From positions 1 to 64,000 of the forward strand of contig JANWJS010000010.1 in the NCBI GenBank assembly GCA_025451845.1: a stretch of 64,000 bases of DNA, written 5' to 3'. Origin of the DNA: Steroidobacteraceae bacterium (GTDB lineage Bacteria; Pseudomonadota; Gammaproteobacteria; Steroidobacterales; Steroidobacteraceae). Both the position numbers and the translations under genes were made by a program. Below, in pieces: positions 1 to 64,000 of the stretch. How positions within the stretch are numbered: position 1 is the first letter of the stretch; the number at the start of each line of letters is the position of its first letter. The notes beneath the pieces were generated by a model. That model was not told where the DNA came from. It made no database searches and was given only the letters and a program-made list of their open reading frames with translations.

Positions 1-536
1 GTCTGGTTCGCGCCGTACGACTGGCCGAGGGCGCTCGTGCTCGCGCTCGCAACCGAGCTCACGGTGATCGTCTGGCCGGCGTTGGCGCCGATCTGGAAGG
101 TCGCGCCGGTGAAGCTGCCATCGAGCAGGGTGACGCCGTTGAAGGATGCGGTCTTGGCGACATTCTGGATGTCCGCCGAGAGCTGCTGAAACTGCTGATT
201 CAGGTCGGCGCGGTCCTGCGAGCTGTTGGTCGCGTTCAGCGACTGCACGGCGAGGTCGCGCATCGTCTGCAGGTCGTTGGTGATCTCGGTCAGCGCGCCC
301 TGGGCGGTCTGGGTCAGCGACACGCCGTCGTTGGCATTCTGCGCGGCCTGGTTCAGGCCGTTGATCTGCGAGGTCATTCCCTGGACGATGGCGTAGCCGG
401 CGGCGTCGTCGGCGGCGGTATTGATGCGCAGGCCCGAGGAGAGCTGCTGCAGCGCCGTGGAGAGCTGGCTGCCCGATGAGGCGAGGCTGTTCTGCGCCAT
501 CATCGAGTTGATGTTCGTATTGAGGACGAGTGACAT
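1..536 (-). CDS. fliC: Flagellin, N-terminal part (gene cut by window edge)
   Basis: The product is the filament subunit, exported through the flagellar type III system. The visible 178 codons start MSLVLNTNINSMMAQNSL and continue with the conserved LSSGLRINTAADDAAGYAI segment of the D0/D1 helices. The rest of the gene lies beyond position 1. The ATG at 536 follows an AGGAG ribosome site at about 9 bases spacing. A sigma-28 promoter lies about 95 bases upstream. The gene sits directly downstream of flgL on the same strand but has its own promoter. No fliD, fliS or flaG is in view. The family call is secure; the total length and number of flagellin copies cannot be judged here. Confidence 0.97.
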   Translation of the reverse strand, partial: MSLVLNTNINSMMAQNSLASSGSQLSTALQQLSSGLRINTAADDAAGYAIVQGMTSQINGLNQAAQNANDGVSLTQTAQGALTEITNDLQTMRDLAVQSLNATNSSQDRADLNQQFQQLSADIQNVAKTASFNGVTLLDGSFTGATFQIGANAGQTITVSSVASASTSALGQSYGANQ

Positions 537-630
537 GAGTCTTGACTCCTGATGTTTCTCTCAGGCGCCGGACACCCGTCCGTCGCGCTGTCTGGGGGAG
601 GCGGGCGTCGCCCGTCTCGGTTCAGGGAGG

Positions 631-657
631 TTATCGGTGGGCCGGGGCGGAACTTGA
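631..657 (-). promoter_or_regulatory. Sigma-28 (FliA) promoter of fliC
   Basis: On the minus strand the site reads TCAAGTTC, 11 bases, ACCGATAA. The known sigma-28 consensus is TAAAGTTT-N11-GCCGATAA, so 6 of 8 and 7 of 8 positions match with exact spacing. The predicted transcript start lies roughly 85 bases before the fliC ATG. A small CGGGC/GCCCG hairpin (602-614) falls in the leader. Confidence 0.85.
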
Positions 658-718
658 ATGCCGCGAAGCGAGGAGGATAAAAATGCCGAGCGCGTCACAT
701 GTCCGCGGGCCAGGCGCC

Positions 719-1912
719 TCACGAGACATAATTGAACAACGAGAGCTTCGCCAGGGAGGCGTAGGACTCCTCGGCTGCTTGCAGGGCAACCTCCTCGCTG
801 CTCAACTGGGACGTGGCGGCCGTGTAATCCGTGTCCGAGATGCTCGAGATCGAGGTCTGCAGGTTCGTCTGCCGGCTTTGGGCGGAGGACTGCGCAGCCG
901 TGACGGCATTGGTACGTCCGCCCACCGACGCCGAGACGTTGTTCATATTGTTCAGCGCGCCGTCGATCTGCTCGATCGACTGGCCCAACCGGGTAGCGAT
1001 CTGTGCCGAGCTGAGCGTCGTCGAGCTCAAGGTCGTGATGAGGCCCGAGAGGGTGGCGAATGCACTCGACTGGCCCGCCGGGGCCACGGTGAACGTGTCG
1101 CCGGATGCCGGGCTGCCGCTCAGTGCGACCTGGATCCCATTGAAGGAGACCGTGCCGCCGGTGGCGGCGCTGTATGTACCCGCCGTCACAGTCGCGCCAC
1201 TGCTGTTCGTCACCTTGTAGTCTGTGGCATCGGTGAAGGCGACCGTATAGGTATCCGGAACCCATTGTGAGGAGTTCGTCACGGTGCCGGGGCCTATCGA
1301 GGCTGTACCCGTATTCCCTACGCCGGTTGCGGTGGTGAACGTGCCGTTGCCGGCGGGCAGGTTCATGAAAACCGAGCTGCCCGTATCGCCGGCGGAGATC
1401 CGCTGGTTCTCGCTGATCTGCACCTGGCTCACCTGCTCGGCCCCCTGGTAGCTCACGGAATTGCCGCTCTGGGCGAAGGGCTGGGTGGTCGAGGCGTAGC
1501 CCGCGAAGAGGTAATTGCCGTTGCTGTCGGTCCGGTTGCCGATCGCGACGAGCTGCTGCAGCTGCTGATTGAGCTGAGTGGCGATGTCCTGCCGCTGCGT
1601 GGCGGAGAGCGCCGCATTGTTGGCCTCTACGGCGAGATCGCGCGCGCTCTGCAGGAGATTGCTCGCATCGCTGAGCGCCTGCGTCTCCAGATTCAGGTTG
1701 GCGCCGGCGACGTGGCTGTTGGTGACGTACTGCTGCGAGGCGGACAGCTCCATGTTGAGCTGGTTCACCTGGGCCATTCCGGCCGGATTGTCCGCCGCCG
1801 TCTGGATGCTCTTGCCCGTCGAGAGCTGCTGCTGCGTCTTCGACATCGCGGCTTCGAGAGCCTCCATCGAGTCGAGGGCGTTCGTCCGAAAGGTGAGTGT
1901 CGAAATGGGCAC
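719..1912 (-). CDS. flgL: Hook-filament junction protein FlgL (HAP3)
   Basis: FlgL joins the hook to the filament next to FlgK. The product starts PISTLTFRTNALDSMEALEA, as in FlgL and flagellin N-termini, and ends with the helical segment ALQAAEESYASLAKLSLFNYV. At about 397 residues it is longer than a typical FlgL of roughly 300. The extra length is a beta-rich module (VTNSSQWVPDTYTV through SGSPASGDTFTV) that also occurs in FlgK next door. The start chosen is the GTG at 1912, giving the family-typical MPISTLTF. A GTG at 1921, overlapping the flgK stop as GTGA, is equally possible and adds three residues. It is the last gene of the flgB-to-flgL run. Confidence 0.93.
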   Translation of the reverse strand: MPISTLTFRTNALDSMEALEAAMSKTQQQLSTGKSIQTAADNPAGMAQVNQLNMELSASQQYVTNSHVAGANLNLETQALSDASNLLQSARDLAVEANNAALSATQRQDIATQLNQQLQQLVAIGNRTDSNGNYLFAGYASTTQPFAQSGNSVSYQGAEQVSQVQISENQRISAGDTGSSVFMNLPAGNGTFTTATGVGNTGTASIGPGTVTNSSQWVPDTYTVAFTDATDYKVTNSSGATVTAGTYSAATGGTVSFNGIQVALSGSPASGDTFTVAPAGQSSAFATLSGLITTLSSTTLSSAQIATRLGQSIEQIDGALNNMNNVSASVGGRTNAVTAAQSSAQSRQTNLQTSISSISDTDYTAATSQLSSEEVALQAAEESYASLAKLSLFNYVS

Positions 1913-1917
1913 GGCGG

Positions 1918-3822
1918 TCACCCGTGGATGGCGGTGATGAGCGAAGTGAACATCTGGTTCGAGGCCTGGATGACCTGGGCCATCGCCTGATAGGCCTGCT
2001 GGTACTGCAGCATGGTGGCCGCTTCCTTGTCGAGGTTCACGCCCGAGGAATTGTTGAGCGCCGTAGTGGCCTGCTGGCTCACGGTCTGCTGCGCGGCGGC
2101 GCTGTTCTGGGCTTGCTGTGTGATCACACCGATCTGGCTGACCAGACCGTTCGCGGCGCCGGTCACGGAGGTCGTATTGCCGTTCAGGGCCGATGCCGAC
2201 ATGGCGCTGGCCATGGCGAGAATATTGCTGCTGTCGCCGGTGTTGGCCGGATTGTTGGGACCGACCGTGAAGGTATCGCCGGAGGCCGGTGAGCCGCTCA
2301 AGGTGAGCTGCGCGCCCGCGAAGGAGATCGGGGTCCCGCTGGCATAGGTACCCGAAGCGACTGTCGTGCCGCCGCTGTTCGTCACCGTGTAGGCGCTGCC
2401 GGCGCCGATGGTCACGGTATACGTTCCCGGCGTCCATACGCTCGGGTTGGTGACGCTGGCGGAGGTGACCGTGGCACTGCCCTTGTTGGTCGAGACGGCC
2501 GTCCCCTGGACCAGTGACGCGGCAGCGATCTGCGCCGGGCTGGTCAGCGACACCGCGAAGCCGGCTGAAGCCGCTGCGGTCGGCTGGATGAGAAAGCTGT
2601 CGCCGCTCGCCGGCGCACCGTTCGTCACAATGGAAACGCCCGCCGCCTGGAAAGGAGTCGCGCTCGTGCCATTGCCGGTCATGGCGACCGACTTACCGGT
2701 CGCCATGTCGGTGAGCTGCCAGGAGCCGCCCGAATACTGCAGTTTGTAGTCGTCCGTCGTGAGCGCGCTGACCGAGCCGCGTGTGACGCTCAAGGAGGCG
2801 CTGCCTGTGTTGTTGCCGTCCGGGAGCACCTGCACCCCGCCGACGGTGAACATCGGCTGGCCCTGGGCACCGGTAAGATCCATGCCGGCCTGCTGTTGCT
2901 GGTTGACGATCGTCGCCACCGCTGCGCTCACCTGCCCGACGGCGTTGCGCGCCGGGTCGAGCACCTGGCTGCGCGCGCTCAAAAGGCCACCAAGCTCGCC
3001 GCCGCTGATCTCCGAAGTGATGTCGGCCGCGGTGCCGCCGCCTCCGCTGATCGTAATATCGAGGTGCGATGGGTCGTACGCGCCTGCCACGGTGGCCAGC
3101 TTCGCAGCGGTACTGCCGGTCACCAGCGCCTGGCCGGTACCGACGTAGACGTCCATCGCGCCGTTGCTCTCGGTAGTGGTCTGCACCGAGACGTACTTGC
3201 TCAACTGGGTGACGAGCTGGTCGCGCTGGTCCATGAGCTGGTTCGGCGTCTGGCCGTTGGTGGACTCAGCGGCGATCTGCTGGTTGAGCGAGGCGATGTT
3301 CGCGGTGATCGTATTGATCTGCGTGACATCGCCGCTCAGTTGCGATTCGAGCTGCGTGCCGAACTGCGAGATCTGCGAATCATAGGAGGTGAGCCGCTGC
3401 GCGAGCGTTTGCGCCTGGCTGAGCAGCGCCTGCCGTGCAGCGGTCGAGGTGGGCGTGCTCGCGACGGACTGCAGCGAATTCATGAAGCTCTGCAGGCTAG
3501 CTGTAAGCCCGCTGTTCGAGTCACTCAGCATGTTGTCGATCTGCGAGGCCTGAGTCGCCAGGGTATTGGAGCTCGAGTAGCTCGCCTGGGAGCCACGCAC
3601 CTGCTGCGCGAGATATTCGTTGTAGGTACGAGTGATGCTCTGGACGTCGACACCGCTGCCGACGAATCCGACGCCGGTGAACTGGCCGGGGGCCTCGGCC
3701 AAGTTCGCCGTCTCGACGCTATATCCGGGCGTCGATGCATTGGCGATATTGTTGCTCGTGACGTCCAGCGCCTGCTGGAAAGCGAGCAACCCGGAGACGC
3801 TGGTGGAGAGTAGATCGGCCAT
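1918..3822 (-). CDS. flgK: Hook-associated protein FlgK (HAP1)
   Basis: This is the first hook-filament junction protein, 634 residues. The N-terminus MADLLSTSVSGLLAFQQAL followed by TSNNIANASTPGYS is the rod/hook-family signature. The C-terminus (GVNLDKEAATMLQYQQAYQA) is the matching helix. Residues of roughly 320-560 contain two related modules ending in GAPASGDSFLI and SGSPASGDTFTV, the second closely similar to the module in FlgL. The gene begins 3 bases after flgJ ends and overlaps flgL by up to 4 bases, so translation is probably coupled. It belongs to the flgBCDEFGHIJKL transcription unit. Confidence 0.96.
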   Translation of the reverse strand: MADLLSTSVSGLLAFQQALDVTSNNIANASTPGYSVETANLAEAPGQFTGVGFVGSGVDVQSITRTYNEYLAQQVRGSQASYSSSNTLATQASQIDNMLSDSNSGLTASLQSFMNSLQSVASTPTSTAARQALLSQAQTLAQRLTSYDSQISQFGTQLESQLSGDVTQINTITANIASLNQQIAAESTNGQTPNQLMDQRDQLVTQLSKYVSVQTTTESNGAMDVYVGTGQALVTGSTAAKLATVAGAYDPSHLDITISGGGGTAADITSEISGGELGGLLSARSQVLDPARNAVGQVSAAVATIVNQQQQAGMDLTGAQGQPMFTVGGVQVLPDGNNTGSASLSVTRGSVSALTTDDYKLQYSGGSWQLTDMATGKSVAMTGNGTSATPFQAAGVSIVTNGAPASGDSFLIQPTAAASAGFAVSLTSPAQIAAASLVQGTAVSTNKGSATVTSASVTNPSVWTPGTYTVTIGAGSAYTVTNSGGTTVASGTYASGTPISFAGAQLTLSGSPASGDTFTVGPNNPANTGDSSNILAMASAMSASALNGNTTSVTGAANGLVSQIGVITQQAQNSAAAQQTVSQQATTALNNSSGVNLDKEAATMLQYQQAYQAMAQVIQASNQMFTSLITAIHG

Positions 3823-3825
3823 CCG

Positions 3826-4962
3826 TTATCGCCTTTGCAGCGTACCGCTGCCGGAAGTTGTCGGCAGGTTGGCCGCAAACTTGAATGATCCGGAAAGTCC
3901 GTGTGCCGCGGCCGCCGCCACGCCGGGAGCGACCGCGCCGGGGAGTCGCTCTGTCAGGGCACGAGTCAACGTGCCGGCCACCGCGGTGAGCTTGCCGGCA
4001 TACGCCGGGTCCGTCGCATAGCCGCCCTGCCGCAGGGCGGATCCGAATGCTTGAACGTCGTTGCCGGTGCCGAGCGCCGCCGCATAGCGTGGATTACCCT
4101 TGAGCAGGTCGACATAATCCTGGAAGCAGTGGCTCGTGGAGTCGTAGGAGCGGAATTGGGCCTTCACGGTCGTCGCGGCGGGGCCGCTGTACTCCTGCGT
4201 GCTGTCCGAGACCGCAGCGCCGCTCCAACTCGAGCCGGCCTTGATACCGAAGAGATTGTTGCTCGTGCCGCCACTGCCATCCTGAGGCACGTCGCGCCCC
4301 CAGTTGGTCTCGAGCGCCGCCTGAGCGAGAAGTGTGACCGGGTTCACACCGAGCTGCCGCGCCGCCTGCTGGGCATCGGGCCACAAGGCATGCGCGAAGG
4401 CGGCCTGCTGGGAGCTGGTGGGGCAGGCAGCCTCCGAGGGCGCAGTGCCGCCCATGAAGGCCGTGGCACCCGTGACGCCAGTGCCGCCCGCGATGCCTAT
4501 GCTGCCCGTGGTGCTCACAGTGCTCGTGCTGTTTTTGCCGATGCTCGTGGGCGGCCGGATCGCGCCGGATCCTGTATCGGAGGTTGCCGCCGCCTGGTGC
4601 GAGGCTCTGCTCGAGGGATTGGACGGGCCGGAGGCGTCTGCGGTCCCAACTCCTTGCCGGCGCAGCTGCTGTACCAGCATATCGGCGAGCCCGAGGCCCT
4701 TGCCCCGGCTCATCACTGCGGCGAGCTGGTCGTCGTACATGTCCTGGTAGAGATCGCCCTGGTCCGAGCCGAACAGCGGATCCTTGAAATTCGCCTCCTG
4801 CATGCTCTTCAGCATCATGCTGGTGAACAGGCTCTCGAACTGCCTGGCGGCCTCGCGCAGCGCCTGCGGGCTGTGGGTGGCGGCAGCCTGCTTCAGTGAA
4901 GCGAGGTTGCCGGTCGCGGCCAGCTGGTTGGGATCGACGAGAGGCAGGGTCGGCAGCGTCAT
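3826..4962 (-). CDS. flgJ: Rod cap and peptidoglycan hydrolase FlgJ
   Basis: FlgJ acts in the periplasm, capping the growing rod and cutting peptidoglycan. At 378 residues it has the two-domain form. Residues 1-110 are the rod-cap domain ([38 protein letters not shown]). An Ala/Ser/Thr/Gly-rich linker follows. The glucosaminidase domain starts near residue 180 ([19 protein letters not shown]), with the presumed catalytic Glu in [11 protein letters not shown] and the SSWSGAAV and FRSYDS motifs. The ATG overlaps the flgI stop as ATGA. The call is firm because both domains are present and the position between flgI and flgK is standard. Confidence 0.95.
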
Positions 4963-6083
4963 ATGACTATGAGCTGGGCGCGCAGCGCCCCGGCCTCCTT
5001 CAATGCCTCGAGGATCGCGACCAGATCGCCGGGAGCGGCGCCCACCGAATTCACGGCGCGCACGATCTCATCGAGATTGACGCCGGCCGGGAATTCGAAC
5101 ATGTGCGCCTTCTCCTGCTTCACATCGAGCATGCTGCGCGGGGTAACGGCCGTTGTGCCGTTACCGAAGGCGTTCGGCTGACTGACGTCCGAGCGCTCCG
5201 TGATCGTCACGGTGAGGGAGCCGCTCGCCACGGCGGCCGCCATGACCTTCACCTCCGAGCTGATCACCACCGTGCCCGTGCGCGAATTGATGATTACTTT
5301 CGCGGGCGGAGCGGCCGGATCAATGTCGAGAGTCTGGAGAGTCGAGACGTATGCGATGCGCTGAGTCGGGTCGGCCGGAGCGCGCACGCGCACGGAAATG
5401 GCATCGAGTGCCACCGCGGTGCCGGGGCCGAGGAGCTTGTTGATGGCGTCGGTCAGCCGTGCCGCGGTCGTGAAGTCCGGAGTGTCGAGATTCAGAGTGA
5501 CGAACGGAGTGCTGTCGAAGCTGTTCGGCACCGCCCGCTCGACGGTGGCGCCGCTGGGGATTCTGCCGCTGCTCGGAATGTTGACAGTGATGCTCGAGCC
5601 GTCCTTGCCCTCGACGCCGAAGCCGCTGACGAGGACGCTGCCCTGCGCCATGGCATACACCTGGCCGTCAGCGCCGCTCATGGGTGTCATGATGAGGCTA
5701 CCGCCGCGCAGGCTCGACGCATTGCCGATCGAGGAGACCGTGATATCGATCGTCTGTCCCGGTTTGGCGAAGGGCGGAAGGCTCGCGTGCACCGTCACCG
5801 CCGCGACGTTCTTCAGCATCGGATTGGTGTTGGCGGGCACGGTGACGCCGAACTTCGCCAGCATGTTCTCGATGCTCTGGATGGTGAATGGGGTCTGGCT
5901 CGTCTGGTCTCCCGTGCCATCGAGCCCCACCACCAGGCCGTAGCCGATGAGCTGGTTGCTGCGCACGCCGGCGACGGTTGCAAGATCCTCGACCCGCTCC
6001 GCGCGCGCAGTCCCGATCGCGAGGAACAGCGCCAGCGGCAGCAGCACGAGCCGAAAGATCGGATGTCCAAATGCGGATTTCAC
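4959..6083 (-). CDS. flgI: Flagellar P-ring protein FlgI
   Basis: FlgI forms the peptidoglycan-level bushing around the rod. The 374-residue product has a Sec signal peptide (hydrophobic core [13 protein letters not shown], cleavage likely after TARA). It then shows the family motifs [20 protein letters not shown] and [12 protein letters not shown], and the C-terminal [22 protein letters not shown]. Length is normal for the family. It follows flgH after a 168-base gap that carries a dispersed repeat, the largest spacing inside the flg operon, and it overlaps flgJ by 4 bases. Confidence 0.97.
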
Positions 6084-6118
6084 GTTAGGTTCTCATCGAA
6101 CGGCGGCCGACCGGGGGG

Positions 6119-6250
6119 GACGGGAGCAGCATCCCCTCTGCGAGGCACGGGAACTGTGCCCCGCCGCCGCAGGTGGCGGAGGCCGCGAGCAAAAACCGCG
6201 CTTTTGCTCGCGGCCGCACTGGGCCGGGCAGGGATGACCGGATCCAGCGC
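6119..6250 (-). repeat. Dispersed GGATCC repeat, copy A, with strong hairpin
   Basis: The repeat fills most of the flgH-flgI gap. Read on the minus strand it starts within two bases of the flgH stop codon with GCGCTGGATCCGG, continues CCTGCCCGGCCC, and contains a perfect 14-base stem (6181-6194 with 6202-6215, arm GGCCGCGAGCAAAA, 7-base loop). It then reads CCGCCACCTGCGGCGGC and ends near GTGCCT. The same blocks in the same order occur at 30219-30450 (opposite orientation) and, shortened, at 53937-53995. The hairpin could act as an attenuator or mRNA stabiliser between flgH and flgI; that role is inferred only. Confidence 0.7.
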
Positions 6251-6251
6251 A

Positions 6252-6947
6252 TCAAAAAGGCATCCACGGACTGTTGAAGAAGCGCGACAGGAGTCCGGCG
6301 CGGTTGGCATCGTTCAAAGCGCCCTTCTCTCCATAGGCGATCCGCGCATCAGCCACTTCCGAGGAGGGGATGGTGTTCTCCGAGGAGATGTCGATCGGCC
6401 GGATGATCCCTTCGAGGCGCACGTACTCGCTCCCCTGGTTGATGTCGACGAATTTCTCGCCGCGCACCAGCAGATTGCCGTTCTGCAGGCGCCTGGCCAC
6501 CGTCACGGTGATGTCGCCCACGAGGCTGTCGCTCTGTTTGCTGTCACCCGAGCCGCTGAAGCTGTTGGCATTGTTCAGGCTGCCGCTCAGGATCGGCGTG
6601 CCGTGGATCGTCACCTGGTTGCCCAATACGGTCGGGGCGGCAAGCGAGTCCTTGGTGGTCTTGGCCGTATCCGTCTGCGAGCTCTTCTGCGCGCTCGTCG
6701 CTTCCTGCAGGATCACGGTCACCGTATCGCCGACGTTGCGCGCCGTGGGGTTGTCGAAGAGGCCGGCGCTGTAGCCGGTGTGAAAGATGGCGCCGTCCGC
6801 CGGCGGTGCCGGGAACTGCGGCAGCTCGATGGCCTGCTTCGCCTCGTCCGCATACCGGGTGGCGCAGGCCGCGAGCAGCAGGCATGCACTGAGCGCAAGC
6901 GCGCGGCGCAGCCGCCGCAGCAGGGACTCAGGTGTTCTGGGTTGCAT
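6252..6947 (-). CDS. flgH: Flagellar L-ring lipoprotein FlgH
   Basis: FlgH forms the outer-membrane ring of the basal body. The 231-residue product has a lipoprotein signal peptide with the lipobox LLAAC (lipidated Cys at about residue 28). It carries the family motifs [21 protein letters not shown] and [19 protein letters not shown], and the C-terminus [11 protein letters not shown]. Length is normal. Its start lies 20 bases inside the end of flgG, so the two are translationally linked. A repeat with a strong hairpin follows its stop directly. Confidence 0.96.
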
Positions 6948-7713
6948 ACTGCAGCATCTGATCGACGGTATTGATCGCCTTGGAGTTCATCTCATAGGCG
7001 CGCTGTGTCTGGATCATGTTGACGAGCTCCTCGACAACATTGACGTTGGAGCTCTCGAGCTCTCCCTGCTTGAGGGTGCCGAGGCCGTTCTGGCCGGGCG
7101 AACCGGTCTGCGGCGAGCCGCTCGCGGCCGACTGCACCAGGAGGTTATCGCCGACGGGCTGCAACCCCGGCGGATTGATGAAGTTGGCGAGCTGAATCTG
7201 GCCGATCTGCGTCGGGGCGGATTGGCCAGCGAGAGTCACGCTCACCGTGCCGTCGCTGCCGATGGTGACGCTCTGCGCCCCCTGCGGGATAGTGATGCCA
7301 GGCTGCACCAGATAGCCGCTCGAGGTGACGAGCTGCCCCTGGGCATTGCTCTGGAAGGTGCCATCGCGGGTATAGGCGGTCGTCCCGTCGGGCATCTGAA
7401 TCTGGAAGAACCCCTGCCCCGTAACGGCGACGTCGAGGGGGTTTCCGGTCTGCGTGAAACCTCCTTCGCTGTAATCCTTCTCGGTGGCGACCACCCGTGT
7501 GCCGGTGCCGATCGACATGCCAGAGGGCGACTGGGTCGTCTGCGACGTATCCGCGCCCGCTTGGGTCTGATTCTGATACAGCAGGTCCTCGAACACCGCG
7601 CGATCCTGCTTGAACCCCGTCGTATTGACGTTCGCCAGGTTGTTCGAGATGACCGCCATCTCCGTCTGCTGCGCATCGAGGCCGGTCTTGGCCGCCCACA
7701 GGGCTGCATTCAT
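6928..7713 (-). CDS. flgG: Distal rod protein FlgG
   Basis: FlgG builds the distal rod that passes through the P and L rings. At 261 residues it has normal length. The N-terminus [19 protein letters not shown] and [21 protein letters not shown] are diagnostic. The central [19 protein letters not shown] and the C-terminus [24 protein letters not shown] with [11 protein letters not shown] complete the family pattern. It lies between flgF (16 bases upstream) and flgH (overlapping). Confidence 0.97.
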
Positions 7714-7729
7714 GGAAGTACTCTCTCGT

Positions 7730-8470
7730 TCAGGTGGATTGCAGGAGCTGCGACGAGGCCGAGGCGTTGTCGTCGGCGTTCTTCATCGCTTTGACCTGGA
7801 GCTGAAAGTTGCGCGCCAGATCGATCATGTTGACCATCGCGCTTGCAAGATCGACGTTGCTCGATTCGAGGACGCCGGAGGAAAGTTTGACCGAGGCATC
7901 GGCCGGCGCGGAGCCGCCGCCCGCGAGCAGGAAGAGGCCGCCGCCCTCGCGCGTCAGCGTGTTCGGGTCCGGATTGACCAGCTTGATTCGACCGATGGCG
8001 GCGAGCGACTGCGCCGGCTGCCCCATCGGCAGGACCGACACGGTGCCGTCGTCCGCGATCTTCATCGAGGAACTCGGCGGGATGCTGATGGGTCCGCTGT
8101 CGCCGAGCACGATCTGGCCGGTGCTCGTAACGAGCAAGCCGTCCGGCGTGACATGCAGGTCGCCATTTCGGGTGTAGGCCTCCTGGCCGTTGGGACCCTG
8201 CACCGCTATGAATCCCTGACCGTGCACGGCGACGTCGAGGGGGCGGCCGGTGGTGGTGAGCGCGCCCTGCGCCTGATCCCAGCCGACGGACGATGCCGTC
8301 GCATAGACACGCGAGGCGTAGCCGCTGCCGGTCACCGCCTGGCTCTGGAACGCGGCCAGATCGGCCTTGAAGCCGGTCGTGCTCGCATTGGACAGGTTGA
8401 AGTTGTTGACGGCCTGCGCATCAAGGATGTCCTTGGCGCCGGTCATCGCAACGTATAACGACTTGTCCAT
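7730..8470 (-). CDS. flgF: Proximal rod protein FlgF
   Basis: FlgF is a proximal rod subunit, 246 residues here. It starts [19 protein letters not shown], then [20 protein letters not shown], and has the rod-family core [20 protein letters not shown] and the C-terminus [20 protein letters not shown]. It is shorter than, and clearly distinct from, FlgG next to it. The spacing to flgE is 21 bases. Confidence 0.95.
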
Positions 8471-8491
8471 GTTATTTCAAGTGCGTTCGGA

Positions 8492-9715
8492 CTAGCCGTT
8501 CGGAATGTTGATGATGGACTGCGTGACCTGGTCGGTGGCGGAGATCATCTGCGCGTTCGCCTGGAAGACGCGCTCGGCGGTAATCATGTTCACGAGCTGG
8601 GTCGTGATGTCGACGTTCGAGCTCTCGAGCTCTCCGGACTGGATCTTGGCGAACCCCGAGCCTCCGGCCGCGCCGTGTACCGCATCGCCGGAGTCGAAGG
8701 TCTGCTGCCACTGGTTGTTACCCTGCTGCTGCAGGCCCTGGGGATTGGCGAAATTGGCGAGGGCGATCTGGCCCAGGTTCTTCGACTGGCCGTTGGTGAA
8801 GTTCGCCTGGACGACGCCGGTCGAGCCGATGCTGATGCCGGTGAGGCTCCCCGTGGTGTAGCCGTTCGGCGAGACGCTGGTGACGCCAAAGGAATCGCCG
8901 TCCTGTGTGGACTGGCCGAAGTTGAACGCGATGCTCATGGCGGCGGCGCCCGTCGTCGGCGTATACGCGCCGAAATTCACTTGTCCGTTGGCCGGTGTGG
9001 TCAGCACGCCGGTATTCGAGAACGTGAGCGCCTGGGCGCTGCCGACTGCCGTGCCGTCCACGTAAAGCTGCGTCGTCCAGTTATTGGCGACCGCTCCCTT
9101 GAGGAAGTAGAGCTGCGCGGTGTGGGCTGCACCGAGGGAATCGTAGACCGTCATCGACGTCGTATCCGTGTAGGTCGTCGGATCCGCCGGGTTCAGCGGT
9201 GCATTGACGGGCGCCGTGGCATTCGCCGGCAGATTGAGCGAAACGCCGGCGGCGGTGGTGGCCTGAGGCGCGCTTTCGGCGGTGTTCAGCTGTATGGACG
9301 TGAGCCCCCCGGTATTGAAGCCGCCGTTGGTGAGCGGTGCATACCCCTGCACCTGCTCGCCGGAAGCGGTGACGAGGTACCCGTTCTGGTCGACCTGGAA
9401 GGCGCCGTCGCGCGTGTAGTTGAGAGCCCCGTTGTCGCTCGCGATGAAGAAGCCGGAGCCGCTCAGCGCCAGATCGAGGTTGTTACCCGTATTGGTCGTG
9501 TTGCCGTTGGCAAACTGCTGCGCGATCTCGGCGACCTGTACGCCGTTGCCGACCGCCGTCTGCGCGACTCCTCCCTGGGTTTGGGCGAAGAGGTTGGCAA
9601 ACTCGGCGCGCGACTCCTTGAACCCCGTCGTATCGACGTTGGCCAGGTTGTTCGAGGTGACATTGAGGTCGGTATTGGCGGCGTTGATGCCGGAGAGGGC
9701 GAGATCGAATGACAT
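8492..9715 (-). CDS. flgE: Flagellar hook protein FlgE
   Basis: FlgE polymerises into the hook. The product is 407 residues, normal for a short FlgE. It starts MSFDLALSGINAANTDLNV followed by SNNLANVDTTGFKESRAEF. The C-terminus ESSNVDITTQLVNMITAERV and NAQMISATDQVTQSIIN is the conserved hook helix. The ATG at 9715 was chosen over an in-frame ATG 15 bases upstream because it follows a GAGGAAA ribosome site and gives the family N-terminus. It starts 11 bases after flgD ends. Confidence 0.96.
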   Translation of the reverse strand: MSFDLALSGINAANTDLNVTSNNLANVDTTGFKESRAEFANLFAQTQGGVAQTAVGNGVQVAEIAQQFANGNTTNTGNNLDLALSGSGFFIASDNGALNYTRDGAFQVDQNGYLVTASGEQVQGYAPLTNGGFNTGGLTSIQLNTAESAPQATTAAGVSLNLPANATAPVNAPLNPADPTTYTDTTSMTVYDSLGAAHTAQLYFLKGAVANNWTTQLYVDGTAVGSAQALTFSNTGVLTTPANGQVNFGAYTPTTGAAAMSIAFNFGQSTQDGDSFGVTSVSPNGYTTGSLTGISIGSTGVVQANFTNGQSKNLGQIALANFANPQGLQQQGNNQWQQTFDSGDAVHGAAGGSGFAKIQSGELESSNVDITTQLVNMITAERVFQANAQMISATDQVTQSIINIPNG

Positions 9716-9726
9716 GGGCGTTTTCC

Positions 9727-10416
9727 TCAATTCACCTGGATGACATTGCTCAACGAGAGCGTGCCGGAGCCGGTATTCAGAGATAGAGTCTGGGTAGTCG
9801 GGTCAATGGTGACGCTGTTGACCGTGCTCTGCAGGTAAGTGGACAGAGAGGTCGCGGAGCCCCTCACCGCGGCGGCGGCGGTGAACGTGTACGTGCCTGC
9901 GGGCGCTGCAGCGCCGGTATTGGTGGTGCCGTCCCAGGTGAAGTTCGTGAGCCCGGAGGATTGCGGTGCAACCCGTATGGTGCGCACCAGCGCTCCGGAT
10001 GCATCGGTCACCTCAATCGCCACGGCGGTGGCGCCGGCGGGTGCCTGCACGGCGCCGCCCACCGACCCGCCGGCGGTCAGCGCCGCGGTCGTGCCGGCCG
10101 CGAGCACCTGGTGGCCGATGAGGTTGGTGCCGCTGAGCAGTTGCGCGGACTGCATGCTGCCTGAGAGATTGCTCATCGAGCTCTCCATGCCGTTGATGCC
10201 GCTCACCTCGCTCAGCGAAGCCATCTCATTGACGAACTGATTGGGATCGGCCGGCTGGGTCGGGTCCTGGTTCTTCATTTGCGCGATGATGAGCGACAGA
10301 AAGTCGCTCTGGCTGATCTGCGGAGTCGCCGAGCCCGACGAGCCGGTCGTGCCCGCGCTGGCTGCGGCGGCCGCGGCGGTTTGCGCGGCGTAGGCACCGA
10401 TGGAGTCCACTGACAT
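9727..10416 (-). CDS. flgD: Hook cap / hook assembly protein FlgD
   Basis: FlgD caps the growing hook and directs FlgE polymerisation. The 229-residue product has an Ala-rich N-terminus, then the signature FLSLIIAQMKNQDPTQPADP and FVNEMASLSEVSGINGM. The C-terminal half carries the FlgD Ig-like/tudor region with FTWDGTTNTGAAAPAGTYTF. Length and position between flgC and flgE are standard. Confidence 0.96.
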   Translation of the reverse strand: MSVDSIGAYAAQTAAAAAASAGTTGSSGSATPQISQSDFLSLIIAQMKNQDPTQPADPNQFVNEMASLSEVSGINGMESSMSNLSGSMQSAQLLSGTNLIGHQVLAAGTTAALTAGGSVGGAVQAPAGATAVAIEVTDASGALVRTIRVAPQSSGLTNFTWDGTTNTGAAAPAGTYTFTAAAAVRGSATSLSTYLQSTVNSVTIDPTTQTLSLNTGSGTLSLSNVIQVN

Positions 10417-10451
10417 GGGGTGGGATCCTGGGGTTTGGAAGGGGATGGGCT

Positions 10452-10892
10452 TCAGATCTGCCCGAGCTTGAGGGTGTCGAGCATGAGACTCTTGGACGTC
10501 TCGAGCACCTGCACGTCGTTCTGATAGGAGCGCGATGCCGAGATCATGTCGGCCATCTGCTCGATGACGTTGACGTTCGAGGAGTAGACATACCCGTTGG
10601 CATCCGCTAGCGGATTGCCCGGCTGGTAGTTTGCGGTTCCGGGGGTGGTGGTCTGGACGATGCTGCTCACTTGTACGGCGGCATCGGCGGCCTGCGCCGG
10701 ATCCGGAGCGCCACCTGGAGACATCAATGAGGCCTGAAGGGCCTGGAAGACCGGATAGCGCGCCTTGTAGGCGGTGGTGGGGCTGCCGCTGACGCTGTCG
10801 GCATTCGCGAGATTGCTCGCCACCGTATTCAGGCGGACGGACTCCGCCGACATGCCCGAGCCCGCGATATTGAAGATGTTGAAGTCGGCCAT
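10452..10892 (-). CDS. flgC: Proximal rod protein FlgC
   Basis: FlgC is a proximal rod subunit of 146 residues. Diagnostic stretches are FNIFNIAGSGMSAESVRLN, VASNLANADSVSG, and the C-terminus YSSNVNVIEQMADMISASRS with NDVQVLETSKSLMLDTLKLG. It starts 7 bases after flgB ends. Confidence 0.96.
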   Translation of the reverse strand: MADFNIFNIAGSGMSAESVRLNTVASNLANADSVSGSPTTAYKARYPVFQALQASLMSPGGAPDPAQAADAAVQVSSIVQTTTPGTANYQPGNPLADANGYVYSSNVNVIEQMADMISASRSYQNDVQVLETSKSLMLDTLKLGQI

Positions 10893-10899
10893 GGTGTGC

Positions 10900-11313
10900 C
10901 TACTTGCCGCCGGTGATGGCGGTGGTGAGCTCGCTGAAGCGGTTCTCGAGGAAGGTGAGCGCGGCCTGGTAGCGCACGGTGTTCTGCGCGAACTGGCTCT
11001 CCTCCATCTGTGAATCGACCGTATTGCCGTCGAGCGAGGGGGCGAGCGGCAGGCGGTACTTCAGGAACTGTTCGGTGGAGACGCTGCCGCCGGTGGTGGC
11101 AGCGGTGACGTCACCCGGGTTGGTGGTAGTCGGCTGCAGCGCATCGCCGGGTGACCCCGCGGTGGCCAGGGCGGCGCGAAAGTCTATGTCGCGCGCCTGG
11201 TAGCCCGGGGTGTCGGCGTTGGCGAGATTAGCCGCGAGCACGTCTGCGCGCTGCGAATACACCTTCAGCGCATCGGGCTCGATGCCGAGATAGGCGTTGA
11301 GGTTGAGCGGCAT
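10900..11313 (-). CDS. flgB: Proximal rod protein FlgB
   Basis: FlgB is the rod subunit nearest the MS ring, 137 residues, normal length. Motifs: YSQRADVLAANLANADTPGY, ARDIDFRAAL, and the C-terminal NTVRYQAALTFLENRFSELT. It is the first gene of the flgB-to-flgL unit. A sigma-54 promoter lies about 40 bases before the start codon, across a divergent control region shared with flgA. Confidence 0.96.
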   Translation of the reverse strand: MPLNLNAYLGIEPDALKVYSQRADVLAANLANADTPGYQARDIDFRAALATAGSPGDALQPTTTNPGDVTAATTGGSVSTEQFLKYRLPLAPSLDGNTVDSQMEESQFAQNTVRYQAALTFLENRFSELTTAITGGK

Positions 11314-11351
11314 GTCGGAATTCCGGCGGTCAATGGGCCTGCCGGATCACG

Positions 11352-11368
11352 AGCAAGACGCATGCCAA
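11352..11368 (-). promoter_or_regulatory. Sigma-54 promoter of the flgB operon
   Basis: The minus strand reads TTGGCATGCGTCTTGCT, an almost perfect match to the known sigma-54 consensus YTGGCACG-N4-TTGCW, with GG and GC separated by exactly 10 bases. The predicted transcript start is about 28 bases before the flgB ATG. Sigma-54 dependence implies an enhancer-binding activator, and two such genes lie at 50-52 kb. Confidence 0.88.
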
Positions 11369-11420
11369 GTTGGTGCCGTGGCGGATTGCGCAGGGAGAGC
11401 GGTCGCCGCGGCCGGTGCGG

Positions 11421-11436
11421 TGTGAGTCAGGTCACA
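11421..11436. promoter_or_regulatory. CRP-type palindrome TGTGA-N6-TCACA between flgB and flgA
   Basis: The sequence TGTGAGTCAGGTCACA is a perfect TGTGA-N6-TCACA dyad, the half-sites bound by CRP, Vfr and Clp. It is centred about 88 bases upstream of the predicted flgB transcript start. Related dyads stand upstream of fliL, fleR and fleQ. It could equally be the enhancer site of the sigma-54 activator; the sequence does not decide this. Confidence 0.6.
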
Positions 11437-11516
11437 CGCGCGCGGCAATGTCTTGCCGCTGGCGGCAGCTTCGCGCGACGCGGCGGCTTCGAGTAACGCC
11501 GTGCGCTGCGCATCCG

Positions 11517-11543
11517 CTATCGGCAGGCCGATTCGCCACTTGA
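11517..11543 (-). promoter_or_regulatory. Possible second (sigma-28-like) promoter upstream of flgB
   Basis: The minus strand reads TCAA, 15 bases, GCCGATAG. Against TAAA-N15-GCCGATAA this is 3 of 4 and 7 of 8 with exact spacing. It would start transcripts about 195 bases before flgB and run through the sigma-54 promoter. It may be a chance match in GC-rich DNA. Confidence 0.35.
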
Positions 11544-11564
11544 GCCGCGCGCGTGGATCGATAT

Positions 11565-11581
11565 CTGGCGCGGCGCTTGCA
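11565..11581 (+). promoter_or_regulatory. Candidate sigma-54 promoter of flgA
   Basis: The plus strand reads CTGGCGCGGCGCTTGCA, one mismatch from YTGGCACG-N4-TTGCA, with correct GG-N10-GC spacing. The predicted transcript start is only about 2 bases before the chosen flgA ATG. Either the flgA message is nearly leaderless, the start codon lies further in, or the promoter is not used. Confidence 0.5.
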
Positions 11582-11593
11582 AGTCTCTCGTCC

Positions 11594-12331
11594 ATGAATG
11601 ATGTTGCGTCGAAAACCCGTCGCCGCCTGCTCCATCGGGCTGCTGCCGCGCTGCTCGGCGGCATGCTCAGCTTCGGGGGCGCCGCGGCCGCCGCGAACGC
11701 GATCGAACCCCTCGAGTCCGTCAGGAGCGCCGCGGAAGGATTCGTGCGCTCGCAGATGCCTCCCGGACAGGCCGACATCGTCGTGAGCGCGGGCAGGCTC
11801 GATTCTCGCCTGCGTCTTGCGCACTGCGGCGGTCCGCTCGACACCTCCTTTATATCCGGGACGACCATGCAGCCGCAGATGTCCGTTCGGGTGGCCTGTC
11901 ATGCGGCAGCCACCTGGACTCTCTATGTGCCCGTCACGGTGCAGTCGCGCATCCGGGTCTGGGCGCTCCTGGCACCCCACGCGCAGGGCGCACGGCTCGG
12001 CACCGCAGATGTCGCCGCGGAGACGCGGCTGGTAGGCGGCCTCGCGGTCGGATATGTGACGGATCTCTCGGAGCTTGCGCGCGCGACACTGCGCCATCCG
12101 CTGCCGGCCGGAGCAGTACTGACCTCCGCGGACCTGCTGCCCGATTTTATGGTACGTCAGGGCGAGCAGGTGACGCTGGTCGCCGCCATCGCCGGCATCC
12201 AGGTCCGCGCGGCCGGGCTCGCCTTGCAGGCTGGCAGCTATGGCGCCCTGATCCGGGTGCAGAATGCGACCTCCGCCAAGGTGGTGCAGGGGGTCGTGGA
12301 GAGCGATCGTGTGGTCGACGTCACACCCTAA
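11594..12331 (+). CDS. flgA: P-ring assembly chaperone FlgA
   Basis: FlgA is a periplasmic chaperone for FlgI assembly. The 245-residue product has a signal peptide with basic start TRRRLLH, a hydrophobic core, and likely cleavage after ANA. The SAF-like C-terminal domain is recognisable (LPAGAVLTSADLLPDFMVRQ, GEQVTLVAAIAGIQVRAAGL, NATSAKVVQGVVESDRVV). The ATG at 11594 is chosen because it gives a complete signal peptide; upstream in-frame codons add unrelated sequence. There is no clear ribosome site. It is divergent from flgB and followed by flgM. Confidence 0.9.
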   Translation: MNDVASKTRRRLLHRAAAALLGGMLSFGGAAAAANAIEPLESVRSAAEGFVRSQMPPGQADIVVSAGRLDSRLRLAHCGGPLDTSFISGTTMQPQMSVRVACHAAATWTLYVPVTVQSRIRVWALLAPHAQGARLGTADVAAETRLVGGLAVGYVTDLSELARATLRHPLPAGAVLTSADLLPDFMVRQGEQVTLVAAIAGIQVRAAGLALQAGSYGALIRVQNATSAKVVQGVVESDRVVDVTP

Positions 12332-12355
12332 AGAAATTTCCACGCCAGCCGATAC
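12329..12355 (+). promoter_or_regulatory. Sigma-28 promoter of flgM, overlapping the flgA stop codon
   Basis: The plus strand reads TAAAGAAA, 11 bases, GCCGATAC, against TAAAGTTT-N11-GCCGATAA. The TAAA of the -35 box is also the flgA stop codon TAA plus one base. The flgM ATG lies about 30 bases downstream of the -10 box. A FliA-dependent flgM gives the usual negative feedback on FliA. Confidence 0.88.
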
Positions 12356-12384
12356 AGCAGCTGAAGGACCTCGAGGAGATCCTA

Positions 12385-12714
12385 ATGCCAAGTAAAATCA
12401 GTGGTTTGAGCGGTGATGCGGCGGCGGCGATCGGCGCGAGCCGTGCTGCCGAGAAGACGCGCGATCCGGTGACGGGTGGCTCATCTGCGCCCGCGGAGTC
12501 ATCCTCGGGTAGCGGCGATTTGCACATCACCGACTCCGCGTCCCAGCTTGCATCCCTCGAGCACGCAGTACGCAACCTTCCGGCCGTGGACCCCGTGCGA
12601 GTGGCGCAGTTTCAGTGGGCCATCGAGCAAGGGACCTACACCGTGCAGCCGCAGCATGTCGCGGACCAGCTCATGCAGCTCGAGCAGGCCTTCAAGCAGC
12701 TGCAGGACGGCTGA
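12385..12714 (+). CDS. flgM: Anti-sigma-28 factor FlgM
   Basis: FlgM binds and inhibits FliA until it is exported through the completed hook. The product has 109 residues. The N-terminal half is low in complexity (Ala/Ser/Gly), as expected of a disordered export region. The C-terminal half carries the FliA-binding region: ITDSASQLASLEHAVRNLPA, VDPVRVAQFQWAIEQGTYTV, then VADQLMQLEQAFKQL. The start follows GAGGAGATCCTA, giving a good ribosome site. It is followed by flgN after 3 bases and has its own sigma-28 promoter. Confidence 0.92.
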   Translation: MPSKISGLSGDAAAAIGASRAAEKTRDPVTGGSSAPAESSSGSGDLHITDSASQLASLEHAVRNLPAVDPVRVAQFQWAIEQGTYTVQPQHVADQLMQLEQAFKQLQDG

Positions 12715-12717
12715 TCC

Positions 12718-13203
12718 GTGGATCCGGGCGTCTGCGGCGAGCACCTGACGACCCTGCTGCGGGAAGAATCCGAGCTCCTCGCGGAGCTGGAAGGGCTGTT
12801 GGCCCAGGAGTCTCGCGTACTCGAGGTCTCCGACATCCAGACACTGGAGACCACGACGCGCGCGCGCCAGGAAAAAATGGGCGCGCTCGCCCGCATCGAG
12901 GAGCAACGCCGCTCGCTCTGCGCCATGCATGGCTTCTCGGCGGACCGCATGGGCCTCGAAAGCCTCATGGCGTGGTGCGACAGCGAAGGCAAGCTGCTTT
13001 CGCGGCTGCGTGAGTGTGCGGAGCGGGCCGTGCGCTGCCGTGATCTCAATGACCGCAACGGCATCGTCGTCGCCACGCGCCTGAAACGCGTCGAGGGGAT
13101 GCTCGATGCGCTCACCGGCCGTCCGACGCGGTCGGATACTTACGGGCCTCGCGGTTATACGGGATCAAACGCCAGACCGGGACGAGTGCTCGGCGCTGCC
13201 TGA
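12718..13203 (+). CDS. flgN: FlgK/FlgL export chaperone FlgN
   Basis: FlgN-family proteins are cytoplasmic helical chaperones for the hook-associated proteins. The 161-residue product starts with GTG and is predicted almost wholly helical: LTTLLREESELLAELEGLLA, then SRVLEVSDIQTLETTTRARQ and LARIEEQRRSLCAMHGFSAD. The assignment rests on helical pattern, length and the standard flgA-flgM-flgN order more than on sharp motifs. It is the last gene of this plus-strand unit and converges on an HDOD gene. Confidence 0.85.
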   Translation: MDPGVCGEHLTTLLREESELLAELEGLLAQESRVLEVSDIQTLETTTRARQEKMGALARIEEQRRSLCAMHGFSADRMGLESLMAWCDSEGKLLSRLRECAERAVRCRDLNDRNGIVVATRLKRVEGMLDALTGRPTRSDTYGPRGYTGSNARPGRVLGAA

Positions 13204-13242
13204 GGCAGTGTCACTGGCCGTCCATGGCGGCAGGCTCCCAGC

Positions 13243-13302
13243 CCCGGCCCATCCGTGGGCCGGGCGTTCGGGCGGATCGACGACACGTTAAGGGTCGTCG
13301 AT
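13243..13302. terminator. Two hairpins between convergent flgN and HDOD genes
   Basis: Stem 1 pairs 13243-13251 with 13256-13264 (arm CCCGGCCCA, 4-base loop). Stem 2 pairs 13276-13284 with 13294-13302 (arm ATCGACGAC, 9-base loop). Both are perfect 9-base stems in the 112-base space between convergent stops. No long T run follows either, so simple intrinsic termination is uncertain. Confidence 0.55.
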
Positions 13303-13315
13303 AAAGGCACCGCCC

Positions 13316-14215
13316 TCACCCCAGCGCATCGCGCAGCGCGTTGACCTCGTTTGCGGATTCCGACAGGAACCGCTCGCAAGCCAGCTGATCCAGCCGCAGC
13401 CGCTGCAGCGGTTTGGCACACTGGACTTGGGCGGCGAGAGCGCTTGCGTCGCCGTTGAGATCCGCCAGCAAGGTGCCGACTACCAAGACGTCCGGCAGGG
13501 CGGGTGCGCCGCGCGGCTCCCGCTCGAGGTTCTCGGACTCGTGCACCGCCTGCACGATCTCATCCGCGATGCCCCAGTTCTCGAGGAGCGCTGCCGCGAT
13601 GCTCAGGTGCCAGTCGTGCTCGATGGCCTGATAGGCAGCCGCATCGCAGAAGAGAGAGCGGTGCCGGCTGGCGCGCGTCAGGATGTAGAGGCGGCCGATG
13701 CCCTGCAGCAAACCGGCGAGGAGCGCAGTGTCGGCATTGATGCTCGTGAGCCGGCGCGCAATGACGGAACAGAGGCTCGCCACCTGCACGCTGCGGCGCC
13801 AAAGGACGCCCAACTGCATTTCGAGACCGCGCAGCGTCGGCGCCTCCTGTAGCTGGCGTATGGCAAAAGCAATCGTTGCGCTGCGTACCGTATCGAGCCC
13901 TACACGAGTCACTGCGGCGCGCAGGTCCGTTACCGGCGCGCTCCCCGGGTTCAGGGCCGCGGAGTTGGCCATGCGAATGAGCTGGGTGGCGAGCACAGGC
14001 TCGCTACCGATGACTCGGACGATTTTTGTGGCGTCGGTCTTCTCGTCGCTCAATACGCGTTGCACGCGCATGACAATGTGTGGGAATCCCGGCAGCTCCA
14101 CCTTGCCGCCGGAGAGCTCCGCGGCAAGCGCCTGCACGAAAGTGAAGGCGACGTCGCGCTCGCCATCCTGACCGGGGTGATCGGCGGGAGAAGGGGGGCT
14201 TGATTGGGCGCGCAT
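13316..14215 (-). CDS. HDOD-domain protein 1
   Basis: HDOD proteins are HD-related signalling proteins that usually lack phosphodiesterase activity. The 299-residue product shows the pattern [38 protein letters not shown] and SATIAFAIRQL. Where HD hydrolases have H-D, this protein reads LLQGIGRLYIL, so both metal ligands are replaced. It is a tandem paralogue of the next gene upstream and the last gene of the 39-kb block. A role in motility signalling is inferred from position. Confidence 0.85.
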   Translation of the reverse strand: MRAQSSPPSPADHPGQDGERDVAFTFVQALAAELSGGKVELPGFPHIVMRVQRVLSDEKTDATKIVRVIGSEPVLATQLIRMANSAALNPGSAPVTDLRAAVTRVGLDTVRSATIAFAIRQLQEAPTLRGLEMQLGVLWRRSVQVASLCSVIARRLTSINADTALLAGLLQGIGRLYILTRASRHRSLFCDAAAYQAIEHDWHLSIAAALLENWGIADEIVQAVHESENLEREPRGAPALPDVLVVGTLLADLNGDASALAAQVQCAKPLQRLRLDQLACERFLSESANEVNALRDALG

Positions 14216-14243
14216 GACAACTCGCGAGCGTTCGGTGGCAGAG

Positions 14244-15200
14244 TCAGACGCCGAGTGCGTGACGCAGGGCCTCGATCTCGTGTTCCGACTCGTCGATCAG
14301 TTTCTCGTAGCTCGCGCGGTCGATGTGCATTCGCTTGCAGGCGGCGACATCGTGCATGTTGAGCTCGAGGGTGTCGGGATGCTCCTTGAACGCCGCGAGC
14401 AGGTGACCCACGGTCAATGCATCGGTGAGATCCGGAGGACCGCCGTGCTCGCGGGTGAAATCCTCGTATTCGCTGACGGCCGTGATGATCTCCTCGGCCA
14501 TGTCCCAGTTCTCGAGCAACACCTTGGCCACGGGAGCGTGCCAATCGCGGACGACGGAGTTGTACGCCGCCTGGTTCTCGAATAGCGCGGGATGCCTGGT
14601 CGAGCGCGTCAGGATGTAGAGCTTGCCGATGCCGTGCAGCAACCCTGCGAGCATGGCGGTATCGGGATTTACGGGGCTGAAGCGGCGCGCCACAGCATGC
14701 GACATCGCCGCGACCGCCGCGCTGCGCTGCCAGAGGTCATCGAGCGGCTGCTCGAGGCCTTTCAAAGAGTCAACCTTCTTCAATTGCGACATGGCGAACG
14801 CGATGGCGGCGCTGCGCACCATGTTGAATCCCATGCGCGCGATCGCGGTGCGTAGCTCGGTGATCGGCTTGCCGGTGAAATTGATGGCCGCGGAGTTGGC
14901 GATCTGCATGAGACGGGCCGCGAGCGCCGGCTCAGAGCCGATCACGCGTACCACCTTTTCCTGGGAGACTTCCTCGTCGGCGAGCACCTGGCGCACGCGC
15001 ATGGCGATGTGCGGAAAGCTGGGCAGGTCCACCTTGCCTTTCGACAGCTCTGCCGCCAGCGACTGCACGAAAGCGAATGCGTCGGGGTCGCTTACGGCCT
15101 GGGAATTGTCTGCCACGGAGCTCTTCATCACCACGCCCTCATCCTGCGGTATCGGCCCATCCTGGCCTGAATTGAGACCTGCGTCGTCAAATTGGTTCAC
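14244..15200 (-). CDS. HDOD-domain protein 2
   Basis: This 318-residue paralogue of the downstream HDOD protein shares [38 protein letters not shown] and the general layout. It keeps His but not Asp in [11 protein letters not shown]. The GTG at 15200 overlaps the cheB stop as GTGA, a coupling used elsewhere in this cluster. An ATG at 15128 with a GAGGG ribosome site is an alternative start that would remove 24 poorly conserved residues; a sigma-28-like site lies just upstream of it. Confidence 0.85.
15149..15175 (-). promoter_or_regulatory. Possible sigma-28 promoter inside HDOD gene 2
   Basis: The minus strand reads TCAA, 15 bases, GCCGATAC (3 of 4 and 7 of 8 to consensus, exact spacing). 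The predicted transcript start is about 14 bases before an in-frame ATG (15128) with a good ribosome site. A chance match remains possible. Confidence 0.35.
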
Positions 15201-16384
15201 GGATCGTCAGTGCCGCCCAGCGCCTTCTCCTCCCGCGTGATGTCCATCGCGTCCGCCAGCGCGAGGATCTTGTCCGCCACGCTCTCCAAGGCCAAGACGT
15301 GCTCGGCGGCCCCGAGCGTGACGGCTTCGCCGGGCATCCCCCAGACGACGCTGGTCGCCTCGTCCTGCGCGATGGTGCGACTGCCGCAGTCCAGCATCTC
15401 CTTGAGACCGCGGGAGCCGTCCTTGCCCATCCCGGTAAGGATCACGCCGATGGCATTGCGGCCGGCGTTCTGCGCCACGGAGCGGAACAACACATCGACG
15501 GACGGCTTGTGGCGGTTGACCGGCACGCCATCGTCCAGACGGCAGACATACCGGGTGCCATCGCGTACCAGCATCAGGTGACGGTCGCCGGGGGCGACGT
15601 AGGCGTGACCCGCGAGGACGTGCTGACCGTCCTGTGCCTCGCAGACCGACATCGGGCAGCAATCGTTCATGCGCCGTGCGAACGGCGCACTGAATGCCCT
15701 CGGGATGTGCTGCGCGATGACGACACCGGGAGAGTCCGGCGGCAGGCGTATCAGCACTTCCTTGATCGCCTCGGTGCCGCCCGTCGAGGCGCCGATCGCA
15801 ATGACACGGTCGGTCGTGCGCAGCGGCCGGCTGCGCGGCGGCGCTTTGGGAAGCACGGCATCTGCGCTGTGAGCCGGCCCGACGGCGCCGGCAGGCCGAA
15901 GCGGCTGTTTCGGGTCGAGCGCTCGCACGCTGGCGCGGGCGGCAACCCGGATTTTCTCGATGAGCTCGTCCGAATAGTCCTTCAGCGTTGCTGCGAGGTC
16001 GATCTTGGGCTTGGAGAGATAGTCCACGGCACCGAGCGCAAGCGCATCGAGCGTCACATCGGCACCGCGCTCGGTGAGCGAGGAGACCATGACCACCGGC
16101 ATCGGTCGCAGGCGCATCAGGTTGCGCAGAAAGGTGATGCCGTCCATCTTCGGCATCTCGACATCCAGCGTCAGCACGTCCGGGTTGAGCTGCTTGATCT
16201 TCTCGCGCGCGGCATGCGCGTCGGCCGCGGTTCCGACGACCTCAATGCCGTGAGCGGCCCTGAGGATGTCGCTGAGGAGACTTCGCACGAGCGCGGAGTC
16301 GTCTACGATGAGCACGCGGATCGGCCGCTTCGCGGCGGGCACGGCCTTCGATTGCGCGGGGGGAATCATGCTCGTATCTCTCAT
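15197..16384 (-). CDS. cheB: Chemotaxis protein-glutamate methylesterase CheB
   Basis: CheB is a response regulator that removes methyl groups from MCP glutamates. The receiver domain spans about residues 20-140 ([19 protein letters not shown], phospho-Asp in [12 protein letters not shown], Lys in YLSKP). The C-terminal esterase domain has the Ser in [13 protein letters not shown], His in [10 protein letters not shown] and Asp in [12 protein letters not shown]. Length is 395 residues. The ATG at 16384 overlaps the cheD stop as ATGA. It forms a cheR-cheD-cheB subcluster at the far end of the block, about 10 kb from cheA. Confidence 0.97.
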
Positions 16385-17091
16385 TCAAAGAGCTCGACAT
16401 CGCCGCCGGCGGCCTGCTTGCCGAGGCTGGCGAGATAGAGCTGCTCGTGATGGCTGATGATCCGGTTCTCCACTGGACGCAGCTTGCGCAACCGGGCGCG
16501 GCCGCTCCCGGGGAAGTAAACGACCTTGCGCGGCTGAGTGCCGCCGAGGTCCTCGGCCGCGACCTGGTAGCCCTCGAGAGTCATGTAGTTACGGATGAAC
16601 TCGATGTTACGCCCGCCAACATCCGTCATGGCCGCGAGGATCTGCCCGCCGCCGAAGAGCTTGATCTCCAAGCGCTCGCGCGCCGCGCCGAGCTTCAGCA
16701 GGTCGTTGATCAGGCTTTCCATGGCGTAGGAGCCGTAGCGGGTGGCGAGGCCCACCGCCGGGTCGAGCCAGTCGTTCGGGCCCATCGCGGCGTCCTCGGG
16801 CAGCATGAAGTGATTCATGCCGCCGAGACCGCGGGTCGGATCGCGCACGCAAGCGGACACACAGGAGCCGAGAACGGTGGAGATCGCCTCGTCGCTGCGG
16901 CTCACGTAGTACTCGCCGGGGAGAATCTTGACCATCCAGCAGCCGTTCTCACGGTCCCAGAAGCGCTGGAAATGCTCGAAGCCCCGCAACGGCAGCGGCA
17001 GGCCGGACGGACCCTCGGCCGTTGATCCGGCTCCGACCGGAGGCGACGTGGTGTCAGACGCGCCGGTGGATGGTTTTGCCGATGAGGCCAT
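16381..17091 (-). CDS. cheD: Chemoreceptor glutamine deamidase CheD
   Basis: CheD deamidates receptor glutamines. The 236-residue product has the core [15 protein letters not shown] with the nucleophile Cys, and [11 protein letters not shown] with the catalytic His. It ends in [11 protein letters not shown]. The DVELF tail closely resembles the VELF end of an uncharacterised protein encoded just upstream of cheR. The N-terminus overlaps the end of cheR by 38 bases. No cheC is in the window; CheY dephosphorylation here is presumably done by CheZ. Confidence 0.95.
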
Positions 17092-17917
17092 AGCTGTCGC
17101 AAACCTTGAATAGACTCTCCGAATGGCCGAGAAAGAGCAGATCGCCGGGACGCTGCAGCCGGGCGATGCGCGCGAAGAGCTCCCGCTGGGTCCCCTTGTC
17201 GAAGTAAATCACCACGTTGCGGCAGAAGATCGCATCCAACGGTCCTCTCATCGGCAGTGCGTGTATGAGATTGAGCTGCTTGAAGGTGACGAGCGCCGCG
17301 ACTTCCGGCGCGATCTGCAGGCTCGATCCGCCCGTGTCCTGGCGCCCGATGAAGAACCGCTGCAGGCGCTCGGGAGAGATGTTGCCCACCCGCTCCGGAA
17401 GATAGATTCCGCGGCGCGCACGCTCGAGGACCTCCGAGTCGAGGTCCGTGGCGAGGATGCGCACGTCCCAACTACCGGGGTCCGGTAGCGCCTCGAGTAC
17501 CGTCATGGCGATGGAGTACGGCTCTTCACCCGTCGAGCAGCCGGCCGACCAGATGCGGATCCGGCGACGGTCGCGCGGCTTGGCTGCGAGCGGCGCCAGG
17601 ACGTGCTCGCGCAGGTACTGGAAGTGATGCGGCTCGCGAAAGAACGAGGTGAGATTGGTCGTGATTGCGTTGCAGAGCTCCGCGAGCTCCTGCACGTCAC
17701 CATTGAGCCGCTCGCGATACTCGGCGAAGGAGCGCAGCTGCAGCGCGCGCAGACGGCGCGTCAGCCTGCCATAGACGAGCTCCCTCTTCTGGTCCGAGAG
17801 ATGGATGCCGGTGACCGATTTGACGAGCCCCCGCAGCGCCTGGAAGTCCTCCTCGCCGAAGGCGAACTCCCGCAGGCGCAGGGTGGTACTGGTGTCTCGC
17901 GTCGCGGCAGCTTGCAC
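17054..17917 (-). CDS. cheR: Chemotaxis protein methyltransferase CheR
   Basis: CheR methylates MCP glutamates with S-adenosylmethionine. The 287-residue product has the N-terminal helical domain and then the SAM site IWSAGCSTGEEPYSIAM. It continues with LATDLDSEVLERARRGIY and IFCRNVVIYFDKGTQ. Length is normal. It starts 8 bases after the upstream unknown gene and overlaps cheD. Confidence 0.97.
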   Translation of the reverse strand: MQAAATRDTSTTLRLREFAFGEEDFQALRGLVKSVTGIHLSDQKRELVYGRLTRRLRALQLRSFAEYRERLNGDVQELAELCNAITTNLTSFFREPHHFQYLREHVLAPLAAKPRDRRRIRIWSAGCSTGEEPYSIAMTVLEALPDPGSWDVRILATDLDSEVLERARRGIYLPERVGNISPERLQRFFIGRQDTGGSSLQIAPEVAALVTFKQLNLIHALPMRGPLDAIFCRNVVIYFDKGTQRELFARIARLQRPGDLLFLGHSESLFKVCDSYGLIGKTIHRRV

Positions 17918-17925
17918 GGGATTGC

Positions 17926-18396
17926 TCAGAAAAGCTCCACGCTGCCTTCGCTGGCATGGAGAGACGGGGCGTGACTGATGCCGTCCGCGTCCGGCATCAA
18001 CAAGTTAAAGATGATGCGATGTGACTCGGAGGTGAAGCGCGCGCGCAGATTCTCCATGAGCACCGGCCAGCTCTGCCGCCCGCCGGGCGCCGTAGCGGCG
18101 GAGCCGGCGGCGGCCACCGCGGCCAGCAGATCGCGCACCTGCGAGAGCTGTTGCATCATCCGATCATGGAACTGCAGGCATTCCACGCAGACCTCCAGGT
18201 CAAGCGCGGCCGGCGGGCTGCCGGCCGACACCGCCGCGCTGACGCGCGACAGCGCCTCGCCGAGCTCCGTGACGGGCCGCTGCGACTCGCAGAGCGCGAG
18301 CTCGATCAGCGCGGCGGCGGTGGCCGCCGCGCACGCCAGATCGCAGGCGGAGTGAACGGGGCTCGCCGCATGCGAGCTCCGTGCCGGCAGCGACAC
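17926..18396 (-). CDS. Uncharacterised chemotaxis-operon protein with VELF C-terminus
   Basis: No family is recognised. The 156-residue product is mostly Ala-rich helix: an N-terminal segment with several Cys (SACDLACAAATAAALIELAL), a middle helix (DLEVCVECLQFHDRMMQQLS) and a C-terminal part (ARFTSESHRIIFNLLMPDAD). It ends ASEGSVELF. The GTG start at 18396 was chosen because a GAGG ribosome site, overlapping the previous stop codon, sits just upstream; starting further out would overlap the neighbour by 70 bases. The tail matches that of CheD (GDVELFE). An adaptor or docking role in adaptation is inferred from tail and position only. Confidence 0.75.
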   Translation of the reverse strand: MSLPARSSHAASPVHSACDLACAAATAAALIELALCESQRPVTELGEALSRVSAAVSAGSPPAALDLEVCVECLQFHDRMMQQLSQVRDLLAAVAAAGSAATAPGGRQSWPVLMENLRARFTSESHRIIFNLLMPDADGISHAPSLHASEGSVELF

Positions 18397-18403
18397 TTGC
18401 GCC

Positions 18404-18745
18404 TCAGCCGTGCTTCGACTTGAAGCTGCGTACCTGCTCGTTGAACTGGCCGGCGACGTGCGAAAGCTGATCAACCGCCGCGTTGTGCAGGCTCGTCTGG
18501 TCGCCGGGGCTCAACTGGTTCTGACGCGCCTCGAAATCGAGGCACTTGAGATAGGTCTGCACATCGTTGTTGTACTGCTTGATGGTCTCCATGGCCGTGA
18601 TCATCTCCTGCTGGCTGGCCGTGCTGCCGTCGGGAATCTTGCTCGGCGCCGGCGGCAGCCTGCACTGGTCGGCGTGGGCCTGGAGGCTCACGGCGCAGGC
18701 GGCCGACAAAACGGCCAGGGCAAGAATTCGCTTCGGGGACTTCAT
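18404..18745 (-). CDS. Small exported protein of unknown function
   Basis: The 113-residue product has a clear Sec signal peptide (MKSPKRILALAVLSAACAV, cleavage after AHA). The mature part is about 88 residues, begins DQCRLPPAPSKIPDGS and is predicted helical (EMITAMETIKQYNNDVQTYL). It has two Cys that could form a disulphide. It sits between a cheY gene and the VELF gene, transcribed with them. The ATG at 18745 is chosen because it gives the signal peptide. A periplasmic protein inside a chemotaxis operon is unusual; its function is unknown. Confidence 0.8.
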   Translation of the reverse strand: MKSPKRILALAVLSAACAVSLQAHADQCRLPPAPSKIPDGSTASQQEMITAMETIKQYNNDVQTYLKCLDFEARQNQLSPGDQTSLHNAAVDQLSHVAGQFNEQVRSFKSKHG

Positions 18746-18783
18746 GGGCGGGTTCCTCGTTGTCGACATAATGAATCTGAAAC

Positions 18784-19146
18784 TCACCCGAGCACCTTGG
18801 CGATGGTCGCGAGCAGCCGCTCGGGGTTGAATGGCTTGACCAGCCAGCCGGTGGCGCCGGCGGCCTTTCCCTGCTGCTTGCGCTCGAGGGTCGCCTCGGT
18901 GGTCAGCACGAGCAGGGGTACGTAGCGGTAGGTTGCGCGGCTGCGCAGCTCGCGCACCAGGGTGATGCCGTCCATCTTCGGCATGTTGACGTCGGTGATG
19001 ACGAGATCGAACTTCTGCCTTTCCGCGATCTCGAGCGCCTCGGCGCCGTCGGCGGCCTGCTGCACGTCGTGGCCCGCACCCGTGAGGGTGATGCCGACCA
19101 TCTGGCGCATCGCCGCCGAGTCGTCTACTGCAAGTATCCGGGCCAT
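18784..19146 (-). CDS. CheY-like single-domain response regulator (second copy)
   Basis: A free receiver domain of 120 residues. It has acidic pocket residues in ILAVDDSAAMRQMV, phospho-Asp in LVITDVNMPKMDGI, Thr in LLVLTTEATLERK and Lys in WLVKPFNPERL. It is more like the CheY of adaptation-type che operons than the copy next to cheZ. It lies 39 bases after mcp gene 1 and could bind the motor, act as a phosphate sink or serve another output. Confidence 0.93.
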   Translation of the reverse strand: MARILAVDDSAAMRQMVGITLTGAGHDVQQAADGAEALEIAERQKFDLVITDVNMPKMDGITLVRELRSRATYRYVPLLVLTTEATLERKQQGKAAGATGWLVKPFNPERLLATIAKVLG

Positions 19147-19185
19147 TACGGCGCTCCAATGGATTTGTTGTGTGTTGACATGACT

Positions 19186-21909
19186 TTAGAACTCCTGCCA
19201 CTCGGAGTCGCCGCCATCGCTGGTGCCCACCGTGCCATTGCCGCGGGTAGCGGCGGCGAGAGGGGGCGCGAGCGCGCGCGCGGGCTCGGCGCTCGGCTTC
19301 TGCTTCGTGGCCTGGGCCGCGCTGCCGCGCGCGGCCCAGGGCCGACTCGATCCGCGGCGCTCCGCTCGCGATGAGCTTGCCGCCTGGGCCTTGCCGCCGG
19401 CCGTCCTCTGGGGCAGGACTCGCGCTGCGGCCGTAGCGGCCGGGCGATCGCTGCCTTGCAGCTCGCCCATCGCAACCTGGAAGCGTCCCAGCATCTCGTT
19501 GAGTCCGCGCACCTGCTCGGCCATTGCCTGCGAGGCGGCGGTGGCTTCCTCCACCAGGGCGGCGTTCTGCTGCGTGAGCTCGTCCATCTGCATGACCGCG
19601 CGGTTCACCTGCTCGATCCCGGAGGACTGTTCGCGCGAGGCGGCGGCGATCTCGGCGACGATGTCGGAGACCTTTTTCACCGAGGCCACGATCTTCTCGA
19701 GCGTCTGGCCGGACTGGGTGACCAGCACCGAGCCGTCCTCGACCTTGCGCACCGAGTCCTGGATCAACTCCTTGATCTCCTTGGCGGCGGTGGCGGAGCG
19801 GCCCGCGAGGCTGCGCACCTCGCTCGCCACCACCGCGAAGCCGCGGCCCTGCTCGCCGGCGCGTGCCGCTTCGACAGCCGCGTTCAGCGCCAGGAGGTTG
19901 GTCTGGAAGGCGATGTCGTCGATTACGCCGATGATGTCCGCGATCTTCTTCGATGCATCGTTGATGCCCGCCATGGCCGCCACCGCATGGCTTACCACGG
20001 TGCCGCCCTTCTCGGCCTGGTCGCGCGCCGCCAGGGCGAGCTGGTTGGCCTGGGCGGCGTTGTCGGCGTTCTGCTTGACGGTAGTGGTCATCTCCTCCAT
20101 GGAGGAAGCGGTCTGCTCCAGCGAGGAGGACTGCTCTTCCGTGCGCTGCGACAGGTTGGCGTTGCCGGCGGAGATCTCGTCGGCGCCGCGGTGAACGTCC
20201 GCCGCGACGCGCTTGACCCTCGAGACCACCTCGGCCATGTTGTCAGCGAGCTGGTTCACGCCGCCGCTCATGGCCTCGAAGAAGCCCGTCTTGCCGGCGA
20301 GACCGATGCGGCTGCCGAGATCGCCCGCGACCACCGCTGCGAGCATCCCCTGCATCTCCTTCTCGACGGCAACCTCCTGGGTGCGGTCGGTCCATTCCAT
20401 CACCGTGCCGATCCGCGCGCCGGCCTCATCGCGCACCGGATTGGTGACGGTGCGGAAGGTGCAGGCACCGAGCTGGCGCTCGGCGTCGCGCGAGCCGGCG
20501 AGTGTGTCGAGCTCGCGCCGCTCGCCGGCCGAGTCGGCCGACAGCGTCTCGAGGCTTGCGCCGCGTACCTTCTGCGCATCGAACCCGGGCAGGCTCATGG
20601 CGATCTCACGTTGGTTGCGCGCGAAGACGGAGCTTGCCGTCTCGTTGAGATAGATGATCCGCTGCTGCGCGTCGGCGAGCACCACCGAGGTCGATACCTT
20701 GTCGAGCGCCTGGCGGATGCGCGCGTTCTCGGCGGCCACCAGCCGCTCGTTCTCGATCTGCGTGCGCAGCTTCCCCTGCATGTCGTCCAAGGCGCGCAGC
20801 ACCAGGCTGGCCTCATCCGAGCCGGCGAGATCCATCGTGTTGTCGTAGTTGCCGGCGGCGATGCGCCCGAACACATCGATCGCCTGTGCGAGCGGCGTGG
20901 CGAGGGATTGGGTGATGAGCCAGGAGAGCGCGAGCGCCACGGCGAGGGCGATGGCCGTCACTCCGGCGGTCAGATTGCGCCAGGTGGTCACCTGCGACAG
21001 GCGCTGCCGCACCGCGACGTCCATCGCGGAGTAGGCGATGTCGGAGAGGCTCTGCAGGCTCGAGCTGATGGTGCGCGAGTCGGCGAAGAGCTCCGCCGTC
21101 GTGATGGTCATCTTTTGGGCGTTGATGATCCGCGACCCGATGATCGAGTAGGAGCTGTCGAACGCACCCTGCGCCGATTCCAGGGCGGGCGCGAGCTTCG
21201 TGCGCGCATCGGCCGGTGCGCCGTTGAGATCACGCGTCGCGGTCGCGAAGTCCCCGACGACCTCGTCGTGGTAGAGATGCAGCGCCATCTGGTCGTCACC
21301 GCCCAGATACCCTTTGATGCTCGCGCGAGTGGCATACCACTGGACGTTACCCGAGGCGATGAGGGCCCCCGGCACGTCGCGGGTGGCGATCTTGATCAGC
21401 GCCGCGGTCTGCGGCGAGGGATCAACGTTGAGCGCCGAGCGCGACACCACCTGGTTGCCGAGCTTGACGATCTTGGCGATGAGGGCGTCGTGCCGGGAGA
21501 CCGCATCATCGGCGGATAACTTCGACTCGCCCGCTTTCAGCTGCTGCCAGTCGTCCTTGATCGCCTGCCAGTCGTTGGCGACGCGCAGCCGCGCGCCGAC
21601 CGTCGAATCGCTCGCGTCGATGTCGGAGATGAGCTTGTCGATCGTCCCTTCGGATTCGGTGAGCTGGTCGCGGCGTGAGCTATCGCCGGTGAGCACCGCG
21701 AAGAGGAGGCTGCGGTGATTGGCGACATCCGCCAGCACTGCGCCGACCTGGTGAGCGTAGCCGGCGCCGCCGAGCTCACTGCGGGCCTGCGCGACTTCGC
21801 TGTTGGCAGCGCTGAGGTAGAAGACTCCGAGCAGTGCCGTCGGCACCGCCATGGCCGCGACCAGGAGGGCGAGTTTCTGCCAGAGCTTCAGACGGTTGAG
21901 AAGTTGCAT
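19186..21909 (-). CDS. Methyl-accepting chemotaxis protein 1, transmembrane, with CheR-docking pentapeptide
   Basis: A 907-residue receptor. TM1 is near residues 10-32 ([20 protein letters not shown]), followed by a helical sensor region to about 330. TM2 ([17 protein letters not shown]) leads into a HAMP domain and a PAS-like segment ([20 protein letters not shown]). A second HAMP-like stretch and the signalling domain follow (hairpin tip [19 protein letters not shown]). After a long Ala/Arg/Ser-rich linker the protein ends SEWQEF, matching the xWxxF tether known to bind CheR and CheB. The start at [13 protein letters not shown] is chosen because upstream codons encode no conserved sequence. 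Confidence 0.95.
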
Positions 21910-21913
21910 GTAA

Positions 21914-24526
21914 TTACCTCGAAACCTCGATCCATTCGCCGCCGCCAGTGCCGCCGGCGCCCAGGGCGCGGCGGTTTTCCGGCCGCGCGCTTCTCTGCGC
22001 GGGCGGGAGAGCATTCCTGACGGCGGCTGCCGCCACCGTGGCGGGTGAGGGCACCGCGGCCGCTGGGGAATCGCCCTGCGCACCGAGGTCGTAACGGGCG
22101 AGCATCTCGTTGAGCTCGCGCACCTGTCCGGTCATGGCCTGCGAGGCGGCGGTGGCCTGCTCGACGAGCGCGGCGTTCTGTTGGGTGAGCTCGTCCATCT
22201 GCACGACCGCGCGGTTGACCTGCTCGATTCCAGAGGACTGCTCGCGCGATGCCGCGGCGATCTCGGCGACGATGTCGGAGACCTTCTTCACGGAGGTGAC
22301 GATCTCACCGAGAGTACGCCCGGACTGAGTCACCAGGCTCGAGCCGTCCTCGACCTTCCTGACACTATCCTCGATCAGGGTCTTGATCTCTTTCGCGGCG
22401 GTCGCGGAACGGCCGGCGAGGCTGCGTACCTCGCTCGCCACCACGGCGAAGCCGCGGCCCTGCTCGCCGGCGCGCGCGGCCTCGACCGCGGCGTTGAGCG
22501 CGAGCAGGTTCGTCTGGAAGGCGATCTCATCGATGACACCGATGATGTCGGCGATCTTCTTGGCCGAGTCGTTGATGCCGGACATCGCATCCACGGCCCT
22601 GCCGACCACGGCGCCGCCCTGCTCGGCCTGATCGCGCGCCGCGACGGCGAGCTGGTTGGCCTGGGCGGCGTTGTCGGCGTTCTGCTTGACGGTCGTGGTC
22701 ATTTCTTCCATGGAGGAGGCTGTCTCCTCCAGCGAGGAAGCCTGCTCCTCGGTGCGCAGCGACAGGTTCGAGTTGCCCGCGGTGATCTCCTCGGCGCCGA
22801 GGGCGATTTCGCGGCCCGCGCTTTTCACTCGCGAAACGATCTCGACCAGGCTCTCGGCCAGGCGATTCACGCCGGCGCCCAACGCCTCGAAAAAACCGGA
22901 CTTGTGGGTGAGATCGATGCGCCGGGTGAGATCTCCGCCGTTCACGGCGGCAAGCACGCCCTGCAGCTCTTCCTCCACCCGCACCTCCTGGGTGCGCTGC
23001 GTCCATTCCATCACCGTGCCGAGGCGCTCGCCGCGCTCGCCGGTCACGCGGTTGGTGACCGTACGGAAGCAGAGCCCGCCCAGGATGCGCTCTTGCACCT
23101 GCTCGGCGGTGAGCGCATCGAGGATCCGCCGCTCGTCCGCGGGGTCTGCGGACAGCGTCGCGAGGCTCGAGCCGCGCAGTCTCGCGGCATCGAAGGCAGG
23201 CAGCGAGCTGCCGATTTCCGCCGCATGGCGCTCGAAGGTCGCCTGGGCGGCATCGTTGAGGTAGATGATCCGATGCTCGGCGTCCGCCAACACCACGCAC
23301 GTGGAGGCTTTGTCGAGCGCGTGCCGGACGCGCGAGTTTTCCGCGGCGACGGCGCGATCGGCCTCGATCTGGGCACGCAGCTTCTCCTGCATCGAGGCAA
23401 GCGCCTGCAGCACCTGGCCGGCCTCGTCATTGCGGCGCGTATGGATCTCGTTGTCGTAGCGGCCCTGAGAGATGCGCTCGAACACGTTGATCGCGCGCGT
23501 CAGCGGCCGCGAGAGGGAGAGCCTCACCAGCCTGGCCAGCAGTAGCGCTGCGCTCAGCGCGAGCAGGGCGAGGAGGGCGGTGATGTCACGGTGCGTGGCA
23601 ACGGATGAAGCGCGCGCAGCGAGCGCCGAGGAGGCGGCGCTCAGGCTGTCCGCGGACAGTTTCTGCAAGGCATGACTTGCCGGGATGCCGGCGTCGTAGA
23701 TTGCTCCGCCGCTGCTCTTCAGGCTCGAGGCATTGATGATCTGCGAATCGATCACGCCGCCGAACTGCCCGAAGGCCTCCTGCGCGGTATCGAAGTCGCT
23801 CTGCAGCGGGGCGCGCATTTGCGGCGGCAGCAGAGCCAGTCCCGCGCGGATCTGCTCGAGCCGCGACAGTACGCGGCTGCGGTAGATCGCGATGCCCATC
23901 TGATCGTCGCCGCCCAGATAGCTCTTGGAAGCGGCATCGACCGCGTAGCGGCGCATGCCGTCGGCCTGGGCCAGCGCCACTGGCGCATACCTGGAGCCGA
24001 TCTCGAGCAGGATGCGGGCCGTCTGATCGGGATCCGAAGCGCTCCTCGAGCCCGCCGCGACGGCCGCGGTGAGCTGATCCAAACGATCGATCAGCGCGGC
24101 ATTGGCGTCGGCGATCTGCGCGGCGGACTGGCCGAGAGCTGCCGCGGCCTCCACGCTCCACTGCGCGTGCAGTGTGGCGACGTCGTCCTTGACCCCGTAG
24201 CGCTCGCCCAGCTGGGAAGTCACGTCCTCGAGGTGGCTCATGGCCGCGTCGACGTCGTGCTGTTTCGCCAGCACGGCGTCATGGCGTGCCTTGTCTCCGC
24301 TCGCGAAGACGAACGCGCGGGCGCCGTGCGCCAGCAGATTCGACTCGAGTGCGCCTATGGCCTCGAGGAAGCGGACTCCCTGCAGCTCCTCGCGCGCCTG
24401 GCCCAGCTCACCGCCCATGGCGGTGAAGTAAAAGAACCCGACCAGCACCGCCGGCGCGAACATCGCCAGGACGATCGCTCCGAGCTTCTGCCAGAGATTC
24501 AGACGGTTGAGCGCCAATTTTTTCAT
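21914..24526 (-). CDS. Methyl-accepting chemotaxis protein 2, transmembrane
   Basis: An 870-residue paralogue of MCP 1 with the same layout. TM1 is [18 protein letters not shown]; a helical sensor region follows, then TM2 ([17 protein letters not shown]), HAMP, a PAS-like segment ([18 protein letters not shown]) and a signalling domain with tip [19 protein letters not shown]. The C-terminus [10 protein letters not shown] looks like a degenerate xWxxF tether that no longer ends the chain. It lies 4 bases upstream of mcp gene 1 and 9 bases after mcp gene 3, so the three are co-transcribed. Confidence 0.94.
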
Positions 24527-24535
24527 GGGGAGGGC

Positions 24536-25525
24536 TCAGGCGCTGCGCGCTGCGCGCACAGCTCCCAGGGGTGAGGCTCTCGGGGCGCGCAGCGCATGAG
24601 CCTGGTCGTGCCCGATCCGATAGGCCCCCATGGTCTCGCTCAGCTCGCGGGCCTGGCCGGCCATGTTGTGCGCGGCGGCGGTGGCTTCCTCCACGAGCGC
24701 GGCATTCTGCTGGGTGAGCGCGTCCATCTGCATGACGGCGCGGTTGACTTGCTCGATGCCCGCCGACTGCTCGCGCGAGGCGGCGGCGATCTCCGCAACG
24801 ATGTCGGAGACCTTCTTGACCGAAGCGACGATCTCCTCGAGCGTATGGCCCGATTGGGTGACCCGTGCCGAGCCGTCCTCGACCTTGCGCACCGAGTCCT
24901 GGATGAGTCCCTTGATCTCCTTGGCCGCCGTAGCGGAGCGCCCGGCGAGACTGCGGACCTCACTCGCTACCACCGCGAAGCCGCGGCCCTGCTCACCGGC
25001 GCGCGCCGCCTCGACGGCCGCGTTCAGGGCGAGAAGGTTGGTCTGGAAGGCGATCTCGTCGATCACGCCGATGATGTCGGCGATCCTCTTCGAGGACTGC
25101 TTGATGTCCGACATGGCCGCTACGGCCTGATTCACCACCACGCCGCCTTTCTCGGCCTGATCGCGGGCCGCGAGCGCCAGGTGGCTCGCCTGGGCCGCGT
25201 TGTCGGCGTTCTGCTTCACGGTGGTCGTCATCTCTTCCATCGAGGAGGCGGTCTCCTCGAGCGATGCGGACTGCTCCTCGGTGCGGCGCGACAGGTTGGC
25301 GTTGCCAGAGGAAATCTCCTCCGCGGAGCGATTCACCTCCGAGGCGGTCGATTTGATGCCGTGGACGATGCCCGCCATGCTCTCGAGCAGCGAATTGATG
25401 CCCCCGGCCATGGCGCGCAGCTCGGGACTGTCCATGCGAGTGTCGAGCCGGCGCGTGAGGTCGCCCTGCGCGGCGGCATTGATCACCTCGCGGGTTTCCT
25501 CGATGATGTTTCTCATGACGCTCAT
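24536..25525 (-). CDS. Methyl-accepting chemotaxis protein 3, cytoplasmic
   Basis: A 329-residue receptor without membrane segments. Residues 1-60 hold a HAMP-like stretch (INAAAQGDLTRRLDTRMDSP); the rest is the signalling domain (tip [19 protein letters not shown]). It lacks a sensor domain and the xWxxF tail. It lies between cheW and mcp gene 2. It may act in a mixed cytoplasmic array or be driven by partner proteins; no ligand can be proposed. Confidence 0.93.
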   Translation of the reverse strand: MSVMRNIIEETREVINAAAQGDLTRRLDTRMDSPELRAMAGGINSLLESMAGIVHGIKSTASEVNRSAEEISSGNANLSRRTEEQSASLEETASSMEEMTTTVKQNADNAAQASHLALAARDQAEKGGVVVNQAVAAMSDIKQSSKRIADIIGVIDEIAFQTNLLALNAAVEAARAGEQGRGFAVVASEVRSLAGRSATAAKEIKGLIQDSVRKVEDGSARVTQSGHTLEEIVASVKKVSDIVAEIAAASREQSAGIEQVNRAVMQMDALTQQNAALVEEATAAAHNMAGQARELSETMGAYRIGHDQAHALRAPRASPLGAVRAARSA

Positions 25526-25542
25526 TTGAGTTCTTTCTCCGT

Positions 25543-26073
25543 TCAGGCGGCGCTGGCGGCGAGCGCTTCGTCGCCCTCGACCTCGGCGGCAAGGGCGAGG
25601 TCGCGGCCGATGAGGCGGTCGATATCGAGCAGCACCACCATCCGCTCGGCCACCGATACCAGACCGCGAATGTAGTCCGTGGCGGAGCGCGAGCCGAGCT
25701 CGGGCGCCGGTTTGACCTCGGCAGAGTTGACGTCGACCACGTCCGAGACGCCGTCGACGACGACACCGAAGTCACGTCGTCCCGCCGGCGTGTTTACCGA
25801 CATCACGATGATCACGGTCACCGTCGTGTACTCGGCGCGCTCGAGAGCGAAGCGCATCCGCAGATCGACGATCGGTACGATCGAGCCGCGCAGGTTCAGC
25901 ACCCCGAGCACGTGCGACGGCGCGTGAGGGATCTTGGTCACCGCGGACCAGCCGCGGATCTCCTGCACCCGCAGGATGTCGACCCCGTAGGTCTCGTCGC
26001 CGAGCACGAAAGTCAGAACCTGGTGGGAGCCGTTGCCGGAGCCCTGCTGCCGCTCGGCCGTGTTAGTTGACAT
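25543..26073 (-). CDS. cheW: Chemotaxis coupling protein CheW
   Basis: CheW links MCPs to CheA. The 176-residue product has the CheW fold: VLTFVLGDETYGVDILRVQE, RGWSAVTKIPHAPSHVLGVL, NLRGSIVPIVDLRMRF and GVVVDGVSDVVDV. It lies 32 bases after cheA and 17 bases before the soluble mcp gene. Confidence 0.97.
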   Translation of the reverse strand: MSTNTAERQQGSGNGSHQVLTFVLGDETYGVDILRVQEIRGWSAVTKIPHAPSHVLGVLNLRGSIVPIVDLRMRFALERAEYTTVTVIIVMSVNTPAGRRDFGVVVDGVSDVVDVNSAEVKPAPELGSRSATDYIRGLVSVAERMVVLLDIDRLIGRDLALAAEVEGDEALAASAA

Positions 26074-26105
26074 GGTAGTGATGCCTCGTCTTCACCGCCT
26101 GAGCC

Positions 26106-28229
26106 TCAAGCCGCCGCCTTCATGGAGGCCGCGCGGATGAGTCCGGGCACATCGAGAATGAGCGCCACCGAGCCGTCACCGAGGATAGTCGCGCCGGAGA
26201 CGCCCTCGATGTGCCCGTAGTTGGCTTCCAGAGACTTGATGACCACCTGCTGCTGCCCTAGCAGATCGTCGACGAACAGACCCACGCGTCGGCCGTCGCC
26301 CTCGGCAACCACCACGAGTCCCTCGTGCAGTGCGCGCGAGCGCGGCTCGACGCCGAACAGATCGTGCAGGCGGATGATCGGCAGATAGTCGCCGCGGAAG
26401 GACAGCACTTCGCTGTGGCCCGAGAGCCGGGTGACACCACTCGCCTTGAGCTGCATCGACTCCACGATGGAGATGAGCGGCACGATGTAGGTCTCGGTAC
26501 CCACGGCGACGGACTGGCCGTCCACGATGGCGAGCGTCAGCGGCAGGGTGATCGTGATCCGCGAGCCGCGACCGGACTCGCTCTTCACCTCGATCTTCCC
26601 GCCGAGCTCCTTCACGTTGCGGCGGACGACATCCATCCCTACGCCTCGTCCGGAGAGGTCGGTGGTCTTCTCGGCGGTGGAGAATCCGGGCACGAAGATC
26701 AGGTCGTAGATCTCCGCGTCGGTGAGCGAATCGTTGGGGCCTACAAGCCCGCGGGCGCGCGCCTTGGTGAGAATGCGCTCCTTGTCGAGCCCGCCGCCGT
26801 CGTCGCTCACCTCCACGGCGATGTTGCCGCCGCGGTGATAGGCGTCGAGATGCACGGTGCCCTCGGCGGTCTTGCCGGCGGCGATGCGAGTTTCCGGCGA
26901 CTCGATGCCGTGATCGATGCTGTTGCGCACGAGGTGCACCAGCGGATCGCCGATCTTCTCCAGTACGGTTTTGTCGAGCTCGGTCTGCTCGCCGGTGAGC
27001 TTCAGCTCGATCTGCTTGCCGAGGCGCTGTGCCAGGTCGCGCACCATCCGCGGGAAGCGGCTGAAGACGAAGCTGATCGGCAGCATGCGCACCCGCATGA
27101 CGCTTTCCTGCAGCTCGCGCATGTTGCGCTCGAGCTGCGCGAGACCGCCGCGCAGCTTCTCGGCGTCCGGCCCGTCGAAATGAGAGCCGAGCTGGCTCAG
27201 CATCGCCTGCGTGATCACGAGCTCGCCGACGGTATTCATCAGCTCGTCGATCTTTTCGACGCTCACCCGGATCGAGCCCGAGTCACCGAGCCCGCTGACG
27301 GAGCCTTCCGGTTTCGGGGCGCTCTCCTGACGCGGTGCTGCGGCTGCAGGAGAGGGCGCGGGCAGCGCCACCTGCTGTTTGGCGGCTGCTGCCGGTGCGG
27401 GTGTCGGTGCGGACGCCGGTAGCGGCGCCACTGCCGCTGCCGCGGGAGCCGCGGGCGATAGGGGCGCGCCGGCGAGAAGATCTGCCGTGTCGCCCGGGAG
27501 CCGCTCGACCGTCAGGTCGCAATCGCCCTCGGCCCACTCGAACACCTGCCTGAGCGCCTCCTCGGCCACTTCTCCGGGAAGCTCGAGCGACCAAGCGAGA
27601 TAACAATCCAGCGGATTGACATCGGCGAGCGGCGGCAGCATTTGCGCGTCGACCCGCACCTCGAGCTCACCAAGTGCGGCGAGCTCGCGCAACATGCGCA
27701 GCGGGTCATTACCGCGCGCCAGCAGCTCGCGGTACGGATGAAATCGGATGCGCCAGCGCGGCGGCTTCGTGAATGGCGCCGCGCTGGTCGGGGACAATAT
27801 AGCCGTCGCCGGCGTGGCTGCAACCGCAGCCGTGTCCTCTTTCTTCGCAATGGCGACTTCCAGGTCGAACTGCAGGTCCGAAACCCGTTGCGCGTCGATC
27901 GGCTGCTTCGCCTGTACCGCGCGCAGCATGGCGCGCATGACATCCACCGACTTCAGCAGCAAGTCCGAAAGGGCGACGCTCACCGGCATCGTGCCGCTGC
28001 GCAGCTCGTCGAGCAGCGTCTCCAGGCTGTGAGTGAAAGAGGCGATGTCGGAGAATCCGAATGTCGCGCTGCCACCCTTGATCGAATGCGCCACGCGGAA
28101 GATGGTGTTGATCAGCTCCGGCTCGGGCGAGCCGATGTCGAGCTTAAGGAGGGCCGCCTCCATCGAGTCGAGCGCCTCGAAGCTCTCTTCGAAGAAAGCA
28201 TCGTGGAACTGTGTCAGATCGACGGTCAT
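26106..28229 (-). CDS. cheA: Chemotaxis histidine kinase CheA
   Basis: CheA autophosphorylates and passes phosphate to CheY and CheB. The 707-residue product has an Hpt domain with the phospho-His in FRVAHSIKGGSATFG. A second domain follows (WRIRFHPYRELLARGNDPL, residues about 155-245), probably the regulator-binding region. After an Ala/Pro-rich linker come the dimerisation helix (VEKIDELMNTVGELVITQ), the ATP-binding boxes (HLVRNSIDHGIE, EVSDDGGGLD, GFSTAEKTTDLSGRGVGMDV) and a CheW-like domain. The ATG at 28229 overlaps the STAS gene stop as ATGA. Confidence 0.97.
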   Translation of the reverse strand: MTVDLTQFHDAFFEESFEALDSMEAALLKLDIGSPEPELINTIFRVAHSIKGGSATFGFSDIASFTHSLETLLDELRSGTMPVSVALSDLLLKSVDVMRAMLRAVQAKQPIDAQRVSDLQFDLEVAIAKKEDTAAVAATPATAILSPTSAAPFTKPPRWRIRFHPYRELLARGNDPLRMLRELAALGELEVRVDAQMLPPLADVNPLDCYLAWSLELPGEVAEEALRQVFEWAEGDCDLTVERLPGDTADLLAGAPLSPAAPAAAAVAPLPASAPTPAPAAAAKQQVALPAPSPAAAAPRQESAPKPEGSVSGLGDSGSIRVSVEKIDELMNTVGELVITQAMLSQLGSHFDGPDAEKLRGGLAQLERNMRELQESVMRVRMLPISFVFSRFPRMVRDLAQRLGKQIELKLTGEQTELDKTVLEKIGDPLVHLVRNSIDHGIESPETRIAAGKTAEGTVHLDAYHRGGNIAVEVSDDGGGLDKERILTKARARGLVGPNDSLTDAEIYDLIFVPGFSTAEKTTDLSGRGVGMDVVRRNVKELGGKIEVKSESGRGSRITITLPLTLAIVDGQSVAVGTETYIVPLISIVESMQLKASGVTRLSGHSEVLSFRGDYLPIIRLHDLFGVEPRSRALHEGLVVVAEGDGRRVGLFVDDLLGQQQVVIKSLEANYGHIEGVSGATILGDGSVALILDVPGLIRAASMKAAA

Positions 28230-28678
28230 CGGTCGGCCTCGCGTGGAAGCTCGAGCATGTCCTGCAGGCCGAGGCGATCGGCCGCCGCATCGAGGGCGGC
28301 CGCCCGGCCGTGCCATTGAACTGCGCGGCCCGCCGTGCGGCGGTCGCGCACGAAGGCGGCAAGGAGCTGCAGTCCCGCGGTGTCGATACGCTGCAGAGCG
28401 CTCACGTCCAGGGTGACCGGCCCCGGCTCATCCAGCCGGCACGCGAGCTCCGATTTGAGGGCCTCCGCCTCGGCCACCGTGCATTCGGGGGTCAGGGTCA
28501 GCGACCCGTCCTGCCGGGCGCGTTTCTTCGGGCGTGCCGCAGGGGCGGCCCGGCCACGGGAGACGGCCGGCCGGCGGGGCGCGTCGCTCTTCTTCGCCCC
28601 GTGAGGCCCGCGCTTGCTCACCGGGGTCTTCTGCTTGCGGGTTTTCATAATCTGGTCGGCGCGCGGATTCGGGGGCAT
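28226..28678 (-). CDS. STAS-domain (anti-sigma-antagonist-like) protein
   Basis: A 150-residue product with a very basic N-terminal 55 residues (many Lys/Arg, KKSDAPRRPAVSRGRAAPAA) and a STAS domain after that (GPVTLDVSALQRIDTAGLQL with Ser replaced by Thr at the usual phospho-site DTAG). STAS proteins of this kind are found beside cheA in several proteobacteria; the partner is unknown. An ATG at 28648 would shorten it by 10 residues and neither start has a good ribosome site. It couples to cheA through a 4-base overlap. Confidence 0.85.
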   Translation of the reverse strand: MPPNPRADQIMKTRKQKTPVSKRGPHGAKKSDAPRRPAVSRGRAAPAARPKKRARQDGSLTLTPECTVAEAEALKSELACRLDEPGPVTLDVSALQRIDTAGLQLLAAFVRDRRTAGRAVQWHGRAAALDAAADRLGLQDMLELPREADR

Positions 28679-28697
28679 GACTGCCGCTACAGGGCCG

Positions 28698-28725
28698 GTA
28701 TCGGCCCTTGTGACGCGGCTCTTGA
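28698..28725 (-). promoter_or_regulatory. Possible sigma-28 promoter of the STAS-cheA unit, overlapping a hairpin
   Basis: The minus strand reads TCAA, 16 bases, GCCGATAC; the spacer is one base longer than ideal. The -10 region lies within a perfect 7-base hairpin (28691-28697 with 28702-28708). The predicted start is about 10 bases before the ATG at 28678. Confidence 0.3.
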
Positions 28726-28733
28726 GTGGAGGG

Positions 28734-29144
28734 CTACGAAACTTGACGCAGTTCCGCAGCGTGGGGTCCGTGCAGGCGTCTGACGAGCTCCGCCTCCGCG
28801 AGCGTCAGCCCGCAGCCCGACATCAGCTCCTCGCGGCTCGCACCGCCGCGCGCCAGACGGATGGCGATCTGGTAGCCCGGTGAGGGCGAGGAGGAAGGCA
28901 CGGGCGCCGCGGGGCGCTCCAGGCGCTCGCTGAGCTCTGCGACCGCGGATCGGGCCGCGTCGACGCGTGCCTCGAGCTCCGCGAGCCGCTGCAGCACGAG
29001 CTGTGATTGCGAGAGCACCTCGGCGGTCTGCCGCCGCGTGGCGCCGCGCCACGCCGTGAAGCTGACGGCGGCAACCACGAACGAGAAGACGAGGAACACC
29101 GCTCGTCCTGCGATGAGCAGGAAATCGGCGGAAGGCAGTGTCAT
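28734..29144 (-). CDS. DUF2802 membrane-anchored protein
   Basis: The 136-residue product has one N-terminal membrane helix (AVFLVFSFVVAAVSFTAW), then a coiled coil (LSQSQLVLQRLAELEARVDA). It ends with a small helical DUF2802-type domain (YQIAIRLARGGASREELMSG, CGLTLAEAELVRRLHG). Such genes commonly accompany cheW/motCD clusters in Gammaproteobacteria; function unknown. The ATG at 29144 follows an AGGAG ribosome site. An 80-base gap separates it from motD. Confidence 0.85.
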   Translation of the reverse strand: MTLPSADFLLIAGRAVFLVFSFVVAAVSFTAWRGATRRQTAEVLSQSQLVLQRLAELEARVDAARSAVAELSERLERPAAPVPSSSPSPGYQIAIRLARGGASREELMSGCGLTLAEAELVRRLHGPHAAELRQVS

Positions 29145-29224
29145 GCGCGCAGGCTCCTGTGATGCAAGTCCCACGACGCGCCGACCGTGTCGGAATTCCG
29201 GCGCGAAGCGGTGCGCGTCAGGAG

Positions 29225-30199
29225 TTATCGTGCAGGAACTGTGCCATTGGCGGCGACTGATTCGCCACTCGGCAGCGCGGCGGGGTCCGACGAAGTGCCG
29301 GCCGCGGTTGAAAGTATGACGACTGTCACACGTCGGTTGGCGTTGCGTCCCACCGCTGTGGTGTTGCTGGCGACAGGATGTTGCTCACCGAAGCCGACGA
29401 CCGCCAGGCGGTCGCGCCCCACCCCGTGATCGGACAGCACGTGCACGACGCTGCCAGCGCGTGCGGCCGAGAGTTCCCAGTTGGAATAGAACTGCACGGT
29501 CCGGATGGGCACGTCGTCGGTGAAACCCTCGACGCGCACCGGATTGGGGAAGCGCGCCAGCACGTCGGCGAGGCGTTGAATGATGCCCACGGCTTTCGGC
29601 TCGAGCCGCGCGCTGCCGCTCGGGTAGAGGATGTCGGTGCGGATCTCGACCTCGATCCAGGACTGCTTGCGTCTGATGACCACGAGATTCTTCTTCACCA
29701 GCCCGGACATCGCCTTGGCGACGTCATCGGCGACACGGGTCAGCATGATTGCGGCCGCCTGGGCCTGCGCAGCCCGCTTCGTGTCGGCGGGGGTGGCCGG
29801 GCCGGTCGCGGCCTTGACCCCGCTTTCGTCGCCCGGCGCCGGCATGTCGTCATGGAAGGGCGAGTTCGGTATGGGGGTGGAGAGGGCGAGCGGCACGGGC
29901 GCGAGCAACGAGCGAGGCTGGCCCTTCAGCATGGCCTGCTGCACGAGGCTGACGCGGATGTCGGCTCCGGAGCCCACGCGCTTGTGGCCGACCTCGATAG
30001 GTTGCAGGGTCCGCGGCTCGCCCCGGAAGGCGGCGTAGAGCGAGTCGGAGAGGACGCGATACTTCCCGGCGTTCACCGAAGAAATCGAATACATCACCAC
30101 GAAGAAGGCGAGGAGCAATGTCAGCAGGTCGCCGTACGGGATGGCCCAGCGCTCGTGGTTCTCATGCTCCTCCTCGTGTCTTTTACCTCTGCGGGCCAT
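29225..30199 (-). CDS. motD: Flagellar stator protein MotD (MotB family)
   Basis: MotB-family proteins anchor the stator to peptidoglycan. The 324-residue product starts MARRGKRHEEEHENHERWAI as MotD proteins do. The single membrane helix carries the proton-binding Asp in YGDLLTLLLAFFVVMYSISS. The C-terminal OmpA-like domain has VRVEGFTDDVPIRTVQFYSN, WELSAARAGSVVHVL and RNANRRVTVVIL. The ATG at 30199 follows AGGAG. A dispersed repeat fills the space to motC. Confidence 0.95.
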   Translation of the reverse strand: MARRGKRHEEEHENHERWAIPYGDLLTLLLAFFVVMYSISSVNAGKYRVLSDSLYAAFRGEPRTLQPIEVGHKRVGSGADIRVSLVQQAMLKGQPRSLLAPVPLALSTPIPNSPFHDDMPAPGDESGVKAATGPATPADTKRAAQAQAAAIMLTRVADDVAKAMSGLVKKNLVVIRRKQSWIEVEIRTDILYPSGSARLEPKAVGIIQRLADVLARFPNPVRVEGFTDDVPIRTVQFYSNWELSAARAGSVVHVLSDHGVGRDRLAVVGFGEQHPVASNTTAVGRNANRRVTVVILSTAAGTSSDPAALPSGESVAANGTVPAR

Positions 30200-30218
30200 G
30201 CGGGGCTCCTGGTTTGAG

Positions 30219-30450
30219 GCGCTGGATCCGGGCTCCTGCCCAGCCCGGCGCGCCGCGACTAAAAAGGGCGTGGTTGTTGTTCGCGGCCCCGCCACCTTCG
30301 GCGGCGAGGCATATCGCGCTGCGCAGTCCTGCTTCGCGCAAGCCCGGGGTGTCCCTCGATGGACATCCGCCAGGCGCAGCGAAGCGGTGCTTCGCTGAAA
30401 GGCACCGCCTCGCCGCCGTGCCTGGGAAATGGGGGTCCTGCTGCTTCATG
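30219..30450 (+). repeat. Dispersed GGATCC repeat, copy B (expanded)
   Basis: This occupies the 254-base motC-motD gap, the only large gap in this part of the block. On the plus strand it reads GCGCTGGATCCGG, then CCTGCCCAGCCC, an imperfect hairpin around GCCGCGACTAAAAA and GTTGTTCGCGGC, and CCGCCACCTTCGGCGGCG. It then has about 110 bases not in copy A, including a perfect AGCGAAGC/GCTTCGCT hairpin, and GTGCCTGGGA near the end. Its orientation relative to transcription is opposite to copies A and C. Confidence 0.7.
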
Positions 30451-30453
30451 TCC

Positions 30454-31194
30454 CTAGTGAAGGTATCCCTGCAGCTTGGCCTCGATCGCGCGCGGATTCT
30501 CGCCCTGGGCGATGCTCATCATTCCATCGATGATCATCTCGCGGATCTGGGTCTGGCGATGAATGATGCCTTTGAGCTTGGCGGCTACCGGGAGGAAAAA
30601 GAGATTGGCGAGGCTGATGCCGTAGATCGTGGCGACGAACGCCGAGGCGATGCCGGCGCCGAGCTTGGCCGGGTCCGTGAGATTCTGCAGCACGGCCATC
30701 AGGCCGAGAACCGCGCCAATGATGCCGAGGGTCGGGGAGTAGATGCCCGCGCCCTCGAACATCTTCGCAGCCGCGATGTCGGCATGCTCGCGCATGTTGA
30801 GCTCCACGAACATGGCATTGCTGATGGCCTCGGGCTCACTGCCGTCGACCACCAGTTGCAGCGCTTTCTGCACGAATTTGTCCGTCTCGCGCGCGATCAG
30901 CGGCTCGAGCCCGAGCAATCCCTGCTTGCGCGCGGTGTTGCTCCACTCGACGATCTTGGTGACGAACTGGCTCCCGTCGCGCGACGGCGGCCGCACGATC
31001 CACGGAAAGATCTTGAGCGCGTGCCTCATGACCGGCAGCGGCGTCTGGATGCACGTCGCGGCGATGGTGCCGACCCCCACCACCATGAAGGCCTCGGTGG
31101 AGACCAGCGCCATGAGGCCGGCGCCGCGCAACACGGCACCGAGCAGCACGGCATTGGCGGCGAGCACCAGTCCGATGATGCTCAGAATGTCCAT
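30454..31194 (-). CDS. motC: Flagellar stator protein MotC (MotA family)
   Basis: MotA-family proteins form the proton channel with MotD. The 246-residue product has four predicted membrane segments, the cytoplasmic loop with conserved charges (SNTARKQGLLGLEPLIARET) and the signature GIYSPTLGIIGAVLGLMAVL. The last helix is VATIYGISLANLFFLPVAAK. The spacing to cheZ is 9 bases. The pair is MotC/MotD type rather than MotA/MotB judged by the partner's N-terminus. Confidence 0.95.
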   Translation of the reverse strand: MDILSIIGLVLAANAVLLGAVLRGAGLMALVSTEAFMVVGVGTIAATCIQTPLPVMRHALKIFPWIVRPPSRDGSQFVTKIVEWSNTARKQGLLGLEPLIARETDKFVQKALQLVVDGSEPEAISNAMFVELNMREHADIAAAKMFEGAGIYSPTLGIIGAVLGLMAVLQNLTDPAKLGAGIASAFVATIYGISLANLFFLPVAAKLKGIIHRQTQIREMIIDGMMSIAQGENPRAIEAKLQGYLH

Positions 31195-31203
31195 TGCCGC
31201 CCC

Positions 31204-31968
31204 TTACATGCCAAGGCCCGACAGGAGCTCATCCACGTCTGTCTGGCCTGTGGCGACATCTCCCCGAGTCACGCCGGGCACGACCGGTCCGTGGCCCTTG
31301 TCCGGGTCCTCGCCGAGCGTGGTGTGCTCGACGATATCTCCTGAAAGCTTGGTGAGGCTCGCCAGGGCTTCCTCCAGCTCTTCGACGAGCTTGATGACGC
31401 TGCGAATGATCTGGCCGGTCAGGTCCTGGTAACCCTGCGCGAGCAGCACGTCGGCGAGGTTCTTGCGGATCTGATCCGAGTCGGTGCGCACAGCGGGCAG
31501 GAACGCCTCGACCGCGCGCACCACCGGAAGGAAGGCATCGATCGAGCGGACCGCGGCCTCGAAGCCGGTGCCGCTCGACGGACGCTCGCGGTAGGCCTTC
31601 AGCGAGGTGATGAGGGCGCCCGCCTCGCGGGCGGTGCGCTCGGCGAGCGGCCCCGACTGCTCGACGAGATCGAGTGTGCGGTGCGCGGCCTCGTCGGTCA
31701 TCCTGATGACGTGCGCCAGACGGGTTCTCGCATCCGGAATCTCGTTCTCGGCGATATCCGCGAGGCGCGACTCGATGCCGAAACGCTCGAGCGCCTTTTG
31801 CAAGTCGCCGGTCAGCCTGCGGATCTCGGTGAGCGTTTGCGGCTCGCGCATGCGCACGATGTGATCGATGGCGGTGAAGAAGGCCGCCTCGTCCTCGCCC
31901 CGCAATGCCTCCGACAGGGCATCGACGCAGGCGCCGTATTCAACTTTCAAAACTTGGAAGTTCGACAT
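31204..31968 (-). CDS. cheZ: CheY-phosphate phosphatase CheZ
   Basis: CheZ dephosphorylates CheY. The 254-residue product is a long helical hairpin with the catalytic segment AQGYQDLTGQIIRSVIKLVE, containing the Asp and Gln of the QDLTGQ motif. The C-terminal CheY-binding tail DVDELLSGLGM is intact. It lies directly after cheY, as in E. coli and Pseudomonas. Confidence 0.96.
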   Translation of the reverse strand: MSNFQVLKVEYGACVDALSEALRGEDEAAFFTAIDHIVRMREPQTLTEIRRLTGDLQKALERFGIESRLADIAENEIPDARTRLAHVIRMTDEAAHRTLDLVEQSGPLAERTAREAGALITSLKAYRERPSSGTGFEAAVRSIDAFLPVVRAVEAFLPAVRTDSDQIRKNLADVLLAQGYQDLTGQIIRSVIKLVEELEEALASLTKLSGDIVEHTTLGEDPDKGHGPVVPGVTRGDVATGQTDVDELLSGLGM

Positions 31969-31975
31969 GGCGGTT

Positions 31976-32359
31976 TCACTTTCCCGGGCCGAGGATCTTG
32001 TCGAGCTTCTCTTTGAGAGTCTCGGCGGTGAACGGTTTGATGACGTAGCCGTTCACGCCCGCCTGTGCCGCCTCGATGATCTGCTCGCGCTTCGCTTCCG
32101 CGGTCAGCATGAGGACGGGCATCTTGGCGAGCTTGGCATCGGCGCGTACGGCCTTGATGAGCTCGAGGCCCGGCATGCCGGGCATGTTCCAGTCGGTGAT
32201 GAGGATGTCGAAGCCGCCCGCTTGCAGCATGGGCAACGCCGTCTTGCCGTCGTCGGCCTCGGCCACGTTGGGGTAGCCGAGATCGTGCAGCAGGTTCTTG
32301 ATGATGCGCCGCATGGTCGAGAAATCGTCGACCACCAGGAATTTCAGATCTTTGCTCAC
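31976..32359 (-). CDS. cheY: Chemotaxis response regulator CheY (motor-binding copy)
   Basis: Phospho-CheY binds FliM and reverses the motor. The 127-residue receiver has Asp residues in [18 protein letters not shown], phospho-Asp in [17 protein letters not shown], Thr in [12 protein letters not shown] and Lys in [11 protein letters not shown]. It starts with GTG overlapping the fliA stop as GTGA. Sequence and adjacency to cheZ make it the canonical CheY of the two copies. Confidence 0.97.
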
Positions 32360-33099
32360 TGCCTGCCTCGTCTCGTTGCACTCGCGCCGGCTGCGCCGTC
32401 ACGCCAGTCCGCCAGCCGCGCCTTGAGCCGCACGAGCGCCTGCCCGTGAAGCTGACAGGCGCGCGATTCGGTCACCTTCAACACCGCGCCAATCTCCTTG
32501 AGGTTCAGTCCCTCGCCGTAGTAGAGCGACATGACCAGCTTCTCCCGCTCCGGCAGCCCGTCGATCGCCTGCGCCAGCGCGTCCCGGAACCCTTCCTCCG
32601 CGGTCTCCCGGAAGGGGTCGGCCGCGCCCTCCGCCGTCGCCGCCGTCGTGTCGTCGAGCGCCGCCAGGCGACAACTCGCCGCATCCTGCACGATGGCGTG
32701 ATACTCCTCGAGCGGTACGCCGAGCTGCTCGGCGATCTCCGTATCGCGCGCGTCCCGTCCGGTGCGCCGCTCGATCTCCTGCACCACCGCGGCGACTGCG
32801 CGCGCCTTGCGGTGTACCGAGCGCGGCGCCCAATCGAGCTTGCGCAGCGCATCGATCATGGCGCCGCGGATGCGGATGCCGGCGTAGGTCTCGAAGCTCG
32901 CGCCGCGGTTCGGTGCGTAGTTCGATGCGGCCTCCAGCAACCCCAGCATGCCCGCCTGCATCAAATCGTCGACCTCCACAGAGGGCGGCAACCGGCCGAC
33001 CAGGTGATACGCGATCCGCTTCACCAGCTCGGCGTGGCGGGTCACCAGCTCGCTCGCCTCGTTCGGCGCGCGGGCGCCGTATGCGCTGGCCGCGTTCAT
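32356..33099 (-). CDS. fliA: Flagellar sigma factor FliA (sigma-28)
   Basis: FliA directs RNA polymerase to late flagellar promoters. The 247-residue product has region 2 ([40 protein letters not shown]), region 3 ([20 protein letters not shown]) and region 4 ([20 protein letters not shown], then [20 protein letters not shown]). The ATG at 33099 overlaps the flhG stop as ATGA; longer starts give no conserved sequence. A sigma-28-like promoter lies about 90 bases upstream, inside flhG. Confidence 0.96.
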
Positions 33100-33977
33100 G
33101 GCACCACTTCCAGCCGCACCGCGCTGCGTCGCACCAGCCGCTCCACGAAAAACTCGATGTTCCCGCGGGGACCGGGTGGCACTGGCCATTTATCGGCCGC
33201 GGCAGCCAGTTTCTTGAACGCCCGCGCCGCGGGGCTTCCCGGATAGGCCTCGGCCACCGGACGCTGCTCCCGTACGGAGCGGCGCAGGTACTCGTCCTCA
33301 GGAATCTCGCCGGCGAATTCGAGCACAACGTCGAGGAAGCGCGCCGTGACGCGCTCGAAGCGGCCGAAGAGCTCGGCGCCGCCGCCCGGCGCGCGAACCC
33401 GGTTGGCAAGCACCCGAAAGCGGTGGACACCGTGATTGCGACTCAGGACCTTGACGAGCGCATAAGCGTCGGTTAGGGACGCCGGCTCGTCGCAGATCAC
33501 GATCACCACGTGTTGGGACGCCTGTGAGAACTGCAGCACACCCGGAGCTATCCCCGCCGCGGTATCCACGATCAGCACGTCCAGGCGGGCGGCGAGCGCG
33601 CTGAAGGCGCGCACCAGGCCCAAGTGCTCCGCGGCGCCCATGCTGGCGAGGTCGGCCGCGCCCGAAGCGGCGGGCACGACGTGAAATCCCTGGGGCGCCT
33701 CGACGATCACCTCATCCAGCGTCCGCTCCCCGCAGATCACGTGCGCGAGCGTGTATCGTGGCGAGAGGCCGAGGAAGACATCGGCGTTGGCGAGACCCAG
33801 GTCGCCATCGAGCAGTACCACGCGCCGGCTCGCCGCCGCGAGCGCGGTGGCAAGATTGACGGCGACACTCGTCTTGCCGACCCCCCCTTTGCCGCCCGTG
33901 ATGGCGATCACCTGCACGGGCTGCCCGAGGGACTGGAGCTTGGAGTTGTTGATCAGACTGAGCTCAGGTCGCCGCAT
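33096..33977 (-). CDS. flhG: Flagellar number regulator FlhG/FleN (MinD-like ATPase)
   Basis: FlhG restrains flagellar number; the Pseudomonas orthologue FleN also antagonises FleQ. The 293-residue product has the deviant Walker A VIAITGGKGGVGKT, VVLLDGDLGLANADVFLGL, VDTAAGIAPGVLQF and the C-terminal GNIEFFVERLV typical of FleN. The DQAxxLR helix of some FlhG proteins is not seen. The ATG at 33977 overlaps the end of flhF and follows GGAAGG; a start at 34022 is less likely. Confidence 0.95.
   Translation of the reverse strand: MRRPELSLINNSKLQSLGQPVQVIAITGGKGGVGKTSVAVNLATALAAASRRVVLLDGDLGLANADVFLGLSPRYTLAHVICGERTLDEVIVEAPQGFHVVPAASGAADLASMGAAEHLGLVRAFSALAARLDVLIVDTAAGIAPGVLQFSQASQHVVIVICDEPASLTDAYALVKVLSRNHGVHRFRVLANRVRAPGGGAELFGRFERVTARFLDVVLEFAGEIPEDEYLRRSVREQRPVAEAYPGSPAARAFKKLAAAADKWPVPPGPRGNIEFFVERLVRRSAVRLEVVP
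33190..33217 (-). promoter_or_regulatory. Possible internal sigma-28 promoter for fliA
   Basis: Inside flhG the minus strand reads TCAAGAAA, 12 bases, GCCGATAA. The -10 box is a perfect consensus and the spacer is one base long. The fliA ATG lies about 90 bases downstream, so FliA could reinforce its own expression. Confirmation needs a mapped 5' end. Confidence 0.4.
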
Positions 33978-35244
33978 TTGACAGCCTTCCAAAACGTCGT
34001 CGCAGCAAATCTTCGTCGGCAACCGCGCCGGTCGCCTTGGCGAGCCGCACGGCGTGGGACACCAGCTCCAGCGCCCGGGCGGGCCGCAGGTCTTCGGGCA
34101 CGCGCTGGCCCTCGCTCGTGTAGGAGAGCGGCAGCCGCGCCCGGATGAGCACGGAGAGCGCCCCGCCGAGGCTGGCCGCCTCGTCTATCTTGGTGAGCAG
34201 ACACGAGGCCGGATTGGCGGGCCGGAAGCGTTGCACCGCTTCCTCGAGCGCGCCCGCCTGAGTGCTCGCCGCGAGTACGAGTGCCGTCTCCAGCCGCGAC
34301 GCGCAGTTGGCGAGCACTACGAGGCGCGAGGCGAGCTGCGCATCGCGCAGGCTGGACCCCGGCGTGTCGATCAACACCAGACGGTAGCGCTCGAGCCGTG
34401 ATATCAGCTCCGGCAAGGCCTCGAAGCTCTCCGGCGTATGCACCGGCACACCCAGGAGCTGACCCAGGGCCCGCATCTGGTCCTGCGCACCGAGGCGCAC
34501 GGTATCGGAGGCGACCAGCGCGAGCTCCTTCGGGCCGTGCCGCAGTATCCAACGTACCGCCAGTTTGGCGAGCATGGTCGTCTTGCCCACGCCGGTGGCG
34601 CCGACGAAGGCGACGCGGCCGCCGCTTTCCAGCCAGCGGTCGCCGGTCACGAGCAGATATTGCGACAGGCCCGCGATGGCGAACCGGCGACCCTGCGTGA
34701 GATCCACCCGCTCATCGAGCTGCCCGATGAGGTGGTCGGCAAGGTCCTGGGCGATGCCGATCTCGGTCAGCTCGCGCAGGATCTCGGTATGCACTGGCGC
34801 GCGACGCGTGCGATCGTTCCAGGCGAGCTGTGCGAGCTGGGTCTCGAGCATGCGCCGCAACGTCTGCAGCTCCTTGCCCATGGTATCCGCGGGAGCCTGC
34901 GGCTGGGATTCAAAGAGGGGCGTCGCGAGCGCCTCGGCGGTGGGCGGCGTGGGAGCGGATGCAGACGCGTGCAGCGGCTCGGGCGAACGCGTCGGCGCAG
35001 ATGCGCGCACCGGCTCAGGCAGCGAGCGACCGGACAGGATGTCCGCGGCCGGGGGCCGGTTGCCAGGGATGGCCAGTGGCGGCGCTTTCTCCAGGCTTCC
35101 GGCTTCAAAATCGATTGCCGCGGTGACTTCAACTCCCTCAGGCGTGCGGCGCGAGGAGAGGATCACCGCCTCTTCGCCCAGCTGCGCGCGGATGGTGCGC
35201 AATGCCTGGCGCATGTCGGGTGCCGTATGTCTTACGATCTTCAT
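33964..35244 (-). CDS. flhF: Flagellar placement GTPase FlhF
   Basis: FlhF is an SRP-type GTPase that sets the polar site of flagellar assembly. The 426-residue product has a basic N-terminal region (MKIVRHTAPDMRQALRTIRA), a Pro/Ala-rich linker to about residue 120, an N-domain helix bundle and the G domain. The G motifs are FVGATGVGKTTMLAKLA, VLIDTPGSSLRDAQL and LLTKIDEAASLGG. Its position between flhA and flhG is standard for polar flagellates. Confidence 0.96.
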   Translation of the reverse strand: MKIVRHTAPDMRQALRTIRAQLGEEAVILSSRRTPEGVEVTAAIDFEAGSLEKAPPLAIPGNRPPAADILSGRSLPEPVRASAPTRSPEPLHASASAPTPPTAEALATPLFESQPQAPADTMGKELQTLRRMLETQLAQLAWNDRTRRAPVHTEILRELTEIGIAQDLADHLIGQLDERVDLTQGRRFAIAGLSQYLLVTGDRWLESGGRVAFVGATGVGKTTMLAKLAVRWILRHGPKELALVASDTVRLGAQDQMRALGQLLGVPVHTPESFEALPELISRLERYRLVLIDTPGSSLRDAQLASRLVVLANCASRLETALVLAASTQAGALEEAVQRFRPANPASCLLTKIDEAASLGGALSVLIRARLPLSYTSEGQRVPEDLRPARALELVSHAVRLAKATGAVADEDLLRRRFGRLSNAAT

Positions 35245-35246
35245 GT

Positions 35247-37337
35247 TTACCTACCGACCGCGGTGACGACGCGGACCTTGCGGTTGTCGGGTATCTCATT
35301 CCAGGCGAGCACGTGGAGGTTGGGCAGCGCCGCGCGCAGGAAGCGCGACAACTGAGCGCGCAGCGGCGGCGGCACGAGAAGCACCGGCGCCTCGCCCGAA
35401 GCCTCACGCCGCCGCGATGCCTCGGCGACACGCTGTTGCAGCCGCTCCGCCAGCCCGGGCTCGAGGCCGGGACTCGTGGAGTTGGCGGTGAGCGAGCCGG
35501 AGAGCAGCCGCTCCAGCTCCGGCTCGAAAGTGATGACGGGCAGCTCCGTTGCGATACCGGCGATGTCCTGCACGATCTGCCGTCCGAGCGCGACGCGGAC
35601 CTGGCTCAGCAGTACTGCCGGATCCTGAGAGCGCGGCGCGTGCTCCGCCAGCGTCTCGATGATCGTGCGGATGTTGCGGATGGGAATGCGCTCAGCGAGC
35701 AGGCTCTGCAGCACTCGCACGACGGCGGAGAGCGGCAGCACGCGCGGCACCAGATCCTCCACCAGCTTCGGCGCGCCCTTCGCGAGCCCGTTGAGCAGCT
35801 GCTGCACCTCTTCGTGCCCGAGGATCTCGTTGGCGTGCGACTGGATGATGAAAGAGAGGTGGGTGGCGATGACGGTGCTGGGGTCGACCACAGTGTAGCC
35901 GAGCGCCTGGGCGTGATCGCGGCTCGCCGCATCGATCCACACCGCCTCCATGCCGAAGGCCGGGTCGCGGGTGGCGATGCCCTGCAACGGACCGAAGACA
36001 CGGCCCGCATTGATTGCGAGCTCCTTGTCGGGATAGATGACGCTCTCGCCGACGGGCACGCCACTCAGATTGATGCGGTATACGTTGGGCGCGAGGTCGA
36101 GGTTGTCGCGGATGTGCACAGCCGGGACGAGGAAGCCGAGCTCCATTGAGAGCTTGCGCCGCACGCCCCGTACCCTGCCGAGAAGGTCGCCGCTCTGGCG
36201 CTTGTCGACGAGCGAGACGAGGCGGTAGCCGACCTCGAGGCCGACCAGATCGACGGGGCGGACGTCCTCCCAGGTGAGCTCGCGGGTCTCGGACGCCTGC
36301 GGCGCGGGTTTCGGGGCGGCGCTCACGGCGGCGGCAGCCTGGCGCCTCCTGTTGATGATGTAGGCCGCCGCGCCGCAGAGCGTGGCGATGAGGAGGAATG
36401 GGACGTTAGGCATGCCCGGGATGAGGCCCATGACGCCGAGCAGGCCCGCCGCCACCCCGAGCGCCTTGGGGTTGCCGAAGAGCTGCCGGCGCAGCTCCCC
36501 GCCCATGTCCTGCGGCCGCGACATGCGAGTCACGATGAGGGCCACCGCGGTCGAGAGCAGCAGGGCCGGAATCTGCGCCACCAGGCCGTCGCCGATGGTA
36601 AGGAGCGTATACGTATGGACAGCGTCCGTAACCGCCATCCCGTGGCCGATCGTGCCGATCGCGAGGCCGCCGATGATGTTGATGAGCAGAATCAGGATCC
36701 CCGCGATGGCATCGCCGCGCACGAACTTGCTCGAGCCGTCCATCGCGCCGTAGAAGTCGGCCTCGGCGCGGACCTCGGCGCGGCGCGTGCGCGCCTCGTC
36801 CTGTGTAATGAGGCCCGCGTTGAGATCGGCGTCGATCGCCATCTGTTTGCCGGGCATGGCATCCAAGGTGAAGCGGGCGCTGACTTCGGAGATGCGTCCC
36901 GAGCCCTTGGTGACCACAACGAAGTTAATGATGGTGAGAATGATGAACACCACCACGCCGACGGCGAAGTTGCCGCCGACCACGAACTCGCCGAAGGACT
37001 GGATGACGTGGCCTGCCGCCTGGGGACCGCTGTATCCGTGCAGCAGCACCACGCGAGTCGACGCGACGTTGAGCGCCAGACGCACGAGTGTCGCAAGCAG
37101 GAGGACCGTCGGAAAGACGCCGAATTCGATCGGCCGCGCGACATAGAACACCGCCATCACGATGACGATCGAGAGCGCGATGTTGAAAGTAAAGAGAACG
37201 TCGAGCGCCATCGGCGGCAGCGGCAGGATCACCATGGCCAGCACGCCGAGGACGCCCGCCGGCACGCCGATGCCGGCGCGCAGCATGTCCCGCCAGGCCG
37301 GCATGGTGTTGGGGCTCGATGGGGTGACTGCGCTCAT
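35247..37337 (-). CDS. flhA: Flagellar export gate protein FlhA
   Basis: FlhA is the large gate component of the flagellar type III export apparatus. The 696-residue product has about eight membrane segments in the first 330 residues. Between them lies the conserved FHIPEP-type region (FVVVTKGSGRISEVSARFTL, DAMPGKQMAIDADLNAGLI). A C-terminal cytoplasmic domain ends in VLAWNEIPDNRKVRVVTAVG. The ATG at 37337 is preferred; a TTG at 37343 overlapping the flhB stop would add two residues. Confidence 0.96.
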   Translation of the reverse strand: MSAVTPSSPNTMPAWRDMLRAGIGVPAGVLGVLAMVILPLPPMALDVLFTFNIALSIVIVMAVFYVARPIEFGVFPTVLLLATLVRLALNVASTRVVLLHGYSGPQAAGHVIQSFGEFVVGGNFAVGVVVFIILTIINFVVVTKGSGRISEVSARFTLDAMPGKQMAIDADLNAGLITQDEARTRRAEVRAEADFYGAMDGSSKFVRGDAIAGILILLINIIGGLAIGTIGHGMAVTDAVHTYTLLTIGDGLVAQIPALLLSTAVALIVTRMSRPQDMGGELRRQLFGNPKALGVAAGLLGVMGLIPGMPNVPFLLIATLCGAAAYIINRRRQAAAAVSAAPKPAPQASETRELTWEDVRPVDLVGLEVGYRLVSLVDKRQSGDLLGRVRGVRRKLSMELGFLVPAVHIRDNLDLAPNVYRINLSGVPVGESVIYPDKELAINAGRVFGPLQGIATRDPAFGMEAVWIDAASRDHAQALGYTVVDPSTVIATHLSFIIQSHANEILGHEEVQQLLNGLAKGAPKLVEDLVPRVLPLSAVVRVLQSLLAERIPIRNIRTIIETLAEHAPRSQDPAVLLSQVRVALGRQIVQDIAGIATELPVITFEPELERLLSGSLTANSTSPGLEPGLAERLQQRVAEASRRREASGEAPVLLVPPPLRAQLSRFLRAALPNLHVLAWNEIPDNRKVRVVTAVGR

Positions 37338-37339
37338 GA

Positions 37340-38470
37340 TCAATGGCGTGTGGCGTCAATGCCCGGGTCGATGGCCGGCGGCTCCGGCGGCCGGGCCCCC
37401 GCAGTGCGCGCCGCCTTGAGCTGATAGATGTAGGTGAGGACCTGCGCGACGGCCACGTAGAGCGTTCCCGGAATTTCGCCGCCGATCTCCACGTTGTGGA
37501 AGAGCGCGCGGGCGAGAGGCGGTGCCTCGAATATCGGAACAGCATTCGCGGTCGCGATCTCGCGGATGCGGGCGGCGATGAGGTCAGCGCCTTTGGCAAC
37601 GACGAGTGGGGCGCGCATGCGCGCATCGTCATAGCGCAGCGCGACAGCGAAGTGCGTCGGGTTGACGACTACGACATCCGCCTTGGGTACCTCGTGCATC
37701 ATCCGGCGGCGGGCGAACTCCCGCTGCGCGCGCCGGATGCGCATCCGCACCTCGGGCGCACCCTCGGCCTCTTTCAGCTCCTGGCGGATCTCTTCGTGGG
37801 TCATGCGGAGCTTGTGCGAGTACTGCCACAGCTGCCAGGGCACGTCGATGGCCGCAATGAGCGCCAGCCCACCTGATACGGCGAGCAGGGCGTCCGAAGC
37901 GAGAGTCACGCTCTGCGCAATTCCGACGGGCAGCGGCTGAGCGCCGAGGGTGAGAAGCTGTGGCGATTGCTTGCGCAGCACCACCACCGCCAGGACACCG
38001 ACCACCAGGAATTTGCCCAAGGCCTTGCCGAGCTCGACGGCGCCCTGCGCGGAAAAGAAGCGGCCGAAACCGGCGATCGGATCGAGCCGGGTGAAGTTGG
38101 GCGCGAGCGCACCGAAGCTGAGATTCCACCCCCCGAGCGTCAGGGGGGCGACGAACGCCGCGATCAGTGTCAGGCCGAGAACGGGTGCGCAGACGAGCAG
38201 AGCGCGCAGCAGCTCGGCGGATGCGGCCGAGAGCGCGAGGGCTGGATCGACCGCCTCCGCGGGACTCACGCTCAGCGCCGATTTCATGATGTCGAGGAGC
38301 GTCGCGGCGATCGAGCCGCCGAGGAAGTGCAGGCTCCCCGCGGCGACCAGCAGCACCGTCGCGGCGTTGAGCTCCTGCGAGCGAGGGACGTGACCATCTT
38401 CCCGCGCCTTCTCCAGGCGCTTGGCTGTAGGTTGCTCGGTCCGTTCCTGGTCGTTGTCGTCGTCGGCCAC
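37340..38470 (-). CDS. flhB: Flagellar export switch protein FlhB
   Basis: FlhB sets the switch from hook to filament export by self-cleavage. The 376-residue product starts MADDDNDQERTEQPTAKRLE, has four membrane helices and the cleavage motif VVVNPTHFAVALRYDD (cut between Asn and Pro). The C-terminal segment after PLARALFHNVEIGGEIP is typical. It lies 4 bases downstream of fliR. Confidence 0.96.
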   Translation of the reverse strand: MADDDNDQERTEQPTAKRLEKAREDGHVPRSQELNAATVLLVAAGSLHFLGGSIAATLLDIMKSALSVSPAEAVDPALALSAASAELLRALLVCAPVLGLTLIAAFVAPLTLGGWNLSFGALAPNFTRLDPIAGFGRFFSAQGAVELGKALGKFLVVGVLAVVVLRKQSPQLLTLGAQPLPVGIAQSVTLASDALLAVSGGLALIAAIDVPWQLWQYSHKLRMTHEEIRQELKEAEGAPEVRMRIRRAQREFARRRMMHEVPKADVVVVNPTHFAVALRYDDARMRAPLVVAKGADLIAARIREIATANAVPIFEAPPLARALFHNVEIGGEIPGTLYVAVAQVLTYIYQLKAARTAGARPPEPPAIDPGIDATRH

Positions 38471-38474
38471 GGCG

Positions 38475-39248
38475 TCAGGCTCCGCTCAGGCGGCGCAGGA
38501 AATCGAGCGCCACGGCGAGAAGGCGAATGAAGCTGGACTCGAGGGCGGGCAGGGTGGCGATGATCGCGACCAGACCGAAGACGAGCGACACCGGCAGCCC
38601 CACGGAGAAGATGTTGAGCGTCGGGGCGGCGCGGCTCACCACTCCGAAAGCGAGGTTGGCGATGAGGAGCGCCGCCACACCCGGCAGCGCGACGGTGAGG
38701 GCGCCGGAGAAGAGCTCCGAGCCCCAGTTGACCACGGACCAGAGTCCATTGGGGCCGAGGCCGGTCGTGCCGATCGGCATGGTGTGGAACCCGGTGACCA
38801 GCGTGCGGATGAGCGCGAGGTGCCCATCCAACACCAGGAAGATCAGCGTGACGAGCAGGGTGTACAGCTGGCCGATCACCGGGGTGCTCGAGCCGTTCTG
38901 CGGGTCGAGGTTGAAGGCGAGCGACAGGCCCATGCTGTTGGCCAGGAGCTCACCGCCCAGATTGACCGCCTCGAAGAGAATCTGCAGCGAGAATCCCAAA
39001 GCTGCGCCGATGATCACCTGCTGGATCGTGATCACCACTCCGGCGGCGGAGAACGGCGTAACGTCCGGCACCGCCACCAGCGGCGCGACGAGCAGCGCCA
39101 CGGCGCCGGCCAGAATGACACGCACGCGCATCGGAACCGATACGGAGCCGAACGCCGGCGCCACCATGAAGCAGGAGCCGATGCGTACGAACGGCCAGAA
39201 GAGCTCGACCAGCCAGCCGTCCAATTGTTTTGCGCTCACGGTGATCAT
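38475..39248 (-). CDS. fliR: Flagellar export protein FliR
   Basis: FliR is part of the export gate core with FliP and FliQ. The 257-residue product has about six hydrophobic segments and characteristic stretches such as FVRIGSCFMVAPAFGSVSVP, ALGFSLQILFEAVNLGGELL and SVGLPVSLVFGLVAIIATLP. It lies 16 bases after fliQ and 4 before flhB. Confidence 0.95.
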   Translation of the reverse strand: MITVSAKQLDGWLVELFWPFVRIGSCFMVAPAFGSVSVPMRVRVILAGAVALLVAPLVAVPDVTPFSAAGVVITIQQVIIGAALGFSLQILFEAVNLGGELLANSMGLSLAFNLDPQNGSSTPVIGQLYTLLVTLIFLVLDGHLALIRTLVTGFHTMPIGTTGLGPNGLWSVVNWGSELFSGALTVALPGVAALLIANLAFGVVSRAAPTLNIFSVGLPVSLVFGLVAIIATLPALESSFIRLLAVALDFLRRLSGA

Positions 39249-39264
39249 GACTTCCGGCCCGATC

Positions 39265-39534
39265 TCAATTGATGAGCCCCGGAATGCTGATGATGAGATC
39301 GCGCGTATAACCGACCAGCATCTTCAGCATCCAAGGCCCGGCGATCGCGAGCGTGACCGCGATGGCGACCAGCTTGGGGATGAAGGAGAGCGTCATTTCG
39401 TTGATTTGAGTCGCGGCCTGGAATGCCCCGATGAGGACGCCGGTGATGAGCGCGGCGAGCAGGAGCGGCGCGGCCAGGGCGAGCGCCATCTCGAGCGCGC
39501 GGCTGCCGATCGTCATGATGGTGTCGGGTGTCAT
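39265..39534 (-). CDS. fliQ: Flagellar export protein FliQ
   Basis: A small export gate subunit of 89 residues with two membrane helices. It starts MTPDTIMTIGSRALEMALAL and has the conserved GAFQAATQINEMTLSFIPKL. It lies between fliP (7 bases) and fliR. Confidence 0.96.
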   Translation of the reverse strand: MTPDTIMTIGSRALEMALALAAPLLLAALITGVLIGAFQAATQINEMTLSFIPKLVAIAVTLAIAGPWMLKMLVGYTRDLIISIPGLIN

Positions 39535-39541
39535 GTGAGTC

Positions 39542-40288
39542 TCAGTGATAGAAGCTCTGGGCGAGGGTGCCCATGACGAGCGCCCAGCCGTCGACGAGCA
39601 CGAAGAGCATCAGCTTGAAAGGCAGGGAGATGAGTACGGGCGAGACCATCATCATGCCCATGGACATCAGCACGCTCGCCACCACGAGATCGATGATCAC
39701 GAACGGGATGAAGAGAAGGAATCCGATGAGGAATGCGGTCTTCAGCTCGCTCGTCACGAAGGCGGGCACGAGCACGGTCAGGGGAACATCGAGCGGCGCG
39801 GCGTAGCCTTTGCCCCCGGCAATGTGCACGAAGGTGGCGATATCGTTCTCGCGCGTCTGGTGCAGCATGAACTCTTTCAGCGGCGCTTCGGCGCGGGTGA
39901 GCGCCGTTGGCCCGTCGATCGTGCCGGCCGTGTAGGGCTGATAAGCGCTCTGATCTATGCGGTTGATCACCGGCGACATGACGAAGAAAGTCAGGAAGAG
40001 CGCGAGTCCGAGCAGCACCTGGTTGGGCGGAGTCTGGCCGGCCCCCAGCGCCTGACGGAGGATGCCCAGCACGATGACGATGCGCGTGAAAGCCGTCATC
40101 ATGAGGAGGATCGCGGGCAGCAGGGTCAGCGCCGTCATCAGCGCCAGGACCTGCAGGGTCAGGGTGTAGGTTTGGCCCCCGCCGGCACCCGTCTGGACAC
40201 TGAATGCGGGTATGCCTGGCGCCGCGAGGCTGACCGCGGGAGCGAGCGCCAGCAGCGCGAGCGGCAGGATTTTGCGCAATCCCTTCAC
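39542..40288 (-). CDS. fliP: Flagellar export protein FliP
   Basis: FliP forms the pore of the export gate. The 248-residue product has a cleavable signal peptide ([20 protein letters not shown], cut near AAPG). The signature stretches are [40 protein letters not shown] and [20 protein letters not shown]. The GTG at 40288 overlaps the fliO stop as GTGA and is preferred over longer in-frame starts inside fliO. Confidence 0.95.
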
Positions 40289-40665
40289 TTCCCCAAGCTC
40301 CGCTTGAGCAGGGCGCCGAAAGACGCGGCCGCGGGAGGGGTCACCGGGATCGCTTTGGCGATTTCCACAGGCTCGCGCAGCACATGCAGGGCGCTCACGC
40401 GGCCGGGGGCGACACCGATCAACACTTGCTCGGCGCCTACTTTGAGCAGCACGGCCCGCTCTTTCGGGCCGAGGGGGACGTCGGCGAGTACATCGATAGC
40501 GTTGCCGACGCGATTGCCGATGCCGCGCAGACGCCGCGCCAGCCATGCCACCGCGAAGATCGCGGCGAGCACGACCAGCAGCGCGAGGGTGACGGAAGCG
40601 AGCCCGCCCGCGCCGACAGGCGCTGCAGTGCTTGCAGCCTGCGGAGCGGCAAATAGGTGGTTCAT
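40285..40665 (-). CDS. fliO: Flagellar assembly protein FliO
   Basis: FliO helps stabilise FliP. The 126-residue product has one membrane helix ([20 protein letters not shown]) and the short FliO domain ([36 protein letters not shown]). It overlaps fliN by 4 bases and fliP by 4 bases. Confidence 0.92.
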
Positions 40666-41000
40666 TTAAGCTTGCGCAGGCGCTCTGCGGGGCTGATGAC
40701 GTCGGTCAGGCGGATGCCGAAGCGCTCGTTGACGACTACCACCTCGCCGTGCGCGACCAGCGTCCCGTTGACGAAGACGTCGAGCGGCTCGCCGGCGGCG
40801 CGCTCGAGCTCGACTACCGAGCCCTGGTTGAGCTGTAGGAGGTTGCGGATGGGGATGCGTGTGCGCCCGACTTCCATGGAGAGTGTTACCGGAACATCGA
40901 GAATGACCTCCAGGTTGACGTCGCGGCTGGCTCCCGGCGCACCGTCGTCGGTGAGCTCGTCGAGCTCGGCGGGGCGTGCCTCAGCAGGATTGGCGGACAT
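40662..41000 (-). CDS. fliN: Flagellar switch protein FliN
   Basis: FliN is a C-ring component. The 112-residue product has an acidic N-terminal segment and the C-terminal surface-antigen domain: [60 protein letters not shown]. Length is normal. It lies 39 bases after fliM. Confidence 0.96.
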
Positions 41001-41039
41001 GGGCGAAGACCTCAGTTGCTCTCGTTGCTTGGCTTGTGC

Positions 41040-42044
41040 TCATTTGCCTGCGGCGGCCGGAGACTCGTTGCCGGCCTTGCCGCGGCGGACGCGCTCCTGC
41101 ACTTTCACCGCCTGGCGGCCGCGCGAAATGCCGAGACCGCCGCGGAATACCGGGACGTCTTCCGCGGCGACCGTCACCTTGCCGGTGAAGTCGCACGGCA
41201 GCACGTCGCCGGCTCTCAGATTGAGGAGCTCCGCCAGGGTGACCGAGGAGCGGCCGAGGATCGTGGTGAGCTCGACCTCCGCATCCTCCATCTCCTCGCG
41301 CAGGCACATCATCCAGCGCTCGTCCTTCTCCACGCGATCGCTGGCGACGCCCGCATCGAGTATCTCGCGCAGCGGCTCGATCATCGCGTAGGGCATCGTC
41401 ACGTGGAGGTTGCCGCCCGCGCCGTCGAGCTCGATGTGGAAGCTGGTGACGACGACGATCTCCGACGGCGAGACGATGTTGGCGAAGTGTGGGTTGATCT
41501 CGGAGTTCAGGTACTCGAGCTCGATGGGGGCGACGTGCGACCACGCCTCGCGCAAGTCTGCAAAGACGCTGCGCAGCACGATGTGAATGATGCGCTGCTC
41601 GGTGGCGGTGAACTCGCGGCCCTCGATCTTGGCGTGGCGGCCGGTGCCGCCGAAGAAGTTGTCGACCACCGCGAACACCAGCTTGGGATCGAGGACGACG
41701 AGCGCCGTGCCGCGGAAGGGATTGATCTTGACGAGGTTGAGGCTCGTCGGCACATGCAGGGTGTGTACGTACTCGCTGAACTTCTTGATATCCACGGCGC
41801 CGACCGAGATCTCCGGCGAGCGGCGCAGCAGATTGTAGAGACTGGCGCGGTTCAGGCGGGCGAAGCGCTCGTTGATCATCTCGAGCGTGGGCATGCGCCC
41901 GCGCACGATCCGCACCTGGCTGTTGAAATCGTAGGAGCGCGCTTCACCTGGCGCTGGCGGCGCTTCGGTGCTCACCGCTCCGGTATCCACGCCGTGGATC
42001 AGCGCGTCGATTTCGGCTTGATCGAGAATCTTCTCTTGGCTCAT
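41040..42044 (-). CDS. fliM: Flagellar switch protein FliM
   Basis: FliM is the C-ring protein that binds phospho-CheY. The 334-residue product starts MSQEKILDQAEIDALIHGV, the intact CheY-binding peptide. The middle domain (INERFARLNRASLYNLLRRS, NLVKINPFRGTALVVLDPKL) and the FliN-like C-terminal domain follow. It lies 18 bases after fliL. Confidence 0.97.
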   Translation of the reverse strand: MSQEKILDQAEIDALIHGVDTGAVSTEAPPAPGEARSYDFNSQVRIVRGRMPTLEMINERFARLNRASLYNLLRRSPEISVGAVDIKKFSEYVHTLHVPTSLNLVKINPFRGTALVVLDPKLVFAVVDNFFGGTGRHAKIEGREFTATEQRIIHIVLRSVFADLREAWSHVAPIELEYLNSEINPHFANIVSPSEIVVVTSFHIELDGAGGNLHVTMPYAMIEPLREILDAGVASDRVEKDERWMMCLREEMEDAEVELTTILGRSSVTLAELLNLRAGDVLPCDFTGKVTVAAEDVPVFRGGLGISRGRQAVKVQERVRRGKAGNESPAAAGK

Positions 42045-42062
42045 GGTGACCCGGAGTGCGCG

Positions 42063-42578
42063 CTATTGCATGACGAAGCTGGTGAAGTACACGGCCTCGA
42101 GCCGCTTGGCATCGCCGCCCGCCTGCACGAGGTCCTTGCGGATGGCGGCCAGCGCATCGACGCGCAGCTGCTCCTTGCCCTCGGGCGTAGCGATCGCGGA
42201 GTACTTCTGGTTGGCAAGGAGAATCAGCAGGTCGTTGCGCACCACCGGATCGTTGTTCTTCAGCAGATCCAGGGTCGGCTGATCGCGCGACATCAGCTCG
42301 ATCGAGACCTGCAGGAAGCGCACGATCTGGTCGGCCTGGAAGTTGACGACGAAGGGCGGGTCGAGCGCCAGGTAGATCGGGGGCGCCAGGGGTTTGTGCG
42401 CTGGAGCCTTGGCGCTCGCCGAGTGGCCCCGTGTCAGGAAGAGAGCGGCACCCAGCCCGACGACCAGCACCGCGGCGCCGATGCCGACGTACAGCCAGGG
42501 GATGCGGCGCTTACCCGCTGACGCGGGTTCGGCGCCGGCCGGGGCCTGCGCTCCGGCAAGGACGGGTGCATCGGGCAT
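42063..42578 (-). CDS. fliL: Basal-body protein FliL
   Basis: FliL sits around the stator and supports torque. The 171-residue product has an N-terminal cytoplasmic tail, one membrane helix (WLYVGIGAAVLVVGLGAALF) and a periplasmic domain (YLALDPPFVVNFQADQIVRF, then LQVSIELMSRDQPTLDLLKN). The ATG at 42578 is the better of two starts. It is the first gene of fliLMNOPQR and has a sigma-54 promoter. Confidence 0.94.
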   Translation of the reverse strand: MPDAPVLAGAQAPAGAEPASAGKRRIPWLYVGIGAAVLVVGLGAALFLTRGHSASAKAPAHKPLAPPIYLALDPPFVVNFQADQIVRFLQVSIELMSRDQPTLDLLKNNDPVVRNDLLILLANQKYSAIATPEGKEQLRVDALAAIRKDLVQAGGDAKRLEAVYFTSFVMQ

Positions 42579-42640
42579 CGCTCTGTCGTCTCCTGCGAGT
42601 GGCACGGCGCAACGCGCCTGTTGGTTTGCCTCCGGGCAGG

Positions 42641-42656
42641 TGCAACGCCCATGCCA
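42641..42656 (-). promoter_or_regulatory. Sigma-54 promoter of the fliL operon
   Basis: The minus strand reads TGGCATGGGCGTTGCA, matching TGGCACG-N4-TTGCA at all but one position with GG-N10-GC spacing. The predicted start is about 50 bases before fliL. From here transcription could run into flhB, flhA and beyond. Confidence 0.88.
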
Positions 42657-42715
42657 CGGCCCTCAAGACACGCCTAAGTACCTGACGGATAAGCGTTTGG
42701 GCGCAGGTTCCGGAG

Positions 42716-42731
42716 TGTGAGATACGTCGCA
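42716..42731. promoter_or_regulatory. CRP-type palindrome upstream of fliL
   Basis: TGTGAGATACGTCGCA matches TGTGA-N6-TCACA at 9 of 10 half-site positions. It is centred about 94 bases upstream of the predicted fliL start, close to the distance of the flgB dyad from its own promoter. Confidence 0.45.
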
Positions 42732-42914
42732 GTCGGAGCGCACGACGGTTTATTGACTCAATCGCCTGGAGCGATTTGGTCCGCGCACCCTGCGCTTCGG
42801 CCCTGCAGGCTCGCCTGACGGCGTTCAAAAGCGCTTCATGCGCTTTCGTGGAACGACAGGCGGCAGCATGCGGCCCCCGCCAGAGCGGGACGAGGCCCAG
42901 GAGGGACCGAGTAC
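42732..42914. other. Non-coding stretch between fliK and the fliL control region
   Basis: Together with the fliL promoter region this makes a 336-base gap, the longest without a gene in the window. No conserved reading frame is seen. A short hairpin (42828-42834 with 42840-42846, arm AAAGCGC) followed by a few T residues on the minus strand could be a weak terminator for fliK. A 6-base AATCGC/GCGATT hairpin lies about 50 bases further on. Confidence 0.5.
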
Positions 42915-44354
42915 TCACACGTAGGTGTCGAGGAGGCCCAATCCACCGGTCGTGGAGGAGTGTGTGCCGACGCTCTCGCGGCTGACGCCGGCGACGCCAG
43001 ATACTGGGGCCGCGGGTCGGGTGGAGCTCTGGCGGCCCTGATCTCGAGGCGACTCGCGCGAAACGCCAGCGTCCGCCAGGGTGAGGCCCTGGCCGGCGAA
43101 GAGCTGACGAAGCTGTGGCAGCGATTGCTGCAGGGCCGTGCGCGTATCCGGCTGTGCAGCCCCGAACCATACGCTCGCGTGGCCATCGTGAACGGAGATG
43201 GTCACCTGCAGCGGGCCGAGGTGCTCCGGCGAGAGCTGCAGGGAGGCGGACTGGATGCCCTGGTGCGCCATCCAGGTGAGCTTGGTGCCGAGCTCATCCG
43301 TCCAGGCGCTCGTGCCGACACGCGAGGCCAGCGTCATTCGGGAGGAATCGGTCGTCACCTGCTGCGTTCCGAGATGCGACGCCGAGGACAGCTGGGCGGC
43401 CGCCGCCAAAGCCGCGGCGGCGGTGTTCGCTGCAGCTGCCGGTGCGGCGGGCGTGGCAGCATTCCCCGCCAGCGTTGGGATGGAAGCGGCCGGGCCCGTG
43501 TTGGAGCCACCCGCGTTGGGACCGGAGGTGCCGGCTTTGGGGTCGGAGCCGAGATTCTGTGCGAGCAGGGCGTTCAGCGCTGCCGCGCTGCTCCTGGAGG
43601 CGGCAGTGCCCGCACCGCTGTTGGTTGCAGAAGCGCCCATGGCCGCGCCCGAGGCGCTCGCGGCTGCAGCCGAAGCGCTCGCGCCAGTTGGAGCTGACGC
43701 TACCGCGGCCAGTGCACCGGCGAGTGCCTGCTCGAGGAGCGTCAGAGCACTCGATACCGGGTCGGCAACGGAGTGCTTGCCAGGAGGCTCGCCGGCGCCG
43801 TCTGCCGCGCAATCCGCGGACGCTTTGCCAGCCGAGGTGTCGGTCGGGGCAGAACCGGTCGGAGTCGCGGCGAGCGACAGGGCAAGAGCGGCGGAGAAAT
43901 CGGTCGCCGCCGCCGCCACTTGCGTGGCCACCCCTTGCGTCGCCGCTTGGGCGGCGCCCGCTGCAGACGTGTCCGACGTTCCGCGTCCCTTGGTCACTGA
44001 GCGCGCGGTCTGCCCGCCAAGCGCGGAATTGCTGCTCGAATTGCCGGATGCCGCGGAGCGGCCCGGGTCCGACGGATTGGCACGGGAGGCATCCGAGCTG
44101 GGGGCGCCGGAGCTCGGCGCGGAAGAGGACGGGTCCGCTGCAGGCTGCTTGCCGCGCGGCGCGGCGGCGCCCGCTTGCGAGCGGCGGGAGCCGGCGGTGC
44201 CGGACCTCGACGTCGCCGGCGAAGGCGAGCCCGCAGGGTGGAGCGCGCCAGAGGATGTGGGCGCAGGCGGGCTACGAACCGAGGGGCGTCCGGATAGGCC
44301 GTCCGATCCGGACCCGCTGCCAGGGACGGCGAGCTGCATGAGGTCAGCTGCCAT
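42915..44354 (-). CDS. fliK: Hook-length control protein FliK
   Basis: FliK measures hook length and triggers the FlhB switch. The 479-residue product has a long low-complexity Ala/Ser/Gly/Thr region and a conserved C-terminal domain: LGTKLTWMAHQGIQSASLQL, SPEHLGPLQVTISVHDGHAS, then LPQLRQLFAGQGLTLADAGV. The ATG at 44354 overlaps the end of fliJ by 11 bases; upstream in-frame codons lie inside fliJ and are not conserved. Confidence 0.93.
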   Translation of the reverse strand: MAADLMQLAVPGSGSGSDGLSGRPSVRSPPAPTSSGALHPAGSPSPATSRSGTAGSRRSQAGAAAPRGKQPAADPSSSAPSSGAPSSDASRANPSDPGRSAASGNSSSNSALGGQTARSVTKGRGTSDTSAAGAAQAATQGVATQVAAAATDFSAALALSLAATPTGSAPTDTSAGKASADCAADGAGEPPGKHSVADPVSSALTLLEQALAGALAAVASAPTGASASAAAASASGAAMGASATNSGAGTAASRSSAAALNALLAQNLGSDPKAGTSGPNAGGSNTGPAASIPTLAGNAATPAAPAAAANTAAAALAAAAQLSSASHLGTQQVTTDSSRMTLASRVGTSAWTDELGTKLTWMAHQGIQSASLQLSPEHLGPLQVTISVHDGHASVWFGAAQPDTRTALQQSLPQLRQLFAGQGLTLADAGVSRESPRDQGRQSSTRPAAPVSGVAGVSRESVGTHSSTTGGLGLLDTYV

Positions 44355-44799
44355 GCGCGGTGGTCCTGCGTGACCAGAGTTGCTGCGATCGCTCGTCGCT
44401 TTCCTTCTGCTCGACTTTCTCCGCGGCGAGCCGCTCCTCGGCCTGCCAATGGGTCGCGAGGTTGCCGACCGCCGTGGCCCGCCGCGCTGCGTTGCGCCAA
44501 CTCTCGAGCTCCGCGCTGCGCTGCAGGCGCGCCTGCCCAAGGAGTTGCGCTTGATGCCGCAGCGCCTCGTCGAGGCGGCTGAGGAAGACCTGATATTCGC
44601 GCGCGCCCGCGCCGTTCATCCCAGCCTCGGCGCGGCGCGTGAAATCCCGCACATACGCGGCGCGATAGGCTTCGAGCTCGTCGAGCTTCGCTTGTGCCGC
44701 GCGCTCGCTCTTCTCGCAAGCGGCCAGCGCCTCTGCCTTGCGCCGCTCGATATCGTCGACAACGCGACGCACCATGCCGATCCGCTCAGTCTTTTTCAT
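44344..44799 (-). CDS. fliJ: Flagellar export protein FliJ
   Basis: FliJ is the central coiled-coil stalk of the export ATPase. The 151-residue product is a long helical hairpin: [40 protein letters not shown], and a C-terminal helix rich in Glu and Arg. It overlaps fliI by 4 bases. Confidence 0.92.
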
Positions 44800-46160
44800 T
44801 GGGTGGTGGGCTCGGAGAGAGTTTCATTGAGAGCGGCGAGACTCGTCGCCAGATCGACGCGCTCGCGCATGTCCTGCTGCAGGAAGCGTTGCATGCGCGG
44901 CCACAGGGCGAGCGCCTGATCCACGCGCGGATCGCTGCCGCGCTGGTAGGCGCCGATGGCGATGAGATCGCGGTGCTGCTGATAGGTGGAGAGTATCTGG
45001 CGGAACTGTCTGGCGGCCGCGAGATGCGGGCCGGAGGCGATCTCGTGCATCGCGCGGCTGATCGAGGCTTCGACGTCGACTGCTGGATAATGCCCGCTCT
45101 CGGCGAACCGGCGCGAGAGTACGATGTGGCCGTCGAGGATCGCCCGCGCGGAGTCCGCGATGGGATCCTGCTGATCGTCGCCTTCAGTGAGAACGGTATA
45201 GAACGCGGTGATGGACCCCGCTCCCGTGGCGCCGTTGCCCGCCCGCTCGACGAGCTGCGGGAGACGTGCAAACACCGACGGCGGATAGCCCTTGGTCGCC
45301 GGCGCTTCGCCGATCGCGAGTGCGATCTCACGCTGCGCCTGCGCGAAGCGAGTCAGCGAATCCATGAGCAACAGCACGCTCGCGCCCTGGTCGCGGAAAT
45401 ATTCGGCGATCGCCGTCGCGAGCCACGCTCCGTGCAGGCGCATCAGCGGCGGATGATCCGCCGGCGTGGCCACCACCACTGCGCGGGAGCGATCCTGCGG
45501 GCCGAGGATCCGCTCGACGAACTCCTTCACCTCGCGGCCGCGCTCGCCGATCAAACCGACGACGATCACATCCGCGCTGGTGTAGCGGGCCATCATGCCG
45601 AGAAGGACGCTCTTGCCGACGCCGCTGCCGGCGAAGAGTCCCACGCGCTGCCCGCGGCCGATGGTCAGGAGCGAGTTGATGGATCGAATACCGACGTCGA
45701 GTGGCTCACTGATCGGATGCCGTGACAGTGGGTTGATGGGCCGGCCCGTCAGGCGTACGGATGCACTGCACGCGAGAGGTCCAAGACCATCAAGTGGTTG
45801 CGCGGCGCCGTCGACAATCCGCCCGAGGAGCTCGGGCCCAACGCTCACGGTTCCCGCGCGCTGGCGGGGTATGACGCGGGCATTGGGTCCAAGCCCATGC
45901 GCGTCGCCAGAAGGCATGAGATACAGCCGATCGCCGGCAAAGCCGACCACTTCCGTTGCGGTCCGTGACCCATCGCCGGCAATGACGTCGCAGTAGTCAC
46001 CGACCGATGCCTGGCAACCGGCTGCCTCCAGTGTCAGTCCGACCATGCGGGTCAGCGAGCCCTCCACCGGAGGCGGCTCCGTCTGCTGCACCGCGCGGAC
46101 GCGGCGCTGCAAGCTGTCCCGCCAGATTGCGCCGCGGGCGAGATTGAGTGGCGCGGTCAT
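44796..46160 (-). CDS. fliI: Flagellum-specific export ATPase FliI
   Basis: FliI powers unfolding and delivery of export substrates. The 454-residue product resembles the F1 beta subunit: Walker [41 protein letters not shown], Walker [21 protein letters not shown] and [17 protein letters not shown]. It overlaps fliH by 4 bases. Confidence 0.97.
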
Positions 46161-46807
46161 TGATCCTCGCGTGCCGCGGTGCGCTCATCTCCGAGCGCAT
46201 TGGCGGCGACCGCGGCGATACGGGCTTCGAGCCTGGCGTCGATGCGTGAAGACTGGCTCTGAATGACACAGCCGCCGCGCGAGAGCGTCGGATCCTCGAT
46301 GATAGTCCACGCGCGATCGGTCGCAGGGGCAGTCAGGTGCTCCCGAACCGTCTCGGCGTCTTGCGGGTGCAGACGGACCCGCACTTCGCGTGCCGCGGCC
46401 GGGAGGAGTGCCAGCGATTCACGCAGAATGGCGATGACCTGCGCAGGCTCGGCGTGCAGCTCGCGCCGGGCGAGCTGCTTGCCCACGCTCAACGCGAGCT
46501 GCGCGAGCTCCCCCTCGATCTCGGCGTCGAGTTGCTCGAGCGGCCGGGCAAGGACGTTGAGGGCGGCATCGAGACGCTGCACGCGCTCCGCGAGTGCCGC
46601 AAGCCCTGTGCGGGTCTCGGCGCGCGCACGCCCCAGACCGGCCTCATAGCCGCGCGCGTCCGCCTCCTGCAGGGCGAGCCGTGCGGATTCTTCGCTGGTC
46701 GCCGAACGACGATCCTCGTGCGAGCGCCCGACGATGGGGCCTTCCACATCAGGCAGGCGCCAGCGCTCGATCGTTGCCGCCGCCGCTCCGTGGCGCGGAT
46801 CAGACAT
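46157..46807 (-). CDS. fliH: Flagellar export regulator FliH
   Basis: FliH binds FliI and docks it at the C ring. The 216-residue product has a short N-terminal region, a long helix ([20 protein letters not shown]) and a C-terminal domain ([40 protein letters not shown]). The ATG at 46807 overlaps fliG by 8 bases and begins [16 protein letters not shown]; longer in-frame starts lie inside fliG. Confidence 0.92.
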
Positions 46808-47819
46808 AGGCCTCTCCCTTGCCGCCGAGGGCGATGGTGCCGGCCTCGGCGAGCTTGCGGGCGACCTGCAGGATCTCCTTCTGCGCTGCCTCGACCTCGG
46901 AGAGACGCACCGGACCCTTCGCCTCCAAGTCATCGCGCAGCATTTCGGCGGCGCGCTGCGACATGTTCTTGAAGATCTTGTCCTTCAGCGCGTCGTCGGC
47001 ACCCTTCATGGCGAGCAGCAGCTTCTCTGCCGCCACCTGACGCAGCAGCTCCTGCATGCCGCGGTCATCGACGTCAATCAGGTTGTCGAATACGAAGACC
47101 AGATCCTGGATGCGCGCGGCGAGCGCCTCGTCGCTCTTCTCGATCTGCTCCATGAGCGCGCTCTCCTGGCTCGGCTCGAGGAAGTTGATGATGTTGGCGG
47201 CCGCTTTGGCGCCCCCCAGCCCCGAAGTCTTGCCGGCGGACTTGCCCGAGAACTGCTTCTCCATGATGTCGTCGAGCTCGGTAAGCGCACTCGGCTGCAC
47301 GCCGTCGAGCGTCGCGATGCGCACCACGACGTCCGGCCGCACGTTCGCGGGCAGATATCCCAGCACCTCCGCCGACTGGTCGGCATCGAGATAGGCGAGC
47401 ACGATGGCGATGATCTGCGGATGCTCGAGCCGGATCAGCTCGGACACGGCGCGCGCGTCCATCCATTTCAGCGCCTCCAGGCCTTTGGTGGAGCGGCCGA
47501 TGCTGATCCGGTCGATGATGCTTGCGGCTTTGCCCTGCCCCAAGGCATCGACCAGCACCTTGCGCAGGAATTCGTCGGCTCCGACGCCCACGGAGGTCTG
47601 GCTCTCGACGGTCAGCGCGAACTCCGAGATGACGCCGTGCACTTCCTCGCGCGACACGTTGGCGAGCTTCGCCATCGCGCTGCCGATGCGCTGCACCTCC
47701 TTCGCCCCCATGTGCTTCAGCACCTGCGCGGCCTCGGTCTCGCCGAGCGTCAGCAGGAGGATGGCGGCGCGCTCCGTGCCGCTGCGGGCGGCCTCACGCC
47801 GATCCGCGCGCTCACTCAT
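46800..47819 (-). CDS. fliG: Flagellar motor switch protein FliG
   Basis: FliG transmits torque from the stator to the rotor. The 339-residue product has all three domains. Middle-domain EHPQ is in LIRLEHPQIIAIVLAYLDAD. The C-terminal torque helix carries the charged residues in QEILQVARKLAEAGTIALGG and KIFKNMSQRAAEMLRDDLEA. It overlaps fliF by 8 bases. Confidence 0.97.
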   Translation of the reverse strand: MSERADRREAARSGTERAAILLLTLGETEAAQVLKHMGAKEVQRIGSAMAKLANVSREEVHGVISEFALTVESQTSVGVGADEFLRKVLVDALGQGKAASIIDRISIGRSTKGLEALKWMDARAVSELIRLEHPQIIAIVLAYLDADQSAEVLGYLPANVRPDVVVRIATLDGVQPSALTELDDIMEKQFSGKSAGKTSGLGGAKAAANIINFLEPSQESALMEQIEKSDEALAARIQDLVFVFDNLIDVDDRGMQELLRQVAAEKLLLAMKGADDALKDKIFKNMSQRAAEMLRDDLEAKGPVRLSEVEAAQKEILQVARKLAEAGTIALGGKGEAYV

Positions 47820-49608
47820 CGGAGCCCACCCAGCCGCGCACGACCTGCGCGACCCGCTTCGGATCCTGGTTCACGAGGGTGCGCGCCTGCACGAGCTGCT
47901 GATCGTGCGTGAGCGCGGTCACCACTGCCTCCTTCTGGCCAGCGGCTACGCCTGCAGGTCCACCCGGCGGCGCTTGTGCGCCGGCGGCGCCCGCGGGCGC
48001 GAGGCGCATCGGAGTGATGAGAGTTTTCACCAGCGGCCGCAGCACCGAGAGGACCAGCGCCAGCACTACCACGAGCCCCGCGACGATCCGCAGCAGGCTC
48101 CAGGCGAAGGGTGTCTGCCAGAGCGGCGGCGCCTGGAATGTGCCTTCGGCGACGGGAGTGCTGCTGATATCCAGCGACTCGTTCAGGACACTGACACTGT
48201 CACCCCGTGACGCATCGAATCCAACGGCGTCCTTGACGAGCTGAGTGACCCGCGTCAACTCGTCCGCGCTCAGCGGGACCTTCGTGACTTTGCCGTCCTG
48301 GCCCGTCAGGATGCGATCGCCAATCAGCACCGCGACCGTCAGCCGCCGTATGGTTCCAGCCGGTTGGCTGGAGTAATCGAGCGTGCGGTCGATCTCATAA
48401 TTGCGCGTGACATCGTGCGAAACCGTTTTGTCACCGGGCATCCCGACTGCGCCGCCAACCGGCTCGGTCGCCGATTGTCCCGACGTACTTGCTGGTGTGC
48501 CGGAGGTGCCGGATGCCGCGCTGCTCTGCGCGGCAGCCTGTGCGCCGGCGCCCGACGTGGGAGCGGCGTTCTGCGCGTTCGGGGCACCGGTCGGGGCACT
48601 CGATTGCGCGGCGGCGGGCGGCGCGATCTTGCCCGGCGTAGGAGGCTCATTGGAGAGAGATCCCGGCACGCCGCCGCCGCCGCCGCCGCCGGCACTCTGC
48701 TCCGAAAGCTGCTCGCTGCGGACGATCTGGCTGTTGGGAGCGTAGAGCTCCTTGGCCTGTTCGCTGACACCCAGATTGAGGTCGGCGACTACCTGCGCAT
48801 GCACCAACCCGGGCCCGACGAGGGGGGTGAGGAGCGCCTCGATGCGCCGCGCGTAATCGGTTTCCATGCGGTGGACCCTGTCATACGCGCGGTCGTCCAT
48901 CGCGTAGGGATCGCGGCCGTTCGGCGCGGAAAGCAGATGGCCCTGCTCGTCGACGACGGTTACCTGTCCGGGGGAGAGGTTCGGCACGCTCGAGGCCACC
49001 AGGTTGATGATGGCCTGCACCTGCTCGGGCTCGAGCGTCGATCCCGGCTTGAGCCGTACGAATACCGAGGCGCTCGCGGTGCGGCTGTCGCTGACGAAGA
49101 CCGACTGGCGCGGCTCGGCCAGATTGACGCGTGCGCCAGCCACGGGCTGCATGCTTGCAATCGTGCGCGCCAGCTCCATTTCCAACGCGTGCTGGTATCG
49201 CACGTCCTCCATGAACTGGCTGACGCCGAAGCCGGAGCTCTTCTCCAAGGCAGCGAAGCTGTCGCTGTCCGTCACGCCCTGGCCGGCGAGCTTCAGGCGC
49301 GCCTCGTCCAGGTGCTCCGCCGCAACGTCGATACCGTTCGTGCCGGCGTCCAGCTTGTAGGGGATTTGCGCTGCATCGAGGGCCTGCGCGACCTGCGCCT
49401 CATCCTGCGGCGAGAGGTTGGCGTAGAGGAGAGTGTAAGTCGGACCGCGTGCCCAGAGAACGATCCAGACGCCGGCCGCGACGGCGGCAGCAATTCCGAT
49501 CAGCAAGAGCAGCGGCCGCACCGACGCGGGCAACCCGGCAAGGTTCGCCGAGGCATTGGCCGAACTGTTCGTCAGGCTATTCGTGAGTACGGCGGAGTCG
49601 GCGGCCAT
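47812..49608 (-). CDS. fliF: MS-ring protein FliF
   Basis: FliF forms the membrane-supramembrane ring. The 598-residue product has TM1 near residues 30-52 (LLLLIGIAAAVAAGVWIVLW), and ring-building motifs YTLLYANLSPQDEAQVAQAL and QHALEMELARTIASMQPVAG. A Gly/Ala/Ser-rich loop lies around residue 310-380, TM2 near 515 (WSLLRIVAGLVVVLALVLSV), and the C-terminal FliG-binding tail. Length is normal. Confidence 0.97.
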   Translation of the reverse strand: MAADSAVLTNSLTNSSANASANLAGLPASVRPLLLLIGIAAAVAAGVWIVLWARGPTYTLLYANLSPQDEAQVAQALDAAQIPYKLDAGTNGIDVAAEHLDEARLKLAGQGVTDSDSFAALEKSSGFGVSQFMEDVRYQHALEMELARTIASMQPVAGARVNLAEPRQSVFVSDSRTASASVFVRLKPGSTLEPEQVQAIINLVASSVPNLSPGQVTVVDEQGHLLSAPNGRDPYAMDDRAYDRVHRMETDYARRIEALLTPLVGPGLVHAQVVADLNLGVSEQAKELYAPNSQIVRSEQLSEQSAGGGGGGGVPGSLSNEPPTPGKIAPPAAAQSSAPTGAPNAQNAAPTSGAGAQAAAQSSAASGTSGTPASTSGQSATEPVGGAVGMPGDKTVSHDVTRNYEIDRTLDYSSQPAGTIRRLTVAVLIGDRILTGQDGKVTKVPLSADELTRVTQLVKDAVGFDASRGDSVSVLNESLDISSTPVAEGTFQAPPLWQTPFAWSLLRIVAGLVVVLALVLSVLRPLVKTLITPMRLAPAGAAGAQAPPGGPAGVAAGQKEAVVTALTHDQQLVQARTLVNQDPKRVAQVVRGWVGSDE

Positions 49609-49631
49609 GGTGTGTAGTTACTTCCGTCTCG

Positions 49632-49958
49632 TTACATCTGCATGTTCATGATGTCCTGGTAGGCGCTGATGAGGCGGTTGCGCACCTCGGTCAACGCCCG
49701 AAAGGACACGCTCGCCTTTTCCATCTGCACCATCACCTGCGGCAGCTCCACGCCGGGGGCGCCGCGCGCGAATGCATCCGAAAGCTCTGTGGCGCGCTGC
49801 TGGCTCTGGTTGACCTGATCGATACCCTGACGCAGCAGGGTCGCGAAATCGCTCGGTGCGCTTCCCTGCGCAGCCGCCGGTTGCGACGCGTTGGGGCGTA
49901 CCTGGGTCGAGAGGGAACGGATCTGGGAGAGAACCCGGTCGATTTCCATCTGGCTCAT
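49632..49958 (-). CDS. fliE: Hook-basal body junction protein FliE
   Basis: FliE joins the MS ring to the rod. The 108-residue product ends with the conserved LPQVMVQMEKASVSFRALTE and VRNRLISAYQDIMNMQM. It is the first structural gene after the FleR-like regulator, separated by 11 bases, so it is probably transcribed from the sigma-54 promoter upstream of that regulator. Confidence 0.95.
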   Translation of the reverse strand: MSQMEIDRVLSQIRSLSTQVRPNASQPAAAQGSAPSDFATLLRQGIDQVNQSQQRATELSDAFARGAPGVELPQVMVQMEKASVSFRALTEVRNRLISAYQDIMNMQM

Positions 49959-49969
49959 GGTGGACTCCG

Positions 49970-51013
49970 TCAGGCGGCCGGTACGTCGATGCCCGCCTCG
50001 CGCAGGCGTGCCAGCTTGTAACGCAGAGTGCGCGGACTGATGCCGAGGCGCTCAGCCGCCTCGCGGCGGCTGCCCTGGTGGTTGCGCAGTGCGTCCAAGA
50101 TGAGATCGCGCTCCGCCTGCACCAGCGAGCCTGCGAGCGAGCGGCTCGCCTCGGAAGCGCAAGTCGCAGCCGCACCCGCGGCCGGTTGTGGCGTCTCATT
50201 GGCGAGCTCGAACTGGATGTGCTCGGGCCGGATGACCGGGCCGTTGACCAGAATGAGCGCCCGCTGCAGCAGGTTGTCGAGCTCGCGCACATTGCCGGGC
50301 CAGCCATAGGTGAGCAGCAAGTGGGCAGCCTCGGCACTCAGCGCCGGAATCGGCTCACCCGGCCGGCAGCGCCCGGTCAAGAGCTGCATGGCGACAGGCA
50401 GGACGTCGTCCCGGCGCAGGCGCAGGGGCGCGATCGCCAGCGGGAACACGTTGAGGCGGTAGTAGAGGTCCTCGCGGAAGCGGCCGGCGGCGACTTCCTC
50501 GCGCAACCGCCGGTTGGTGGTAGCGATGACGCGTACGTCGAGACTGACCGGCATGCGGCCGCCGAGCCGCTCGACTTCCCGCTCCTGCAGGACGCGCAGC
50601 AGCTTTGCCTGCAGACCGAGCGGCATCTCGGTGACCTCATCGAGGAGAATGGTGCCGCCCTGAGCCTGCTCGAACTTGCCCGGATGCGAGGCGTGTGCGC
50701 CCGTGAAGCTGCCGCGCTCGTACCCGAAGAGCATTGCTTCCAACATGTTCTCGGGAATCGCGGCGCAGTTGACCGCGACGAACGGCCGGCCGGCACGCGG
50801 TGAGCGGCGGTGGATGTAGCGGGCCAGGATTTCTTTGCCGGTCCCTGACTCGCCGACCACGAGAACCGTGCAGTCACTGAGCGCGACGCGGCGCGCGAGA
50901 TCGATGAGACGCCGGGAACTCGGGGCGCAAGCGATCGGATCCGACTCGGAGCGGCGCGCGCACGGCTCATCGCCGGCGGGGTACGCCAACGCTGTTTCGT
51001 CAGTCTCAGACAT
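49970..51013 (-). CDS. FleR-like sigma-54 activator without receiver domain
   Basis: An enhancer-binding protein for sigma-54 RNA polymerase. The 347-residue product has about 35 leading residues, then an AAA+ domain with Walker [18 protein letters not shown] and the sigma-54 loop [14 protein letters not shown] (GSFTGA instead of the usual GAFTGA). Walker B is [12 protein letters not shown], and a Fis-type helix-turn-helix follows ([20 protein letters not shown]). There is no N-terminal receiver or PAS domain, unlike Pseudomonas FleR. The ATG at 51013 follows GGGAGG. It precedes fliE and follows a sigma-54 promoter. Confidence 0.88.
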
Positions 51014-51054
51014 CCAACCTCCCACGTACGGGGCCGCTTAGTCAGGGGGGAGGG

Positions 51055-51071
51055 TGCAAAAGGCGTGCCGG
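51055..51071 (-). promoter_or_regulatory. Sigma-54 promoter of the fleR-like/fliE operon
   Basis: The minus strand reads CCGGCACGCCTTTTGCA, matching YTGGCACG-N4-TTGCA except at one base, with GG-N10-GC spacing. The predicted start is about 31 bases before the activator gene. This places the FleR-like gene under another sigma-54 activator, most simply the FleQ-like protein. Confidence 0.82.
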
Positions 51072-51090
51072 GCGCAAACCGGCGATAAAG

Positions 51091-51106
51091 CGTGAACGCG
51101 GTCACG
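51091..51106. promoter_or_regulatory. CRP-type palindrome upstream of the FleR-like gene
   Basis: CGTGAACGCGGTCACG is a perfect dyad of the form GTGA-N6-TCAC, two outer positions off TGTGA-N6-TCACA. It is centred about 55 bases upstream of the predicted transcript start, closer than the dyads at flgB and fliL. Confidence 0.45.
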
Positions 51107-51134
51107 TTGGCGGCAGGAATCCGCCGCCGCTGCG

Positions 51135-52310
<1,176 letters not shown>

Positions 52311-52460
52311 TTCGACTCCCGCTCCTTCATCTCTTACTCTTTTTGAACGGTGCCGCGGCTCGATGAGCCCGCCACGCGCCGCAATGGTGCGCACCGGCGC
52401 GCGCGCGGGCTGTGATGCGCTTCCGGTTGCGCACATATGTGGAAAGCCTCGCTCGAGCTC

Positions 52461-52476
52461 CGTGACCGCTATCACA
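52461..52476. promoter_or_regulatory. CRP-type palindrome upstream of fleQ
   Basis: CGTGACCGCTATCACA matches TGTGA-N6-TCACA at 9 of 10 half-site positions and lies about 150 bases before the fleQ start. In Pseudomonas aeruginosa the CRP homologue Vfr is known to repress fleQ, so a CRP-family site here is plausible. A perfect CACATATGTG palindrome lies 20 bases nearer the gene (52432-52441). Confidence 0.5.
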
Positions 52477-52512
52477 GGGCTGCAGCGCGCGCGCGGGGGG
52501 AGGGGGGCTAGT

Positions 52513-53091
52513 TCAGTCTGATCGAATTGCGCGCACGGTGCGCGTACCGGCGATCTGGCGACGGTGGCGGCGGAATGCCATCTTCTCGATGAGATCGGCA
52601 ACGGCCTCGCCGAGGGGGACGAATCGTGCCTTCACGTTGCCGTCCGGTGTGACGTTCGTCACGCGGCCGGGAAGGCGCAGCGGCTGCGCGAGGCAGTCGT
52701 GCAGATAGACTTCGAGGACGCCCTGCGCGCCTGCTTCCGGCAGAGGAGATGCGCCGCGCCAGACGGCACCGAGCGCATTGAATCGCACCGACGCGGGCGC
52801 GGGACGCGGGCGGTTCGTGGCGAGGATCTGGCCCACGAGATCGAGCAGAAGATTCATCTTGCGCTCGAGGCGAGCGAGGTCAGCCGCGTAGGGGCTGTTC
52901 TCGTCGGGCTTCTCCACGGGGCCGTGCTCCTGCATGGCGTCCCAGGCCTGGAGCAGCTGCAGGTTACGCTCGCCGAGGCCCGCGGCAATCTCGGGATCGA
53001 GGGCCCCCGGGGAAGGGCGCCACAGGACGGGAAGCACGTCCTGGAAGGCGAGCTCCTCGTAGAGCACCACTGTGTCGGCACCGTCGAACAT
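52513..53091 (-). CDS. PilZ-like protein, probable sigma-28 gene
   Basis: The 192-residue product has a helical N-terminal part with [19 protein letters not shown], common in PilZ-family proteins. A C-terminal beta domain ([40 protein letters not shown]) ends in RRHRRQ. The canonical RxxxR and DxSxxG c-di-GMP residues are not clear; the second site reads [10 protein letters not shown]. It lies upstream of fleQ. A strong sigma-28 promoter ends 6 bases before the ATG, so the message is leaderless or the true start is a nearby GTG (53067 or 53064). A YcgR-like motility brake is inferred. Confidence 0.7.
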
Positions 53092-53097
53092 GCCTGG

Positions 53098-53124
53098 TTA
53101 TCGGCCGGCGACCCTCGGTCTTTA
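53098..53124 (-). promoter_or_regulatory. Sigma-28 promoter of the PilZ-like gene
   Basis: The minus strand reads TAAA, 15 bases, GCCGATAA: TAAA and GCCGATAA are perfect consensus with exact spacing, the best -10 match in the window. The predicted transcript start falls at or next to the annotated ATG. Confidence 0.8.
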
Positions 53125-53142
53125 GGAGTCGCCCCGATTATG

Positions 53143-53850
53143 TCACCCCGCGTTGCTCAGCGGTGTGATGTTGGTCTGAGTCTCGTCAAGGAAAAACCGG
53201 CGCACCAACATGGCCTGCTGGAGCTTGCCCTTGCGGACATAGGCCTCATAGAGAAGGTCCTTCACGACCTCCAGGGCGATTCCGGCCTCGTAGCCGTCGA
53301 GGAGCGGAATGTTGGGGCGGGGGTCGGTGGCCGTGCCGAAGAGCATGCTCTTCAGCTTGCCGAAGGTATCGGCGGAGAGCGCCGCGAGCTCGCGCACTTC
53401 GTTGAGCTCGTCGAACAGGCGCAGCTTACCCCCCTCGCCGAGGTCCGCGAACACCGCCTGCACGGTCCGGCGGCACATCGAGGCGAAGGCGTTGAGGGCG
53501 CCGCTGGAGAAGCAGGTCAGCGCCTCCTTGAAGAGCAGCTCCACTTCCTCGGGAAGGTAGGTGAAGGAGAATTTTTCGCGGGCGCGCTCGACCTCGATGA
53601 ACTGGGGCGACAGCTCGATGCGGCTCGCGGCGTACATGCGCACTGCGAAGCGCAGGAAGACCGGGGCCTGGCAGGCGTCGCAGTGATAGACGATGCCGAT
53701 CTGCGCGGGCCGATAGGTCTGCAGCTCCTCGAAGCGCGGGACCGCGCTCACGGTGACGTGAGCGACGACCTGGCAATGCGGGCACGTCAACGCCAGGGTT
53801 TTTTCCTGGCTGTTGATGAGACGGCTCGATGCGTCGATGTGTATGGACAT
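53143..53850 (-). CDS. DUF4145-type zinc-ribbon protein
   Basis: The 235-residue product begins with a probable zinc ribbon: CPHC near residue 23 and CDAC near 57. An alpha-helical DUF4145-like domain follows (FKEALTCFSSGALNAFASMC, then RRTVQAVFADLG). Such proteins occur alone and with restriction or signalling genes; function is unknown. It lies upstream of the PilZ-like gene, separated by 51 bases that carry that gene's promoter. No link to motility is visible. Confidence 0.75.
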   Translation of the reverse strand: MSIHIDASSRLINSQEKTLALTCPHCQVVAHVTVSAVPRFEELQTYRPAQIGIVYHCDACQAPVFLRFAVRMYAASRIELSPQFIEVERAREKFSFTYLPEEVELLFKEALTCFSSGALNAFASMCRRTVQAVFADLGEGGKLRLFDELNEVRELAALSADTFGKLKSMLFGTATDPRPNIPLLDGYEAGIALEVVKDLLYEAYVRKGKLQQAMLVRRFFLDETQTNITPLSNAG

Positions 53851-53936
53851 GGGGGCCGCTTACCGAAGATTGTAGCCCATTGGCGACACTCGAATTCGCA
53901 TTTCGCGCAATCTGACGCGTTATGTCATATCAGTTT

Positions 53937-53995
53937 GTCCCAGGCACACGGAGGTGCCCCGCCGCCCGGGCCGGGCAGGCGCCCGGATCCAGCGC
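53937..53995 (-). repeat. Dispersed GGATCC repeat, copy C (short)
   Basis: Read on the minus strand it begins at the last base of the mprF stop codon with GCGCTGGATCCGG, then CCTGCCCGGCCC, GGCGGCGGGGCAC and GTGCCTGGGAC. Compared with copies A and B it lacks the central hairpin. It lies in the 144-base gap between mprF and the DUF4145 gene. Confidence 0.65.
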
Positions 53996-56598
53996 TAAAC
54001 AAAAAGCTCTTTGACGCCGCCCGCGATCAATACGGAAACGTCCATCAGCACGCGCGGTAGGGCGATACCGCCGCGGGCAATGAGGTACTTGGGCTCCCAG
54101 TGCGGATCGAACTTGGCTTTGTAGCGCCGCAGCCCCTCGAAGTTGTAGAAGTGCTCGCCATGGCGGAAGACGAAATTGCCGACGCGGTGCCAGGCAGGCG
54201 CAAGGGGATGTCGGTCGAGACCGGAGAGCGGCGCCATGCCTAGATTGAGCCAGCCGTAGCCCTGACCGCGGCCCCAGCTCATGAGCTCGACGAAGAGGAA
54301 ATCCATCGTTCCCTGCGGTGCCGCCGGGCCGAAACGCATGAGATCGACTGCGAGCTCGGCGCGCGTATCCGTGGTCCAGAGGTTCGCGAAGGCGACCGGC
54401 ACTCCGTCCGCGCGCACGATGGCAAGCGGAAAGTTGCGCAGGTATTGCGCCGAGAAATAGCCGACGGAAAAACGCTTCTCGCCGGTCGCCTTGCTGGCGA
54501 GCCAGGCGTCCGAGATCCGTTGCAGGTCGGGCAGCAGCTCGCCGATGCCGGCGGGAGGCACCAGTTCGAAAGTGAGTCCGTCCCGCTGCGCGTGCCGATG
54601 GGAGTGCCTGAGTCCGGCGCGGGTGGCTCCCTCGAGGGAGAAGTCCGTGAGCCGCACCCGCGCCTCCTCGCCGACCTTGAGTGGAGCGAGTCCGAGGTCC
54701 ACATATAAAGAGAGGCGCTCGGCGCTCGTCTGATAAAAGACCGTCTGGCCGCCGTGGCGGTCTGAAAGCTCACGGAAACGCCAGACCAGATCTTCCGCGC
54801 CCGTGCGCGAGCCGATGGGGTCACCGAGCACCACCCAACTGCGGCCGGCGACCTGATACATCAGGAAGGCATCGGCCGAATCGTTGAACAGCAGCCGCTT
54901 GTCACCGGTCAGCGCGGCATTCGCCAGACAGTTATCCGAGCGATTGATGATAGCGCGTGCGCGCACGAGATCCTCGGCGCTCGCGACAGCCGGCTCCGGC
55001 CGCGCTGGCCGCAACAGGTTCAGCATCAGGTAGGCGGTCGCGAGCACGATCACTGCCACTGAAGCCCGCAGCATCCGCGGGGCGTTGGCGTGCAGCGCGA
55101 ACGTCCACCAGAGCTCATCTGAATAGGGGACGTCGCGATAGACGAGAAAGCCGATCCAGATCGACAGGATGATGACCCCCGCGATGCTCGCAACCCAGAC
55201 CGGGCTGAAACGCTCATCGAGAATTGCCGTCGGACGGTAGAAGGCGCGCCGCCCGAGCGTCAGCACGGCAAGAGCGATCGCGAGCACGATCGCTTCCTCA
55301 TAGCGAAGCCCTTTGAGGAGGGACGCCACGATGCCGCAGACCAACAGTGAGAAAGAGATGGAGTATGCGCCCCTGACGCGGCGGAAGAGTGCGCGCGCCA
55401 GCACCAGCAGTCCGAGTCCGATGACGCTCGCGGCCAGGTTGGAGACCTCCAGCACCGCGAGCGGAATGAAGCGGTGCAGGAGTGCCAGGCGTGAGCTGAT
55501 CGCCGGCGTCGCTCCCGACACGAGCAGCACCGTGCCGGCTAGAAAAGTCAGGCCGCCAGCGACCTGTGGCGCGACGGGCGCGACGTACAGCGCGGCGCGC
55601 TCGCGCGCGCGCGCAAGATGCGCGCGAGTGGCGCTCAACTCCTTGTAGCCAAAGAGAACGGCGCCAAAGAGGACCGGGACGAAGTAGTAGATGGCCCGGT
55701 AGGCGAGCAGTGAGCCCAGGAGGGCCTCCGGGGGGATGCCGCGCAGCATCAGCAGCATGACCGTCTCGAAGACGCCGATGCCGCCCGGCACATGGCTCAC
55801 GATTCCGGCGATGATCGCGATGGCGTAGGCGCCGATGAAGGGGATGAAGCCGATGTGTGCGGGCAGCAGCCACCAGAGCACCGAGCCCGCGAGGCTCATG
55901 TCGATCACGCCCAACGCCACCTGGGGCAGTCCGATCGCAGGGCCCGGCGCGCGCAGAGCCCAGCCGCGTATCTCGAGGACGCCGCGCGACATCGCCGACC
56001 ACAGTGCATAGGCGGCCACCGCGGCGAGCAGCAGCGCGCCGACGAGGAAGGTCAGATCGTGCCCGAGATGCAGAACGGCGGCGCTCTGCGCGGGCGATAG
56101 AAAGAGCGAGATGCCCGCCAGCGTAGCGAGACCGATCCCGATCCCCAGGCTCACGAACGCGGCGATGGTCGCGACCTCGACCGCAGTGACGCCCGCGCTG
56201 GCATAGAGACGGAAGCGGATCGCCCCGCCGGTGAACGCCGAGAAACCGAGCGTGTGGCCGAAGGCGCTGGCGATGAAGCAAGTGAAGAGAATGCGCCCGT
56301 AGGGCAGACGCTTGCGCAGGTAACGCAGCGCCAGCACGTCGTAGCCGCTTATCGCCCAGTAGCTGGTGGCGGTGAAGCCGAGCGCCGCGAGCACGTGTCT
56401 GCGGGGTATCGCCTGCAGGTGCGCGAAGACCCTGTTGAAGTGCAGGCGCGCGATCTCACCGTGCAGGATATAGGCGACGGCGCCAAACACCAGGAGCGCG
56501 GCGATCGGGCCGATCCAACGCAGGACTCTTCGGCGCTGGCTTTGGTGGTCCGCCGCCGGCTTCGGCGAGTGAGGGTCCTGGGGTTTCCGCGCTTGCAA
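53995..56598 (-). CDS. mprF: MprF-type aminoacyl-phosphatidylglycerol synthase/flippase
   Basis: MprF adds an amino acid (Lys or Ala) from charged tRNA to phosphatidylglycerol and flips the product, lowering membrane charge. The 867-residue product has about 13 membrane segments up to residue 540 (including GFSAFTGGAIRFRLYASAGV and GIVSHVPGGIGVFETVMLLM). A cytoplasmic synthetase domain follows from about 570 (VVLGDPIGSRTGAEDLVWRF, FSVGYFSAQYLRNFPLAIVR, LNLGMAPLSGL). Length is normal. Which amino acid is used cannot be read from the sequence. Downstream of ettA by 18 bases. Confidence 0.92.
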   Translation of the reverse strand: MQARKPQDPHSPKPAADHQSQRRRVLRWIGPIAALLVFGAVAYILHGEIARLHFNRVFAHLQAIPRRHVLAALGFTATSYWAISGYDVLALRYLRKRLPYGRILFTCFIASAFGHTLGFSAFTGGAIRFRLYASAGVTAVEVATIAAFVSLGIGIGLATLAGISLFLSPAQSAAVLHLGHDLTFLVGALLLAAVAAYALWSAMSRGVLEIRGWALRAPGPAIGLPQVALGVIDMSLAGSVLWWLLPAHIGFIPFIGAYAIAIIAGIVSHVPGGIGVFETVMLLMLRGIPPEALLGSLLAYRAIYYFVPVLFGAVLFGYKELSATRAHLARARERAALYVAPVAPQVAGGLTFLAGTVLLVSGATPAISSRLALLHRFIPLAVLEVSNLAASVIGLGLLVLARALFRRVRGAYSISFSLLVCGIVASLLKGLRYEEAIVLAIALAVLTLGRRAFYRPTAILDERFSPVWVASIAGVIILSIWIGFLVYRDVPYSDELWWTFALHANAPRMLRASVAVIVLATAYLMLNLLRPARPEPAVASAEDLVRARAIINRSDNCLANAALTGDKRLLFNDSADAFLMYQVAGRSWVVLGDPIGSRTGAEDLVWRFRELSDRHGGQTVFYQTSAERLSLYVDLGLAPLKVGEEARVRLTDFSLEGATRAGLRHSHRHAQRDGLTFELVPPAGIGELLPDLQRISDAWLASKATGEKRFSVGYFSAQYLRNFPLAIVRADGVPVAFANLWTTDTRAELAVDLMRFGPAAPQGTMDFLFVELMSWGRGQGYGWLNLGMAPLSGLDRHPLAPAWHRVGNFVFRHGEHFYNFEGLRRYKAKFDPHWEPKYLIARGGIALPRVLMDVSVLIAGGVKELFV

Positions 56599-56616
56599 GA
56601 GCGGGTCTCAGGGCGC

Positions 56617-58290
56617 TCAGCGGGTCAGGGGCTTGTAACGGATGCGGTGCGGTTGCGCGGCTTCCTCGCCCTTGCGGCGCTTGAAGTCCTCGACATACTC
56701 CTGGTAGTTGCCCTCGAACCAGACGACCTGCGAGTCGCCTTCGAAGGCGAGGATGTGGGTCGCGATGCGATCGAGGAACCAGCGGTCGTGCGAGATCACC
56801 ACGGCGCAGCCCGGGAAGCCGAGCAGCGCTTCCTCGAGCGCCCGCAGCGTCTCGATGTCGAGGTCGTTGGTCGGCTCGTCGAGCAGCAGCACGTTGCCGC
56901 CGGATTTCAACACCTTGGCGAGATGCACACGGTTGCGCTCACCGCCCGAGAGCTCGCCGATCGTCTGCTGCTGCTGGGAGCCCTTGAAATTGAAGCGCCC
57001 GACGTAGCTGCGCGAGGGCGTTTCGTAGTTGCCGACCTTGAGGATGTCGAGTCCGCCGGAGATCTCCTGCCAGACCGTCTTCTTGTCGTCGAGCGCGTGG
57101 CGCGATTGATCCACATAGGCCAGCTTCACCGTCGGTCCCACGCGGATCTCACCGGCATCCGGCTGCTCGCCACCGGTCAACATCCGAAACAACGTCGTCT
57201 TGCCTGCTCCGTTGGGGCCGATGATGCCCACGATGCCGCCGCGCGGCAATGAAAAAGACAGGGCGTCGATGAGGAGCCGCTCGCCGTAGCCCTTGCGCAG
57301 ACCCTTGACCTCGATCACGAGCTCGCCGAGGCGCTCGCCGGGCGGGATGTAGATCTCGTTGGTCTCGTTGCGCTCCTGGAACTCGCGCGAGGCGAGCTCT
57401 TCGTAGCGCTGCAGGCGGGCCTTGCTCTTTGCCTGGCGGGCCTTGGGGTTCTGACGCACCCACTCGAGCTCGTGCTCGAGCGCCTTGCGCAGCGCTTCGC
57501 GCTCGCGCTCCTCGAGCTTCAGCCGTTGCTCCTTCTGCTCGAGCCAGGAGGAATAATTCCCGTGCCAGGGGATGCCATGGCCGCGGTCGAGCTCGAGGAT
57601 CCACTCTGCCACGTTGTCGAGGAAGTAGCGGTCGTGAGTCACAGCGACGACGGTGCTCGGATACTCTTCGAGATAGCGCTCGAGCCAGGCGATCGACTCC
57701 GCATCGAGGTGGTTAGTCGGCTCATCGAGCAGCAGCATGTCGGGCGCGGAGAGCAGCAGCCGGCAGAGCGCGACCCGGCGCTTCTCGCCGCCCGACAGGG
57801 TGGCAATCTTGGCTTCCCAGGGCGGCAGCCGCAGTGCATCCGCCGCAATCTCGAGCTTACGCTCCAGCTCCCACCCCCCCGCGGTATCGATGGCGTCCTG
57901 CAGCTTCGCCTGCCGCTCGAGGAGGGCGTTCATCTCCTCGTCTTGCAGCGGCTCCGCGAAACGGTCGCTGATCCGGTTGAATTCCTCGACCAGCTTGAAC
58001 GTCTCTCCAATGCCCTCCTCAACGGTGCTGCGCACGTCCCTCGCAGGGTCGAGTTGCGGTTCCTGGGGCAGATAGCCGACGCGGATGCCGCTCTGTGGCC
58101 GCGCGTCGCCGTCGATCTCCTTGTCGATACCGGCCATGATCTTGAGTATCGTGGACTTGCCCGCCCCGTTCAGGCCGAGTACGCCGATCTTGGCGCCGGG
58201 AAAGAAAGAGAGGCTGATGTCGCGGAGAATAACGCGCTTCGGGGGGACGACTTTGCCGACCCCTTGCATGGTAAAGATGTACTGAGCCAT
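56617..58290 (-). CDS. ettA: Energy-dependent translational throttle protein EttA (ABC-F)
   Basis: EttA binds the ribosomal E site and gates translation by ATP level. The 557-residue product has two ABC domains: Walker [17 protein letters not shown] and [16 protein letters not shown], signatures [15 protein letters not shown] and [15 protein letters not shown], and Walker [12 protein letters not shown] and [11 protein letters not shown]. The interdomain linker and arm are present, and the N-terminus [19 protein letters not shown] matches EttA. It is divergent from the deacetylase-like gene. Confidence 0.96.
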
Positions 58291-58365
58291 TTCCTGTCGA
58301 GCTTAGATGAGGCAGCAAGCGAGTATTATCATCGACTTGGCCCCTGTTTACCTAGAGTCCCACCC
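58291..58365. promoter_or_regulatory. Divergent promoter region, ettA / deacetylase-like gene
   Basis: This 75-base gap holds GATAAT on the minus strand (58325-58330), 5 of 6 to the -10 consensus, suitable for ettA; the same bases read TATTAT (58324-58329) on the plus strand. No convincing -35 box is seen for either. Confidence 0.3.
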
Positions 58366-59310
58366 ATGAGCGACAACGTCGTGGTGATCGCCGGCGAGCG
58401 TCTCGCGCGCTATGGTTTCGGTGACGGCCATCCCTTCGGGCCCGACCGCCTCGCGGCATTCCTGCGCGAGTTTGGGGCGCGGGCGCTCGATCGCAAGGTG
58501 CGCGTGCTCGAGCCGCGGGATGCCACCGAAGAGGAGCTGCTCGCGTTCCATACCGCAAGCTATCTCGAATTCGTGCGGGAGCGCTCCGCGAGTGGACAGG
58601 GCTATCTCGATGCCGGGGATACCCCTGCCTTTCGCGGTGTGTACGAAGCGGCATCCTGTGTGGTGGGTGCGACCCTGACTGCGACTCAGGGCATTATGGC
58701 GGGCGAGTTCCGCCGTGCCTTCGTCCCGATCGCCGGGCTCCACCATGCCGCGCGCGACCACGCCGCAGGCTTCTGCGTATTCAATGACTGTGGAGTCGCC
58801 ATCGAGCTGCTGCGCAGCCGCTTCGGGCTGGGACGGGTCGCCTATGTCGATATCGATGCGCACCACGGCGACGGCGTCTTTTACGCCTTCGAGAGCGACG
58901 CCGCGGTGATTTTCGCCGACCTGCACGAGGATGGGCGGTACCTCTATCCGGGGACGGGCGCAGTGGAGGAGACCGGCCGGGGAGCGGCCGAAGGCACCAA
59001 GCTCAATTTGCCGTTGCCGCCGGGCGCGGACGACGCTGTGTTCTCGGACCTATGGCCGCGAGTCATCGCGCATCTGGAGCGCTTCGAGCCGGAGTTCGTC
59101 ATTCTTCAATGTGGCGCGGACAGCATCGAGGGTGACCCTCTCACGCATCTGCGCTTGACTGCGCGCGCCCACGCCCGCGCGGCAAGCGACCTCGTCGCTC
59201 TCGCGGAAAGGCTCGGCCATGGGCGCATACTGGCGCTTGGAGGCGGGGGATACTCTCGCCCCAATCTTGCCGGCGCCTGGAATTCGGTGGTCGAAAGCCT
59301 GGCTTTTTGA
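58366..59310 (+). CDS. Histone-deacetylase-family (AcuC-like) hydrolase
   Basis: A zinc-dependent deacetylase-fold enzyme, probably acting on acetylated proteins, polyamines or metabolites. The 314-residue product has the catalytic His pair in GLHHAARDHAAGFCVFND and the zinc ligands in VAYVDIDAHHGDGVF. It also has YPGTGAVEETG, and the C-terminal ILALGGGGYSRPNLA. Length is normal. The ATG at 58366 gives the family start; in-frame sequence upstream is antisense to ettA. The substrate cannot be read from sequence. Confidence 0.9.
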   Translation: MSDNVVVIAGERLARYGFGDGHPFGPDRLAAFLREFGARALDRKVRVLEPRDATEEELLAFHTASYLEFVRERSASGQGYLDAGDTPAFRGVYEAASCVVGATLTATQGIMAGEFRRAFVPIAGLHHAARDHAAGFCVFNDCGVAIELLRSRFGLGRVAYVDIDAHHGDGVFYAFESDAAVIFADLHEDGRYLYPGTGAVEETGRGAAEGTKLNLPLPPGADDAVFSDLWPRVIAHLERFEPEFVILQCGADSIEGDPLTHLRLTARAHARAASDLVALAERLGHGRILALGGGGYSRPNLAGAWNSVVESLAF

Positions 59311-59370
59311 TTGGTGGCAAGTCGCACCCGGCGCTTGCCGCGAGCGCGGTGCTTCAGCTCTTTCGGTCCC

Positions 59371-59397
59371 GCGGCCCCGGGAACGGCCCGGGGCCGC
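59371..59397 (+). terminator. Strong GC hairpin downstream of the deacetylase-like gene
   Basis: A perfect 11-base stem (59371-59381 with 59387-59397, arm GCGGCCCCGGG, 5-base loop) begins 61 bases after the stop. A short TTTT lies about 15 bases further on, so it is not a classic intrinsic terminator. The rest of the 202-base gap holds only the candidate glyA promoter. Confidence 0.5.
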
Positions 59398-59470
59398 TCA
59401 GTGACTTGCTTTTGGCGCCGGGCAACAAGCCCGCGTCGCCTGCGATCGGTCATGGCAGGTAGGCTTCCGG

Positions 59471-59476
59471 TACAAT
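59471..59476 (+). promoter_or_regulatory. Candidate -10 box of glyA
   Basis: TACAAT, 5 of 6 to the sigma-70 -10 consensus, lies 37 bases before the glyA ATG. The -35 region (near GGTCAT) is weak. No riboswitch-like structure was recognised in the leader. Confidence 0.4.
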
Positions 59477-59512
59477 CCCCGGCTCCTTCCCTTTTCCTCG
59501 ACAGGGTCTCGA

Positions 59513-60769
59513 ATGTTCTCCAAGAGCCTGGATATCCGCAGTTTTGACCCCGAGCTCAGCCGCGCGCTCGACGGCGAGCGACGGCGCCAAGAAGACCATA
59601 TCGAGCTCATCGCCTCGGAGAACTACGTCAGCCCGCGCGTGCTCGAGGCGCAAGGCTCCGTGCTCACGAACAAGTACGCGGAAGGCTATCCGGGTAAGCG
59701 CTATTACGGCGGCTGCGAATACGTGGACATCGCCGAGCAGCTGGCCATCGATCGGGCGAAGCAGCTCTTCGGGGCGGCCTACGCAAATGTGCAGCCGCAC
59801 TCCGGGTCGCAGGCGAATACCGCCGCCTATCTCGCGCTGGTGCAGCCGGGCGATCCCATTCTGGGGATGAGCCTCGATCATGGCGGGCACCTCACTCACG
59901 GAGCCAAAGTCAACTTCTCGGGCAAGTTCTTCCGGGCCGCGCAATACGGCATTCGCCCCGATACCGGGGAGATCGATTATGAGCAGGTGCAGCGTCTGGC
60001 CGAGGAGCACCGTCCGAAGATGATCATCGCCGGCTTTTCGGCGTACTCGCGGGTAGTGGACTGGGCCCGCTTCGCGCAGATCGCCAAGAGCGTGGGTGCG
60101 TACTTCGTCGTGGACATGGCGCATGTGGCGGGGTTGGTCGCGGCAGGCTTCTACCCCAACCCGGTGCCGCACGCCGACGTGGTCACGACCACCACCCACA
60201 AGACGCTGCGCGGACCGCGCGGCGGCCTGATTCTGGCGCGTGAGAACGAGGAGATCGCGAAGAAGCTCAACTCGCTCATCTTCCCGGGGACGCAGGGTGG
60301 GCCGCTCATGCACGTCATCGCCGCGAAGGCGGTGGCGCTCCTCGAGGCGCTGCAGCCCGCGTTCGCCGAGTATCAAAAGCAAGTGTTGGCCAATGCACGC
60401 GCCATGGCGGCGCGGCTCGCGCGCCGGGATTATCAGATCGTCTCCGGCGGGACTGACAATCACCTCTTCCTCGTGAGCCTCATCGGCCGCGAGATCACCG
60501 GCAAGGCAGCCGATGCCGCGCTCGGGAAGGCCAATATCACGGTGAACAAGAACGCCGTGCCGAACGATCCGCGCCCCCCCATGATCTCGAGCGGCCTGCG
60601 GCTCGGCTCTCCGGCTGCGACAACGCGAGGTTTCAAGGAACGCGAGGTCGAGCAGGTAGCCGACCTCATCGCCGACGTGTTGGATGCCGGCGGCGCCGAT
60701 GCGGCCGTGGAGCGGGTGAGAAGCCCGGTACTCGAGCTCTGCCGGCGCTTCCCGGTCTACGGCGAATAG
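59513..60769 (+). CDS. glyA: Serine hydroxymethyltransferase GlyA
   Basis: GlyA converts serine and tetrahydrofolate to glycine and methylene-tetrahydrofolate using PLP. The 418-residue product has [35 protein letters not shown], and the PLP-lysine segment [19 protein letters not shown]. It ends with the usual C-terminal domain. An AGGG ribosome site precedes the ATG. It is followed by nrdR, an arrangement common in Gammaproteobacteria. Confidence 0.98.
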
Positions 60770-60813
60770 GCAATCGGGAGACGGCATAGGGCCGCGGTCC
60801 GACTGAGCGATCC

Positions 60814-61401
60814 GTGTACTGTCCCTTCTGCGGCCACGTCGAGACCAAGGTAACCGACTCCCGGCTGGCCGGCGAAGGGCGGCAGATCCGCCGCCGCCGC
60901 GAGTGCCTCGCCTGCGGCGAGCGCTTCACCACCTTCGAGACCGCCGAGCTCGTCATGCCCACGGTCGTCAAGGGCGACCGCACACGCGAGCCGTTCGACG
61001 AAGCCAAGTTGCGCTCCGGGATGGAGAAGGCGCTCGAGAAGCGGCCGGTGCCGCAGGCCCAGGTCGATGAGGCCGTGAGCCGCATCGCCCACAAGGTCCG
61101 TGGCCTCGGCGACCGCGAGGTGCCGGCGCGGGTCATCGGCGAGATGGTGATGGAGGAGCTGCGGCAGCTCGATGAAGTGGGCTACGTACGCTTCGCGTCC
61201 GTATATCGGCACTTCGAGGACGTGGAGGCATTCCACGAGGAGATCCGCAAACTCCGCAATCAGCGCGACAGCAAGCAACCTCTTCCGGAGAGCAAGCGCC
61301 CCGCCAGGCGTCAGCCGGCAGCGGATCGCGACCAGCTCTCGCTCCTGCCCACGGAATCGCCACCAACGGATGATCCTGGCGCGGGGGAGGGACAGAAGTG
61401 A
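60814..61401 (+). CDS. nrdR: Transcriptional repressor NrdR
   Basis: NrdR represses ribonucleotide reductase genes in response to nucleotides. It starts with GTG. The product has the zinc ribbon [15 protein letters not shown] with [12 protein letters not shown], then an ATP-cone ([20 protein letters not shown]). At 195 residues it is longer than the usual 150-160 because of a charged, Pro-rich C-terminal tail of about 45 residues ([20 protein letters not shown]). The tail has no recognised domain. Confidence 0.95.
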
Positions 61402-61422
61402 GCCTATCGTCCCGTGTTTGCC

Positions 61423-61503
61423 GGGTTGACCGTCTTCGGGGGTTGACCGTATTCACGGGGTTGACTCTGTTCACGGGCGTTGACTGTGTTCACGGAATTT
61501 GAC
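61423..61503 (+). repeat. TTGAC tandem array before and inside the ribD start
   Basis: TTGAC occurs at 61426, 61443, 61461, 61480 and 61499, a period of 17 to 19 bases. The units are related beyond TTGAC: TTGACCGTATTCACGG, TTGACTCTGTTCACGG, TTGACTGTGTTCACGG. The last units overlap the 5' end of ribD. The array could have arisen by slippage and may offer several -35-like boxes or binding sites. Confidence 0.75.
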
Positions 61504-62697
61504 CGCGGTGCGATGGCTCGCGCGCTCGCGCTGGCCGAGCGCGGTCTCGAGACGACTCATCCGAACCCACGGGTCGGCTGCGTCATAGCGCAGGGTGAGG
61601 AGATCGTCGGTGAGGGCTGGCACGAGCGCGCCGGCGAGCCTCACGCGGAGGTCAACGCCCTGCGCGCGGCCGGGCCGCGGGCTGCCGGCGCAACCGCCTA
61701 CGTAACATTGGAGCCGTGCAGTCACCACGGCCGTACGCCCCCTTGTGTCGACGCGTTGATCGCCGAGCGAGTGGCGCGCGTCGTCTTCGCTTTGGAAGAT
61801 CCCAATCCGCGCGTGAGCGGCCGGGGCGCGGAGGCGCTGCGGCGCGCGGGGTTGATCGTCGAGTCGGGTCTCATGGCGGCGGGCGCCGCCGAGCTCAATC
61901 CCGGTTTCCTCAAGCGCATGCGCTCCGGCCGGCCGTGGGTGCGGGTGAAGCTCGCAATGAGCCTCGACGGCCGCACGGCGTTGGCGAATGGCGCGAGTCA
62001 GTGGATCACCGGCCCGGCCGCCCGAGAGGACGTGCAACACTGGCGTGCACGCAGCTCTGCGATTCTGACTGGTATCGGCACTGTGCTCGCGGATGATCCA
62101 CGGCTCGACGTTCGGCTGCCAGAGCTTCCCTCCGGGCGCCCGCGCCTGCAGCCCTTGCGCGTCATAGTCGATGCTCGGTTGCAGACTCCGCCAGGCGCAC
62201 GGATGCTGACGACCGGAGGTGCCGTTTTGATCGTGACGCTGCCCGGCGCCGGCCAGGAAGTCGATCTCGCAGCGCGGCACGCTCGGCTCGCGGAACGTGG
62301 CGCCTCGATCGAGGAAGTGCCGGCTTCGAGGTCCGGCGAGCCGGCCGACGCGAGCGGCGGTGAGGGTCCGAGCAGCGCGGTCACGACCCGCGTGAGCCTG
62401 CCTGAGGTGCTGGACCGGCTAGGCAGCCGGGAGATCAATGAGCTATGGGTCGAGGCGGGGCCACGGCTCGCCGGGGCGCTACTGGATCAGGGACTCGTGG
62501 ATGAGCTGATCCTCTACGTTGCGCCGAAACTTCTGGGACCGCAGGCGCGGCCGTTGGTCGAAACGGATGAACTTCGAACGTTGGATGCTGCGCCCAACTT
62601 CACCGTGGTCGAGACTCGCCAGATCGGTGAGGACGTGCGACTGCGCTTACGGCCGCAGTGCCGGCAGCAGACCGCGGTAACCGGACGAGGAGGGTAG
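61486..62697 (+). CDS. ribD: Bifunctional riboflavin deaminase/reductase RibD
   Basis: RibD carries out the deaminase and reductase steps of riboflavin synthesis. The 403-residue product has the zinc deaminase motifs HAEVNALRAAG and PCSHHGRTPPCVDALI. The reductase domain follows from about residue 150 (VRVKLAMSLDGRTALANGAS, ILTGIGTVLADDPRLDVRLP). The GTG at 61486 is chosen because it puts 9 residues before MARALALAERG, close to E. coli RibD; TTG at 61480 and ATG at 61513 are alternatives. The start region lies within the TTGAC array. It is followed by ribE after 3 bases. Confidence 0.93.
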   Translation: MFTEFDRGAMARALALAERGLETTHPNPRVGCVIAQGEEIVGEGWHERAGEPHAEVNALRAAGPRAAGATAYVTLEPCSHHGRTPPCVDALIAERVARVVFALEDPNPRVSGRGAEALRRAGLIVESGLMAAGAAELNPGFLKRMRSGRPWVRVKLAMSLDGRTALANGASQWITGPAAREDVQHWRARSSAILTGIGTVLADDPRLDVRLPELPSGRPRLQPLRVIVDARLQTPPGARMLTTGGAVLIVTLPGAGQEVDLAARHARLAERGASIEEVPASRSGEPADASGGEGPSSAVTTRVSLPEVLDRLGSREINELWVEAGPRLAGALLDQGLVDELILYVAPKLLGPQARPLVETDELRTLDAAPNFTVVETRQIGEDVRLRLRPQCRQQTAVTGRGG

Positions 62698-62700
62698 CGA

Positions 62701-63336
62701 ATGTTCACAGGCATCGTTCAGGACATCGGCCGGGTGGTGAGCCGCGAAGCGCGCGGTGGAGACGAGAGGCTGCTGATCGCCTTTGATCGACTCGATCCCT
62801 CGGGTATCAATGTCGGTGACAGCATTTGTGTGCAGGGATGTTGCCTGACGGCGGTGGAGCTTCGGGATAGGACGTTCGCAGCCGACGTGTCGCGCGAGTC
62901 TTTGTCGCTGACAACGCTCGGCAACCTGGAGTCCGGCTCGCGAGTCAACCTCGAGCCCTCGCTCAAGGCAGGCGATCCTCTCGGAGGTCATCTGGTCTCC
63001 GGTCATGTCGACGGCATAGGAGAGATTACAGCGCTCAGCGGTGATGCGCGCTCCACCCGAATCGAGATTTCGGTGCCGCCCGCCCTTGCCCGCTACATTG
63101 CCCGCAAGGGGTCCGTGGCGATTGACGGTGTGAGTCTCACCGTCAATGAAGTGCAGGGCAATGTCTTTGGCATCAACCTCATCCCGCACACTCAAGCGGT
63201 TACAACCCTCGGCGCACTCAGTGCCGGCACGAGGGTAAACGTGGAGGTCGACCAGATTGCCCGCTACGTTGAGCGGCTTCTGCTCGACTCACAGGAAGAC
63301 GCCCGCAGTCACGGGCGTCGTGCCTCGCGGGACTGA
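62701..63336 (+). CDS. ribE: Riboflavin synthase alpha chain
   Basis: This enzyme dismutates two lumazine molecules to riboflavin. The 211-residue product begins MFTGIVQDIGRV and has two related lumazine-binding domains (VGDSICVQGCCLTAVEL and GSVAIDGVSLTVNEV; GDPLGGHLVSGHVDG). Length is normal. An 8-base hairpin (63298-63305 with 63312-63319) lies near its 3' end. The ribBA and ribH genes that often follow are not next; a sensor-like gene is. Confidence 0.96.
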   Translation: MFTGIVQDIGRVVSREARGGDERLLIAFDRLDPSGINVGDSICVQGCCLTAVELRDRTFAADVSRESLSLTTLGNLESGSRVNLEPSLKAGDPLGGHLVSGHVDGIGEITALSGDARSTRIEISVPPALARYIARKGSVAIDGVSLTVNEVQGNVFGINLIPHTQAVTTLGALSAGTRVNVEVDQIARYVERLLLDSQEDARSHGRRASRD

Positions 63337-63429
63337 AGCTCCACCCGTGAGCCACCGTCCCGGCAACCAGAAGGTCATGCTTGAGCTGCGCCTCTTTGCC
63401 GGCCGCCACGAGCGACTGCGGGGGACCTG

Positions 63430-64000
63430 ATGCCCGCGATGCGAGGGATCTGGCGGCGTGCGGGCATCTTTCCGCGGCTCCTGATCGCGTTGCTCCTGGT
63501 CGCGCTGCTGCCGTTCACCGCCTTCTGGCAGCTCGAGCGGCAGCGCATGGTCGACAATGGCGAGACCGAGGCGCGGCAACGGCTGGATTTGTTCGCCGAC
63601 AGCGCCGTCCAGCAGGTTGATGACTGGATGCGACTCAACCTGTCGGTGTTGCAGCTCACGGCACAAGAGGCTGCGATGCGCTCGATGGGTCCGCAGGCGC
63701 AGGAGCATGCGATCGCTCGCCTGACTGCCCAGTTGCCCTGGGCCTACCTCATTCACACCGTCAATGTCGCCGGTTGGAACGTGGCACGCAGCGATGGACG
63801 GCCGGTGAACTGGTATGGCGATCGGGAATATTTCAAGGAAGTGCTGGCCGGCCGTCCTTACGGCGTGGAGATCCAGATCGGACGGACCTCGCATCTTCCC
63901 GCTTTTCTCATGGCGGTGCCGATCGAGGCGAGCGATGGCAAGCTCGCGGGGATGCTCGTCGAGGCCGCGACTCTCGATCACGTCACCCAGGCAGTGACGA
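63430..64000 (+). CDS. Membrane sensor protein with Cache-like domain (N-terminal part)
   Basis: The gene runs off the window after 190 codons. The N-terminus has a membrane helix at about residues 14-32 (RLLIALLLVALLPFTAFWQL). A periplasmic segment follows with Cache features: VNWYGDREYFKEVLAGRPYG and TSHLPAFLMAVPIE, then GKLAGMLVEAATL. The C-terminal output (kinase, cyclase, MCP or GGDEF) cannot be seen. It starts 93 bases after ribE on the same strand. Confidence 0.75.
   Translation, partial: MPAMRGIWRRAGIFPRLLIALLLVALLPFTAFWQLERQRMVDNGETEARQRLDLFADSAVQQVDDWMRLNLSVLQLTAQEAAMRSMGPQAQEHAIARLTAQLPWAYLIHTVNVAGWNVARSDGRPVNWYGDREYFKEVLAGRPYGVEIQIGRTSHLPAFLMAVPIEASDGKLAGMLVEAATLDHVTQAVT

Follow-up and report, generated by a model that had tools for sequence, protein, structure and literature searches.

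A small chemotaxis-operon protein that shares its C-terminal tail with CheD may be an overlooked CheZ-like off-switch

CheZ carries an active-site DxxxQ pair (D143/Q147 in E. coli) and docks CheY through its C-terminal peptide, and CheD is a receptor deamidase. CheD of B. subtilis is controlled by CheC and CheY-P (PMC3513319), and in Shewanella oneidensis MR-1 a che1 locus containing SO_2117 and CheD1 has been described (PMC9855816). The paper of Ortega et al. (2020, PMC7184735) describes McpA-like receptors, namely PA0180/CttP in P. aeruginosa and VCA1088 in V. cholerae, and calls their conserved C-terminus important and its role unclear. For P. aeruginosa it adds that four CheRs all fail to bind the McpA tail, whose second position is a valine; it also states that the F7 clusters of stages 1 and 2 have cheY, cheZ being confined there to the F6 systems.

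The window, as we call the whole 64,000-nucleotide stretch of Steroidobacteraceae DNA analysed here, contains a chemotaxis operon with a short gene just upstream of cheR (Table 1). We name its product the VELF protein after its last four residues. The initial annotation had noted that this protein and CheD end alike, in EGSVELF and GGDVELFE, and both ends are indeed read from open frames; its description of a tail ending in F holds for the VELF protein and fails for CheD, where one residue follows the F. It rightly took the remainder of the two proteins to be unrelated (BLASTP, no similarity, best E 0.74) and the operon MCP to end in EWQEF. Both tail types occur in this one operon, the VELF type on the VELF protein and CheD, EWQEF on the MCP. 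The source genome also encodes CheZ and a CheX, judging from family matches; a CheY linked to the CheZ lies at 31976-32359. The GTG start of the VELF protein is supported by relatives whose start codon, ATG or GTG, falls in the corresponding alignment column.

Table 1. Positions of the chemotaxis genes and sequence features in the window
Feature	Position	Strand	Remarks
VELF protein, 156 aa	17926..18396	-	Open frame, GTG start at 18396, stop at 17926-17928, end SEGSVELF
Core motif LQFHDRMMQQ of VELF protein, residues 74-83	18148..18177	-	D78xxxQ82, CheZ active-site spacing
C-terminal tail EGSVELF of VELF protein	17929..17949	-	Alignment of relatives
CheD, 236 aa, end GGDVELFE	16381..17091	-	PF03975, E 2.1e-26
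VELF tail of CheD	16387..16398	-	Followed by one Glu and the stop
CheR	17054..17917	-	Next gene downstream of the VELF gene
CheB	15197..16384	-	Receiver and methylesterase domains
CheY-type single receiver	18784..19146	-	Putative tail partner
MCP	19186..22083	-	Upstream of the VELF gene; aromatic pentapeptide end EWQEF
Canonical CheZ (comparison protein)	31204..31968	-	PF04344, E 1.6e-48; contains QGYQDLTGQII, end TDVDELLSGLGM

Neither the VELF protein nor its stand-alone relatives had a Pfam or NCBIfam match above cut-off; for the VELF protein, the Pfam scan gave no CheZ match (PF04344, gathering score not reached), no CheC/CheX match (PF04509, PF13690) and no MCP signalling domain (PF00015). 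AlphaFold2 predicts a helical hairpin (residues 13-57 and 64-100), with D78xxxQ82 in the second of these helices, followed by two short helices (110-120 and 124-133), a low-confidence linker and the C-terminal tail, also of low confidence; averaged by block, pLDDT is 83-98 over residues 21-90. Foldseek searches of the PDB with this model returned 185 matches, none at E<=0.001, and CheZ was absent among the best 50 of them. PDB profile searches were headed by designed helical bundles and other coiled coils, the CheZ entry 1kmi appearing at a non-significant E of 0.56. Across 24 diverse family members, the most distant of them 18% identical to the first row, the only invariant columns are Q, D, Q and the last F, the DxxxQ pair thus included. 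The same module also forms the C-terminus of receptors of about 400 aa encoded in che operons (hhalign probability 98.6%, E 1.4e-15, with a stand-alone profile, A3, that contains the VELF protein of the window), and this profile match links the stand-alone proteins firmly to it. These receptors probably belong to the McpA-like class, an assignment made from size, MCP domain (PF00015 in 3/3 scanned), operon place and tail. In 18 of their C-termini, aligned out of 23 at hand, Q, F, D, Q and F are invariant.

The tail is conserved on all three types of protein. E-L-F is aligned and invariant in 31/31 sequences, comprising the VELF protein and 30 relatives 27-86% identical to it (drawn from 32 proteins, the partial L050 and L054 being excluded); in one row (L066) eight further residues follow. 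The mean top-residue frequency is 0.89 in the last seven residues vs 0.42 in the preceding linker (134-149). This invariance makes the tail more than chance and speaks against a pure chance match between the two proteins, which we reject. The DNA of the whole genome (assembly 97% complete) was searched for the pattern [VIM]E[LF]F plus a TRR codon. Of the four places found, two have TGG where a stop would be needed, one falls between a pair of genes read by us as ribosomal, and the fourth is the VELF protein, CheD falling outside the pattern because of its extra residue. Among 90 gammaproteobacterial CheDs examined, drawn from a longer match list, 74 end in [VIA][ED]LF plus at most two residues. 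The expectation that the final residues are conserved in orthologues is thus borne out for both proteins. The CheD tail is present in 21/24 cases where the genome has a stand-alone relative, in 17/22 where it has only the McpA type and in 36/44 where neither was detected. As the three groups do not differ clearly, CheD keeps its tail independently of the VELF protein, which speaks against a direct pairing of the two.

As carrying a stand-alone relative we took the 43 genomes with a match at E below 1e-15 in a frame under 320 aa (in G417 and G432 the match is partial). CheD is present in 39 of these 43 vs 121 of 369 genomes overall; since the genomes are related to one another, the p-value of this difference serves as a rough guide. 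With its conserved tail and this co-occurrence, the VELF protein does look like the overlooked chemotaxis protein that had been suspected. Its orthologues are not confined to chemotaxis operons: 25 of 40 short-type rows (which include one canonical CheZ, L331, and genome G419 twice) lack any scored che gene at a distance of up to 300 bp, so that a tail serving only within the CheD operon is rejected as well. Most of these genomes still carry CheD, and we therefore hold the initial rule that such orthologues would refute the link to chemotaxis to be too strict. Within 300 bp, cheR neighbours the short-type gene in 10/40 rows and cheY in 4/40; McpA-type genes neighbour a CheY gene in 16/26 cases and cheB in 7/26. 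CheZ is matched in 33 of the 43 genomes and missing from ten, nine of which are also without CheC and CheX matches. Where cheZ lies no more than about 5 kb from cheD, CheD is without tail (4/4 clusters), these four having been inspected because the tail was missing; with cheZ at 12-20 kb the picture is mixed, the distances being those of same-contig pairs picked by eye among the matches listed. A localisation or assembly tag for another shared component (CheA, CheW, a polar hub or other protein) would suit the finding that the tail is kept on three proteins that differ greatly, and on relatives encoded at a distance from che operons; the 36/44 tailed CheDs in genomes with no DxxxQ relative detected also imply that the partner would be a general component. 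A tag alone explains neither the CheZ-like DxxxQ nor why McpA-type genes so often lie beside a CheY gene; we consider it rather unlikely.

Two forms of C-terminal tail coexist in these loci and are nearly exclusive. The aromatic form ends 43/62 ordinary MCPs, 1/69 stand-alone proteins, 0/26 McpA-like proteins and 0/65 CheDs, hence 1/160 of the last three classes combined, and the other form 0/62, 64/69, 26/26 and 48/65, respectively. This second pattern is loose, A, S, C, P and M also being permitted at the variable place; restricted to V, I or L, it ends 60/69 stand-alone proteins, 26/26 McpA-like proteins and 45/65 CheDs. Part of the loci were picked mainly because their CheD was tail-less, and with these left out the CheD tail is found in 47/52. 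The counts exclude the canonical CheZ L331 and the second copy of G419, and L049, a stand-alone protein with a long frame, was moved out of the McpA class. The CheR-binding pentapeptide x-[HFYW]-x2-[HFYW] is matched neither by the VELF protein (VELF) nor by CheD (VELFE). That the tail is an xWxxF variant by which all three tailed protein types are tethered to CheR or CheB is improbable in our opinion: EWEEF and EVELF are alike position by position, both with E and a final F, and the proximity of cheR (directly downstream of the VELF gene in the window, and in the 10/40 rows above) and of cheB (adjoining 7/26 McpA-type genes) would suit it, but the two tail types almost exclude each other in the same loci and for the valine form of McpA in P. 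aeruginosa binding is denied for each of four CheRs, a statement that does not extend to CheB (PMC7184735). Among the docking partners initially proposed, CheR, CheB or CheY, CheR is less supported on these two grounds and CheY is favoured, on indirect evidence, with CheB still a candidate.

The McpA module is in turn linked to CheZ by profile, more weakly. It scores 36.5 against the CheZ profile, vs at most 26.5 for 60 heptad-shuffled controls and about 20 for reversed ones. Among 773 ORFs searched with default filters, the McpA-module HMM matched 30/30 CheZs (27 at E<=0.01) and no non-CheZ protein; DxxxQ is in register in all 30, each of which ends in GF. Conversely, a CheZ HMM run against 5864 ORFs returned five CheZs, then four McpA-like proteins (E 0.0014-0.022) and nothing else. 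The stand-alone family gave a non-significant hhalign score of 8.9 against CheZ and no CheZ matches in the HMM search, CheZ is absent among the 25 Pfam families listed for 24 stand-alone members, and the stand-alone and McpA rows joined score 26.6, the level that the top shuffled controls had reached in the McpA comparison. For the McpA part, Pfam CheZ matches were obtained in 7/18 (best 5.7e-5, below the gathering score), and unrelated coiled-coil Pfam families score like CheZ. Convergence on the motif is possible because, with nine motif columns masked, the HMM retrieves only 6/30 CheZs.

We thus propose, as a reading whose chances we hold to be even, that the VELF protein acts on CheY-P as a CheZ-like phosphatase and docks CheY with its tail, at a site shared with CheD; catalysis, CheY as the partner and competition with CheD are what we infer. 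The VELF protein would be a small CheZ-like member of the operon: (i), the DxxxQ pair of its hairpin would enter the active site of CheY-P and accelerate the loss of the phosphoryl group; (ii), the [VI]-E-L-F tail, after a flexible linker, would dock CheY as the CheZ C-terminal peptide does; (iii), tails of this kind on CheD and McpA-like receptors would occupy that docking site too, letting CheD sense CheY-P or compete for it; and (iv), McpA-like receptors would in this way supply the array with a CheZ-like module of their own. The reading is favoured by the invariant residues, the profile links, the predicted hairpin, the CheY neighbours of McpA-type genes, the genomes without CheZ, the tail-less CheDs near cheZ and the F7 clusters that have cheY; against it count the failure of the stand-alone family to reach CheZ directly, the CheZ and CheX of the source genome, the CheZ matches in 33 of the 43 genomes, and the neighbours of the short-type genes (cheR more often than cheY) and of some McpA-type genes (cheB). 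If DxxxQ served only for binding, the VELF protein could be a non-catalytic competitor or adaptor holding the site that CheD needs. Such a role, to which we assign little probability, is consistent with a tail identical in kind to that of CheD, with the presence of CheD in 39/43 genomes and with the control of B. subtilis CheD by CheC and CheY-P (PMC3513319). It is weakened by operons (L332, L336, L337) that keep the tail on the DxxxQ protein with none on CheD, and by the invariance of D and Q down to 18% identity, which fits catalysis better than mere packing.

Beyond a CheZ-like phosphatase in this operon, it is tempting, if rather speculative, to suggest that a second C-terminal docking code, acidic-[VI]-[ED]-[LF]-F, operates alongside the CheR pentapeptide, and separately from it, in those Pseudomonadota that contain CheD. 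It would direct two partners to one and the same face of CheY: CheD itself, and an unrecognised family of CheZ-like phosphatases, whose members are either free or fused to McpA-like receptors. The family would then be the missing phosphatase of F7-type CheY and would explain why the McpA tail is conserved and how feedback on CheD works in bacteria without CheC. The tail joins the McpA C-terminus and the cheZ-less F7 gaps to CheD and a protein family without a model, which may include an overlooked off-switch docking where CheD docks and could show what controls CheD in bacteria that have no CheC.

Four described systems frame the VELF protein. CheD (PF03975) shares the C-terminal [VI][ED]LF tail on an unrelated body. 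The xWxxF receptor pentapeptide is likewise C-terminal, acidic, five residues long and closed by F; it differs in having an aromatic where the VELF-type tail has V, I or similar, and in its near-exclusive distribution within the same loci. McpA-like receptors, if the proteins of about 400 aa are rightly so classed, carry the same C-terminal module and tail type together with an MCP signalling domain that the VELF protein of the window lacks. CheZ (PF04344) resembles it in the DxxxQ pair within a long helix, the predicted hairpin, the linker and an acidic-hydrophobic C-terminal peptide ending in F, whereas the VELF protein is shorter, falls below every Pfam threshold, has another tail consensus and belongs to a family located in a CheR-CheD-CheB operon or alone.

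The initial annotation had pointed to a VELF ending common to CheD and to the unannotated 156-residue product of the gene preceding cheR (the VELF protein), and suggested that it marks a shared docking site and that the protein may be an overlooked part of the adaptation machinery. The tail observation is confirmed, and is larger than first reported. Both endings are read directly in the sequence, and comparison of the two proteins bears out that their bodies are unrelated. Of the four places genome-wide that match the pattern [VIM]E[LF]F plus TRR, only the VELF protein gives a true C-terminus of this kind. Gene order and the tails of the receptors suggest an F7-like chemosensory system in the window.

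Genes of the chemosensory operon in the window
Gene	Position	Strand	Remarks
mcp	19186-22083	-	product ends EWQEF
cheY	18784-19146	-	between mcp and the small-protein gene
113-aa small protein	18404-18745	-	between cheY and the VELF gene
VELF gene	17926-18396	-	product ends SEGSVELF; precedes cheR
cheR	17054-17917	-	between the VELF gene and cheD
cheD	16381-17091	-	product ends GGDVELFE
cheB	15197-16384	-	last gene in order, after cheD

The 113-residue protein has no match above the Pfam cut-off and a relative in 25/31 loci; its N-terminus reads as signal-like and its end is of a conserved FKSKHG type. A second MCP of the operon (21914-24526, -) carries a pentapeptide-like site near its end, followed by extra residues. 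Outside the window, the same genome holds a CheX match (G000:C35:10124-10399, E 7.2e-19).

The VELF protein is matched in 38 of 119 close genomes. Across 31 aligned sequences (the window protein plus 30 relatives, out of 32 that a genome-contig scan yielded), M1, L30, Q75, F76, H77, D78, R79, Q82, E154, L155 and F156 are invariant. Conservation of the final residues is borne out: the mean top-residue frequency is 0.89 over the last seven, 0.58 to 0.69 in the helices and 0.42 in the linker before the tail. In some members much of the hairpin-to-tail region is gone and the tail is kept (DESSIELF at locus L029, EGTIELF at L030).

The VELF protein looks like a member of an overlooked chemotaxis family. 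Among 369 Gammaproteobacteria, a profile of near relatives (A1) found matches in 60 (E<=0.01) and one of diverse members (A3) in 81 (E<=0.001); the short, stand-alone form was counted in 43 genomes, others having only a protein of ~400 aa, with an MCP domain in all three scanned (McpA-like proteins). Stand-alone relatives lie within CheA-CheW-MCP-(STAS-like)-VELF-CheR-CheD-CheB operons at L100, L101 and L121, in a similar CheA-to-CheB operon lacking a scored STAS at L111, and within 0.8 kb of a gene read as cheV at L112, L118 and L119; others are solitary genes. Outside the class but in the same phylum, L248 (EDSIDLF) and L249 (NEVDLF) retain both DxxxQ and tail. CheD is present in 39/43 genomes with a stand-alone member versus 121/369 overall (Fisher p 4e-17, indicative only, relatedness of genomes being uncorrected). 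A CheZ match occurs in 33 of the 43; nine of the ten others likewise lack CheC and CheX matches.

Three further arrangements were seen. In one Steroidobacteraceae record, two VELF proteins flank a cheY and adjoin a canonical cheZ-motA-motB (L061:4966-6483). A 158-aa frame with the tail GSVELF, without a family match above cut-off, immediately precedes cheY in an operon with a tail-less CheD (L332:7866-8339). In another class of the phylum (L254, L256, L258 and others), open frames of ~1100-1250 aa match the profile only around the DxxxQ helix.

The tail marks three protein types. [VIA][ED]LF stands at most two residues from the end in 74/90 CheDs examined; its carriers among the neighbourhood loci are 26/26 McpA-like proteins, 64/69 stand-alone proteins and 48/65 CheDs (47/52 once loci picked for tail-less CheD are removed), and ordinary MCPs there have the tail in 0/62 and the aromatic, xWxxF-type pentapeptide in 43/62. 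In some operons the tail class is altered on family protein and CheD alike: EEITFF with ADITFF (L212), QITFLD with DIYFFD (L211) and ELVFF with MKFFD (L122); in other altered-tail operons CheD lacks the tail (L213, L215, L336, L337). Common ancestry of the operons may account for the matching changes. The tail letters retrieved nothing but a single unrelated plant paper from the open-access literature, and open-access titles and abstract starts on CheD, CheZ-like, McpA and CheR described neither a tail that CheD shares nor a McpA module resembling CheZ.

The alignment of 24 diverse members has just four invariant columns: Q102, D105, Q109 and, at the terminus, F187 (numbering of the first row; one row, from L098, has 13 further residues after the aligned F). 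The CheZ active site, in which D143 and Q147 have roles, has the same DxxxQ spacing, the CheZs examined reading FQDLTGQ; McpA-like proteins have, for example, LQFEDMTNQLI or LQFQDRVSQIL at this place. An AlphaFold2 model of the VELF protein (31 sequences; mean pLDDT 74.4, pTM 0.53) predicts confident helices at 13-57 and 64-100 (residues 21-90 have block pLDDT 83-98), two shorter ones at 110-120 and 124-133, and pLDDT below 50 at 1-14 and 139-155, a layout that one would expect if a hairpin carried a loose tail for docking.

Profile comparison argues firmly for kinship between the stand-alone proteins and the C-terminal McpA module (hhalign probability 98.6%, E 1.4e-15), and moderately for kinship between that module and CheZ (score 36.5, probability 65%; controls <=26.5 in 60 heptad shuffles and ~20 reversed). 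With default filters, the CheZs of 30 loci were all found by the McpA-module HMM (30/30; E<=0.01 for 27, weakest 0.049), with D and Q in register in every one, and no further ORF among 773 was hit; unfiltered, the HMM matched one non-CheZ ORF at 2.6e-4. Masking nine motif columns left 6/30 CheZs at E<=0.01, and 30 heptad shuffles of the query found at most 4/30. When three McpA-like proteins were scanned at full length, two gave Pfam CheZ matches below cut-off (E 0.00057, 0.0071); coiled-coil families score on a par with CheZ in Pfam. The stand-alone family by itself did not reach CheZ by profile comparison, by HMM search or, among the 25 families listed, in Pfam; combined with McpA rows it scored 26.6. 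A PDB profile search and Foldseek gave no significant CheZ match.

Several indirect observations speak for CheY as the putative partner of the tail. A module with DxxxQ implies that a receiver is contacted, and 16/26 McpA-type genes adjoin a CheY gene. CheR is counted against as tail partner because of a negative result quoted in PMC7184735, where the passage concerned reports that the valine-form McpA tail of P. aeruginosa bound none of four CheRs. CheB or array components may instead be the partner. With cheZ within ~5 kb, the CheD tail is absent in all four places (G287, G388, and G363 twice), which were examined because it was missing; it is present in the next cheZ-cheD pair, 10.5 kb apart (G290), and at 12-20 kb is absent in two (G403, G340) and kept in others. 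The best reading of the VELF protein, with about an even chance, would be a CheZ-like mechanism with docking to CheY. The FliM N-terminus and CheZ C-terminus of E. coli bind CheY, and the tails resemble both the FliM N-terminus (DQAEIDALI in the window) and the CheZ C-terminus (DVDELL).
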